Shown in pieces: positions 1 to 64,000 of a stretch of DNA of 64,000 bases. Below the pieces are notes generated by a model. That model searched no databases. It worked only from the letters and a program-made list of their open reading frames with translations, and had not been told where the DNA came from. Position 1 is the first letter of the stretch; each line of letters opens with the position of its first letter. The stretch is from positions 35,700,199-35,764,198 of the forward strand of contig OZ020516.1 in the NCBI GenBank assembly GCA_963971425.1, read 5' to 3'. A program made the translations under genes and the position numbers. This DNA is from Bryoerythrophyllum caledonicum. Lineage: Eukaryota > Streptophyta > Bryopsida > Pottiales > Pottiaceae.

Positions 1-540
1 ACACACCTGAATGGGAGCTTCGATAACGGATGTCGACCCTCCAGGGGACGCTCTAAGTCTCGAGGACCTTCTAAGTTGCGATGACGAACCAGTTTCCTTG
101 TGCATCATGAGATTGTCCTTAGCGGCCGCCAAAGGCTGCTTTCTCTTCTTACCGGCGTCCACCTTATGTTGCTTCTCATTTCCGCCGGCGTCCAGAAGTT
201 CCACCGCTGGATTGCTCACTGGAGTTGTAACTCATAGCAAAACTGTGTCTTTTGGTGAATTCGAAGTTGTCTTCGTGTCCAACAACTTTGTTGTTGTCTC
301 CGCGTTTGATTCCTTTGTTGCCCTCGGCCACAAAATAGGAGCTTTATCCAGTGTGTTTCTCGATGATTGGAAGAAAAGCTCCAATGTCACACCGACCTTT
401 GTGGCCGATCTTCCAGTCGCCTGCCGCTTCCGCAGATTTTTGCACTTGTCCGCCGCCTCCTTCGTAAACGCTTCTGGATCCTTCCCTACTCTCAACCGAC
501 GATCCTCTTTTGCTTTGCACCGGAGATGAAGACACAAACG
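1..540 (-). pseudogene. N-terminal part of hAT-like transposon protein (copy 1, runs off left edge)
   Basis: Read on the minus strand this is a lysine/arginine-rich protein segment containing ATKVGVTLELFFQSS, then a stretch ending in GGSTSV. The same order (AAKVGVTLNMFFQPS ... GGSTSV) occurs on the plus strand at 49.0-49.4 kb in front of a zinc finger and a transposase-like domain, so both are copies of one mobile element family. The exon ends at a consensus donor (CAG|GTGTGT) with its last base at position 7, so the rest of the element should lie left of the window. One in-frame TGA interrupts the frame at 232-234, where the other copy has a sense codon. No function beyond element membership can be assigned to this N-terminal domain. 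Confidence 0.55.
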
Positions 541-599
541 TTTAAGCCTTCTTCTTTGCTTAGAAAAACTCCATCCATTATAAGAAAACATGGGTTTTT

Positions 600-893
600 G
601 AGACGCCCCCGCGTATTTTTGGACGTCCCACAAGACGTCAAAAAAGATTGAAGACCCGGCCCAAATCCCTTGTTTTTTTGGGACATCAAGCTGGACAGGT
701 GAGGACGTAGCCGGATCCGCGTAGACATCCACAAAAACGTCCTGACACTTGAGATGTCAAAAATGACAACATGATTTTTTAAAGGACGTCTCGAAGAACG
801 CGCCCCTGCCACGTCAGTGCAGGGGACTCTCCTCGCTAGTCTTGACGGGCAGGGGGGCAGTCCTCACTTTTTCAAGAGTGAATAAGGGCGTGA

Positions 894-928
<35 letters not shown>

Positions 929-2340
929 TCGCTAGGGTTTGTGTCTCTCTCTTTCTGTGTGGTTGCGCGGGTGAGAAGAGACTGCGCGTGTAAGTTGTAT
1001 GTGCGTTGTGTGTGTTTGTGAGTGTGGAGTGTGTGCGTGTGAGGTGTTTGTGTAGTTTTAGGTGTGTGTAGGTGAGACTTAGATGTGTGTATGTGCGCGT
1101 GAGGTTGTGTGTGCGGTGTGTGAGTGTGTGTTGAGTGCGTGCGGATGTCTACGGAGTTGTTACATCCCCCCCTTCGGTGACCAAGAAAGCGGCCCCAACA
1201 AAGGCAGTGGGACATTCTAAACCGCCAATCCCAAAGGTCAGCTCGACATGCTCGGGGCTTGCTTTCCCTCCTAATGCGTGGATGCCTTTGGTTTTGGCTT
1301 AGGAGGGGGTTGAATTGGTTGCAAATGTATGCCAAAGTTCGATTCTGACCTTCGTATTCGTGCGCATAAGGGTGATGGAAGTCGGAAGAAGTGAAGGGGA
1401 CGCCTCCTTTGACGTTCGTGAAGACGTCATCCGGGACATTCACATGGGCACTGAAGATGTCGAAATGGACGTGGCATTGAGGTGAGGTCAGGACGAGTTA
1501 GGTTTCCGTCTAATGCAATGTCACTCGAAGGGCAGTAATCTTAGTTTGTAGGTGGCTAAACATTGTAGTGAAAATGATTAGTGCTCAAGTGGACAGGGTT
1601 TTCATACCTTCAGCCGTTCTGATGCACGTTTACATGAACGAGTTCCATGTAATCCACACGTTTGTCCATGTGGACGTCTGTAAAGTCGTTCATGTACATG
1701 ATACAATACTCATCCATTCTCTCGTTTTCGGTGACGTCTAAAGCAAACCGGTCGCCACAAACTTGTAGACGTCACCGTTGCATTCCTCGAACACAAACAA
1801 TGTTCAGTAGGACGCCGTTTTTATCAGGTGGATGTCTATAATTACAACCCCACAAACAAACTTGTGCACAAGGATTGTCCTGGGAAACACCCCATGAAAT
1901 AACGACAAAAACGTAAACGTCTATTCGTACGTCTACGTAGACATTCAGTAGTTCTGTATGATGTCCAGGAGGACATCATCAGCAACCAACAACATCCGAG
2001 AATGGGCGCCACATCAGCCGGTGCCACGTCATTTTTCCAGGGGTCAAAGTCAGATGTGAACAGGTCCACGTCGGCGGACATGTCATAGATGAGAAACATT
2101 GTGACGTGTCCCTGCCCATTTTCAAAAATCCCACGTGGCGTTAACTTCGATGCCAAATGGTACACTCCAGGTCCTCGAAAAGACCTCGTCGTTTTGGATG
2201 TCCCAAAAACTTTTACACGTTTCTTGGAACACCACGCGGATTTTCTCGAATGTCCAGGGCACGTAAACACCCCGGATTTTAGTTAATGCCCCTCTTGACG
2301 TCCATATCGATAAAATGCCCGTTCATTTTGACATCCCAGA
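600..2340. other. Non-coding region rich in GACGTC/GACATC words
   Basis: No convincing gene. The stretch is crowded with the word GACGTC and one-base variants (GACATC, GATGTC, GGACGTCC), repeated dozens of times without strict period. It lies directly upstream of the hAT-like copy at the left edge, so it may be that element's 5' terminal or promoter region. That is an inference from position only. Confidence 0.4.
898..925. repeat. (CT)n microsatellite
   Basis: An uninterrupted run of CT dinucleotides, followed at about 950-1145 by a TG-rich stretch. Together they create long spurious open frames on the minus strand. Confidence 0.95.
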
Positions 2341-5300
2341 AACCCTTGTTTTCTTATAGTGATCTCCGCACATGTTGAAGCTGCGAGTGCTACCATTTTC
2401 TTGCGTTGAAATAGCCGCAACGATTGTAGCTGGAGGAATCATCTAAGCGTCCAAGGCGCACAGGGTGCCTGCAATCGTCGTGGCACGTGCATCCTCCTAT
2501 GCACACGCTACACAGAGGTCTCCCACGCCCGTGCTGCCCTCCTTGCCTTGCTAACTTTCTTGGTGTTGTTCAGCTCTCCCTTGCTTCCCTGTAAATACAC
2601 ACAAGTTTTTTCAAGCCATGCTCTACAAAACAAAGGAATAAAAGCATCATGCAAAGCCTAAATCAAAAATCACCGAAGTCTCAACAAAACAAACAATATC
2701 TTAAGGAAGTTAGTCGGTGTGGGCAACCTTGTAAGCGGTATAGACGAGAAAGAAGTTGTACCTTCAGAACCATGTGATATCCATTGTTCTCCAAGAACAT
2801 CCATCTTTGGGTTGCTTCAACTCGACAGACCGGTTCACCTGAAGTGCATATAAAGTATGTTGGAGTTAAGAAATGCTCATAGTTATTACGGCATTGTAAA
2901 TAGTTATTGAGGTAGATTTAGAAGGGCAAGTAAATGGGGAGAAAAGGGGAGAGGTGAAAGGAACTTGAGAGGTACATGCATGGCGCAAGGTCAAAGAGGT
3001 AAGAGTGACCCACATGTCTTACTTGACATAAGCAACGACAAGTGAGTAGCCATGTGACCCATGAGTTGGCAAAGAGGGACTTGCAAGTTTCTTGACAATC
3101 CACTTGCAAGATACTTTAGAAGGCACTTGTAAGATGCTTAAAAAGCCACTTGCAAGATGCATTGGACGCCACTAAGTGGTAGTATAAGTAAAGGCCTTTG
3201 GAAGACGGCAACATCTCACTCCAAGCATTGTTTGTAATACCGTGTCTATATTTCATTTGCTTGTGGAATAATTTTTCTACTTCTTTTGATCTCAATAAAG
3301 TAGACATAAAAAAAATATTTACAATCACCAAGACAAGTGCTAAGATTCTGATGATGCCATTATGCCCCGTTCAAGTGAGAGCTTTGCCATGGTTGTCTTT
3401 GACACTTGGGGCTATTTCCATTGAAGGACAACTTTACAATCGGAACACTATCTTAGCACCTTGCATTGTACATCCCCCTTGCGCTTCTCTATTTGTTGCT
3501 AGCTTTGTGTTACTAACTATTATGTAAAATGATGCTTTTGAAGGACACGACGATATGAGTCATTTGACGCAATTGAACATGTTTGACTCTCCAAGAATGC
3601 ACACATCCATGGTTCATTGCTATTGCACCTTGAAGCTCTGGAGTCACCATGGTTTAGATGTTGAATGTCTCACACTAGAATGTCTAATCCAATAAATTGG
3701 GAGAACTTCAAGAATTTGGGACTACACATGTTACAATACAAACTATTTTCAGTTTACACACTATGACATATGCAATAAGAAGATCCGCATTCTCATCAAA
3801 GGATCAATTTCCTAGCTTCGTCAATGCATAATCAACATGAGAACCAACATTCAACTTCACTTTCATTGCTACAACACTAGATCCAAATACTAGAACCAAA
3901 AACCATCTAATTAATTCAGATTTGTATCCTCATTCTAAGGTGAAGTATATTATTGCTCTGAGACATTATACCTCTAGCTCAACCTAAGATTCAGTATGAT
4001 GAATAATTGAACTAGCTTTTAAGCTAACAAATCTCATGGTCCACTTGCCAGAACTCCGTCTCTTAAAAGCATTCTAGTAGATCCGCCTTGAATTCCAAAA
4101 TAAACCACGGTGAAAGATTCAGGAATTAGACACAACAATATAATTTCCATCAACAAGACAAAAAAGAAAAAGGATATTGTACCCCGCCACACCTTCTTTA
4201 ACACTCGCAACCGCATGATCGCCTCCTTCATTGCCAGCACCGCCACCGCATGCTGTCAAAACTCCATGACTGGCCGCCCGGACATCAGCCTTCTTAGCGT
4301 GCCTTGCTTGCTCCTACAAGTCACCGAAAGCGTATTTTCAATGGCCGAGCAGATCGGCTCGTTTAAAAGAGCTTGTCCCGAAATAGCCGTCGAGCCGCCG
4401 TCGTCGGGGAGGTCACTGCATGCACTGCCAATTAGCACTCCCTCCATACCTGAACACGATGTCATCGTGGTAGACACAAGTCACAAATGTGAGACCTCGC
4501 GAGGGACGACAAGATTCACGAACCTCACCACCATTCACAAACGCTCAAGCCAAGTTCCCAAGAACCCTAAACATCTCAAGAAGCATCCCCACTTAAAAGA
4601 CAAAAGATCTACATGGCACAAATCTAGACCTTCCAATTCGAAATGAGAAGCCTCTATTGATCCGCCGTTGACGCGTTGTTCCACCTCCACCGTCCTAGGA
4701 CAGGAGAATCCGCAGCCCCAAGTATGCCATAACTTCTACTAATTGCAACACCGCACCAAAGATTTCTCCAACAATCTACTCACATCTCAAAATCAAAGCA
4801 AACGCCAGCGCATGAAGGTGGCGCAAGGTAAGATAAACTCCCGTCACAAATATGAAGGTTGAAACAACAATGGCGAATGCCTCCCACTAACCTTCGCAAG
4901 GAGGTCAAGCGGCCGGGCACTAACGGCAATCGCATAGTGGCCAAGATCCCTTATCCAACGGGAGGCGCGCAATAGGTGACTTCTGTGCGGGCAATGAAGC
5001 ACAATTTAGCCAACAACAAAAATTTCTCTAGCAAGAATAGCTGTTGGCTGCCACTAATTGATGCCGGGTGGCTAAACCTAGAGCTTGACATAGTTTAATA
5101 TGCGCCTGAAGGCAAGCGTCATGCTACTTGGCATTCCCCTTAAGGTAGCTTATCCATCCAGAAGCGACTCGCCATCTGGCTAAGGAGCTCAGTTTTGCCA
5201 CAAGATCTCGCCTTTTTTTTTTCTTCTTAAATTGAACTATTTTAACAAAAGGCCCATCGCTGCGAGGTTTTTTTTTCACTATTTGGTCCTCTAGGCAAAA

Positions 5301-5540
5301 AAAAAAGGGCTAGTACTATTGGAGGTCACGATATTCTATACCTATGGTGTCATATTTGAACATGATAAGGTTCACAATATTCTACATGTATGATGTCGTA
5401 TTTGAACATGATGAGGTTTAGATATTGAAATGACCTTCAAATGAAAGATGTTAATTAAAGAATCTTCAATCCAAAAGTGTAAGTTGCTGCAATTCAATAT
5501 GTTTTTTAATATTCTACAAAGTAATACACATGCCTATATA
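2341..5540. other. Intergenic region without recognisable genes
   Basis: Open frames here are short, lack recognisable motifs and show no exon structure. Apart from the short tandem repeat at 3.1 kb and poly-T/poly-A tracts near 5.2-5.3 kb, nothing could be identified. Confidence 0.5.
3077..3170. repeat. Short degenerate tandem repeat (period about 23 bp)
   Basis: Four imperfect units built on CACTTGCAAGATGC follow one another. They are followed by a TATA-like sequence (about 3181-3195) and an AATAAA at 3293. This could be the promoter part of an old LTR, but no matching partner or target duplication was found. Confidence 0.6.
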
Positions 5541-5728
5541 TACAGTGGCGACCAAAAGTCTTCGGATAGTGAACCACCCTTCTAACAAGTGTTGACTCTA
5601 GCTTAGATTGTGGATTAGTAAGAGATTTTTTGGGCCAGTTTAATTAGTACACCACATGGCACCTAATCAACATTGACTCCCTCAAAACTTGCCACTTGTA
5701 GAGATTATACATGCAAAAATCATGAAGG

Positions 5729-5767
5729 GGTGTGTACAACTTAATATGCACACAAGTTGTACACACC
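5729..5767. repeat. Perfect 14-bp inverted repeat inside the Tc1-like element
   Basis: GGTGTGTACAACTT at 5729-5742 is matched by its exact reverse complement at 5754-5767 with an 11-bp loop. It lies in the subterminal region upstream of the transposase start, where Tc1-family elements often carry transposase-binding repeats. Related TTGTACAAC words recur near the right end. Confidence 0.8.
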
Positions 5768-5853
5768 ACTATCTTTTCATTACAACTGCACTTGTGAGGC
5801 TTTTTGTTTTGGATTTTAATTGTAAGATTTGGAGAGGCCTCACGTGATTTGCT

Positions 5854-6797
5854 ATGGCTCCTAGAAGGTCTGACAATCAATGTAGGGCAGTTCTTGAGAT
5901 GTTTGAGCGAGGCAACTCATATGGTGAGATTTCAGCAGTTTTGGGCATTCCTCGAAACACTTCTTTTGACATAGTGCGAAGGTTTTGTGAGAGGGAGAGC
6001 CTAATAGATAAAACTTCATCCGGTAGACCTAGAATTCTTGATGAACGAGGTGACCGTGACATTGTGAGGAGATTAAATGATCCAAATACTAGTATAGCGG
6101 CAACTATAGGAAGAGTGTTATGATCTGAGGGCTTGCAATTGAGTGAAAATACGATTAAAAGGAGTCTTTGGAGGCAAGGGTTGAGAGCATGTGTGAAGAC
6201 CAAGAAGCCACTTTTGACAAAGAAACATCGAGCATGTCGTTTGCAGTGGGCAAAGAAGTGCAAACATGCAGATTGGGAGTTTTGGCTCATGTCATTTTTT
6301 TTTATGAGTCTAAATTCAATCTTTTTGGCTTAGATGGACGTCAGTATTGTTGGAGAAAGAGTGGAGAACGTCTTTTAGATCAGCATGTACAATCTACAGT
6401 CAAACATGGAGGAGGAAACATTATGGTTTGGGGTTGTATGAGTTGGGAAGGAGTTGGCAAGCTTCATTTGATTGAAGGAAAGATGGATAAATATGTATAT
6501 TGCAATATTTTAGAGATGGAACTCATGGGCACTATACAGATGCAAGGTTTAGAAGAGGGTGAGATTATTTTCCAACATGACAATGATCCAAAGCATACTG
6601 CACATTATGTCGTAGATTGGTTGCGTGCTCAAAAATGTCAACTTATTGGACATCCTCCACAATCACCTGACCTCAATTTAATAGAACATCTTTGGAATGA
6701 AGTAGATCGTCGTCTGAGAAGGTCTAAGAAGAAACCCGCTAGTAAAAGTGACTTATGGGAGAAGATCCAAGAAATTTTGGTACGATACAGAGCCTGA
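5854..6797 (+). pseudogene. Tc1-like transposase, broken
   Basis: The frame opens at ATG 5854 with a paired-like helix-turn-helix N-terminus (SYGEISAVLGIPRNT, then SGRPRILDERG) typical of Tc1 transposases. The catalytic part follows: MVWGCMSWEGVGKL, then FQHDNDPKHTA and SPDLNLIEHLWNE, with 34 residues between the second catalytic Asp and the Glu (DD34E). An in-frame TGA interrupts it at 6121-6123, and the frame shifts near a poly-T run at about 6294-6303. At the first catalytic position the sequence reads FYESKFNLFG, with Tyr where the family has Asp. The last frame ends at 6797. It is certainly non-functional; the family assignment is firm from the motifs. Confidence 0.88.
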
Positions 6798-7188
6798 TGT
6801 TGTTAAGAAGTTGATACTCTCTATGCCTCAGAGTTCTTGATGTCTACCAAGCAAAAGGTGGCTACACACGGTGGTAGTATTTGTGAGTGCTTATGGGTTG
6901 AATCATTGAGTTGTAAAGGTGTTTAGTAACCTTTAGTCTTATTTTCTACAGTTGCTATGTAATAAAAATGAGTTTGACCATAAAAAATTGTACAACCTTG
7001 TTGCACATTTGAATTACCGCATGTTTTTCATTGAAATTTATATTTTCATTGAAAAGTTTGTGCTTTATGCTTATTGCAACTATATGTGCTTGTGGTTGTG
7101 TTCTTGCTATTTTATGAGAGTTCATGTAGATTTGGTAGCTAATTTTGTAAAAAAGCTCCTTTTGTACAACTATTTTTGGTCGCCACTA

Positions 7189-8136
7189 CACATATACAAT
7201 TCCCAATTGGCATTTAAAGGTCAACAAATACCATGATAACATTCATAGTTGACTTTTAACAAACACTACTAGTCTTCTTGTACTTATCAAGATCTAAATA
7301 TAATTCTGAAGATCAAATATTAACAATATTTTTTAGAAATTTAGAAATCATTACTCTCAATTAGCTAATTATCAGAGCCAAGTTCTAAAGAGAATAGCCG
7401 ATGAGGATTCTGGAACAGTTATACTTGTACTTCGGCTAGCATAGTTAGTATGTCCAAAGGGTTCAACCTTGGAGGGATTTTGATGAAAGGTCATATTTTT
7501 ACATATGGAAATCGAAGTAACATTATCTTGTATACCTCATGACTAGAGATCCAATTTAAAATGCCAACAATCAGCTTGCACAGGTTGGACACAAAAATTA
7601 CACATTACAGAGTTCAAACTAAAAGTCATCCATGAGCTCTCCCAAAGCTACCTCCAATCCAAAAGTAGTCACAAAATTAACAAACACGTAATAGGAAAGA
7701 TTGCAACTAAGATACTGGAAAATGAAATCCATTGTTAACAGTTTGTAAATACGTGGATGCACTAATAAACTCTACACCACTAGACAAGGATTCTCACTTG
7801 CACTCCACCCCCAAACCGTCAGAAAGGGAACCAAGAAAAGAAACTCATAATTACACTTAGTTGAATGATGGTGGAAAGACACTGCACAACTTAAGCCATG
7901 CATCCCCTGCATATGTTACAAGATGTACAATGTAACAATAGTCCACTACGTCACCCAACTTGCACACCTCCGTGAAGATGTCCGCAAAGTCAGTAGATCA
8001 ATCGGTGGACGGAGGTTCATTCACACGTCGACTACTAACCTCCTTCTCCGGCAGCAGCTGCGACGGGCTTGACGAAAATTCAGATCAATCAGTGGGAAGG
8101 AAAGAAGGATTGACACTACCTTCCTTGTGCACGCAT
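7189..8136. other. Intergenic region, likely includes 3' UTR of the DREB2-like gene
   Basis: AT-rich sequence with no coding signal. The part next to 8136 should hold the 3' UTR of the minus-strand transcription factor gene. Nothing else was recognised. Confidence 0.5.
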
Positions 8137-9773
8137 TCAATCCGGCAGCAACGTCGACCACGCTTGCTTTTTCTGCATGAGAGACGAAGTATCCAGCATC
8201 TCCACCTCTGGAGATCCCGGCATCATCAGCTCTGGAGATCCCGGCATCATCAGCTCTGGAGATCCCGGCATCATCAGCTCTGGAGATCCCGACTCTTGGC
8301 TGTTGGCAATGTCTCCCAGTTCCAAATCCTCGACCGGCACGCCATGCTTGTCCACGTTCGCAGTCAAGGTGCTGTCGTTGGAGACGTCTGACCCCAACCT
8401 GCTGTCTGAGATGGTCATGTGACACGCCAGCTCCGCCCAGAGGTCTCTGGAGAAGCCGCTGGACTCCGTCATGGTGCTGGAATCACTATTCGAGCGCTGC
8501 AGGCGCGGCAGGGTGGCTAGCTTGGAGTCGAAGGTGTCCAGATCCTCCACGTCCAGGTCAAAGTCGTTGAACTCGATCTGGTCTTGGCGCACCTTCTCCA
8601 GATCGGTGGCGACGTGGGAGACGGGCTCCGGGCCGTCTGCGAGCCAGCTGCTGGATGACTCCGGGAGAACAGCCTCCGCTGCCAGCCGCCGTGGGGAATT
8701 GATAGCCTCCGCCAGCTTCCGTGGCGAGCCAGAGTCTGCCGTGTCGAGTGCGTCGTCTGCAGCGTCGGGTGAGGTTCCTGACGCTGCACTCTCGGTCACT
8801 GAGTGCTCTCCCGTGTTCGGCTTCAGAAGGTGCATTAGCTCCGGCGGGTGGTCGCTGTAGCTATCTGTCATCCAAAAATCTTCTCATTAGCATAGGTAAA
8901 CAGTAGACACGTTTAGAACTTGGACCATTCTGACATATTCTCCTCAGCGAGTTGTAGCTGAAAGGTGTCAAGCCTCAAACTATCGCAGATGCAATGTAGC
9001 CACGTTCGTAAAGATGAAAACTGCTAAGACAGACATGACAGAAACATCCGAAGGAAAACACATCTGCACACACTATCGTAACCAAAAATTGATCAGTGTG
9101 TCGTATCGAGTGGTACGTAACAATGTCTGGAGCTATATAGATTTTAACTTCATTTCCTTGCAAAGCAAAAGGGAAGAGGAGAGGTAGTGAGGAGTTGTGT
9201 ACCTGAGCTAGAAGTGGAGACAGGTTGAAATGCAAGTGGTTTCGGGGCAGGTGCAGTTGGGTCCTTGTCAGGCAAATTGAGGAGCGCATTCGAGCCATAC
9301 AGCACACGTGCAGCTTCATCGTACGCGAGCGCAGCCTCCTCCGCGGTGCCGTAAGTGCCCAACCAGAGACGAGAGCCGCGGTTGGGCTCCCGGATTTCAG
9401 CAACCCACTTGCCCCACGTCCTTTGCCTCACGCCCCGGTAGCTGCATTGAGCATTCTCAGGGCCGCCTTTACCCTTCATGCACCCCTTCTTGGAGCCCTT
9501 GGCCGGCGCCTTCCGGATGGTTTTGCGAGGTCCATGGATCATGCTGAAATCTGCCTGGTCTCCAGCCTGCTGCAGGCCCATCCCGAGCCCCTTTCCTGGA
9601 ATGGCGCCGCCGTTCTGGCTCGCCCACCACGCCAGCGTCTCTGCCACAGTGCTCCCATGCTGCGCGTTCGCCGACGTCGCGCGCTTCCGACGCCGGCCCC
9701 GCGTGAAGTTAATGCTCTGCAGACCCAGCTGCTGCGGTTTATTCCCCGCGTAATCCAGTGTGAACAAGTTTTT
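8137..9773 (-). CDS. DREB2-type AP2/ERF transcription factor (first coding exon not located)
   Basis: Two exons are clear: 9773-9203 and 8864-8137 (stop), joined by a GT-AG intron that splits an Asp codon. The first carries a basic N-terminal region with [11 protein letters not shown], the DREB2-type signature [20 protein letters not shown], and one AP2 domain ([19 protein letters not shown] ... [19 protein letters not shown], about residues 111-168 of this exon). AP2 domains of this class bind DRE/GCC-box promoter elements in the nucleus and act in drought and heat responses. The second exon encodes an acidic, Ser/Pro-rich tail of about 242 residues with three GSPELMMP repeats. The exon at 9773 follows an acceptor (TTTGTAG) and an in-frame stop, and has no ATG near its start, so the start codon must lie in an upstream exon that I could not place. 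Confidence 0.9.
8207..8291 (-). repeat. 24-bp coding tandem repeat in the DREB2-like gene
   Basis: Three exact copies of a 24-bp unit (8207-8230, 8231-8254, 8255-8278) plus a half copy encode GSPELMMP repeats near the C-terminus. The exact DNA identity points to recent expansion. Each unit carries a Ser-Pro site. Confidence 0.95.
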
Positions 9774-11949
9774 CTACAAACCCCCTATTTCACGACTGAC
9801 TGCGGAAATGTAATCCCGGCCCCAATGATGCCTACCCAGCAGAACCCTCCTTCGTTTCGCTGCTTCAATGCTGATCACCTTGAGAAATGCGCTGCCCCTT
9901 CTATAAACAAAGCGTGGACCATCCTTGTTTCCCGAACCTCCTTTTCTGTGTCGCCGCCACTGTAGCACTGTCCTCACCTCTACTCTACAATCGAGGTTTC
10001 ACAGCACTTCCAGAAAACTCACCAAGAGTAGGGTTCGGAATTTTCCACGAAAATGTTGTACCAAAGTACAAGAGAATGTTGGTGAGGCTCCAGCCCAAAC
10101 CATTCATAAAGCTCTTGGTCCGCTGTTAGTAACTGATTTACTGCAACTTTCGAAAAACTCGCCTACGTCCGTCTACTCCAACTTTGCAGAGACTCGTTCC
10201 CTGTTCACCAAAACGACCACAACCATCCAATGAATTTCCCTCCGGATCAAGAGCACGATCAAACCCCAAGACCTTCACCAACACATGTACACACGCACAC
10301 ATAGTCACCAAAGCAAATGTACACAAGAAGCTTCAAGAGAAACAGAAGCTCCAGACGAGAGACAACCAGCACAAGAAAGAAACCCGCTAGACCTATCTGA
10401 TGCAACTGGAACAAAACCTGTACAATCTCACCATCCATGTCGGACTCCCAACAAGAATTACGTGAAGAATGTCTGTGCCAATCACAAGTGATCTCTACTT
10501 TAAAACAGATACAAAACCTGGAACATACACCACTACCGGTACCTCTGACATAGCCAAAAGAGGGTTTTTTTTCCCCAAAAATGATCCACAAAGACAGAGG
10601 CTTCGGAGAGGGAAGAAGAGAAACAGGAAGATTACCACGCAGTGGTACGTGACGAGGGAGAAGGGAATTGGAGGAAGAGAACGACACTAAGAAATGGCGA
10701 GAGGAGGAGAGAGGAAGGGTGCACTTCATCGCAGCGGATGAGGAAAGGTGGCAGCCCCACGTGGTGAGCGTTCAGGGAAGGAGGTTGTCACTGCAGCGAT
10801 ATGCTACAGCACACAGGCCAAAAAGAGAATAAACTACAGAATGAAAACAATGAACCAATCCGGCTCAGGGACTTCTATATGGATCTTTACCATGGCCGGG
10901 TGACTCATGCTTTTTACCAAACTTTTTTGGCAGGCGCACCCGTTCCTGTCACTTGCCTGCACTAGGTCCCCCATAGAGGATGCAACTTACGTTTCAACTG
11001 GAAGATGCTTGTTATTCGTCCAGGCTCCCCTAACTGCAACGAGTCCATAGAGCTCCATCATTCGCAATCTAGAAGCTTTTCCGATGAGAATTTAACCAAC
11101 GCAGTTGAGAGAACGTACGGAAAAAGCTCGAAAATCGCCATTGAGTATCCTTGCTTCTGGAAAAGAAACAGACAAATATAAGAGTTTACCGAGTCATGTT
11201 CGGCAGCAACAAGTATCGAGAAATATCTCAACGAGGTCAAGATCGCTAGAAGAGACATTTGAACAGTGAAAGGACGAGCTGTCATGCCAAAACGAGGGCA
11301 GGAGGAATCTCCAGATTCTGGCAGGTCAGGACTGAGAGGACATGGATTGCCTGATTCGAAGGACATGGAGGTCTATCCACAACACACCAGTCACAAATGG
11401 AAAGAGAGGCCACAGTGGTAGCTCCGAACACGAGTAAGAACTGAACAAGCAGACAAAAATGGAACGGACACACGCCAGCGCACCGCCCTATCGTGGCGAT
11501 CACACAGACACTTGGACCTCCCAGGCCCTATGACGAGCCATCACCTGCCACTTGGCCTGTAGCTTAATCTCGAAATGCGAAAGCACGTGGGGTACATGCC
11601 ATGCCAAGTGTTCGTCATCGACACCTGCCATTTGGCGTCCGATATGTTGTGTTGCGCTCCAGAATGACAGTTCCCAATGTTGTATCGAAACTCGGCGTCT
11701 TCATCTCATCACGAAACAAAACATTTGTTCTCTGCTTATCTGTGATAAAAGGGTTATTTATGGAGCATTGTCGGAAGGCGAATCACGGTGAGATGCGATG
11801 AAGTCGATATTGCCTGAGGTTCGAAATCCCGCGTTCATGGAACTGAGGACTCCGTCTGCCTCTTGACTTGAATACAGAGCGGCGGAAGTGCGAAAAGATA
11901 CGAAGTGGTGAAATGGTTTCGGGAACTTTTGGATGTAAGATTCTCGACA
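9774..11949. other. Upstream region of the DREB2-like gene / downstream region of the SNM1-like gene
   Basis: About 2.2 kb without a recognisable coding domain. It should contain the missing 5' exon(s), leader and promoter of the minus-strand transcription factor, and at its right end the 3' UTR of the minus-strand repair gene. A possible small minus-strand exon (ATG about 10113, donor about 10018) does not keep the frame with the exon at 9773 and was not accepted. Confidence 0.45.
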
Positions 11950-14900
11950 TCAACTTTCTTCGCACAGCAAACTTGCGACCATCGCATCTGCAGTGAGACC
12001 TGAGCTGCTAATAACACTAGGGATTATTTTTTCAGCAGCGGTGGTCCGGACAAACTCCTTGAGTTCCGTGAAGCTGGAGTGTTCGCTGTATGGCACCTCG
12101 TATCTGCAAAGGCTCAGAAAATCAGAAGGACGTTCACCAGAGGTCCGAAATTTTACACAGCGGCTCCCTCTGCTACACATTTCAATGATTTCTTAAATAA
12201 GATAAGACTGTTCAAGAGGAAGGGTATAAGGTCTAAAGACTTGGCTGGGTTTCATGCATCTAAGGTGATCACTCAAACAAAAAGGACGCCAAAAAGTCTG
12301 CGCTGATGAGTGCGGCAAGGGGAAAAGTGCGACATACAACTGTAAATGTCAATCTATGACAACGTACCGAATTATACTGCCTTGTTGATATCGTCGACCA
12401 GGGCGACCCTGTATGCGTTTCTTGTCCTTCCCAAAACTCCAGCCTGTCGGTGAGAATGCAACTATGGAATTATATCGTCCCTGGAATTTAAACAATACAT
12501 CGCATTGTAGTAAGATTTACCGGGTCAAGACCTGAAAAGGGAACATTTAAAACACGAAGACGATTTTCACGATGTTACAATATAAATGTTGAACACGGTG
12601 CTCTAAAAAGAAAAAAGAAACTACTCGTTAGCGCGGAAAGGAAAAGAAACGAAGGGAAAAAAGAAAGTACATGGTAATGGCGCGAGATTGAGCCCATGCG
12701 TTTGAAGCTCGCAATGCTCCACAATGGCACCACATGAATATGGCTCTCCTGATCTTTTGTAGTCAACCACTTCTTGTCTTCCTCAGCTAGGTCCATACAG
12801 TCAAGCAGTCGCTGCTTTGCTTTTCCGACATAGACGTACTTCTTTAGCGCTTTTCCAACCTCAAGAAATATTCGCTCTTTGCCTGTTCACATGCATCTTA
12901 GTATCTATAACATAATGGGTCATTATTTTGGGATTTAGGAAACAGGGGCATACTTTATGGACTAAATCGACAGGTTTGGAAGAATGCCTCATGTAAACTA
13001 GACTCAAAATTTAGTAAGTGTGTCATACGTTTATTTCTTAATGAACTCAGTTCTGTTTAAACAGTGGATACACAGCACACATGGCAGTTCGAAAAACTCA
13101 CCGATCGTGTACGTGCCAATAAGGAAAAGAGTTTTCGTGTTAAATGCCTCCGCTTCTATCGCATCAATCACAAACTGCACGATTGTATCTTGCTTCGGAA
13201 AGTCGTACTGCATAACAAAAGAACAGATTACATCCATCTCGATAAATACATGCAAACCGCGACTTTTCTCACTCAATTAAAACGAGGCCTTCTGGGTGAT
13301 AGGACAAATCACAAAAAACAAAGAGGGACCTGCTGCTCATGAGTTTTGAAGAGTAGTATGGAATTCCTGCCTAAATGTGAAGTTGCCAACTAAAGTAAAA
13401 ATGAGAGATCTCACGAAGGCAACTAAAAAAACGAGTGTAAAACTTGGTTCTAACCTGGGGATCGCAGTAGGTTGTGTCAAGAATGAGGGTCGTTATTGGG
13501 CATGCTTTCAGGACCTCATTACAAGTCATGTCTGAACAGAAGCGAAAATCTCCAGTGTGTAACACAGCCTTCAGCTCATCCAAAAAACAAAATACGATTC
13601 ATCAGATGTTTGATCCAAGTCTAAATTTTGACGTGAAGTGTATGAAATAGTGGATGTCAGAACACCAACAATAATCATGATTACAGATTCGTCTAAGTTC
13701 AAATGTCAGAACGGCTGTTTGAAGGGGACGTTTGTCACGAAGTCTTACCTTACCGTTTGGTGGCTCGAAGAGAATCATGACTGATCCTGGGCAGTGATTT
13801 GCATCGATAAACGTCACTCGGACACCATCAATGAAAACTGTCTCATTGAGGGGCAAAACTTGAATACGGTCGAAGGGTATTCCAATGCGAAGGTTGACAA
13901 GACGCGCTGTGATTGATGAGCAGAATATTTTTCCGTGTCTAAAACCCCGTGTAAGCCCTTGGTAGTCTGCATCACCTAGTGCTTTCTTAATAAAAGTTAA
14001 TCTGCACATATGGCGGCTGCCTCTGTACATTCAACTAAGCTCCACACTACTTTGACCAAAGCGCCCCTCGTCTATTTAAGGACTAATATGGAAAACCTAA
14101 GCAAGAGTCTGCTCTAAGAATAAAGTTTAGTCTTATATAAGGAACATGTCCGATTGAAGTCATGCTGCTGAGAGAAAAGGCTATGACATAGGCTTGCAGA
14201 ATTTTGCAAGAACGAGATCTCATGTAAAAATAATGATAAAACTAAGTGTACAGAAATGCTTACGGTCACTGTGGAAATGAGTAAGAAACCAATGAGAGCA
14301 GTTGCCTGTTGTGTACTTGAAAGCATCCTGTAAAACCAAAATTCAAATAATCACCTACTTGGTAGTACCAGAGTAAGCACAGCAACTGCTCGAACTCAAA
14401 ACAGATTACAAGCATGATAGAAAATTTTCATACAACCCACCTTGATTTCATTGCATCTATTTTAATAAGAATCAAACTTGATAAATTCAAACCTGGTGCG
14501 AAGGAAATCATATTGAAGCCAATGTAAAGGGCAAGGGCATATCCTACCACTCTAAAGGAGGTGCCAGGAATACACATCCACGTTGGAATGCCACTGGTAC
14601 TGGAACTTCTCAAATTTCCACCAGCAGTAACAGGCCCTCTTTGACCTCTATTTCTCACCAATACTCCTGCAGTGCTTGTGATACCTGCGGCTTTTGGACC
14701 AGCAAGAGTATTGCTATCTGGAGCTGGAACGCGCGGCCCCGTATGTCGAGAAACGAAGAAATCGGCAATGGACTTTTTGGACCCTGGAAAGACAGCACGT
14801 GAAATTAAATACATCTATGTCTGGAGGAGCGGTATCTAGTAAAACCCACAAACGTCATAGCTTATCAATGTTTTGATAGAGAGAGCAGAAGCATATGATG

Positions 14901-17212
14901 TCGCAGGGTGTGAAGACGCTGTTAATCTCATTTGAGCATCAAGCGCCAAGATACAGAATCAATGAAGGTCAACGATTGTGAACTTACATGAAAAGGTCAA
15001 TGAAAACTAAATAGCAGGAACTGTGACTTGAGTGTAATGTGTCAACCGAACTGACAATACTACCTTGTAATGTGTCAACCGAACTGACTACAACTGAATC
15101 TGAAAGCCTTTGAGCCTCTTGCATTGCCGCTTTCTGTTGTGCTGTGAGAGCAGGTTTTCTTAATTCTTGAATTGCACAAACTATCTTTCTCCTTGGCCCA
15201 AGTGCTGTAATTCCCAATGAACTGAGATCCTGCCGCACAGATGGTTAAAACAAAGAGCTCGATGTCAAACTAACAAGGATAACCAAACGCACAAAACTGC
15301 GGCTATAGCGCTGCAACATTGTTGGCAGCCGACCAAAAGGAGCCTAAAAAAGCAGATTAATGGAGAATCATACACAGCTAAGGAATGAGGAACCAACAAG
15401 TACATGGTCAGCACTGAAAAAAAAATGGATGCATCTCTTCCGCAAGGATTCGCGACATACTTAAAAGAGAAGTAAATGAGACCATACCTCCTCAGTGAGC
15501 CACTTTAAAGTATCCCAATCGATCTCCTCTTTCACAAAGATGTCAACATACTTCCCCAGGTTCAAATCTGTCAACCACTTCACAACCGGACCCACGTCGG
15601 GCCTGCCTAGCGCCTGGGCCACTTCGGCTGCCGCGGGTTTAGCGACTTGACCTGGACCTTCTCCTTTGTTGTCATCTAAGCAGGCGTTTGTGTGCGCTTC
15701 TCTCTGAGCAGTGGATAATTCTTCTATGCAATCTCCACAAACTGGACATACAATATTCTCCGTCATGACAGTTCTTGGACTAAATAGCACCTGTGAAATC
15801 CCCTCCATTCCCGTGCACCCAGGTTGAAAATCTCCAGAAATCCTTCCAACGCACGGCAGTTTGACCTTTTCTAAGCAGGCATTCGTGTGCTCTTCTCTCT
15901 GTGCGGCGGATAATTCTTCAATACACACCCCACAGACTGGGCAATCAAGAGCCTTGCCTCTCCCAGTTTGTTCGCTACTCAGATGCTGTGTACTTTCAAA
16001 ATCACCTCTTAGACAATCCTCAGGATTTGTTCTCCCACAAAACAAGTTGCTTTTCATCAAACAATCACCGACGTGCTGTTCTCTGTCCCTGACGGACAGG
16101 TCAACTACTTGGGTGTGATGCACGGACAGGTCGATCCCACACACTGGGCACTCGAAAGAGTCTATGCTTTCATTTCCCATTTCATTAGAAATAAGAGCCT
16201 CGTAGTCCAACTCTGCTTCATCGACCAACGCTCGCAATGCAGTGCCTGAAGAATATACCTCTTCAACATTTCCCTCGCATTCGACCTGCTGCTTGTCAAC
16301 TGCATCTCCTTCGCATTCACCCTTCTTTTCAACTGTAGGATTAGGAACTTGGTCCGTTCTGTGATTTCCTAACACGATGTCATATATATTATACTTCCGT
16401 TTGGGTCGCTCCTCAACAGTCATTTTCACCGCATCCACCGCAGCTTCACTCCGCCCTTGCTCTAATTCCAGCCCAACTGGTGCCTCTATCTGAGTACAGA
16501 TAATCGTCTCCTCATCGACTTCAACGTCCAAATCAATCCTAACACACTCATCCCCATCAAAACTCAAAGAGTCCAGCTCTCCACTTGCATCAGTCCGTAC
16601 ACCTTCTGCAGCTGTCTTAACTTTCTTCGCACCATCCGAATGGACACTGGACTCTGTCTTCCTCTTCAAATCAAATCTTGAAACACGAAGTTCAGATTGA
16701 TCACAAGCAAGTGAACGGCGGTCCGTGCTTTCAATCCTATCACTGTCGTCCAAACCTGCAGTGCTAAATGATGAGGCTTTCGCTAGCTTCTTCGAACTGA
16801 CAGGGTTCCCATTCTCGTCCCCTTTCACCACCACAATAGCGCCGGTACCAACATTGTCCAATATCTTGGAATTATGATCCTTCAACACCCGATTCTCATT
16901 CCCTTTCCGCTCTCTCTTCTTCGCGACGGTACTTTCAACATCACAACATATCTTCACATCTTTCCCTTCTTCATCGTCCAAACGCACCGGATCTCCAGCC
17001 TCGCCGCTACCCCTCTGCCTCCGCTCCAACTTCAAGCTCCTGCGCTTCGTATTCTTCTCCTTCACTTGTTTTGCGACGGCGCAGCTCCGGAGCGCCAGCG
17101 CCTGGTTGAGAAACGCAGGCTGGAAGTCATCGTCGCTATCGTTCTCGAGCGCGATAGCCAAGGCGAAGTCGATGTCGCCATGAGCACTCCCCTGCGTATA
17201 CTTGATCTTCAT
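11950..17212 (-). CDS. SNM1/Artemis-family DNA cross-link repair nuclease with UBZ fingers and SAM domain
   Basis: Ten exons join in frame: 17212-15488, 15229-15064, 14783-14548, 14327-14264, 13966-13749, 13568-13455, 13207-13102, 12882-12671, 12480-12368, 12103-11950, giving about 1035 residues. The start is the ATG at 17212; the longer frame to 17236 opens with TTG. Three zinc fingers of CPxC...HxxxC type (CPVCGIDL ~352, CPVCGVCIEEL ~422, CPVCGDCIEEL ~487) fit ubiquitin-binding UBZ4. A SAM domain follows (about 530-605). The metallo-beta-lactamase core shows HFHSDH (~726), DANHCPGS and HTGDFRF; the beta-CASP/DRMBL part shows LDTTYCDPQ, KKYVYVGKAK, HVVPLWS, SPTGWSFGKDKK and VPYSEHSSF. This family trims DNA at interstrand cross-links and double-strand breaks. 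The SAM-containing layout resembles Arabidopsis At2g45700. All catalytic motifs are present, so it should be active in the nucleus. Confidence 0.93.
15033..15088. repeat. 23-bp direct repeat across the exon 2 donor of the SNM1-like gene
   Basis: A 23-bp sequence at 15033-15055 recurs exactly at 15066-15088, offset 33 bp. The right copy is the 3' end of exon 2 plus its donor context; the left copy lies just inside the intron. It is a small local duplication that leaves the used donor intact. Confidence 0.85.
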
Positions 17213-17850
17213 CGCTCCTGCTATCAACCTGACCAAACCCTAGCCTGCATTACCATCGCTACAATGTCACCAAACCCTGACCAATTGTAGCCAAACCAGG
17301 GCGGAATCGATGTCGACATCAGCATGAGCACTCCCCCGGCCACTGCTCTGCGTGTACTTCATTTCCATCGTAAACCGGACAGTGAGTCAGACTGGTACTG
17401 TCATGTAAACGCTAGCTGTTGTACCAATCCCCCGTTCCTTTCTACAAATCGTTGAAACAGAGTGAAGAACAATGCTCCTGCCTGAGTAGAAACTGCCATC
17501 AAAATGTTTGCAACAGAACCCTAGCCTGCATTGCCATCGCCACAACGTCACCGAACCCTACCAATTGTTGTACCAAAGCCCAAACCAGGGCGAACTCCGT
17601 GTCGAACTGCGCGTATGAGCACTCCCCTCGGGCACTGAACTTTCTCCTCATCTTCTCTCGAAAACCCTGGCCTGCACAGCCATCGCCACAACGCCACAAA
17701 ACCCTACCAATTGGCCCGAACCAAGGCGAAATCCTACGGATGAGCATTCTCCCCGGCCACTGCTCTGCGTGCACTTGATCTTCATCACTCCTGACCGAAT
17801 CCTAGCCTGAATTACCATCGCCAGAACGCCACCAAACCCTATTCAATTGC
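17165..17850. repeat. Degenerate tandem copies of the SNM1-like gene start region
   Basis: The motif ATGAGCACTCCCC followed by a GCGTRTACTT-like segment, then AACCCTAGCCTGCATT and CCAATTG, begins inside exon 1 (about 17171-17290). It is repeated about three more times upstream, near 17311-17600, 17600-17735 and 17735-17850, each diverged and of different length. The promoter region was thus built partly from duplications of the gene's own start region. Confidence 0.75.
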
Positions 17851-20800
17851 CCGAACTCCAAACCTCCAGCCTATTTTCCCTAAGGAGAGAAGAATGAGAA
17901 TGCGAACGGGTGTAAGGAGAGGGAGAAGGGGGAGTTTGGACAGAAGAGCAAGGGATTGCGGAGGCGAATGTGACGATGAGGTGAGCTTCGGAAGCGATGG
18001 CGATGGCGAAGGGCGAGAGTGGAGAGAGAATGGAGAAGCGTGAAGAGGAATCCAAAGGAGTAGAGATTCAAAGCCTCGGAGTCAGCATCTGGAGGGAAAT
18101 TCGATCTTCAGCAAGTTCTGTTCGTCGGCGCGTTTGGTGGGAACGCATTCATCCATACGATAAAGATAAAGCTATTTCTCATGGCCGATAATAATTCCAA
18201 CCCAAGTGACTTCGTACTTTTCCGATGAAAATTGAATTAGTTGTAAATTTTAAAAGTGTGTTGCCATGTTTAGTGGGTGCCACCCGTGAGCAGCGACCAA
18301 AAGCAAAGGGTCCTGACTAATCAAAAACCTTCATTTGGAATTGAATGGGTGGTAATGGGATGAAAGTAGGTTGGATATACCCCAATTTTGTAGGCGTTGG
18401 GTGTGGGATTTGGTTGATTATGGGAGGGCTTTCTTTATACGTCCTACCGTATTTTTAGACATTTTGCTTGACTAAGTATTGGAAGATAACAAATCTAAAT
18501 ATCTTTTGGAATCAATATATGTATATTGTCAAACATGTAGAATACTATAGCATTGAATATGGATTTTGCTAGGAAACAACTGAATTTGAAACTATTTAAT
18601 TTATTTCTAGGAACGTGCCCAAAAATTAATAAGCTCCAACCAATTTATAGAAAAGTGTGCCCTAGAAATTGATAAGCGAAATCTAAATTGATAGATTTTC
18701 AAACAATATATTATATGCAGGGAAAACTATTAATGAACCTGATACTAAATTTTTTGTATGATTCACGTATGGAATATATATGATATAACTCAATTTTTAT
18801 ATATCAGTATCTTAAAATATCTTACAAAACTAAGAGGTAATTTCTTGAATCAATGACAAAAAATGATAAACGACTAATTTCATAAAGAAGTTGTGGGAAA
18901 AAAATGTAATAAATAAATAAATAATTGCAATTTCCAAACTTTTAATAAATATTCAACTCTATCCAAGTGAACTTCATCTTAGTTATATTGGAGCATGTTG
19001 TTTGAACACACCATAGATTGATCCACTATCAATAATATTGACAATAATTAAGTTTTTTCATAGAGTTTTAAGCTTAATGCGATAATTTTTTTGCTTTTCT
19101 AAACAATTTGGTCCTTCAGCTTTACATTGTCATCTGTATGATGAAATTTTTATTCTATTTTAGTTTTTTTTTAATTTGAAATAAAACTGAATCTTTTGTA
19201 TTTCATGGTTGATGAATGGAAACCAAGGACTAAAACTTAATTGTATATTTCCAATGGAGACACAAGAGTTTTCATATTATATATGATAATACTAATTTTG
19301 TTATTTCTTTATTTGGTTGAACTAGCACATGGGAGCTCTAAACTCAACCCTAGTTGTATTTATTGCCTTTACAAATTATACCTCAAAGTCCAAGGTTTAT
19401 ATCCAATGTCTACAATGCCACGAATTCGTGAATTTCATGTGCTTAAAACATTGTCAACATTGAGTACCTGATCACAAATAGGTGCTTCTACCTAAAGAAG
19501 TTGGTAAGGAGAGGTCTTATGAGAGAAACATGGTTCATGAACGACACTAATTTGACCATCTTGTCTTATAACTTGTGTTGTATCCACAAATTATAAACTT
19601 ATTTAGTATCCAAAAACCTATTCAACAAAAATATCTCTATTCATACATTAATGAATTTTTAATTAAATAGCAAAAAAAATTATAATCATTTTTGTGTAAG
19701 ATTTATTTAAATACTTGAAAGGTGCCAAACTTGATCCCTGTGGATACAAAAAATGTCCTCCCATCACTCCCATCAATAACTCTCTCTCTCTCTTCTCCCC
19801 TATTCCCTTTCCATCATGGATTGCCATCACTGCTCATGCATATCATTGGTGGAAAAAAAAAGGTAGCACTGAAATTCCCCATGCTCTCTTTCTTTCCATC
19901 TGGAATCCTCAATTTAAATTTTCTTTTCTTTCCTCTTCTCAAAGGACTTTCCTCTACTAATACTTGGAGAGCAGCAACAAAGATGCTCTTAATATAAACC
20001 CAATCCACCCATAACTACATAAATTCCTTCCCAAACATATATATTCACTAGAATCTATCTAAATCAATATATTTGAGACTATTAGTTCAGAGGTGGTATT
20101 GAATGAGGTGGGTTGACAACTAGACATCATACTACCGTAGGTGAACCTCTAATTTGGCGTTTATTAATTAGAAAAATGCTTGCTAAATTAAGTGGGAAAA
20201 CATTTAATAAATTGTCAAAACTATAGAAACTATATATTTGCAGATTTTGTCGCACATGAAGACATCAAAGGGGCTTGGAAAAGCCTCCATTTGAGGTTGT
20301 GCATGCATGGAGGCTTTGATCTAGAACCCCGAGGTCTTGGGTACAAGCCCCACGGTCTTAAAATGTGCTAAATAGAGTAATATGTGATATCTTGCCAAAG
20401 ATTAATTTATTTTTATTTTGGATGCCAAATTGCCCTTTCTCACTTTAATTAATTATTTGGCATGAAAGTGCCGAACTAGAGGTTCACCTACAGTGTAGAC
20501 TAGGTAGTTCGTATTGTAGTATAGGCCCGGATACTGGTTTATACAAGGGTTATTGTATTCTCCTGTAGACTGGCTTGTCGATATGCTCGTTCTCTTCACC
20601 CCAAATCTTCACCATCCCTAGATTCACCTCCATCCCATAGATCTCTCGCACACACGCTTCAAGGCTCCGCCCCTCTCGCGAATTAGGGTTTCCACTTGGT
20701 TCCTTGATGACACTGTCTGTCGATCGACTTCGTCTTCATTTCTCACTTGTCTGTTGCTGGATCAGGCGCGGGTCTGGAGCTCCGAGGGGAATCGGCCATG

Positions 20801-20928
20801 GATCTGTGGGTGAGAATCTGGTTCCTGCAATCCTCTGCTTTTGTCAATACCTTTGTTCCGCAGATTTGTCTCAAAAGCATGTGCTCATGTCGAATGTTTC
20901 CAAGCAGCGAGGGACCGGGGAGCGGGCG
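17213..20928. other. Intergenic region between divergent SNM1-like and p115-like genes
   Basis: The left 650 bp hold the degenerate tandem copies described separately. The part from 18.2 to 20.1 kb is AT-rich and carries no coding signal. A foldback element lies at 20133-20498. The last 400 bp include the leader of the p115-like gene, with an upstream ATG at 20799 and a possible leader intron (GTGAGA near 20811, acceptor near 20864). Confidence 0.5.
20133..20498. mobile_element. MITE-like foldback element, about 366 bp
   Basis: The left terminus CGTAGGTGAACCTCTAATTT is mirrored at the right by AACTAGAGGTTCACCTAC; over about 26 bp the two arms differ at only a few positions. The interior has no coding capacity. 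A target-site duplication is not clear. Size and structure fit a miniature inverted-repeat transposable element. Confidence 0.75.
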
Positions 20929-23900
20929 ATGGCGTTCAAGCTCGGTTCGTTGAACCTCAACGCCGTTGCTCAGGTATTGCTTCATTTCGTTTTTGATTTG
21001 GTGCGCGGTAACTTGTTAGATTCAAAAATTTCTCCATCTCGTGATTGTTTTCCATTGTTTGATGCGCAGCTAAAGAAGAATTAGCTCTTTTTGGTTTGAT
21101 TCCTTGGACTTTGTGATTCTTTGTTTGTGTCTGTGAAGAAGTTGAAGGTAGAATGTAGTTTCCGCTGAAGGCAGATTTAAAAATTTGCATTCCAAGTTGG
21201 AGACAGGTGATGTGCTGAATTGATTATCATGTTTGTTTTGGTTTTTGGTGAAGGGAGTGGGCGGGCTGGTGTTTGGAACCAGTGGTTATGGTCGGGAGGA
21301 AGACGATGGGTAAGGAAGAGGGTGATAAGCTTCTCAAAACTTTACCCGTTTGTATGTAAAGAACAAAATTAATCAAATGGCTGCAATATTTTTAGTAGTA
21401 ATGAAAATTGTAAGCGTACTAATTAGAACTTGATCTCATACTACGTTTTGTAATCAGAGAAGGATTCATGGAATGGGATTTATGATGGAGAGTGTAATGA
21501 ATCGAACATCATTGTGGTCAGATCAAAGTACATAATATTTTAATGCAAGTCAAACATTTTCACACATTGTCAGGCAAGGGACCATAAAAAAAACTAGAGT
21601 TCTTGATGTTTTTTAGTTTTTATTTAGACTATTACAAGATATGATTCTTCTTTTTTGACCGTTTGGATTATACTTTTAATAAATTTGATTCACAAAAACT
21701 TAAAATGTGTAGTGGCAATTTTTGAACCACTGCTACTTGCTCAGTTGTTTTGAATATGCTCCTACATCTAAAAACTTGTCCACAAGCAAGATGTCCTTCT
21801 ACCCCTAAAAACTTGACATCACATAGAAGATGATGTTTTAAAATTTTGACTTCTGCAAAAATTTGAGACAAAGTGAAGTAAAATTCTGTTGGTCCTCTCA
21901 ACACAGGAAGGAAGAGGAACCTTATTCTTTATTTCAGACACTGTAATTTTCTAGTTTGTGTAGTCAAAGTTTATGAAATGTTGTGAGCATGTTATTTTAT
22001 CAACTTAGATTAAGATCTTGTGGTAAAAAATGGAAATACGGCTTTTTGTCTCCATTTTCACTCTTTTACAATAGAATGGGCCATTTTGAAGTGATTTTGG
22101 TGTGAAACAGTCAAGGAGCTTTAGGGGTTAAATGTAGTTTAGTTGCCTTCAAAAGAACAAGTAGGAGAGGTCATGAATCTTACCCGGCGTTTTCCTCTTT
22201 GGGCTGATTATAGATGAATTGAGCTGATTTTTATGATTCAAAACGAGAGAAGAGGTCAAAACTCTTGGTGTTTTTGCCTTCACAAATATCTCTTCAAAGT
22301 CCTAAGATGGAATTTCTTGCCAAATGTACGTGCAGGGGCGTAGAGGAGCTTTTGGAGCGGATTAGCAATGGCAAGCTTGCCGATGATCGGCGCAGTGCAA
22401 TGCAAGAGCTGGAGGCCGCCGTGGCTGAGAACCGAGCGGCCAAGCTTGCATTTGGAGCTATGGGTAAGAAAATGTAATTTAAAGTTCTTCTCTAGTAGTG
22501 AGGTTCTTGTTTGTTAGGGTACATGCTTATTAGATGCATGGGACTGTTTCAGGTGACTGCTGCTTTTGCTGAAGGCCCTTTCTGTGTAAGCAGGGTTCCC
22601 TATTCTGATGGCGGTTTTCAGAGAGGAGCGTGAAGACTTAGACATGGTGAGCTCCAAGTAATAAACCATCATAATCTTGCCATTTCTGTTAGTAGACTTA
22701 TTTAACCCGATATGGTAGCCAGAATTTCGACGTTTGAGAGAAAAAGAATGAAAACAAATAACTTAATGTCGTCCATAAACAACTCCATGTGCTCATTTGG
22801 GGTCACAAAATTGTAGTCTATGTTGACACTGATACTCATGTGTAGAATCAATATTTGGAAGGGCTCATGTGGTTGGATGGCAATGTATGTGGTATATCAA
22901 GCAAACTCTTTTTTTGTTTGTAAGAGGCAGACCTAGAAGTCTTCATGGTGTCGTTTTGATGTTATCTTTCTTGTTTTAACACTTTTTGTATCTATTCATG
23001 TACATGGAAACTTTTCTACATCATAAATTTTGTTGCATATGTAGGATGAAAAGTTGGCCTTAGTTTTTTAATTGAAGTGCATGCTCTTAGGTGAGGGGAG
23101 CATTGGAAACGCTTCTCCATGCTCTGACGACAGAGGATCCGGGGCAAGGGCAGTCTGATCAAGTGCAAGCAGGCAAAGTGAACTCAGAATTGCTTGCACG
23201 AGAGCCTGCAAGCATTGCACTTCTGTTGAGCCTTCTGGTATGCAACCCACATGTTATGTTGAAATCTCTCTCCCAGTTATGTTGGAATCCTTCACCTTAG
23301 TGTTTTTGTTTTTGAAGATCGGCATGACAAACTCAACCTCTTCTTTTGTGTAGGATGAACCCGACTTTTATGTGCGTTATCATACGCTACAACTTCTGAC
23401 TGCGTTGCTCACGAATTGCCCGGCAAGGTGTGCATAGACACGGTTTGCACATTGCACAAGTTTGAGATGTGCTCGGCTCAACTTCAATTGCAGCACTCCT
23501 ATCGATTGCGGTGGTGTTCTTTTGGTTTGGTTCTTAGCAGTTGATCTTATTGTTGTATGAATTATTGATGGGGTGAAATGTGGCGAAGGCTGCAGGATAT
23601 GATACTTTCCATACCTCAGGGTATCACTCGGCTAATGGACATGCTTGCTGAGCGTGAGGTATGTTCTCTAGACTAGCTTTGTCCGGTTGCATTCCAAGTA
23701 AGCCAGTCATTTCTGCTCTAGTCCTATACCCTATTGGTTCAAACCCTAGTCTTGTCCTCCTTGGTCTTCTAAAGACGATATTCTAGGGTGTCCCAGTGAT
23801 AGTGACAAACAAAGAAGATTATCGTTCCAATTACCGAATCTTGTGTTGGACATGAAGAGACATCTGAGGGACACCCTACCATCGTCGTGAAAAAAATTGT

Positions 23901-26900
23901 CATGCTCTGTGAAGGTAGTATTGTATCATCAGATAATAATATCTATACCTTGATCTGTTGATCGATGGTATCTTGTGGACTGTCATGTCTGGCATTTTCT
24001 GCGCTTTCTAGATTATTTTGGTTCTGACCATACGGTTCACTTTGAGAATGTGGGTACACTGTTAAACTTTCTTATCCACTCCTGTGCTTACTTGTGTTGT
24101 TTTGATGTAGGTCATACGCAATGAAGCATTGATTGTATTGGCATATCTCACTCGGTCTGCCGAGGTTGGCAACGTATTTCCTCAATGTTAGCTGCAGGAT
24201 TGATTATGGCGTAGCATGTAATTATGTCATCTGTTTGAGCAGATTTCCATAATATCTCCATCGAAAACTAGGCTTGCAAGTCCTGAGCTTGGAACTGGCT
24301 GAGTGTGTGCAGGAAATACAAAAGATAGTGGTGTTTGAAGGTGCTTTTGATCGCTTATTTAATATCATTAGGGAAGAAGGAGGCTGCGAAGGAGGGATCA
24401 TTGTGCAGGTGCACTAAAATCTTTCTTAGGATCGCAATTTTTCACCATTGAAACGTTCAAGATGTAATTCGTATGTGTGTTCCTTTTTGTTGTTTGATCA
24501 GAAAGCAATTCGTCTTAATTCAATCTGTTATTTTCAGGACTGTTTGGAGCTTCTCAACAACCTATTACGCAACAATCCTTCCAACCAGGTCAGTAAATGT
24601 GTCTATGCTGCTTTTTATATCCTTGAAATTCTCTTGAGATGGAGTTTTTCTGTCGTAATAGCAGCATCATGACTTTTGGTGGGGTGAATGTGTAAAGGAA
24701 ATAGTTTGTGGCTTAACATTTAGGTGGGCTGCAGATTTTCCTAAGGGAAACTTTAGGGCTGCAATACATTTGTCAACTCCTAAACCTGTGGAAAGGGGTC
24801 ACAGATGGTTTCACGCAGCAGAAGGCAAGTCTCACACACCCCACGTTCAACCACTAGATTAAAATTGCTAAATAAACATGCCAAGGTTGCGGATCATGTG
24901 TTGTTGTGTGAAGATTGCAAAATGATAAAGAGATTTGTTAAGTCACCCAAAGTCTCAATAAGACACCCCTCTTTTGATTCACAACACTACTCTTTCCTCA
25001 CTCGTAATAGCTATTAGATCAATGGAAGAGCTCGGTGGTCTCTCAACCTAAGTTAGATGTAGTTTTAGCCGCCTTTGAGAATGAAGAAGGGGAGGTCATG
25101 TATATTTGCCGCACTTTACTAACAGCTTCAACGATGCTCATGTACTGCTGAATGGGGTTTGAGGGAAACAGTCAATCAATGTACTATGTGTATTAGAGAC
25201 TGTTGCGCTTTTACTTGCGGGCGGGCCTGATTCAAAGCCAGGAAAAGATGCGAACATTGCAGCAAACCAAACTCTGTTTTCTCAGGTAACTTTCACACCA
25301 AATTCCTTGTAGTCCAATGGATCCGCATAATGTACGGGACTGCGGAAGTCTATAATACACCTCGAGGATAACTTTGCTGCGGAGTAGTAGTATGCTGTCT
25401 CTGTGCTATAAATTTGCTGACTGATTTTATATTGGTTGCAGAACAAGCTTCTGGACATTCTGCTTGCACTCTCTGTAGCAGGGCGAGTGTCAGCTGTTGC
25501 CGTCCGTTGCTCGGTATGCTATATATTTGTATCATTTTCCCTACCATGATGTGTTATTAGTACTTCATATAGGTCAAACAGTGGGACAGATAGAGGTTGA
25601 ATTTTTAATCTTTTGGTGCTGTAATCTTGGTTGTTATGCAGGCTCTTAGATGCATTGGTGATCTAGTACTGGGACATTCTGCAAATCGGGATCTTCTTGG
25701 CAGCAAAGTTATTGGAGAGGAGCCTGACACAGAGCCAGCATTGAACTGCGTTTTGAGAGCCCTACTGACCGCCACAAGTTTGAGCGAGTGCATTGCAGCT
25801 GAATATGTTATAAAATGTTATTGTGAGGTGCTCTTCTTGACCTTTGTCTACCTTACAGATATACTTCCCTTGATTTTAACATTACCATAGGCCCCTTTTG
25901 CTCTGCCTTCTGTAATGTTAGTGTGCCTCTCTACAGAGCTCTGTTTATTGAAATGAGTGCCTGTTTTTTTAACGGTGGGATCGCTTTTTGCAGGGAAATC
26001 CCGACGGCCAGACTATGCTGGCTTCCACCTTAACTCCCATTCCACAATCTGTTGCTGAAGATGGGAGTCGCTCGTCGTTTGGGAGGTTAGTCCTGTGAAT
26101 TTCAGTAGCAGCTGCTTGACTCACTTATGGATGCTTTGATGACCTTGTAGCACTTTCTGACGCTTTCTTTCATTGTTCAGTATGCTTGTGGGCGCTCTCA
26201 TCTCCAGCGATGGACGTAATGATCTAGAGGTCAGTTCTAATGGTGTTGACATTGTGTCTAGAGTGTGGTTTTCCACTTCATATATTGTCTCTTGAAATTT
26301 TATTATTGTTCACTCTCTGTTGTGTGGGTGATTTTAGTAAGCGGTTCCGTTTGTGCAGCGTCTGGGAGACTTAATTTCGGAGGCTGTTCTTTTTTCAGTT
26401 TGTGGAGATGTTCATGTAATGTTTTGGCTTGCTACAGGCAAGTTGCAGAGCTGCGAGTGTGCTGTCGCATATGCTGAAGGACAATGTTCAGTGCAAAGAA
26501 CGGGTATGTGCTTCGTTGCTCCTCACTTGGTTGTTTCTGTGTACCGTGCTGAGAGTGGAAAGGGTACCGTAGAATGTGAAACATCCGAACCCTCTTTACC
26601 AGGTCCTTTGTTTCATTAACCACATCAGTTATTCGTAAGGTCACCTGAAATTCGAATATGTTAACCCCTCATTTTTTAATGACAAAAATCACCTCTAAAT
26701 AGATCTCAACAATTTCAATCAGCTCAAAGGAGAGAAAGGCAGCGGCTAATATTCGTCAGGATTGATCTCTTGCTTGAACTCTTTCTTCACTCTCAAAAGA
26801 CGCCTAGAACTACTTCGACTTGAGTTTAGAGATCACCTAGCTCTTCTGCCCTGAATTGAAGGAGAACACCTGGAAGCTCTAGTACGTTTTAATTCTGAAC

Positions 26901-28777
26901 AAATAGTACTTAAAGGAGGAGGTATCTTATATTCACTCAAAATGAGGAAAGAATAGTCAAAAGAGGGGTGACGTCACAAATTACACAACTCTTTTTCGTT
27001 CTTTATTCTAATCATCTCCATATTCGTACCAGGTACTCAAGATCCCACTTGACTCCACCTCTTCAGAGTTGTTGATAGCGCGTATTATGAAACACCTCGC
27101 AGCCGCATCACCGACAAACACCTCCAAACCAGCGACTGTCTGGCTGCAACCAGTGTTTCTCCGCTTGCTCGTCACATTGGTAGTGGAATGCCCACCGGCA
27201 GTGACCGCTCTTCTCACTGAGCCTTCTCACCTGCCCTTCCTAATCGAGCTCCTCGGGTCGACAGCAAGCGTACATGTGGCTGGTCTCGCATCCGTTCTCC
27301 TTGGCGCATGCATCATCTTCAACTCGGAGGAGACCTCCAGGGACTCGTCCGCCATAGTGGACCTGATCAGCCAGAGGGTGGGCCTCACACGCTTCTTCTC
27401 CAAGTGGGAGGACATGGAGAAGAGCTCCCTCTTCCTCTCCGCGCTGCCTACTTCCGCTCGGCTTCCGGAGGCGCTCACAAGGTCCACCGCGGCTGCTGCC
27501 GCGGCAGGCGATGGAATGGTCTCCCTGCAGATCTTTGGTGGAAGCTCGGATGAGCCTTTGGTCACGACGTTTTATGATGCTGAGTTTGTGGCGTTTCTGC
27601 ACCAGCTGGGGCCGCTTGTCAAGGAGCGAGTGGTGGACTTGTTCTCGCGCCCGAGGACAAGAGTCGTGGTGGATTACAAGGGGTTCGAGAGGAAGAAGGG
27701 CGAGAGTGACGGCGAATACATCCAGCGCCTGAAGATGCTGTTGCAAACACAAGCTCTGGAAGTCCAGGTAGAGTCCTTGTTTCAACTTATTTGCAACGTC
27801 ACCCAAACTTTCAATGAGGCACCCCCTACCCTTTTGAGTACTCGTTCTTCAGTCTTAATATGTGTTAGATCAATCGAAGAGCTTGGTGGTGTTCTCCTTC
27901 ATTTCAGTGTGAAAGAGCTTGGTGGTCTCTCAGCACAAGCTTAAAGTAGTTTTAGCTGCCCTTGAGAGGGAAGAAAGGGTTTTAAAATTGAGATTGAACA
28001 TCAGCCGCCTCTCGTCTTTGAGCTGATTTTTAGATTCATTGAGAACTACTTTCATCTCGTTCAAACCAAACATGAGAAGGGGAATCTGATTCGAATCTGG
28101 GCGACGTTCACAAACGACTGTGCCAATTTCTTTTCTCAACTTTTGACCTCGATTTACTAACATCTCATTCCTGTCTCCAGGAGCTTCTGGAGAAGAACTC
28201 CGCCATCACAAGCGACCTCCTGCTAAACACACAAAGAGCAGAAGGCGGCTCGCAATTCGGAGACGAAGCCTCCCTCACTCTTCGAAACGGCGCCTCAGTG
28301 AACCGGGCGGAAGTGGAGGCGTTGAAGCAGCAAGTGGAGGTCACAAAACAGTGGGCGGAAGCAGTGCGTGACGAGCGCAACGACCTCGAAAAGGAGTATC
28401 TCCAATACAAAGAGATCGTGGCCGAGAGAGAGAACGACTTTAAAGGCCTCTCCGACGCATACAACGCGCTGGAGCAGGAAAACTCTCGCCTTGAGGAGGA
28501 AAACAAGGCGTTGCGGGCTGGAGGAGTGGTTCCAGCTGTCGCACCTTCTCCTGCGGAACTCGAAGCTGCACGTGAAGAAGGTCGAAATGAGGCGCAGAAG
28601 GAGAGCGAGGGAGAGCTAAACGACTTGCTTGTGTGTCTGGGGCAAGAAGAAACCAAAGTGGAGAGGTTGAGTGCGCGACTCAGAGAGCTTCGCGAAGATG
28701 TTGACTCTTTGCTTGATGGAATTGGAGACCAGGACCCAAATGGCGACAGTGAGGAGGGAGAGGAAGGGGACGACTAA
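20929..28777 (+). CDS. p115/USO1-type vesicle tethering golgin (GC6/MAG4 family)
   Basis: A plant ortholog of p115/Uso1, which tethers COPII-derived vesicles at the ER-Golgi interface. Exon 1 is 20929-20973; later exons include 21254-21309, 22336-22462, about 23092-23235, 24824 (exon end), 25172 (exon start), 27033-27766 and 28181-28777, all in frame, giving roughly 900 residues. The N-terminal half is the armadillo-like Uso1 head: GGLVFG, ERISNGKLADDRR, VRGALETLLHAL, EPDFYVRYHTLQLL, QGITRLMDML, EEIQKIVVFEGAF, QDCLELLNNLLRNNPSNQ, LLGSKVIGEEPDTEPALN, GQTMLASTL. A coiled coil follows from about 28290 (NRAEVEALKQQVEV ... YNALEQENSRLEEENKAL), and the tail is acidic (QKESEGELNDLLVCLGQEE, then a Glu/Asp run). 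The intron after QQK starts with GC rather than GT. Several introns hold copies of a dispersed repeat. Upstream ATG at 20799 is out of frame. Confidence 0.93.
22110..22260 (+). repeat. Dispersed intronic repeat, copy 1
   Basis: In intron 2 of the p115-like gene. Shares with the other copies the order AGAGCTT..., TAGTTTTAGCCGCCTTTGAG, GAGGTCATG, and a terminal TTTGAGCTGATT-like segment. Diverged. Confidence 0.6.
24940..25115 (+). repeat. Dispersed intronic repeat, copy 2
   Basis: In the GC-AG intron of the p115-like gene. Contains GTCACCCAAAGTCTCAATAA, GAGCTCGGTGGTCTCTCAAC, TAGTTTTAGCCGCCTTTGAG and GGGGAGGTCATGTAT. Confidence 0.75.
26640..26990 (-). repeat. Dispersed intronic repeat, copy 3 (reverse)
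   Basis: Same family in reverse orientation in a p115-like intron: TCAGCTCAAAGGAGAGAAAG, AACTACTTCGACTTGAG and GATCACCTAGCTCTTC are reverse complements of the family's landmarks. Confidence 0.65.
27790..28150 (+). repeat. Dispersed intronic repeat, copy 4
   Basis: In the last intron of the p115-like gene: GTCACCCAAACTTTCAATGA, GAGCTTGGTGGTCTCTCAGC, TAGTTTTAGCTGCCCTTGAG, CTTTGAGCTGATTTTTAG. One of the longest and best preserved copies. Confidence 0.75.
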
Positions 28778-28920
28778 CGCCAAATCTGAAGCTTTTGCTT
28801 GTGAAAATCTCAAGCAGCACCTCTGCTTCATCATCTGGTGTGAGCTACCCTTTGTACTATTGTTTTACACATTCTTTTCATGATTTGTATAAAATGGGCT
28901 CGTAAAAAGGAGCCCGGCTC

Positions 28921-28944
28921 TAGGGTTTAGGGTTTAGGGGTTTA
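28921..28944. repeat. Short interstitial telomere-like repeat
   Basis: Two to three units of TTTAGGG just after the p115-like gene. Such short tracts are common near plant genes. Confidence 0.8.
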
Positions 28945-30472
28945 TTCATTTATCTGAGGAGGTGTATTCTTAATCCCATGCCTGGTTCTCTGGATTTTTA
29001 CAACTTGGGTCTCTGATTGTTTCCAGTTGGTAGCGATGATATATGAATTTGTGTTAGTTTTCAGTTGGTTACGATGATCTGACATGTTGAAATTACGTCT
29101 CCTAGATTTCATCATATCAAAACAGTATGAAGTTGCACAGCCACCAATGTGAATTTAATATGAAAAGTGTACCAGATTCTAGGTCTTTCATTTCAATATC
29201 TGATCAATATGGACCTTCAACACAAGATTTTCTTGATGTAGATCCTCAACTTCTCATTCATGGACTTATCTTCTTGCCTGAGAACCAAGGTGAATAACTG
29301 TTGGTGTATTAGTGAATACAGAGGTGGAGGCCACTATTCCAATAGTTAAGCCATGCAACATTTTTGTCATAACGATCTTCACAAACAAAAATAACTATAT
29401 TTGGAACTTTATGTGAGCAGAAATCCATTTATAAAATTTGAAGCATGGCTTCTAATGAATTATCGGAGAAAATCTATAAAATCATTATTGCCTATTTTCC
29501 CCGCATGAACGAAGTACCTTCATTGCGAGAGAAATTATTTGATGAAACTCTGATCCATCATCCTTTCACTACAAAATAGGAACAATAAAATAATAAACCA
29601 CTACTGTACCCAAAATAAATATATAAGTTGAAAAGTCTAGATTGTGTTTGAATATTATTCTCCCTTCGTTCTTGGAAAGAATAGTGAATTTGAAGTGCGA
29701 TCCACCATATTCTAGAGGAAGTGCCAGAGAAACGCACATGAGGGGTTGGGCTATTATAATATTTAGAGAAGTATGCCAGAGTGATCTGATGGGAAATCTA
29801 CATGGCGCCAGAATTCCATTGCCAATAAAAGAGAGAGGGAAAGCCTGTCACCAGCGCATCCGGCGGTACAGCATTCAACCTTTACTCAAAATGTGGCTGG
29901 CTTTGGGGAATGAAGGATGAACTTCTTCAGTGGAAGTTCAATTTCAATTATTCTGGAATCTTAATTAATTAAATAACCATGATTCTGTTCCAATCCTGTG
30001 CAGAGCATTTATGAAAGTGGGGGTAACCCTTTGACATGGATATTGTGCATTTTGTAGAGTTGATGCATTCCTTGGATCATGTCTTCAGCGCAAAGCTACA
30101 GTGACAAGCATAACATTGTGATGATTACCATGAAGTGGATGATGAGATTAGGGCCCAGAAAGAAAGGTTTTGAGTAAGTTAGTCCCAATGCACGTAGCAT
30201 GGGCATGGGCGCACTTCCAAAGGAATTCCTCGTAACACCGTTTGACACCTTTGGTGCTGTCACCCAGAATTTGAATGGTGATGCTGCAAACAATCATCAA
30301 AGAGCATGCAACATGGTACAATGTCCTTAACCACCTGCCACCTTAGAGGCTAGAAGCATGAGTGAATCACATCCCATAACCGACAAGTGCTGGAGTATTA
30401 TCCATCTTTTGAAGGTTGTCCCAGTGGTTACAAGTAGGGCAACTACCAAAAAGATTGTTGATATCATGAACC

Positions 30473-30594
30473 CTTTAAGGACGATGGTCGATTCTAGTCG
30501 CTGACAAAATCTACGAGTGTCCTATATTCTGTCGAAAAAATCTACGGCTCACGTAGATTCTGCTAACGACAAATTTCAACCATCGTCCTTAAAG
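30473..30594. mobile_element. Small foldback (MITE-like) element, 122 bp
   Basis: CTTTAAGGACGATGGT at the left end is repeated inverted as ACCATCGTCCTTAAAG at the right end. Inner arms (TCTACG...CGTAGA) also pair, so nearly the whole sequence can fold into one hairpin. No coding capacity. Confidence 0.75.
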
Positions 30595-31730
30595 AGTTAA
30601 TGACACCGATGAAGCTCCAGAGCTAATAATTGTGTTTCAGGCATCTCGAAAGTTTAGTTTGTGAAGTTTTTTATGTTGACTTTATCCCCTTTGCCCGTAG
30701 GAGGCCCCGATAGGATCATTGTTTGTGCTTTTTCTCCTGTAACTATATCTACAATAGTCAAATTGTTCATCTTGGCAATTTTAAATCAATGGAATAGGGA
30801 TTCTTCTACATTGCCTTGGTCCTTTGGAGGTGAATAAATAGACTTTTCCTGAAAGTGCTTCCTAAAGAGGAAAGCGAGTATGACCAAAGGTGGTGCCAGA
30901 CATGACAAAAACATTTTATGCACAAGAATAGACTTCCAAAAATCTCATACCCCCTTGTTCTGCACTAATGAGATGGATGGCAATCAATGTGCTTGGGCCA
31001 TACCCCATGCAAGCTAAAGCTCTCCCCTAGTACAGTACCCCAAGTTCCCATAAAGTAAACTGGTGGTTCCTTTCCCAAACCAACTCACCATGTGCATGTG
31101 GTCCCAGTTTTGGGGTGTATGCAGGGTCACCCTCCTTTACTTCCAGGAAAACTCACATGGAGCAAAGATCCCTCTAATATGCGTTGGTCCTTTATTAACA
31201 AAACACCTCCATAAATAATTTAAAATTAGAATTCTGATATTTCACGAAAGTCATTCTGAGAGCAACAGGCCAGCATTTCCGGAAGCATTGATGCCAAAAA
31301 CTGAAGTACAACACCAGAGTCCAAATTGACTGCCTGGCTACCAATGGTGCGCCAACATACCCCCAAAGGCGGGACTTATGTACCAGATCCCAAGATGGCG
31401 CTCTCCAAAATCCACAACTGCCATAGATCATGATGTCGTCCACTCATTCAAACTACCGTTGCCTTCCAACGGAAAGAACGGCGAGGTCAGCAACTATGGC
31501 GTCGCAGCAACTCTCGACTTTCCTCTCCATCTCCTTCGCAACAGCGACTCGCTTCTCATTCTTCCGCTTGCAGTCGTCGTTACGGTGTCGACCACGGTTG
31601 CCCCGCTACCAGCGTCCATCGTCACGAGCTGTAGAGCTCCAGTCGTTCGAGCTAGCAGCGTCGAGGGATGGGTTTCGCGAGGGAGACGTGGCTCTGGTTT
31701 TCGTGATGGGTTGATCGAGCTAGGGTATCA

Positions 31731-34700
31731 ATGCTGGAGGAGGAGGAGGCAGCGGAGTTGCTCTCTCTTTACGGGAGAGTGAGCAGCAGCAGCGCGTGCG
31801 GGATCATTCCGGGAGCGCGGTGGCTGAGCCGGTCGCTGAGCCGGAAGCGCGGCCGGGAGGGGGCCGCGGTCGTGGTGGAGCGGTCGGACTCCGGCATGGA
31901 GTCGACGGGGTCGCGCGGGCATGGTAGGCCCCGGTCGCCGGTGCGCGGCGCGGCGTACGCGGGGTGGGTGTACCACGTCGGGATGAGCTCGCTCGGCTAC
32001 CCCGTCTGCAGTGACCGCTTCCTCGTCATTCAGGGCAAGTTCGCGTCCATGTTCAAGCGCAACCCCGTCGAGTACCCGCGCGCGGTTCGTCCCCCCTAGC
32101 ACCCTAATTCTCTCGTCTTCCTCCTTTTTCTCTCTGGCGTCTGCACGATTTGCTACGCTGGCAGATTGTGAGAGCAATCCAAACAATTTCAGTTTTTCGC
32201 CTAAACTAGGAATGCCAAGGTTAGGACCTAGGGTTGTATTGGCAAATGTAAATATTTGGCAAATTGGCGAATGTAAATATTGACTTTGGTTGCCAGGGTT
32301 TTTAACAATAACAAAAGGTTGGGTTCTCTCCTCATTCTAGCACCGCCACAAATAGGCCAGAGTGCTTCGGTTGACGATGTTATCAACGAATCTGATGTTA
32401 GTATTGCGCATACGTTTTGAAGGAGTGTTGTTGGCCTTGCTCAGATGCCAATCAGAAGTGGAAGAGTGGGAGCGCATCTGATGGTGGAAGAAGTGGGCCG
32501 ACGGATGTTCCACGGAAGGGTTTGTACCTCTTTCCATGTTTTGTCATCTGATCTTCCAGGGTTTACACACTTTTGATTTTGTGCATTCTCTTTCTGTGCA
32601 AACCCTAGGTGATGAGAAGAGGCTAGTTAGAATACAGAGGGTACTTTAAAAAACTTAAAACTGCGCTAGGAATTGGAGTTGGAAAGGTGCCAACCGCAAA
32701 TACAACCTTTGATTTGAACTTCTTGATTTTCTGCAGGCATTGTATGTTTTGCGGATTTTTAATCGCCTGGATCACAGCCGGCAAGGAGAGGTACCAATTT
32801 AATATTAAATGTCGCACTGGATCAATATTAACAAGGTTTGGATACAACTTCCAGTGAGGTTTAAGCACTTTGTGTGATCTCCTAATTACCGTTGACTTTT
32901 ATTGAGCAGTTCGCTTGCAACACTGCGGAGGAAGTCGACAAGTGGGTGTCAGCTTTCAAGCACGCCAAGGAAGAGGTGAATAATAGAGTTAACGCATAAA
33001 GTGGTTGTGGCTCTGGTTGCCTGACATTTGTTTGATCTGACAGCGTACTCTGGAGAATTTATTGTGGTAGGTTGATGTTTGCTTGTGTGTATGATGGCAG
33101 TCCAATCAAACTTCCTGTTTTTTGCTAGCTAAGTACTAACCTTCATTGATTACTCTAATCTTTATCGATTGGTTTTCTAGTCAACTTACTAATAAAAACT
33201 GTGATTACCAATTTTCTGGTGTTTCAGGCTGAATTCTTTAATGAGCGAATTGGCAGCGGCCGCCCAATCATTAACCCTGCTGGCGAGTAAGTCGATCACG
33301 ATTTCGCATGATTTTTCTGATAGCTTAAGCTTTTGAGAAAGTAATGAATGGCCACTGATTCTGCACATTTTGACTGTAGGTTTGATATAAATGGGCCTCG
33401 CACACATCCAAGGTCGGTGACACGAGGTATTGGCAAGCTGATTACAATCGGCAAAGGTAAAGAGATATCTGCATATTGGCTGTGAGATTGAATAGGAATT
33501 AACTATTGATGTTTGTTGGTCCTCATTTGGTAATCTTATGCAATATCCATTGTAGTTTTGATGATCTTTGAATAGTAGAATTGGCTTTGTAATTGCAACT
33601 CACTGCGAAAATATTGGTTCTTGCTGGCAAACCCCCTATCCATTATGGTATGAGAAAACGAAATCAACCCTTTGTGTAGTAGCGTCCCTATCTATTCTGG
33701 TTGAACATATCTGATCTAAGATGATAAACAATAGAGCGCTTTTTCATAAAAGATCATTTTATAGGTATATTCACCTAGAAAGGTTTTTCTAATGCCACAT
33801 AACTCTGGAGCCCTGAGAATATGTCAGAAATCTCGAGTATTTACTAACTCAAAATTTTTAATTTTTTTTGCAGGCCCAGGTTCTCTTTTGAAACGGCCAT
33901 CCATGGTTTTACCACAAGAACCAGATTCAGACGGATATTACAATTACCGAGAAGGAGACACGTTTGAACAAGCAGACTGGAGATGCTTCTGCACTGTAAA
34001 TGGTAATCTACTTCAGTTTATAATATTTGTAGAATAAATCAAGCTTGGATGTAGCAGTGGAGTGTTTTTTGTATAGTGTAATGCGGTCTAATTCAGTACT
34101 ATCATAATTTCTGTATTAGATAAATTTCAAGGTCAAGAGCGGTACATAGCAATATGTGGAATCAAAACATGTGAATGTATTAGCGAAAGAACAAAAAACA
34201 ATTGAATAACTATTTTCCCTTTTCTTCATATATCAGGTCTGCGCATTTTTGAAGATGTTTCAGCTTCCAAGGTCAGCTTCCTCCTACCTACCTACCCTTG
34301 TGCTGCGTTGTGCTATGCTCAATTACGGCTTCATTGTCTGCTCCTGCAGCTGCCTTTCTTTTTACACCTGCTAAATTAGTCGTGGTTTTAGGCAGAGAAA
34401 GGCACAATTATGAAGGCGGTTGGTGTTATTGAAGCATCTCCTGAATCAATCTTTGAGCAGATTATGAGCTTGGACAGCGCTCTTCGCCATCAGTAAGTCA
34501 TCAAACACTATATTCACATCGATCATTTGCTAATGGTTATTCACATGTTTCTTGTTAGTGTTGACAATAGGCCTGCTTTTTGTCACCAACGGTAATTTTG
34601 GGGTAATTCATCCAGATGGGATACATTGACCGGGGATTTGGAGCTTGTTGAGCAAATTGATGGGCATTCGGACATTGTGTACGGCAAATTTGACCCCAAG

Positions 34701-37700
34701 TATTTCAAGAGGTAACTCCACCTTTGGTGCTTGTATTACTTCATTGAATGTCCTTAGCAAGCATCTTGTATATTCTAACCTCACCAATGCTCAATTCAAT
34801 AGAGTTATCCGCAATTCAACATCCCCCCTTCCCCTCTTTTATTACCTTATGAATTCTATTATTTAGAGCTTTTTTCAATCGTGCAAGTTTTTTTTTCAAT
34901 TTTTTTTCACTTTCCAGGTGGCTTTCCAGAACTCTCTAACATCATGAGAGTGAATTGTGCAGGTTTCATTCTAAAAGGGACTTTCTTTTTTCGCGGTACT
35001 GGCGACGTGACCAGGATGGATCTTACTGTGAGTCCTTTTCTCCATACCAAACAATCAAAACAATGATTTGCTGCTCACGGACGTATATATTTGACGAAGC
35101 ACTTTGGAAGTGCTTTGGAAGCCTATCTAGTCTGTGAATTGGTCTTGATTATAACATCTCTGTTTTAACTGCAGCAATTCAACAGGTTTCAACCACTCAC
35201 GAAAGCCGGCCCATCAAAAATTGCTTCCAACGTATTGATCTAAGTCGTAAGTACCCTCTTATGTGACCATGATAAAGTCCCTAGATGACTTGCAATGTCA
35301 TTTTTGTAAAACGAAATTCTGTGTTTTTTTTGTTTTTGGTTGGTTTTCCATTACTCGATGTACTATCAGTGCAAAACTTGTCAAGAGTTCGAATTTCTTA
35401 TTTGTTTTAGTCACCCAAAGTTTCAATGAGATGAATCTCTTTGTATTCATAACACTACTCTGTCCTCACTTTTACAAATGGACGTGATTTTCTTATTAAG
35501 TGTTAAAGAGCTTGGTGATCTCGAATTCATGGCTATAAGTATACCTTCACGAAGGAAGAGGAGATGCCATGTTGTACCATGGATTTTACCCGCCTTTTTC
35601 CTCCCTGACCTGATCATAGAAATTGAGAGCTATTTAGGGCTGTTTTTATGTCAGAATCGAGGTCCAATGATCTCATGGTATCTTTGCATCACTTCACTAA
35701 ACAAGTCTGTTGTGCAGCTGGTATTTGGGAGATCACACCGTTGCCCTCGAGGCCTGGTTCGGGAACTCCCCGGTCATTGGTGACCCAAGTTGTGGAGGTG
35801 AAGTCCACAGGATGGGGTCGGTGGAAGCGAAGCCACTACTACAAGTTTCACAAGACCATCCCCTATATTCTGCTCTGCCGCATTGCAGGTACGTAACTTT
35901 TGACTTCTACTGTAGTGGACCTGCATGCGGTGTAGTCGTAAGTTCTCTCACGTGTTGATAGTTAACATCTATAGTTTGATCTTGTGAGAGTTAATGAGAT
36001 CATGCTGTCTTAGGTGGTTCAATAGCTGATTTTACCAACTTATGAGAAAAACACTTTGTGAAAGTCAATCTACACATTCACAAATAACTCTTGTCCATTT
36101 GATATCTTACTATTCAATTTCCATTCTTCATAAATGAAACTTCCAGATCGATCAGAGAGTCATTCCAAGAACTAAGACGCAGGTGGATTTTGTGTGAATG
36201 CTGTGGGGGACAGAAGCGAAAGTGGATTTTATGTGGAAGTGTCTGGAGGATTTTTTCATGCATAAACCGAAAGTAAGATATTAAAATAAGTGGATTCCTG
36301 GTGTTCTCAGGTTTGAGGGAGCTTCTGGGAGCGAGTCCAGAGCTGGGCACTGTGGAGCCCCACTTGGCCAGGAAGAGGCAGAACAAAGAGGTGAAGAAGG
36401 TCGCTATCCCGGAACTGCAGCGGGAGGCACCCTCTTCCACCATTTTGCTCAAGTCCCCCAAGGAAGCCGCCATGCTGGAGTCGCATGAAGAGTTTTACGA
36501 TGCAATTATGGCGAATAATGATGACCTTGATGGAGAAGAGTCGGATGGGAATGAAATGATGGAGAAGCACATGCTGGTAAGATATATCAATCAACGAATA
36601 CACTGTGTACACTTATATCTCTGCAGTATTTGGGTGATACTGGTTTGCTAGCTGAATTATATCAAGCGTTGTTGACATAATACTCATGTGATTGTTATAT
36701 AATGCCCGGTTGCTAGTCATGTGATACTAGTCTATTGGCACCCAGTAACCTAATCTAGAGATATCTCTAGTGGTTGTGCATTATTTATGCTTGATGCTTC
36801 CCATTTCGTAAGATTACACTATGTTCTAGTCATTGTGCCCATCTGTATTGACTTGGATGATCTTAATTAATCAAGCTCTCCCACAACTTGAATTAAATTC
36901 CAATTCTCACCCCTATCTCTTATGAATCAATCCACCCAATCATTGGGGCATTATCTTCAGATTGATCAACTTATTTTTGTATGTGTTGACAGACGACAGG
37001 CCAGAAGATGAATGGACATTCTTGGGGTGGTCATGTGCTCGGTTTGTCCACTATCGCATCGCCAGGTAACTCTGCCATTTCAACCCTATTTTATGAGTGG
37101 GAAACCACAAATCTTTTGTCTTTTTCTTCCCTTTCAGTGCTGTGTCTTGGCTTCTTCTGACGACGCTTGATACCTTGCTATCTCTAGATTTGTTATCTTC
37201 GTAGTTCTTCAGCCACATTCCATTCTAAAACAAAAAGTCATTAATTTTCAAATTTAATTTCTGTATTTTTTTCTAGCAGCCAGCCGAGGGGGCCAAGAGC
37301 TGGATTGGAATGCGCCATGTTGGGAGGTGGATGCCAAGATGTTCTATTCATCACTGAGGAGAACCATAAGTGACCAAGACTGCCATGGTTGGTCTGACCC
37401 CGGAGGCAAAGGATTCATGGTTCGCAGCCAGAGCTACAATGAGGACAGCCTTAAGGTATAAGTTTTTTATTTTTTATTATTTCTTGAAATATACATCCTT
37501 GAAGGGTAGGAGTCAGGCCGCAAGAACCGGGAGTTTGGTTATACGGTGAATTTTGTTATCCAAGGACCATCAAATCAACAAACACCAGCAATGCCTAATC
37601 CAAAGTTTAAGTTACTCCGTGGATGTTGCTAAGATTCTTAGGATTTATCAACTAGTTGTAATTTCCACTGAGGGGTGATCCTTTGGGTGGTATTCAGATA

Positions 37701-39735
37701 TCAGGAGGGGAACCTCTTTTCAAGCTGCTGGCTGTGGATTGGCTCAAGTCAGATCAGAGGATCGATCATATTGCTTTACAATCTAGCTGCTGTGTACAGG
37801 TAGTTAACTGCTCTCGAGTAGAATGACGTGAAATTGTCTTCAGAGCATTTGATTCACTTTCTTGTATTGATCTGGTCTACAATTCTGCTCATATGTGAAT
37901 CATGTGTTGTGCATCAGTCACGAGCAGGGAAGAACGCGCCTTTTATCCTCGTTATCAATCTACAGGTAACCCACCCTTGAACTCTAAACTTTGATGAACA
38001 ATTTCGAATGGTTTTTTGGAGAATCATTATTTGCCTGCCTTGTTTTGGAGAAAAACTAGCTTTTACCGGTCTCATCAATTCAATTACACTAGGAAATATA
38101 GATTGCATCAGCTCACATAGAATGTCCATTCTTGAGAGATTATTGGTGATATATTTTGCTCTGGAGTGAATGTCACATGCATTATTATTTACATCATACT
38201 ACATATCCTATGTTTGCTGGAAGAAAGTTACTTGTGAGCTTTTGTATTTAATCTTTCAATGTGATGAACAGGTCCCTGCAAAGCCATGTTACAGCCTCAT
38301 CATGTACTTCGTGGCCGACAAGCCAATCCAACCCGGGTCATTGCTTGATCACTTCGCAAACGGAGATGATGCTTTTCGGAATTCTCGGTTCAAGCTTATT
38401 CCCAGTATTGTGGAGGTATTGGCACATCATTGTGTGGAAGTAGAAGTCCCACCATTGTCAACCAAAAAGAAGAAAACGAATGAAGAACACTGATTCTTGT
38501 TAGTTTAGTGTGAATAAAGTGTCTGTTCATCCAAACTTTTCTACTATTTGTTGATGAAGACACAGCTTGATACACTTTCAATGATACTCTCGTTTTAATA
38601 AGGAAATCGTACATGATGTGTTTTGTCTTCTGATATATATATTTTTTTAAATTGGATTTTTCTAATGATGTTCTTTTTATTTTGCAGGGCTATTGGATGG
38701 TGAAGCGTGCTGTGGGTACCAAAGCATGCTTGCTGGGTAAAGCTGTCACTTGTAATTATTTGCGTAAAGATAACTTCCTTGAGGTAAATTTCAATCTAGA
38801 ACTATTTCCTCTTGCTTGTAGAAGTCGACAGTTATTAAACATTATTCTTTCTCTGCAAAAGAATCTCTGAATTTCAGTGGTCTCTTAACTCAAGTCAGAA
38901 GTAGATTTAATCTTCTTTGAGAAGGAAGGAGAGGTCATATTGTATCATGAATCTTAGCCACCTTTTTAAAGAATATTTTGAGATCTATTTATGGCTGCTT
39001 TTAATAACCGAAAATGAGATCAGACATCAAAGGTGGTGGTTAACTTAGCATCACTTACGGTCAACACTAATGAATACAGCCTTCTTCTCTGATTCATTGA
39101 GATGTGTTTTTTCCAGATTGATGTGGACATTGGCTCATCATCAGTTGCGCGAAATGTGGTGGGATTTGTTTTAGGCTATGTAACAAGCATTGTTGTGGAT
39201 CTTGCAATTCTCATTGAGGTACCATTATTTCCCTTCCATGCTTCAAGTTGAGCAATTGTCTTTATTTTCTACCTAGTAACTCAACGTGTGAAATGAAGCA
39301 AAGACACTAAGAGTTATGACCTTGTTTCTCATTTTTAATCATTAAAATTAGTCCTAGATATCTCTGTAGACCTATAGTCAGCTCAAAAAGGAAAAAGGCA
39401 GCTGTAATCCTTCCTTATCTAAGGTGACTCGATTTACTTCGAACCAGAGTTTAGAGACCATCCCGCTCTTCCGTTGGTCTAATAGCTATTAATTGAAGAC
39501 AAATTCTAGTCTTATATGTAGAAGGTATATTATCTACAACTTTGGGTTAATTTACGAATTATGTGCTCTATCACGTGCGAAACTCATAGCTTAGTTCCTC
39601 ACTTCAAAGCTTGATTCTTGATTGCAGGCGAAAAGTGCGCAGGAGCTTCCAGAATACTTGTTAGGGACAATGCGGATAAACCGAATTAAGGTGGAGTCAG
39701 CGGTTCAGTTTGAAAGAGATGCGACTCGCAACTGA
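31731..39735 (+). CDS. EDR2-like protein: PH, START and DUF1336 domains
   Basis: About 22 exons join in frame from ATG 31731 (exons 31731-32084, 32445-32519, 32737-32790, then onward) to the stop at 39733-39735, about 820 residues. The N-terminal PH domain starts with YAGWVYHVGMSSLGYP and ends near TAEEVDKWVSAFKHAKEE. The lipid-binding START domain spans about residues 245-450 (DWRCFCTVNGLRIFED, GTIMKAVGVIEASPE, HSKRDFLFSRYWRRDQDGSY, KRSHYYKFHKTIPYILLCRI). An acidic linker leads to DUF1336 (NAPCWEVDAKMFYSSLRRT, PCYSLIMYFVADKP, DVDIGSSSVARNVVGFVLGY). This order matches ENHANCED DISEASE RESISTANCE 2 relatives such as Arabidopsis At5g35180; EDR2 is a membrane-associated negative regulator of defence and cell death. 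Exon 1 is much more GC-rich than the rest and carries an Arg/Ser-rich extension before the PH domain. Introns hold dispersed repeats. Confidence 0.93.
35408..35690 (+). repeat. Dispersed intronic repeat, copy 5
   Basis: In an EDR2-like intron between two START-domain exons: GTCACCCAAAGTTTCAATGA, AGAGCTTGGTGATCTC, GAAGGAAGAGGAGATGCCATG, TTTTACCCGCCTTTTTCCTC. Confidence 0.75.
38855..39060 (+). repeat. Dispersed intronic repeat, copy 6
   Basis: In an EDR2-like intron near the 3' end: AGTGGTCTCTTAACTCAAGT, GAAGGAAGGAGAGGTCATAT, GAATCTTAGCCACCTTTTT. Confidence 0.7.
39330..39620 (-). repeat. Dispersed intronic repeat, copy 7 (reverse)
   Basis: In the last EDR2-like intron, reverse orientation: CAGCTCAAAAAGGAAAAAGG, CAGAGTTTAGAGACCATCCC. 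Together with copy 6 it forms an inverted pair about 500 bp apart. Confidence 0.65.
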
Positions 39736-40009
39736 ACATCAACCCAATTTTTTCCCATATCAGTGATTGCAAAACAGTTGTCCTTACGACAAACAGAATG
39801 TCACCTTCTGTATAATAATCAACATTCCATAGCATTCTTTGCGTAGGACACCATACGGTAGCGTTTCGGCAGATGATCTGATTTGGAAGCTTGTTCTTTT
39901 TTTTCTTGATACCCACAAGTCACAATTTGGCATCAGGTATCAGGTCCTCTCCACCAGTGAAATAAAACCTCATTATAGAGTTCAACCTCTACTGTTGAAG
40001 AAAATTTGT

Positions 40010-40185
40010 CCAGAATACTTTTCTTTGAGAGTTTCTCCTTTTTTGATTCATTTTTAAAAAAAAAGGCCCAAATAGCTCATACTGCTACAATCAGCTCAAA
40101 GAGAGAAAAAGCACCCAAGATCCATGATACGATAAGGACTCACCTTTCCACGTACAATTTGAGTGAAGAGACCACGAAACTCTCG
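40010..40185 (-). repeat. Dispersed repeat, copy 8 (reverse, intergenic)
   Basis: Just downstream of the EDR2-like gene: CAATCAGCTCAAAGAGAGAA, AAGATCCATGATACG, GAGACCACGAAACTCTC. Shorter and more diverged than the intronic copies. Confidence 0.55.
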
Positions 40186-41149
40186 CATGTTTGATATCTA
40201 CGCACATATTCCGCATTTTTTTTCCTCTTCAAGAACGACTCTCAAGAATACACTACATTATTGAGTATGATGAAGGAAATTTGCATGAATAGAGTGTTCG
40301 TTCATGTCCACATTAATAACTTGTTCTACACATTGTTTGATTTCAAGGTAACAATCAACCTCATATATTGGCTTGAAGTCCATTTCGGTTTGGGTGTGCT
40401 CTTTGAGAGTTACATTTTTTATGATTCGTTTGAGGAAAAAATTAGTGGACACCATATTTACGTTGTGATGTGGTTTTTTTTCACCAAATTTGCTTAAGAA
40501 CTATCATTCTCGGTTCAGACACACTCACGTTATCGAGAATCTCAACTGAGCATTCATGTGAGCATTTACAATGAGGGTTGACTTTGCACTTTCATTCACA
40601 ATTTCACAGGGTAAGCTTGGTCAAACAAAAGCAAGAAATGTTGTTACAATTAGTATAAGAGCCACCATATGGTCATTGGACTAATTCTGGGTCTTGCTAA
40701 TAAGTAAGATAATCAGTGTAATCATTGCATGTTAGGCATTCAATTATTCAACGCCCTGATGCCTTGGGCTCTGATATCTCTATACTTAAATTCAAAATTC
40801 ATGAAAATTAGTGAAAGTATTGTACCGTATAACAAACATATACGTACAATTTCATCATAAATGGAATAAAAACCTAGAAGAGAAAACCTCCTGGTGATAA
40901 GCACGTGTAGGTAGCAAATATGAACACAGCATTTTGAAGCCTGCTGATTATGGGCAACACATTTGAATCTGAGCATCGCATTTGGAGCATGCTAATTTTC
41001 AGCAGTGGAAATAAATCTACCAAATCAAGTGACTCCATGGATGAAGGTAATGGTGTCCACAAGAAGGCAGTTATAAACCTAGAGAGTGCAATACAACCCA
41101 ACCCCTGAATAAAATCCTAGTATCCTTGGCCACGTAAACCATGCATCTC

Positions 41150-41330
41150 AAAGATGGTCAGAAACAAAACACAGCCTAAAGCACAAGCCCGTAAAGCAGA
41201 GCCAAACCCTAAACCCTCAAACCCCACCCAAATAAAACCAAAGATGGTCAGAAACAAAACATAGCCTAAAGCACAAGCTTGTAAAGTAGAAGCCAAACCC
41301 TAAACCCTCAAACCCCACCCAAATAAAACC
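41150..41330. repeat. 90-bp tandem duplication
   Basis: A 90-bp unit starting AAAGATGGTCAGAAACAAAA is repeated once directly, with only a few differences. Each unit contains CCCTAAACCCTCAAACCCC, which resembles the complement of plant telomere repeats. Confidence 0.9.
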
Positions 41331-41941
41331 ATTAGAAACGGTGAATTTACAAGAGACAAAACCTCCAAATAAGATCACTTGAATCACATCGATCTAAACT
41401 CCAACTTCTTTGCAAACCTCTAACCCATCAGATCCATTCCAAATACAACAATAATACACCATATCCCTGGGCGTTAGACATTGAGGGAATAAAAATTATG
41501 CCCTTCTCCGCTATGCTAAAAAAATTAACAACCCCTAATCACAAGACCTTTTAAGGCCTACAAGCTAGGAGTATCTACGAGTGTAATAGATTATGCAAAA
41601 CATCATCTACACAAAGGGTACATTTCATTGCAACCCCACTCCACGGAAATCACTACAGTTTGCCCATGCCTGCATCAATTTTGCTGGCGTACGTCTCGAC
41701 AGATGCCCATCTTGCTCCGTCTCTAAATTCTCCTCGGAGGTGACGTGTAGCGTATGAACCTGCCCAAACGACCCAAAAATGGTCGTGAGGCCTTAAACGA
41801 AATAAATACAATGGATGCTTACGGTATTGTACACGTACTGGTTGGAGGCTACTTCCTCTCATCGTCGTTGGTGTGTAGCGAATTCCTGGAGAGAGAGAGT
41901 AGCTTTACCTTCTACTCTCATCGTTGAATGGGGTCTCTATG

Positions 41942-42998
41942 CTATCGAGGTTGCCGAGTGTTGATCACCGACGGGTAGTTGGTCCGGTCTTGGAACACTA
42001 TGCCAACGTGGTCCTTCACTTGGGGGCTCACGAGGTTGCTCCCGAGCACCCAGATCTTGTGGACCTGTTCGGCGTACGCCTGCATCAACTGGTCGAAGTA
42101 CATGCTCGTCACATTCGGGTCCTCCGGCATGCGCAGCTTGTCCATGTACGTCAAAAACCCGCCGGTCTTCCACTTGGTGATTCCGAACGCGTGCGAGCAC
42201 GCCCCGGAGCACCGCGTCGCCTCCACCGGGCCCGCGAGCGACAACACCTTCTTCTCCCAGCTCCTGCGCGGCCCGCATATCCCTAGATACAAAATCCCGT
42301 CCGCCGCCGCAACCTCCATCCCCCGGGCCAAGACGCGCCGCGCCAGCGACGCGGTCAGGAACGGGTGCAGCGCCACGTCGTCCTCGAAGAAAAACCGCCA
42401 CGAGCCCACGTCCGAGGTCGTGTCGTTCACAAACCTCTGGAACAGGTCCGTGAATGCCAGCCGGTTCGAAAACACTTTCTTGTATTTGTCGGTGAGGTAC
42501 TTGTCGTTGCCATCATGGTACTCCTCCATGGCCCGCTCGATCACCTGCGCTCGCCTAAGCAATTAGTTGTAAGCTTACCCCTTCATCCTCGAAACTGTGT
42601 AGAAGGGATGAGTTTGTAGCGAGGAAGGGTAATTTAACGAAGGTGATACCAGAGTTCCCTCTGACCTGGGATCGGTAATCCTCGGGGACGTACTGGTGGG
42701 GCACGATGCCCAGCTGCTCCAGCACAGACTTGGAGTGGCTGTAGCGGTGCTGCTTGTCGCTGACGACCCAGCCCTGGAACTTGCGGGTGCGGAAGAGGAG
42801 CTCGGTGGCGTCGGCGTCCGGCGCCCACTCCTCAGCGGGCCAGTGCAGGTGCTCCAGGTGGTCCTGCAGGTTGGCCAGGTTGGTCTGCACGACGGAGCGC
42901 GTGACGGACACCGTGGACGCGATGATGCCGAAGCACATGATCGCCTGGAATATCACGGTCACTTTCAAAGATACAAAGGTCATGGCTGGTACTACCAT
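41942..42998 (-). CDS. Glycosyltransferase-like type II membrane protein (GT25-like)
   Basis: Two exons, 42998-42666 and 42544-41942 (TAG stop), join in frame through a GT-AG intron to give about 311 residues. The start is the ATG at 42998 (a second Met follows five codons later). One hydrophobic segment near the N-terminus (VTVIFQAIMCFGIIASTVSV) fits a Golgi signal anchor. The lumenal part has FQGWVVSDKQHRYSHSKSVL and SWRFFFEDDVALHP. The acidic EDDV motif after a region scanning for a short, numbered peptide resembles the catalytic DxD-like site of family 25 glycosyltransferases. GC content and codon use are high compared with the surroundings. Substrate is unknown; the family call rests mainly on the EDDV context and is moderate. 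Confidence 0.6.
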
Positions 42999-45049
42999 TC
43001 ACATCGCAATCTGATCACACGCACACACACGAGTCGTTAGGACAATGCTACACCACAAGTGGAATCATTCCTCTCATTTGCAACAAGATACTCGTCACTT
43101 TGTTGTCCGCCAAAGCTTGTGAAATACCACCAATGTCCAAGTTCATAGACTTCCTAGATGCCAAAATTTACGCAATGCCACCCAAATTATGAATATCTTG
43201 TATAACGTACATGTAACTACTCTCTTGTTATATGCTAGATAAGCTTGTTACCATATTTAAGGGCTGCTCAAAGTGACGATGCCTGACCCTTGATTAATCA
43301 TCGTTAGAGGAGTTTGACAAGACTTAACCATTGATGTTATGTCCGGTAATGTGCAAGTATAGCCCTAAATTATGAAAATAGCATGTCTCGTCATGGAAGC
43401 CAAGCTATGTTCTCATGACCAGGGGCTGCTGCCACATCACCCAGTCCGTAACCTCAAGCGAGAACATGAGCTACCTATCCCAGGATGCAAAGAGGGACAA
43501 GTGAGTGCTCCCTTCTGTGGATGTTATGAGAATGACCTAATGGTTCGGGCACAGATTTCATGATGATAAGGAATCGTAGCACATCAGATGAGTACAGGTT
43601 CGTGGAAAAATGATGCCCTAATCAATCTGAAAATAACAAGGCAGATAGATAAAAATTTAAAAGCAAGCCTCTGTTATTAGCAAACTGAACGGTACCGCAT
43701 ATTTGGCATTTTAGAGCTCCCTAATACCATATCGATCTGAACACTAAATACAACAGAAAAACACCATATTCTACTGGCCACAAAGGCAAACTAGGTCGCT
43801 TTTTCTTGTGCCAACCCAAAAAATTAAAATAAATAAATAAATAAAAAATAAAAAACGGAAAATTAGGTATTAAGGCCTCTCCTTCATTGAAACGTCCGCC
43901 ATTTATGCATCCGGTGGAGTTAGTGGGGCAGAGGAAAACACCACACATACCTTCACGTATATTGTAGAGAGAACTCAGGTGCAAGGACGAAATATCAACT
44001 CAGTGCAACTGCTCCTCAACTCGGCGGTCAAAATTCGAGGCGGAAGGTTCACCTCCATAGTTCGCACACCGTCGACTTGTCTGTCCACAACACAAGCATC
44101 GATGAGTAACAGAAACTCAAATAACTGCCCCATAGATTCATCAAGAACTTCGAATGGAAATCCAACACTACGACTACACCAGACGCACTACCCGCGGTTC
44201 TAGCCGATAGAAACGTTAGGGCGGGACTAGCACTGTCAACAGTGCTCCGCGGCGGCATTCCATCTCTCCAACTCACGTTCGATCTCAGGGAGCACTGGCG
44301 CCGGCGACCCACTACAGGCAACCTCGAAACGCCGCGACACAGGGATCCTCCTGAACACTGTCAAAATCCAATGCGCATCTCGAACGCGAATGTCTCGCTG
44401 TTCAAGAATCCGCACGACCTAAAAGGTAGCAGTCGACAAAACCAACAATTCGAAACTAGATTCTGATCCGAAATACCCTGAATGCACCAAAATCTGAGGC
44501 ATCCACGGCAGAATCGAACCACGAACTCGTGATGGAGTCCGCGCCCAACCCTCCGACACCGCCGCGACCACCAGTGCCGCCGCTCGCCAGGAATCCAGTA
44601 CTCTGCGCTACTTGTCAGCGAATCGTTCATCACCACGAAAGACGGCCACCGAACTCCATTCCGCCACTCGACTCGACATGCACTTGGAGATTCACGCAAG
44701 CTATCCTGTCCACCAGTCCGCCAGTCCACCAGTCAGTCCAGTCTGGGCAGTAACCTCCTCGATCAGCGTGCACGCGAGGAGGGCACGCTTCCAGCTGCTG
44801 CCGCGCCACCCTAGCGACGTTAGCGGGCGACTGCAGCGATGGAGCACATGCTGGTCCCCGCGAAACAGTGCATCGGAGGACCTGCCTGCTTCCGAATTCC
44901 AGCGATGACGGAGACGATGCCTTTACCGGCAAAAGTACCGGGCGTCTCTACCGGGCTCCTTAGACCCGGTATCTAGCTCCTGGGTAGATTGTGGGGTCGG
45001 AGTCTACGGGTTTGGGGATGGGTTTCGCCACACTGAAAAGGTGTTTAGT
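42999..45049. other. Intergenic region upstream of the glycosyltransferase-like gene
   Basis: Contains the presumed promoter of the minus-strand gene. A moderately GC-rich block at 44.0-44.9 kb gives several overlapping open frames on both strands, but none shows a recognisable domain or exon signals. No gene is called. Confidence 0.45.
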
Positions 45050-45640
45050 GTATCCACACTACTCGTACCAACCCTTGTACGAACCAGTTTTTTTTTAACA
45101 AAGTGGTTTCGACACAATGGGTATCACCTAAGTATTACATGAGTATTGCCTAGATATTACAACATACGACCTTGGCATTACATGGGTATTATCTTAGACA
45201 AATATTTTATATTTTCCAAAATTTTGGACAATTCCCCATTTTGAATTAATTTTGTACGAAATTGACCATAGCATAGGGTATATGATTGCGAAGTGCTATA
45301 GTTCTTACTTCTCATGAGGATTTTTACCAATAGGAAAATTGTCTACACTTCCATACGCATTGGTCTGGTTTGGACACCCCTTGTACAAAGCAATTGTCAT
45401 TTTTTAACACAGTGGTTCGGACACTCGATATCACCTAGGTATTACATGAATATTGTCTAGATATTATAAGTGTATGGCCTTGGCATTACATGGGTATCAC
45501 CTCAGACAAATATTTTATATTTTCCAAAAAAATTGGACACCCTCCATTTTGAATTAATTATGTACGAACCCGACCAACGTGTAGGGTACTCAAAGAGGGG
45601 GATCATTGTAGATATAGTTGGTAAAAAAATTCATCAAGAC
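45050..45640. repeat. Two tandem copies of an AT-rich ~308-bp unit
   Basis: Landmarks TATCACCTARGTATTACATG, TTGGCATTACATGGGTAT and CAAATATTTTATATTTTCCA recur in the same order at an offset of about 308 bp (for example 45124 and 45431). The units are diverged and non-coding. Confidence 0.85.
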
Positions 45641-46929
45641 TAAAATTTTATAGCATCTATAAATAAATAACTATAAATAGAAGAAGAAGAAATCCTAAAC
45701 CGTAGGGGGTCGGCGTGAATAAAGTGTATGTTTGTACCACCACAAAGCCCACGTCCATCGGACATGAGTTAGTGGTATGGAACTACTTCCCCCTCTCGAG
45801 GATAGACACTATGTACCACGTAACAAGTAACTAAGAACAAAAAACCGATGATGCAAGGGGCTGATGCGTTGAAGTTTTTATTAGGTTTTCAAGGGGGGTC
45901 TAGCGTGTCTGGGATGGATTGGTTGTTTTTGAGTTTCCTTTTGTGTAGGAGTATGGACATAGCATGTTGGATTGCAAATAGTGTTAATATTTGTAAAGGT
46001 GCTTTTAATTGAGGTAATGGAAATTTTGAATGTTTCTTCCAGGGTTGTCATTGAGGGGACAAAGGTGGTGGCTCTAGCACCCGCAATGATGACAATGAGG
46101 GGGTCTACTTTCCATCCAAGTGTTTGAATATCATTGAGTAGTGGTTGATATTTATTTTATTTTTTTGCAATAGCTTTTGGTGAGAATCTATCATTACAAT
46201 ATTTGAATTCAATAAATTGAATAGTGAGATGGGTATGGTCTTAGTGGTGGAACAAACAGATACTTTATTCACGCTAGCCCCCTTTTAGGAACCGACGTTC
46301 TACTTCTTTTGAATAGTCAGATTTGGATCCATGTGGGTCGGTGGGGGATCATCATATGGTAGCCGTGTAACACATAATAAGTGAGGATTGAGGTTCTTCT
46401 TTCTGTAGCCTTTCAATACATAATAAGTCAGATTCAAACCTTGCATTACAATGACATCTTTGAGTATCGCATGTGCATAGTAATAACCATGGAAGAACCG
46501 CGTTTTCTTGCAGGTTTTTGTTAAAAGTTCCGGCATTCATGAGGATGAAGCAATGAGATTTGCTTAATGACACAACTAATTTGTAGATTGCTCACACCGC
46601 TTTGTTGTGGTGTTTGACAATTAGGGCGTATAAATGAGGGTTATGGCATTTGAATAAAACGTGTAACTATGTGTCCGGGTCCGTAGTGTTGCATATTGAA
46701 CATGTTATAGAGGGGAATCTCTCTATGCCAAAGAAGAGTTGTTTACGGGTGTTTCCCATATATTGTCCAATGCAGAATTTGATGAGGCACTTTTTTTGTG
46801 AGTCCGTGATTATGGGATTTTTCCAAAAGTTGGTGGAGAGTTTGTTGTCAATGTTTTATTACTCGTCCATTTTTCAAGATTCAATATTAGAAAAAATTTC
46901 CATAAGTATTTCCAAATTATTTTTGAGGT
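45641..46929. other. Non-coding region, probably the decayed 3' part of a LINE
   Basis: No intact gene. The interval follows the LINE RNase H remnant on the minus strand, and some minus-strand frames here may be its C-terminal continuation, but with too many stops to support an alignment by eye. Confidence 0.35.
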
Positions 46930-47640
46930 CATGTTTCCTGAGGTGTTTTTCCAAGAATCTTATGGGGCCTTTGTCGGAGGTTTTGTCCATAGAGGATCAT
47001 CCATATCTATGGAAGTAGTATGGGGTGGCATGGGCGTGATCTTAGGGGGGTTTGGCATCTCGGTAGGCTTTCTCTCTACCTTCCTTTACTATTATGTCGG
47101 CTTGTTCGTTGCCGTCGATGTTAGCGTGAGCTCGGACTTTATGGCGTGGTGGTTTGTGTGCGATTTAGGAGCATTTCAACCATGTGTATTACGATAGTTT
47201 TGTCCGGATGGCTATTGTGTTGAATGGGATGTTTTCTGTGTGTGTTTAGGAGGTGTAATGCATTAATGCAAACCGTGAAAATGTGTGCCAATTGTTGGGG
47301 TATTGCATGATACAACTATCTTGAGGGTTTTATGGATAGCCATCATTTTGGCTCTAAGGATGTTTTGAAGTATGTGTAGTCTTTTGGCAAGTTTGATTCT
47401 TTTGGTGGGATTGTATAATCCATAGTTGGCTTTTTCCCAGTGCCAATGTCCCAGGCTTACTTCGGTTGGTTCTTTGAAGGAGCCGTCCGTGTAGTAACTA
47501 AAGTTGGGGTCAAATTTGGAAGGGGTATAATTTTGGTAATTAGGAAGTAATGGGGTTGGAGGGATTAGTGGTGTAAAGTGGTATGGAAGAGGTCTTAGAC
47601 CGTTTTTTTTATTGCGGTTTACATGGACTAGTGTCAACAC
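46930..47640 (-). pseudogene. LINE-type retrotransposon RNase H remnant
   Basis: The minus strand encodes FDPNFSYYTDGSF, then LHILQNILRAKMMAIHKTL, and after frame breaks KVRAHANIDGNEQAD (about 47,110). These match the first Asp (YTDGS), the helix normally carrying the catalytic Glu (here RAKMMAI, with Lys at the Glu position) and the final Asp motif (GNEQAD) of the RNase H domain that follows reverse transcriptase in plant LINE-type non-LTR elements. The reverse transcriptase itself was not recognised. Several stops and shifts show decay. Confidence 0.75.
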
Positions 47641-48660
47641 TTATTTTAGGCAACACAAGGCCAATTTTAAAAAAAAAAAGTGGTGGCAAATGGCCTTTGT
47701 AAATAAATAGTTAAATTTTGCTAAAAAAGCCACATATCAAACAAAACCAATTTGATGTAAGCCTCATGGCAATGGATGGTGGGGCTTGAATCACCTGATA
47801 TTGTTAAAGTTGACCGTCAGGTGTGAGTTGGTTGTCGCCTCTTAAAGCGCTTTGTAAGCAAGTCCCCCAAAATTTGCGCCAAGTTGTGTCAATGAGCAGC
47901 TGTCACTTTGCCACAACACTGTGAATGAACGAGCGGAATTGCCTGTGGTAGATGCAACCTAGTGGATGACGCCGCCTAGGGTTGTTGCCGCCGTGGATGC
48001 GGCCTTGCTGGTCCTGATTCTCGGCGCTAGTCTGAACCTGTGGACGCTTGCGTTCTCGCCAGTCTCCACTATGGACGCAATACACGCAGCCAGCCAGCTG
48101 CCGCAGACGCTTGCGCTCTTGCATAAGCGGCTCTACACAGTTGCCCGTATTTGTGCACCATCTGCAACTAGGTCTTGATTCTCCATATCTTACACGATAA
48201 GGTTATAGAATTCAAGTTATGCGGTGCAGTTGCTTTCAAGCGCCTCCTTCCAGATAGTGCTGTAGATCAACATTTGTTGTTGAGCATTTGTGAGGCCCAA
48301 ACTCCTGAGTGAGTGTTGCCGGCGCTGGACGTGGCGTACTTTCTAGGTGGGATCTCGTCATTATAGGAGCCAGGTGAAAAGATGACGTAGGGACGACACG
48401 TGAAGTGTTTCAAAATTCACACCTCAAGCGTCAATGTTCGAGTAAGTAGATCTGGCTTTTGTACCATGTCATGCTTGTTTTTTGCTTTTGAACTTCGTGG
48501 TGGGCTCGGCTATTTTATGTGTGCGTTCAAACTTTGCTCGATGTTGATCATCACCTTCTTTGTGCGTCCCTGCTAAATTTGGCCTAAGTTGTAGCGAGTC
48601 CGATTGTGTCTTTGGTTGTGAGTATATGCTTTTATGTGACCTCATAGATTGTGATTGTCT
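47641..48660. other. Intergenic region preceding the hAT-like element
   Basis: Short frames only. The right end is next to the first coding block of the hAT-like element and may contain its 5' terminal sequence. No terminal inverted repeat could be fixed. Confidence 0.4.
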
Positions 48661-48676
48661 GTGATGGCAAACAACG

Positions 48677-51600
48677 GTGTTGGAGGTGGTGACTTTGAGA
48701 GAGCCTTTGGCGCTAGAGATGCGGATTTCTATGGAGGTATTAGCGTTGCTAGTAGAGATCTCTAGGGAGGCATTAGAGTTGGAGATGCGGATCTCTAGGG
48801 AGGTGTTGGTGCTAGAGGTGCGGATCAAAAGACTAAGACAAGCGACAGGGAAGCACCAAAATGCGAACGTTGCCCCAACGACAGAGACAAGCAATGGAGA
48901 AGGTGCGCATGCAAAGGTTCTCTTATCGTGTGCTCAACAAGATAGCCGTGTTGACAAGGAGAAGCGACACATATACAAGTGGCCATTGAAGGAGGCGGCA
49001 AATAAGATAAGATTCATGCGGGTAGCTGACCAAGCTGCAAGGACGGCAGCCAAGGTAGGAGTGACATTGAACATGTTCTTCCAGCCATCACAAAATCCCT
49101 TGAGTAAAGCAGCACTTTCTTGCAACGTTGTAGAAGAGGCCCCCAAAGTTGAGGTTCAAAAGGTCCTTTGAGGTTGAGGTAGCGGCACGTGCAGTTGAAG
49201 ATACTACAACTGAAGACACAATCCTACTTCTATTAACCCCTCTGCAAAGCAATCCGGTAGTGCAACTTCTCAGCATCCAAGTCAATAGCAAGGAAAACTG
49301 GCCTATATTCCCTACGTCGGTGACATTGAAGCGCAAGAAAATAGGGTCTCTTCTGGAGGGTCGACGTCTGTGGCGCAGGCTCCCGTGGAGGTACTTAAAT
49401 TTTTATTTTTTCTGCTCATGAACTTTTGGTGAATGTGCTTTTGCTTGTCGTGCTCAATGTGCTTGTCATGTTGCTTTGTGCAACTGCATCCCTTGAGTCA
49501 ATGAGTTGCTACATGTGTTTTTTTGTGCATGTAGTCTTGAATGTGCTATTGAGATGCATGAGCAGAGATGGATTGCATGGATTGTCGTTTTTGTGGTTGG
49601 AGTTGGGGCTCATGGTGCTAAAGCTCATGGTGCATGGGCTGCTGAGGGAAAGGGGGCTGAGGTTGCATAATGTTCGTGAAAGGAGGTTATGGACTATCAA
49701 GAGGAGGGATCATGGCCTGCCAAAGGGGTATTATGGGCTGCTGAAGGTGTGGTGGGCTAAGGCTGTGGATGTTGTCCTTGTGTATGGACGTTGTTAGGCC
49801 ATTACGTAAAGGTTGCAACTTTGTGATTTTCTAATTTCTTGTTTTCTATTGGGTTGCAGGTGCATTTAGAGGACAGACTCAATTCCAACAACTCTGGTTT
49901 CAAAAAACCCCTAAGCACACAAGAACAACATCCGAGTCATGACAAGAACCGTCGCTACCATTGTGAATGGTCGACAAGGTTCCCGTGGGCTGAAGGTGTG
50001 GTGGAGGGCGGTGTATATTTGGTGAGGTGTATAATATGATCCACAATTGATGGTCGATCAGAGCTCCTAGTGGCAAATACGGATATCTTAATCAAGCATG
50101 AGGGGCACCACAAGGTAGGTTGGATTTTTATTTTTTTTCTGTACTTTATTTTAATAAACATATCTGTCATACTCTTGGTTGTCCTCTACGTAGGCTAAGA
50201 AGGACAAGTTGTCCAAGGGCATGAAGAGGGGCGACTCAGTCATTGCAAAGGAGTATTGTCACCAGGAGAATTTGCTTTTGTTTCCAAAGTTGCAACCCAC
50301 AACCATCTTGCAATAAGTCAATTACATGAAATCAATGATGGGGCATAAGAAAATCATCCAATTTGCGAGCGTTTTCCAAGTTCTCCAAAATGGGAGGCTG
50401 ATGTTGGAGTACGAGTAGCGTGAGGCTTTGTACACATTCATGGAGTTCCCCAACATACCCATGATGCACGTGACGGATTCGTCTTGTTGGTGCATGGCAG
50501 AGGCCATGTACAATGTGATGAATTAGCCAAATTTATATTTTTGGTATATGTTGAACATTGAAGTGCTTGAATGTGGCTGCGATACTTGTCTACATTTTTT
50601 TTCCACGAACGTCGCTTTTCGTGGACCATCCATCTCAAAGACCATATGACAGCCAAGGTAAAGGCGGCTAATTTTGTCGCTCTTAGTTGCGACGAAGTGA
50701 CGGCCATTGACACCATGTCCAGGATCTCTATCCACGCCTACGTGATGGACAACTAGCAGCGCGTGCCTTTGTTGTTGAAGGTGCACAAGGTCATTGATGG
50801 CTCCAAGGCGGACGACCTCGCAATTGTACTCATTGCAGTGTTGATGGAGCGTGGTGGTTTACAAAACATAGACATCCAGAGGCACTTGGTAAGCTTTGGG
50901 GCTGATGGTGCCGTGGTTTTCCAAGGAATGATCAATGGAGTCTTTACCCAGATTTGTGGTACACATGCTCCCTTTGCACAGAGCGTCCACTGCTTTGCTC
51001 ATAGGTGCAATCTTGCTTTCAAGACATTGAGTCAAACAAAGATAGTGGAGGCACTAGAGAAGCTGCTTGCCGCAACCTACCACTACTTCCACAAGAGCCG
51101 ACTCAGGATTCAAGAGTTCAAGGATTTGGCCGACGCTATGGAGTGCTGTGGATTGAAATTGCTCAAGAATGTCCAAACTAGGTAGATAAGCCTGATGGAT
51201 CTTCTACGGCAGTTAGTTTCTCAATATCGAGTGGTTTTGGCCAAGATGAACTATTCAATGGAGGAAGAAGCAATTGCATAGGCAAGTCTACTTCCTTCTT
51301 TCTTTCTTTTTTTGCTTTGCTTTTTTTATAAAATGGTCTTTTGATTGCTACATTTTTACGTGTTTGCAAGCTTATTTTGGAAACATGGTAGATCCTAGTG
51401 TCCTTTTGGGGATGGTTGCTATGATCCCCATACTTCAACATATTCATGCGGTGGGATGTCGACCTCAACACACAACAAGATCGGTTATTGTGAAAGTTTT
51501 TCCATATAGAGGTACTTGCTCTCTACAAGAAGTGTAAGATTGATAGGGTTGCTTTTTCAACTATTGTTGTTGACATCAAATGCCAATGCAAAGGTATCCT

Positions 51601-52270
51601 AGGTCTCTTCTATACTTTTTGAAATATTATATTTTCCTTTTTCATGACTTCTAAACTAACTTGTGCGTTGTATGTGATGTGTGTAGGTGCTGTAATCCAC
51701 TTAAGTAACAAACTTTGTCGTCTCTTCCGTGGACACATAGGTATAGTTTACCCGTAGTATTAGGCACAAGAAGACTGCTTGAAGACCTTTTTGGTCCACT
51801 TGGAGGTGATTAAGCGGCACCTCTGTGAGACGAAGGAAGTGAAGATAGAAGGGGCCCGTGGTAAAAAGATTGTCGTGCCGGCATTGCTCACTGGTTACAA
51901 CCTAGACGCGGAGCAATCTTTGTTCAAGCTCTTTATCAGCAATAACTTTAGGCGTGCCTGCGAGGCCCCCTTTGATGTGAATCTATTAACAAGGATATGG
52001 CGTGTGGCCCAAGCAAACGGCCTACTCGCAAGCTGCTTTCCAACGTACATGAAACTGGCAGAGATTGTTGTTGTTATGGTGTTTGGATTGGTCGAAGACG
52101 AGCGCACTTTCACCTCCCACCTCTCTTAAGTCCAGGCTCCGCGCTTCGCTTGACTCCCATCTTGGGATAGTCGTGGGCATGTTTTTACAAAAAATGTATG
52201 ACCTCCACAACTTCCCTTACAATGAGGCATTTGAGTTGTGGTATAGGACCCCAGATAGGAGTCGTTATGG
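48677..52270 (+). mobile_element. hAT-like transposon with BED-like zinc finger (copy 2), decayed
   Basis: Blocks in order: an N-terminal region with AAKVGVTLNMFFQPS (49.0 kb) and SSGGSTSVAQAPVE ending at a donor near 49391; a zinc-finger block near 49.96-50.1 kb (FPWAEGVVEGGVYLVRCIIC, then a HxxH: IKHEGHHK); a transposase-like RNase H block at 50571-51185 (ANFVALSCDEVTAID, VSFGADGAVVFQG, VHCFAHRCNLAFKTLS) interrupted by TAG at 50754-50756; DPSVLLGMVAMIPILQHI near 51.4 kb; and a C-terminal dimerisation-like block at 51779-52130 (LAEIVVVMVFGLVEDERTF). The order zinc finger, CDE/DGA acidic sites, HRCNLA, and EDERTF is that of zinc-finger hAT-type transposases. Frame breaks in most blocks show that it is inactive. 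A homologous N-terminal part lies at 1-540. Confidence 0.75.
48712..48830 (+). repeat. Short tandem repeat in the 5' coding block of the hAT-like copy
   Basis: The unit GAGATGCGGATCTCTAGGGA, with variants, recurs about four times. It gives an alternating Glu/Leu/Ile-rich repeat in translation. Confidence 0.7.
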
Positions 52271-53300
52271 CAGGAAAGACTAGATTGTTTTTGTATGGCG
52301 TTTTGTTGCCTATTTTGCTATGGCGGTTTGTTGCCTATGTTTCTCTTATTTGTCGCTTTGTAGCCAAAATGTCCTCCTTTCAATTTTTTGCCTTTGTAGC
52401 CAGATTGAGGCCAAATTTTCAACATTATTGCCTCTTTACAGTTGTACAAAATCTAGCCAGTGCCTACTTGCATTTTTTTTATACACTTTAATAGCCAAAA
52501 CATTCTCTCATATTTTAAACAAAATGGCCGTTGAATTCATTATCTTTTTCCTAAACCGGTGCCCACTTGCTTCCATTTCACTCTCTCAGTAGCCACATGT
52601 TTTCTACCTCACAGCTCCCTCAAAAGCCAAACTTGCTTGCGCTTCCTTTCCATAGCAGCCACTATGGCTATCCAATCAAAACAAAAAAACGTTAGTGTAG
52701 GTGTGGGTGGGGCAATTGCGGTGTGTACATTGTTGATGTTGAGATTTTTTGCAATTAGTGTGAGTTGAGCGAGGTGATCTAGTGTGCCAATTTCTCGATA
52801 TTGATAATGTATACATAGGACACGTAGGGTTGATGGCTCAAATTTGGGTTTTTGTATTTCCAGTGGAATAGTAGGTTCCATGTATGTCACTGAGTCCGCT
52901 TCGAATAATACGTGGGCACTCGCCTGCAAGTATTAATGTTATGATCGTGCCCGGCCCATCTCACATTACTCCACTTGGAAATCGTAGCCTTCAACTATAT
53001 TTTTTAGGTGGTTGATTGCCTGATCTTTGGATGGAGCTCCATACTTGCACACTAACGTCATATTGCACCTGATCTTTACTACCTTGGTTTAGTGTTTGTA
53101 TTCATTAATATTATTAACTTGGATTATTTTGAAATCCAATGTGGTAATTGTACCACTGTGCTACTCAAATGTATTTGTGGAACAACTCTAGTAATCGATT
53201 GTTCTACACTTTGTCTAAAGCTATAATTTTCTTTTTCACATTTTGAGCTAGAGCTTAGCGTAGTTTCAGGATATTTTGGTAGATTTTTAGAACTTCCACA
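52271..53300. other. Interval after the hAT-like element
   Basis: AT-rich and repetitive, with several TTTGTTGCCT/TTTGTAGCC words at 52.3-52.4 kb. No domain recognised; part may be the 3' terminal region of the element. Confidence 0.4.
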
Positions 53301-53303
53301 CAA

Positions 53304-54748
53304 TGGAAAGTGAGAGTGAGCCAGAAGCCCAACAGTAGCCACCGATGACCAGCGAGCAGAGGAAGAGGGAGGAAGACAAGAATAGATTGAGGCACAACAA
53401 TTCTACAAGAAGCAAATGCACGTATTCAACAATCCAACAAAAATCGCATTCTAGGGTTGGAAAGATGAGCTATTACGGTGGTCTCTCCTCACTTGCAAAG
53501 ATTACATCGAGTGGTGCCACTTGACAAAATTAATTGCTCTACATCGCCATTTGATAAATTGTCGCATCAACAAGGCAAATTTTAAGTATTACCCCAACAA
53601 AGAGTTCCGAACTCGTGCCCTCCAAGCGCACCAATACTTATACAAGCTTGAATTCATGTCGCGCAATGATAGTCCCGTCTATCTTGTCCGCATGGTATAT
53701 GCTGAGGTCCTTCTCAAAAATGAGTGGATTGGAAGACTGTGTAGAAAACTCCGAAATGCCGAAGGTATGGATGCAAATGGATATGCCTAGAGAGCAGCAT
53801 CCAATGTTTTCGTTTGCGGCACTAGGTCCACAGAAAGCGGATGGCCCAAAAGATGTACTGCCAATAGAGTCAGATTCATCATCTGATTTGGACTTAGATA
53901 GAAAGCGAGATTGGTGTCCATCGATGACTCCAGTGGCGTGTGCTTCACGAAAAAAGCGGCAACGAGTAAAGCTCCAGAAAGCAAATGTTGCCTTGGTTCA
54001 AGCAGGTGGCGACGAAGAATTGGCAGGTGTCAATCATGCTAGTGGCAATGATGAACCCATAGCCCGCCTTGGGGATGTTAGAGTTGAAGAACAGATCCAT
54101 ATTATGGACGAAATGCCAATGTTGGATGTTCTAGTCATCCCTTCAAACTTGGGGCATCAAGCATTAGGGTCTGGAAGTAATGCCATGGATGCTCACCAAG
54201 AACTGTTGGACAATATGCTCTTGAAGGACAAGACAATTGAACGTCTCCAAGAAGAGATTTGTAACCTCAAGCTAGAATCCAGTGAAAAGAAGAACGAGAC
54301 GATTGAAAAACCCAACAAAGAAATTCTAGACCTCAAGCTGGAATCTAGACAAAACAATGACATTATCACCAAGCAAGCAGCCGTGATAGAAGAGCTTCAT
54401 CATCATGATCGCCACACTTTTCCTGAGCAAAACTTTGAAGGAGCTGCAGGTGTTCGTGGCCATGCTCACATTGTTGCGATCCAGACAAGTCTTGGCGGTG
54501 ATGCTCAAAGTCTAAATAACTTGTTTATTGACAATCTTGTTGGCAACATTACTAGCTGCATGTTAGATACCACCCTGAGACCACATCGTGATTGCATCGC
54601 CAACCGTCCATCTGTGTTTCTACCACCTGTGAATGTAACAGCGCAACCTTTTGTAGATCCCATTAGCACTGAGGATTCTTTGTCATTTTCCTTGTTGAAT
54701 CCAAGCGTGGAGCAAATACAGCTTTGCACTACAAACAAAATCCTTTGA
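53304..54748 (+). CDS. Hypothetical protein, coiled-coil, probably element-associated and broken
   Basis: Two frames look coding. From about 53521 to 53790 one gives a basic N-terminal block (HRHLINCRINKANFKYYPNK, SRNDSPVYLVRMVYAEV). From about 53750 to 54748 an overlapping frame continues with an acidic, Ser/Asp-rich stretch (LPIESDSSSDLDLDRKRD), a helical coiled coil (LKDKTIERLQEEICNLKLES, with a diverged duplicate EILDLKLESRQNNDII) and a C-terminal tail. Either an intron or a frame shift joins them near 53.77 kb; the region before 53521 has stops. I do not recognise the family. Its position between two decayed transposons suggests that it belongs to one of them. Confidence 0.45.
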
Positions 54749-54764
54749 AAAATGATTGTATCAT

Positions 54765-54850
54765 TGAGCGAGGAGCGAAGCTAGTATGTGAGCGGGGAGC
54801 AAGGAGCAGGGAGTAGGGAGCGGGGAAAATGGGAGCAGAGAGCAAGAACT
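54765..54850. repeat. Purine-rich GGGAGC-type simple repeat
   Basis: Irregular repetition of GGGAGC/GGAGCA words over about 85 bp, after the hypothetical frame. Confidence 0.8.
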
Positions 54851-55258
54851 TGCAAAAATCTCTCTTGAGATTTTTAAAATTCGGTTGTTAAAATATAAAA
54901 ATCATGTAACTACTATTTCTTTAAAAATTAGCAAAAAGATGCCTATGACCGTGTACCACAAGGGGTCCTAAACCGCGAATAAAATATGGATTTGCACATT
55001 TAGAGACGTTGAATCTGGTTTGAAAAAATTCAAAATTTCAAAAGTTTAAGGGGATTGGAATTTATTATTCACTACCTTATTTTTTTACTCAATTGGTGAA
55101 AAGATAAAATTATAAACTTGAAAAAATAAGCTACGGAAGATTTCAAAAACTTGGTAGTGGCCCTTTTCGTCGCACTCCATATTCAAATATAACTCAACGA
55201 ACTTAATACCCAATTTCAAACCCTACAATATAAAGGAAACTACAAATTACTTTCTACA
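54851..55258. other. AT-rich interval without genes
   Basis: Separates two oppositely oriented coding remnants. Nothing recognised. Confidence 0.5.
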
Positions 55259-56727
55259 TCATGGTGATACGTGGCATAAAACCCCAGTTTCTAGAACATG
55301 CTTCACTTCATTGAAGCTAAAGCTCGGGGCATGGATAAACACATCTACTGTGGAATCCAAACTACAGATAATAGTAAAGATGTAGTAAAGATGCTTGCAT
55401 TGGGTCCATTGTCCTCGTTTCCCTAAGGACTTTGTCAACATCTCTTTGAAGTATGGACATGAACAATCTGGAAATGAACCTATAGTGATCAGGTACTGTT
55501 GAGAATTGGGAAGTATACCAGATTCTAGAGTAACGATACATTCAAATCCTGGATGAGGTACCATGGTCACTTGATGAATGCGACACCTGAGGGTGACAGC
55601 TGATGCACAGTTGTTGAGATGTTTTGTTGTAGGAGCCCTCATATTCCTGTGAATATTCTTTCCAGATCTGATCTTAGGATATTCATCAGGGGAATCCATA
55701 GTGGGATGAAAATTCATATCAGGGGTAGGACCTTGACTACCAAAAAGTCATCTTGGAGACATCGCCATACGTTGAGGTAGTTGAAAATCTGCATTCTCGA
55801 GTGCCAAAATTTCTTTCTTCGAAAGATTAGTTCCAATTTTAACTGGCCAGACACTTAGAACATCAGGTTTCGAGAGGACCCACTTGCGTTTGGTGCCCTT
55901 CACACAACGCTTGATGTCGTCATTGCAGAAGAAGAATTGCATGCGCTCCACCTTGTTCTTCTTATAATTGTCCATCATTCCAACATAGGTAGGAGTAGCA
56001 GTGCTTTTGTTGTCTTGCACGATTCTTGCAATACACTTCCTCTTGGTAACTACCAGTAATGCAAAACATGCTTTTGCAGAAGTCTTTGGCAATCTTGCAA
56101 TGTGCCATTGCGACTTATTGCATACAGTCTCCTGAGCGGCAGTAATATGGCTTAAAAGAGATCTCAATGGAGATTGAATCACCTCTGTTGCGATGGGAAC
56201 GGTTTCTTCTTCAGGTACGGTAGAAAGAAACTCCTCGTGAACATTACTCATACTAGGTGCACCCGTACGAGCTCTGGATGTTCTGGTATTGATTCTTGGA
56301 TAGGAATAGTTTACCTTGTCAAGCCGATGGGACTCATGCTCGTCACCTAAAGGCATGTCGGGCTTGCGTTTCTGACTACCAAATACTTCTTCTCCTTCCA
56401 TGTGGAGATGACGAGTGCAAAATTCATCAGCTCCAGGCATTTTTGCTATAGCGTCGTTGAGAACCTTGGGGTTTCCAGAGCGAGAGACAGAGCGTTGGAC
56501 AACCCTTAATAGCAACTCCTCCTTTCCAGGCCCATTGCCTCCACGTTCCCCTTTAAGAAACTGATAATACTTCACCACTTGCATAAATGCCCTAACAAAG
56601 TCATCCACAGTGGCCACATACAAGTCATTACCTCGATTTTTGGACTGCTGGAGCCATTTGTTGTAGACTGTCTCTGCAAGATTGCATGAGGGCATCTCGG
56701 CAAGCTCAGCCTCATTAAGATTCTACA
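55259..56727 (-). pseudogene. SWIM zinc-finger protein of Mutator-like transposase type, with in-frame TGA
   Basis: The minus-strand exon starts after an acceptor (GTGTAG) at about 56727 and reads LNEAELAEMPSCNLAETVYN, then a block of about 330 residues. A TGA at 55750-55748 breaks the frame; the same frame continues to 55259 with GSFPDCSCPYFKEM and QWTQCKHLYYIF. The C-x-C ... C-x-H pattern is a SWIM zinc finger, and the context SCNLAETVYNKW plus a C-terminal SWIM finger is that of Mutator-like (MULE) transposases and their domesticated relatives. No catalytic DDE domain was found upstream, so this is a C-terminal fragment or a lone derived gene. The TGA could be removed by an unseen intron, but no good splice pair was found. 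Confidence 0.7.
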
Positions 56728-57114
56728 CACACGCCATGGAATGAAGGAACAAAGGTGTTATTAACCAATAACATGAAAATTGATGAGCACGAATATTTGG
56801 GCACAAAAATGAATGGTTTCATAAAACATGTTTACGGCTTTCGCTTACCAATTGCATAAAGCCACCCCACTGGCGATTGAACTAGGATAGAACTCGTTTA
56901 CTATATAGAGTGTATTGTTGGTCGAATTCCATTTATGATGACTGCTAAAGCACGTTGAATACATAGAGATGAGAATTGAACGAACAGTTACACAGTAGTA
57001 CAGATTCATCATCCCTATCGGTAGTCTCCATAAAAGGACCAGCAGTTGTGGTGTTTCAATGGAGAGTGATGAGATGGTGATTGTGATCATGTTGATAGGT
57101 GTCTAAGTAGGTGA
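56728..57114. other. Short interval upstream of the SWIM protein exon
   Basis: May contain an intron and upstream exon of the minus-strand SWIM gene. A minus-strand open frame at 57090-56845 has no recognisable motif. Confidence 0.35.
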
Positions 57115-58100
57115 TTGAAAATATATGTACTCAGAGGGGTTCGGTATTCTCTAGTTCAAATGCTTAATGGGCAGTTTAGGTCGCCATCAGCACCAGGTAG
57201 AAGAGGAAGAAGGAAGACTGGATTCAGATTCTCCAGTAGAAAGACCATAACCAGATATAGATTGCAAAAAGAGCTGAAGTTGAGGGAATGTCAGGGAGTT
57301 GGAGAATGTTCAAAGGGGTCAAGCACAAGTGAAGGAAGTAAAAGGATTGAAGAGAGCAATGGAGATGGCGGTGGAGCTTCTGAAACCATTATATCAAATT
57401 TGATGTCTACGGTGAAGGAGTTGAGATTTGAATCAAGTGCATCGGAAGAAAGTCTCGGATCCCAACATATCGCACTGGCTGAGGTAGGTTTTGTCGATTG
57501 CCTTGTGCTTTTGGAATTATTTCATTGTTTAATGAGAATTATACTGTACAAATCTATTGATTTGCATTGGTGCACCATTTTGCGAAATGGACTTCAATTT
57601 AGAGAATTGAAGAAGTAACAACACTATAAACATTGAATCATAAGAAGCTGAATATGTTCATTCCATTTTGCAACTAGATTACAAGAAACTGAGAGGGTGG
57701 ACTTACTGAATATGGAGGCTTGCAATAAATATACTAGATAATACTAGATAGTACAATATCTTTAACGCACATTTAGTGATTGAATTATGTCCTATAATTT
57801 GTCCATTGTCCTCATACATCAACTGCTCCAGTGACCAAGAAAATTAAGTAAATTTAACTAAACTGCGAATAACACCATAGTTCCATGGTCGAGTATAATA
57901 ATTTTGATTCCATAAATAATTTATGAATCATCAAAATAACTTATTATTAGCTAATCACCAGAATGGACTTCTCAAAATTTGGACGGGAAGTCGAATATTC
58001 GGTACTGCAGGATCTAAAAGAATACTATTCGTTATTACTGCGGGTTAATGAGGATGCATCTCAGTTGAAAGTTTGCCATGCACCAATCTTCAAAATGACA
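57115..58100 (+). CDS. Hypothetical protein, possibly two exons
   Basis: A first block to about 57483 (RSPSAPGRRGRRKTGFRFSS, then an acidic Ser/Gly-rich stretch and MSTVKELRFESSASEESL) ends at a donor-like GAG|GTAGGT. A second block at 57961-58100 (DFSKFGREVEYSVLQDLKEY, CHAPIFKMT) begins after CCAG and ends at CAG|GTAACA, so two exons of one gene are plausible. Basic then acidic composition suggests a nuclear protein, but no family was recognised and the 3' end is not defined. Confidence 0.35.
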
Positions 58101-58738
58101 GGTAACAAAATTGGACCGTACTTGAGGGCCTACAAATTCTGTATCATCCGTATCTGCTGAATGAAGTCCGAACACTGAACTGAATGGTCGTCTTCCTTTC
58201 GAGCCGGAAACCCTTGGCCAGGCTAAATGCTCTTTCCCTTACTCAACTCGAGCGACGAAACCCCGAATATCGCTTACTTTTAATCTAATCTTGAGCGTGG
58301 AGATCCCAGAGGTCACAAGCATCTTCATCTCTTCTTTTGTTTTTGCATCAGGTGGTCTTATGGTCGTTCAGCTTCCATGTAGGGTTTGATCATGGCTTTG
58401 CTGACGAAATGAACTGTGATCTATGTGATTCTCAACAGAATGAGGCTCATGCACGGTTGGATTGGTGGGGATGCAGGAGTGTGGTCACAGTAAACGCGGC
58501 GACTGTGCAGCGGCGCAAATTGACTGCCGCTAGGACTTTGCAAACAGGAGCGGCGGTTTCCGCAAGGTACATCATCTCACAAACATTGAACAGCATGTTG
58601 TATTCAAGCCTCACAATTCAGATGCTAGGGTTTGATCGGGCTAAGTTTTTTGATAACTGAATATTGCTTTAAGGCACGTGCTATCACTCGGGAGCCGCCC
58701 GGCGTGAATGGGTCGTCGATTAGGTTGATTTCTTGACA
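58101..58738. other. Interval without recognised gene
   Basis: Contains a few short open frames on the plus strand (for example 58337-58660) without domain signals. It ends at the first copy of the 16-bp palindrome. Confidence 0.4.
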
Positions 58739-58753
58739 GCGTCGGTGCCGACG

Positions 58754-59363
58754 TTTTTCGATCGTGAAGTCTCGTGAGTGTGGATTTGAGAGTTGGGATT
58801 CGTGAGTGTCGCCGACTGAATGTGCGCAGTAGGAGTTCGGATTCGTGAGTGTGGATTCCTGCGTCGTGAAGTCTCGTGAGTGTGGATTCGTGAGTGTCGC
58901 CGACTTCACAAAAATTGGTTGTTTTTATGTGGTCGCCGACTGGTTGTTTTCTATGAAGATAATCGCGTGGTATATCCAACGTATTCCAGAAGTTGACCGG
59001 GAGAGTGAGTGTTTTTCGGGGAGTGACGATGGGGACAGTTGAGTGTTTTCTTCGGGTTGGGCTGGGTCCCCCCGATCACACCGGGCAGCACTCTCGCGAC
59101 CGCATTCAGGCACGTCTCAGAGTTGCCTCTCGTCGCGTCGATCTCCTCATCCTCGCTAAATCTCTGCACACAGAGTCGTGGTGAGCGCGCATTCAATGAC
59201 GAAAACGGGAAGAGATTTTCACAAGAGACTTTCAGATACGATCACAGCGGGTGGTGGGGGACCATATGACAGTGATGAGTCCTCGGGGTGAGTGTGTTGA
59301 TGCTGCTACCAAAGGCATGGAAGGAGTGAAGGAATGGGGGGACGTTCTTTGGAAAGGAATAGC
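58754..59363 (+). other. Putative 5' external transcribed spacer segment of rDNA
   Basis: GC-rich DNA lying directly upstream of the 18S start with subrepeats, unlike the AT-rich surroundings. Its identity as spacer is inferred from position next to the 18S fragment; spacers diverge too fast to recognise from sequence alone. Confidence 0.5.
58763..58905. repeat. Imperfect tandem repeat in the rDNA-spacer-like segment
   Basis: CGTGAAGTCTCGTGAGTGTG occurs at 58763 and 58865; GATTCGTGAGTGTCGCCGAC occurs at 58797 and 58885. GTGAGTGTGG words recur between them. Subrepeats of this kind are common in rDNA external transcribed spacers. Confidence 0.8.
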
Positions 59364-59681
59364 TACCTGGTTGATCCTGCCAGTAGTCATATGCTAGTCT
59401 CAACGATTAAGCCATGCACGTGTATGTATAAACTCTTTGGTACTGTGAAACTGCGAATGGCTCATTAAATCAGTTATAGTTGCTTTGATGGTACGTTGCT
59501 ACTCGGATAACCGTAGAAATTCTGGAGCTAGTACGTGCACAAACTCCCGACTCGGCTCGCCAGGAAGGGACGTTTTTTTTAGATAAAAGGCCGATGCGGG
59601 CTTGCCACATATTGCGGTGAATCATAATAACTTGTCGAATGGCACGGCCTTTTGCGCTGGCGATGATTCATTCAAATTTCT
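59364..59681 (+). pseudogene. 5' fragment of 18S rRNA gene, diverged, with upstream spacer-like sequence
   Basis: Begins with the universal 18S start TACCTGGTTGATCCTGCCAG and contains AACTGCGAATGGCTCATTAA, ATCAGTTATAGTT, ACTCGGATAACCGTAG and AGATAAAAGG, then CATTCAAATTTCT, where it stops abruptly. This covers about the first 320 nt. Many substitutions and small indels relative to the conserved sequence (for example TACGTGCACAAACTCCCG, a poly-T expansion) show that it is a pseudogene. The TATAAACTCTTTGGTACTGT stretch resembles bryophyte 18S as I recall it. The 600 bp upstream (GC-rich, with subrepeats) fit a 5' external transcribed spacer. Confidence 0.88.
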
Positions 59682-60755
59682 AGATCCAGCGTCGGTACCG
59701 ACGCTGATTGTTTTCCGACATACTGCTGCACGATACACCAATATGAACTCACGACTTCAGTTCAAACTTAATGGATGTTATGTGAGTTGGGGCTGATACT
59801 TGAGTGGATTCTTTCTTGAGATGTTGTTATGTGAGAGTTGAATGCATTTCAACCATCCAGGGCGCTGAGTATAAATCGCTGCGTCGGCACCGACACACCA
59901 CTCACCCTGATTTTTATCAATTGATATATCGCATTAGATACATTTGATGTTTCATTGAATGAGTAGTTTTCTTTCACAATATGATCATCTGGTTAGTAAG
60001 TTTTCTTTCTCATGATCATTAGTCTGTCTCATATGGGCTCGTCGGTACCGACGATCTTCCTCAGCAGATCATAAATGCCCAAAAAATGACTCCGGATTAA
60101 TGATAATGCTTCAGAGGGTCCAAGTTCACATTAATGTTTAGTCAAGATGCTGATTTTGCTTTCATTGTATGAATATTTTGTGGAAATGAATAGATTGTAA
60201 GAAGCACCACCATGATCGTCGGTGCCGACGTAGTCATTAAATGTTCTGGTTCCTAGGTTGATAATGAATAGAATGCGTCGGTACCGAAGTGAACTTTGGT
60301 TGGTTCCGTTAAGTTCTAATCTGTTTAGTTCATTTCCTCTATATATTCGCGGCACGATAATTTATTTGTGAATTAGTATCTTCAGGAATCGTACTTGAGG
60401 GAATGAATTGTGATGCTAAAACTGTTGTGTCTGTGTACTCGCAAGTCATTATCGACATCTGTTAAATTAACGAGTGTTATCCAATATTCTGATTTTTTTT
60501 TAAATGTATATAGAGTATATGGCTGCTGTCAGAGTAGCGTCGGTGCCGACGCTATTTTATGGCAGCCCATGCATACCCATTTGAATAAACTATGTATGGA
60601 TTGCTTGAGAACATTTGGAATAATATTGATAGAGTTCTTAGGTTGAGGTTGATTCATTTCTGGTATTTGCCTTTGCTCTCATCTCATTATATTGTCAACC
60701 TTTGTCGAATTGTATTGCTTAGAAACTAATTTTGATGTGACGCAAAATTCAGGTC

Positions 60756-63700
60756 ATGGACCCGTCATCATCTCAACGCTCTACCCGATCACCCGAATTC
60801 TCTGGTGGCACAAGTTCACATCCGGACGCGGATGTTTCGGTGGCGGAAGAGGTGGATTGTCACCTACATCTTAACGAAGATGAGCTTCGTCAACACCAAA
60901 GGTTAAATTGTATCTTTGCCATAGACAGCCTACGCATTGCACCCAAGGCTTCCTCTCGCTTTGATGTGCCGTTGTGCAGGCTTGTGTACAGTACATGCCT
61001 CTTGTCCGACCCACACTGGAGTCGGATATTAAGCGGTTGGAGGCTGAATTTACTCATGGATATCGTCTTGGATCTACCGTGTTTTACGTTTCTCTTTCCA
61101 ATGACCTCGGTGAAGAGTCCTTTGTCACCGAGGAGGATAAAGAAAAACGGGGCCCTTTGTGGAATGCAGCCAATGATTGCTTTGAGTCAAATCTTTTGGC
61201 TACTCCCCAGTTGAGCTTCTTGAAGAATCGTAAACTCTTCATATGTGATGGAAATCATCGGTTTAAGGCATGGATGGGATATATTGAGAGAATACACAAT
61301 GCTGATGTAAACTGGCACGTCTCCGTGGATTGCATATGTTTGGATATAAAAGGGAGTGTCGGATTGGCCCTCCATGCTATGCACAATATTAACAGGTGAG
61401 CATCATTCACTAAGTCCTTGCAATATTCATTCGGTAATTGCATCCTTGATTCATTGTTTGATTTTTGATTCTACTGTCTTTGTGTAGAGCCACAGAAAAC
61501 TCACACGTCAAGACCAACTTCGTGCACATACTCCATCGAATTAAGGCGATTGGAAGTCAACCACTTGAATCATTCAAGGATTTGTTGACATCAGAGGATT
61601 ATCACAAGTGCTTGGCTAATCCTGGGAGATGGAAGTCATGGTATCCATTAACAGTTGATGTCTTCGTCTCTCTACTCTTTCGGGTAAGTATTTTCACTTT
61701 CAAGTTTTTTGGTTGTACATGTATGCATTTACTGGTAATTTCTTTTATTCTTATTTATTAATTATGTTTGATATGGAGTTATATCGTTTCTCACCTCTTT
61801 AGCAATTGCTGTTGGACCTCAGCAAGAGATTGCTGATGCATCAGATGAAGCTGCCAGAGTGTACCACGAAAATACTCCTGTGGAACTTCGGATTGACTCT
61901 GAGATTACCACATCTATGCGAGCTGCAGCAAAGGCAAAAATTCAGATGTACAAGGGTCAGTGGTCTAAATATTCGGCCGTTGCAAATCCAAAGCTTGGTG
62001 ACCAGTTCCTTGAAGAGGTAAAAATGATTCTTGAGTATATTTGATATTTCATTTGAAGTGATACACCTACATAGAGTGATTATTCAAAATAATTTCTCTT
62101 CTTATATTTTCAGATTATAAAGCATTGGAGTTCGAATTCAAAGCTTGAGATGACTTTGGATAAGTTACAGTTGATTGCAACTTCCAATGTCCCACCCCAT
62201 TTCAAAGTTCGATGGCTTCAGTGGTGGAATTCTAGCAATGCCACTAGGGAAGCTCTCCACTTTCCTCCGAAAGGATTCAGCTATAAGGAGTTAGACTTGT
62301 GGTTAAACAAGGCATCCTTTTGGGCCAGAGTAAGTTCTGTTTAGCAAATTTCTTTATTTCTGTGAATTTAGTTCATCATATTTTGGAATCAGTTCGTTCA
62401 TAAAATGCTTTCAACCCAGTTGAGCAAGTTAATGTTGCAAAATTTGATCATTGTAGCTTGAAGTCGCCGTCACTGAGGAGTTTGAGAGTGTACTTATAGC
62501 CGACAAGCTGCCGCTGAAGTTGGACCTACCGGAGAGACCTCGATCTCCACAAGAGTATGTGGAGGCATCGAGGGTTAAACTTTGGGTGCATGCCTTTCCA
62601 ACACTCTTAAGAAGCAAGACCACATTCTCAAGGTCAAAGGAATTTAAGAACCACAAGAATATTGACTTGGCTGTGAAGCGAGTTGTTTGGAGGTGAGAGG
62701 GGTATTTTAGTGATATCAATTACAAATCATTGCCTTTAATTTATTTATCTAAATGTGTTATTGCAACTTACACGTATTATATGAAAGAGCTCTTTGTTAA
62801 GGGTGCCCTTGAAAGACATCAGCTTCCATTGTTTCTTCAGACATGGATTGATAAAAATTCATCGCATTGTATGTTCACTCCTACTCAGCTTCAATCGTGG
62901 TCAACTTTGTATTTAAATGATGGATGTTGGTATCTCGATTGCACGAAGCCTTTTTGTCCATCTGAGGAGGAAGCGGCAAAGGCTTCTCATGACAAATCCG
63001 AGGTATCTGGAGTGGTTGGTGCCACCACTCAAACCACTGTTGACCTCAGTGATGAGGATATGGACACCGCTGGCGGGAGTACATTATCTGGGAAAGAGCA
63101 GTTGAAGGTCCTTTCTAAGCGCGCCAAGGAGGCTGAGAGAGAAGATCAAAGGAAAAAAAAAGAAGTAAGGCGGGCTATGGAGAAAGCTCGAAGGGCTGCC
63201 GAATTGGCTACTGCGAAGGCAAAGGAGGCAGAGGCAAAGGCAGTAGCTCTTGGCTCAGCAAGATCTGGCACTCTAGGAGATAGCCCCTCAACTGTTGGTG
63301 TGAGTCCAACCTCCTCAGATTCTTTACCTTGTCTGCATTTGAAGCGAGATGCTACATTTGCAGGGCTATCAATGTCACGGTTGGTTCAAGGTATTTCCCA
63401 TGCACTTAAAGACATTGTGCAAGATACACAATTTGTTGATGAGTGCATTATTAATGCCTCGCTGATGTCCATTGATGCACACCTTTCCAAGTTCAAGTCT
63501 TTTCCATCGGCATGGACAAACTTGCGGGCCTTCGTCGATAAGGTACTTTATTTTCATTATTTCTGTTATATTTTTGTCCATTCATTAATTGATAGTCAAT
63601 CTAATTACTATTTTTATTCCAGCACAAGCTTGATCGCCCTCGACATTTCTCAGGTCGTCCAGAGAAGACTTTTGGTGTTGATTTGATGGTTGTGGATATT

Positions 63701-63961
63701 CCGGAGAACTTGCCAGTTCCAAATATTTCCACGTCTATTCCGGCGTGGAATGTTTTGGATGAGAGCTTTGTGGATTTGATTTTTGACTTTGCCAACAATC
63801 ACATTCATGACGATGGCGGCTTACTTCTCTTTCATGCTGATGATCAAAGTCTGAACTCCAAGTTGAAGGGCTTTATGAGAGCTTATCATTTCAAGATTTT
63901 CAAGGAGTGGATGGGTGTCAATCGGTTGCGTTTGACAAGTGCCAAGGATCCATCAAAAACT
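60756..63961 (+). CDS. ParB/sulfiredoxin-like and methyltransferase-like fusion protein, partial and with frame breaks
   Basis: The ATG at 60756 follows an acceptor (TTCAG), so a leader exon lies upstream. Exons: 60756-61395, 61488-61683, 61803-62017, 62114-62329, 62457-63542, 63623-63961 (continues past the window), about 900 codons. The N-terminal part has YMPLVRPTLESDIKRLEAEF and then FICDGNHRFKAWMGYIE, like the conserved (D/G)GNHR loop of ParB/sulfiredoxin-fold domains. The middle is helical with a Lys/Glu/Ala-rich coiled coil near 63,100-63,250 (SKRAKEAEREDQRKKKEVRR). The C-terminal part (FGVDLMVVDIPENLPVP ... WNVLDESFVDLIFDF ... HDDGGLLLFHADD) resembles amino-methyltransferase folds, with DIPE where active enzymes have DPPY/DPPW. 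Breaks: the frame changes near 60,970, the 61683/61803 junction is out of frame by one base, and TGA occurs at 62694-62696. Domain names are inferred from motifs only. Confidence 0.55.
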
Positions 63962-64000
63962 GTAAGTATCCTAAATTATATAGTTTTTTAATCCTTCTAT

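Follow-up and report, generated by a model that had tools for sequence, protein, structure and literature searches.

The analysed sequence is a 64,000-nucleotide stretch of contig C3, hereafter the window, taken from a moss genome that was searched in full (437 Mb, 894 contigs). Towards its end lies an element of 11,013 bp, running from 54773 to about 65785, of which at least two dozen close relatives were found. Most genome matches begin at 54773 and end at L038:1984, the window-equivalent of 65785, or no more than a few bases from it, and perfect target-site duplications of 10-11 bp flank nine of the 11 family-A copies, the window included; one further copy has an 8-bp duplication and one has none. 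Duplications of 10-11 bp were also present at both mapped copies of another family, referred to by its site as CTTCGG. Judged by eye, the two termini share an imperfect similarity of about 30 bp in family-A and CTTCGG-family copies alike. In the available text of PMC6446971, Mutator-like elements are described as having target-site duplications of 8-11 bp, and some of them as having no terminal inverted repeats. Our assignment of the element as putatively Mutator-like rests on the duplications, on the ends and on a SWIM-like motif recognised by eye in the transposase-like gene.

The element carries two genes on opposite strands, with a series of palindromes between them (Table 1). Of the transposase-like gene a C-terminal remnant is left, and no transposase family was matched in a Pfam scan of this remnant and the transposase-like pieces of loci L059 and L117. 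Six other copies for which both sides are listed contain about 2.47 kb more at window positions 56868-56876, and in L059, one of the six, this stretch holds additional transposase-like exons. Among the copies listed, uninterrupted sequence at this point is confined to the window copy and a 98-99% sibling at C3:24.16M, and the junction of these shortened copies shows an 8-bp overlap. Highly similar element copies on C839, C843 and at C2:2.97M gave matches equal in length and near-equal in score, which suggests that C839 and C843 on the one hand and the C2 region on the other are duplicate haplotype contigs in the assembly.

Table 1. Features of the element and their positions in the window
Feature	Position	Strand	Remarks
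Left copy of 10-bp target-site duplication ATTGAGCGAG	54763..54772	.	right copy outside the window, at window-equivalent 65786
Putative Mutator-like element	54773..64000, continues past window to about 65785	+	sharp homology edges, target-site duplication
Transposase-like gene, C-terminal remnant	55259..56695	-	SWIM-like cysteines and histidine by eye
Palindrome 1	58740..58753	.	CGTCGG-TG-CCGACG
Degenerate 5' part of 18S rRNA	59420..59786	+	Rfam model positions 57-388; same orientation as gene
Palindrome 2	59690..59703	.	CGTCGG-TA-CCGACG; flanking bases also palindromic
Palindrome 3	59882..59895	.	one outer base unequal between arms
Palindrome 4	60040..60053	.	CGTCGG-TA-CCGACG; 16 bp perfect
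Palindrome 5	60217..60230	.	CGTCGG-TG-CCGACG
Palindrome 6	60276..60289	.	one base unequal between arms; lowest conservation of the seven in family A
Palindrome 7	60538..60551	.	CGTCGG-TG-CCGACG
Second gene of the element	60756..64000, continues past window	+	many exons; broken in window copy
Exon 2 with DGNHR motif	60986..61396	+
Exon 8, first half of N6/N4 DNA-methyltransferase-like domain	63623..63961	+	DIPE at expected DPPY

The palindrome cluster forms the mid-part of the element and brackets a piece resembling 18S rDNA. A pattern scan of the window returned the seven clustered copies of a 14-bp core that an earlier sequence-only reading had reported. In five of them the match to CGTCGGTRCCGACG is exact on one strand or both, and those at 59882 and 60276 each deviate by a single mismatch on the better strand; the two perfect 16-bp palindromes that it had counted among the seven are the sites at 59690 and 60040. 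Copies 2 to 7, which had been placed within 870 bp, directly upstream of a gene, occupy 862 bp, and the last of them ends 205 bp ahead of the ATG at 60756. With up to two mismatches allowed, the window contains 14 strand-wise matches at seven places against a mean of 0.12 in 100 shuffles. These shuffles, together with the clustering across the genome relative to a reversed-pattern control, exclude a chance origin of the cluster, as had been argued from the sequence. A terminal repeat was also rejected for family A, the element ends and target-site duplications lying about 4 kb or more from the sites.

The limits of the 18S piece in Table 1 are those of the Rfam match; by eye, the similarity extends over about 59363-59682. 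Rfam 18S pieces occur in 4 of 20 further stretches, namely L013 and L020 (both family A), L087 (model positions 4-605, at 1366-2138 of the locus) and L083 (model positions 1-1425, at 997-2431, where the match runs into exon 2 and its 3' limit is unreliable). A segment of L115 (1233-1487) aligns with window 59309-59562 at 88%. Several element families thus have such pieces, of differing length, upstream of the second gene, and in family A, L083, L087 and L115 their orientation is that of the gene. Bryophyte rDNA escapes methylation according to the available text of PMC6739443, and it might be speculated that an rDNA start helps to keep the region open.

Association and conservation of the sites

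The sequence-only reading proposed counting the core on both strands across the genome and looking for clustering near homologs of the downstream gene. The count is 132 forward and 116 reverse matches, against 15 and 13 for the reversed-pattern control. The listed matches, 100 rows reaching up to C6:10.5M, comprise 81 distinct exact sites, and 78 of these precede exon 2 of a gene from family A, B or C by 0.4-3.8 kb, so that all lie within 5 kb upstream of a homolog; the remaining three are one site 5.4 kb upstream of an exon 2 and two lone sites. Seen from the gene, none of the 21 listed A, B and C exon-2 matches on contigs C1-C4 lacks an exact site upstream. Two contrary outcomes had been named beforehand, an even spread of the core and its membership of a known satellite or transposon end with no link to the gene family. 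Although the core is part of a transposon, it is clustered and linked to this gene family, and in the window's element it is no terminal repeat.

Within family A, the seven sites are more conserved than the DNA around them, with a mean identity of 92.3% against 83.5% in the other columns, a difference matched by 1 of 10,000 random draws (22-25 copies aligned at six sites and eight at site 6). Six of the seven exceed their own flanks, the exception being site 6 at 60276 (75% against 83% in the eight family-A copies). CpG was retained in 91% of cells inside the sites against 73% outside, with other dinucleotides differing alike. When the upstream regions of A, B and C loci (one, five and three) were compared by blastn (E 1e-4, word size 9), they matched only at the coding start, whereas the B and C loci each keep 6-8 sites with at most two mismatches. 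Plain homology of young copies was rejected as an explanation, as B and C hold the sites without other alignable upstream DNA. The conservation, the comparison with B and C and the constant spacer of 2 bp support the earlier suggestion of a constrained site at which a dimer binds, linked to the gene downstream.

More distant families have site clusters of their own with different outer bases. When the 2.4-kb regions upstream of 20 further genes (families C, D, E and G) were included, a shared grammar emerged, NN-TCGG-NN-CCGA-NN. Families A, B and C use CG-TCGG-NN-CCGA-CG, the family-A version of the palindrome being CGTCGGNNCCGACG, and beside it stand TC, CT and CC versions: TC-TCGG-NN-CCGA-GA in 3 of 4 D loci, 5 of 7 E loci and L091; CT or TT-TCGG-TG-CCGA-AG in L087, L088 and L092; and CC-TCGG-TA-CCGA-GG in L089 and L090. 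L082 has AG-TCGG-CT-CCGA-CT. In total, 26 upstream regions (64,120 bp; one A, five B and the 20 further ones) contain 140 TCGGNNCCGA cores where 0.3 are expected, and none was present in 89,359 bp of controls made up of the rest of the window, flank, A and B gene bodies and transposase region.

The spacer of these cores is fixed and their centre varies between sites. Across 34 stretches, 196 cores have a spacer of 2 bp, and every other spacer from 0 to 8 was found 0-3 times. The outer pairs are symmetric in 95 of the 140 cores, and among 43 distinct cores, 14 have fully symmetric outer pairs against a mean of 5.6 and a maximum of 13 in 10,000 shuffles. Some loci depart from this pattern, as L087 and L088 have four cores each and L083 has two, none of them with a fully symmetric outer pair, and L077 has no core within 2.4 kb, its listed sites being 7.6-9.6 kb upstream. 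In L091, a 115-bp tandem array carries fifteen TCTCGG-GC-CCGAGA palindromes upstream of a family member on contig C62. The closest relatives of L091 are on small contigs (C400, C624 and C215).

The outer bases were compared with an exon-2 protein tree of 26 loci, two of them without a label and L091 and L082 representing single odd variants. The arm labels, fixed before the tree was made, require seven changes in all against a shuffled mean of 14.7, a value as low being reached in 0 of 200 shuffles; near-copies make labels cluster, so that the number of independent changes is small. The CG, CC and CT/TT labels account for one change each (support 86/90, 100/93 and 94/91), and the TC label for three. 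The outer bases are mostly symmetric and largely follow the tree of the second-gene protein.

Other versions of the palindrome are likewise enriched across the genome, with 980 matches to TCTCGGNNCCGAGA against 21 for the reversed control, and 64 forward and 59 reverse matches to CTTCGGTRCCGAAG against 1 and 3. Their positions were compared with 163 listed exon-2 places, proximity being defined as at most 10.5 kb upstream or 6 kb downstream. Near such a place are 31 of 50 listed TC (TCTCGG) sites, all on C1, with 19 elsewhere, and 52 of 78 listed CT (CTTCGG) sites, with 26 elsewhere. Of the 52, 31 form one belt 0.65-3.1 kb upstream of exon 2 and 10 form another at 8.8-9.5 kb on the same side, whereas the other 11 make up a third belt, 3.9-4.6 kb downstream.

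Three TC clusters away from any listed exon 2 were opened, and a relative of the gene was found in all three. The edge of L115 contains part of a more distant exon 2, which is preceded by 13 cores; besides the 18S-like piece described above, the locus also has a 106-bp tandem array of 7.2 units that includes sites. L116 and L117 both have a methylase-like exon and transposase-like frames recognised by eye, and L117 matches the transposase-like part of the window at 56579-56724; no exon 2 was found in either within the 5 kb taken.

The second-gene protein

Exon 2 of the gene is abundant, with more than 200 places in the genome listings. Its DGNHR motif is invariant across the 11 sequences of alignment A1 and is found in 25 of the 26 tree sequences, L086 having DRNHR. 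The 'ParB-like motif' described by the sequence-only reading thus exists as a motif, but searches of exon 2 against Pfam, PHROGs, NCBIfam and PDB profiles gave no match to ParB. A single-sequence structure prediction of exon 2 was unusable (pLDDT 38), and none of 102 pattern matches in viral contigs was confirmed as a relative.

The other end of the protein resembles DNA methyltransferases. The window protein scores 21.9 bits against PF01555, under the cut-off of 26.7; its last exons match PHROGs DNA methyltransferases (8e-6 and 2.2e-5) and NCBIfam CcrM (0.0016, far under the model's curated cut-off). A PF01555 search of the genome, with 150 of 235 candidates scored, gave eight places, all over the cut-off at 28.4-30.6 bits, and L113 and L114, the two of these that were examined, gave alignments with the window protein in a five-locus search (E 2e-19 and 1.5e-19). 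DPPY is the catalytic motif of N6/N4 DNA methyltransferases. At this position family A has DIPE, family B DVLE and L113/L114 DQPF, and catalysis is therefore doubtful. Outside the methylase-like part no DNA-binding domain was recognised, and scans of the exons and of spliced parts, run separately, detected neither DUF1985 nor DUF287.

Exon 2 of families B and C has 78% and 66% protein identity to that of family A. Between A and B, dS is 1.75 in exon 2 and 0.96 in exon 8, with dN/dS of 0.08 and 0.10, respectively; dS is saturated in three other exons. The window copy has a frame change between exons 1 and 2 (60902-60990) relative to other copies, because of which its exon-2 open frame is 144 codons; its sibling also has 144, against 201-222 in most other full-length family-A matches. 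An in-frame stop is present in an exon beyond the window and is shared with L071 of family A, where family B and L072 (family A) are open. Being broken, the window copy can therefore only be a target.

Candidate function of the palindromes

We consider it about an even chance (probability roughly 0.5) that the palindromes are cognate recognition sites, bound by a dimer of a DNA-binding protein that the same transposon encodes and that would act in anti-silencing in the manner of VANC. The fixed spacer, with arms that change together in most families, points to a protein dimer in which each subunit reads one half-site, and the position of the sites beside the second gene, together with the agreement with its tree, makes the product of this gene the first candidate binder and the transposase the second. 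From the observed element, gene, sites and match between site and protein families we infer binding, dimerisation, loss of catalysis and anti-silencing. A homodimer of the second-gene product would recognise the sites, its methylase fold perhaps serving as a sequence reader after catalysis was lost, and protein and site may have diverged together. Binding at many sites would protect the control region of the element from host silencing and so keep it open, in the way VANC acts on VANDAL elements; alternatively, it may switch on the two divergent genes of the element.

The transposase and the second gene travel together, and agreement with the exon-2 tree can therefore not tell which of the two products binds. 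It is conceivable, if doubtful, that the palindromes are family-specific sites of the transposase or transpososome, used in pairing the ends or in self-repression, since a transposase and sites on the same element would co-diverge. In some families, sites are also found downstream of exon 2 or near element ends; in the two mapped copies of the CTTCGG family, the outer ones lie 0.96 kb from the 5' end and about 0.5 kb from the 3' end, as expected of transposase sites, and L116 and L117 have kept sites although the 5 kb taken showed no exon 2. In family A, however, not one of the seven sites lies close to an end, the nearest in the window copy being about 4 kb from the 5' edge, the rest of the window's element contains no core, and in the upstream regions read the main cluster precedes the second gene. 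The upstream position, the multiple copies and the conservation would also suit promoter elements bound by host transcription factors, a different one for each family, for strong expression. This is distinctly unlikely, as divergence within one protein family accounts better than several host factors for a single grammar in which the 2-bp spacer is constant and the outer bases are specific to each family, and with only 3 of the 81 listed CGTCGG sites outside the 5 kb upstream of the gene, no host gene set is visible.

Methylase sites are typically short palindromes, and the sites have an adenine and a cytosine on both strands. Given the methyltransferase-like C-terminus, the element could mark itself with 6mA or 4mC through an N6/N4-type methyltransferase of its own; we regard this as improbable, the replaced catalytic tetrapeptide arguing against catalysis. 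Inverted repeats in a region that may be transcribed could also act as RNA hairpins or small-RNA sources, and a hairpin had been the alternative offered by the sequence-only reading. A spacer of 2 bp leaves no room for the loop, on which ground we discard the RNA hairpin, and the centre varies between sites; any role of transcribed palindromes is very improbable. An unlikely but more far-reaching variant is that plant Mutator-like elements have turned a bacterial- or phage-type ParB-methylase fusion to self-recognition. Its dimer would load at clustered, family-specific parS-like palindromes, spread along the element and shield it from DNA methylation, and the 18S piece, which several families carry in the gene's orientation, would be a further way to remain open.

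Bacterial ParB proteins bind parS, palindromic sites of about 16 bp clustered beside the gene. The moss palindromes, also about 16 bp and clustered beside a gene with a ParB-type motif, would be comparable, although the site sequence is another, no ParA was seen and the likeness to a ParB fold consists of a resemblance in the motif. By eye, the N-terminal side of the second-gene protein carries the ParB-type DGxHR, as in the ParB-methylase fusions of bacteria and phages. The fusion Bce_0392 of Bacillus cereus, as far as it is described in the available text of PMC5512222, has a DNA methylase on the C-terminal side, where the moss protein is methylase-like. Unlike such fusions, the moss protein is encoded by a multi-exon gene of a plant transposon, has a changed catalytic tetrapeptide and a middle region without known domain, and matches no ParB profile.

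Reading the palindromes as recognition sites of the element's own protein finds its nearest parallel in anti-silencing by VANDAL elements and their VANC proteins in Arabidopsis (PMC5735166, PMC10398659, available text). VANC21 is described there as a protein that recognises densely spaced motifs in the noncoding DNA (intronic, intergenic and terminal) of its own family and removes DNA methylation at these places, and VANC targets as lying in tandem arrays (PMC5735166). The moss element similarly appears to be of Mutator type with an extra gene beside the transposase, has a dense short motif in noncoding DNA that differs between related families, and shows tandem-repeat expansion of sites, here in L091 and L115 (compare PMC5735166). 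In contrast, VANC has DUF1985 and DUF287 where the moss protein has neither and ends in a methylase-like part, and the VANC motif copies stand in one orientation in the available account (PMC5735166), whereas the moss sites are palindromic, with arms that vary around a common core.

Our verdict, as far as sequence comparison can carry it, is that the sites probably constitute a conserved system of palindromic addresses, each specific to a family of Mutator-like elements, with a logic like that of VANDAL/VANC and another protein and site. To our knowledge, sequence-specific anti-silencing by transposons has been described in detail from one plant group, that of VANDAL/VANC. Among the open-access papers listed in literature searches, none was seen that treats these motifs or a transposon protein of this kind, and among the matches listed for the motif strings in open-access papers only the 10-bp TCGGTACCGA appeared, under unrelated titles. 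The system is apparently independent and would offer, within one genome, a naturally occurring set of protein variants and, matching them, variants of the target, so that the specificity code is directly testable and could yield targetable DNA-binding modules. If the reading is true, it would suggest that private addresses separate transposon families more often than has been assumed.

MULEs of the Pack-MULE type carry captured host DNA. The moss element resembles them in its 10-bp target-site duplications and the rDNA piece inside it, and differs in the conserved site cluster next to this piece and in the recurrence of the piece across several families.

Elsewhere, the window contains an AP2-domain gene and a p115-type gene, which point to a plant, an ORF with a DDE_3 transposase domain (6168-6797, plus strand, E 1.1e-12), and a perfect 24-bp tandem repeat of 3.6 units at 8206-8291, inside a minus-strand ORF.
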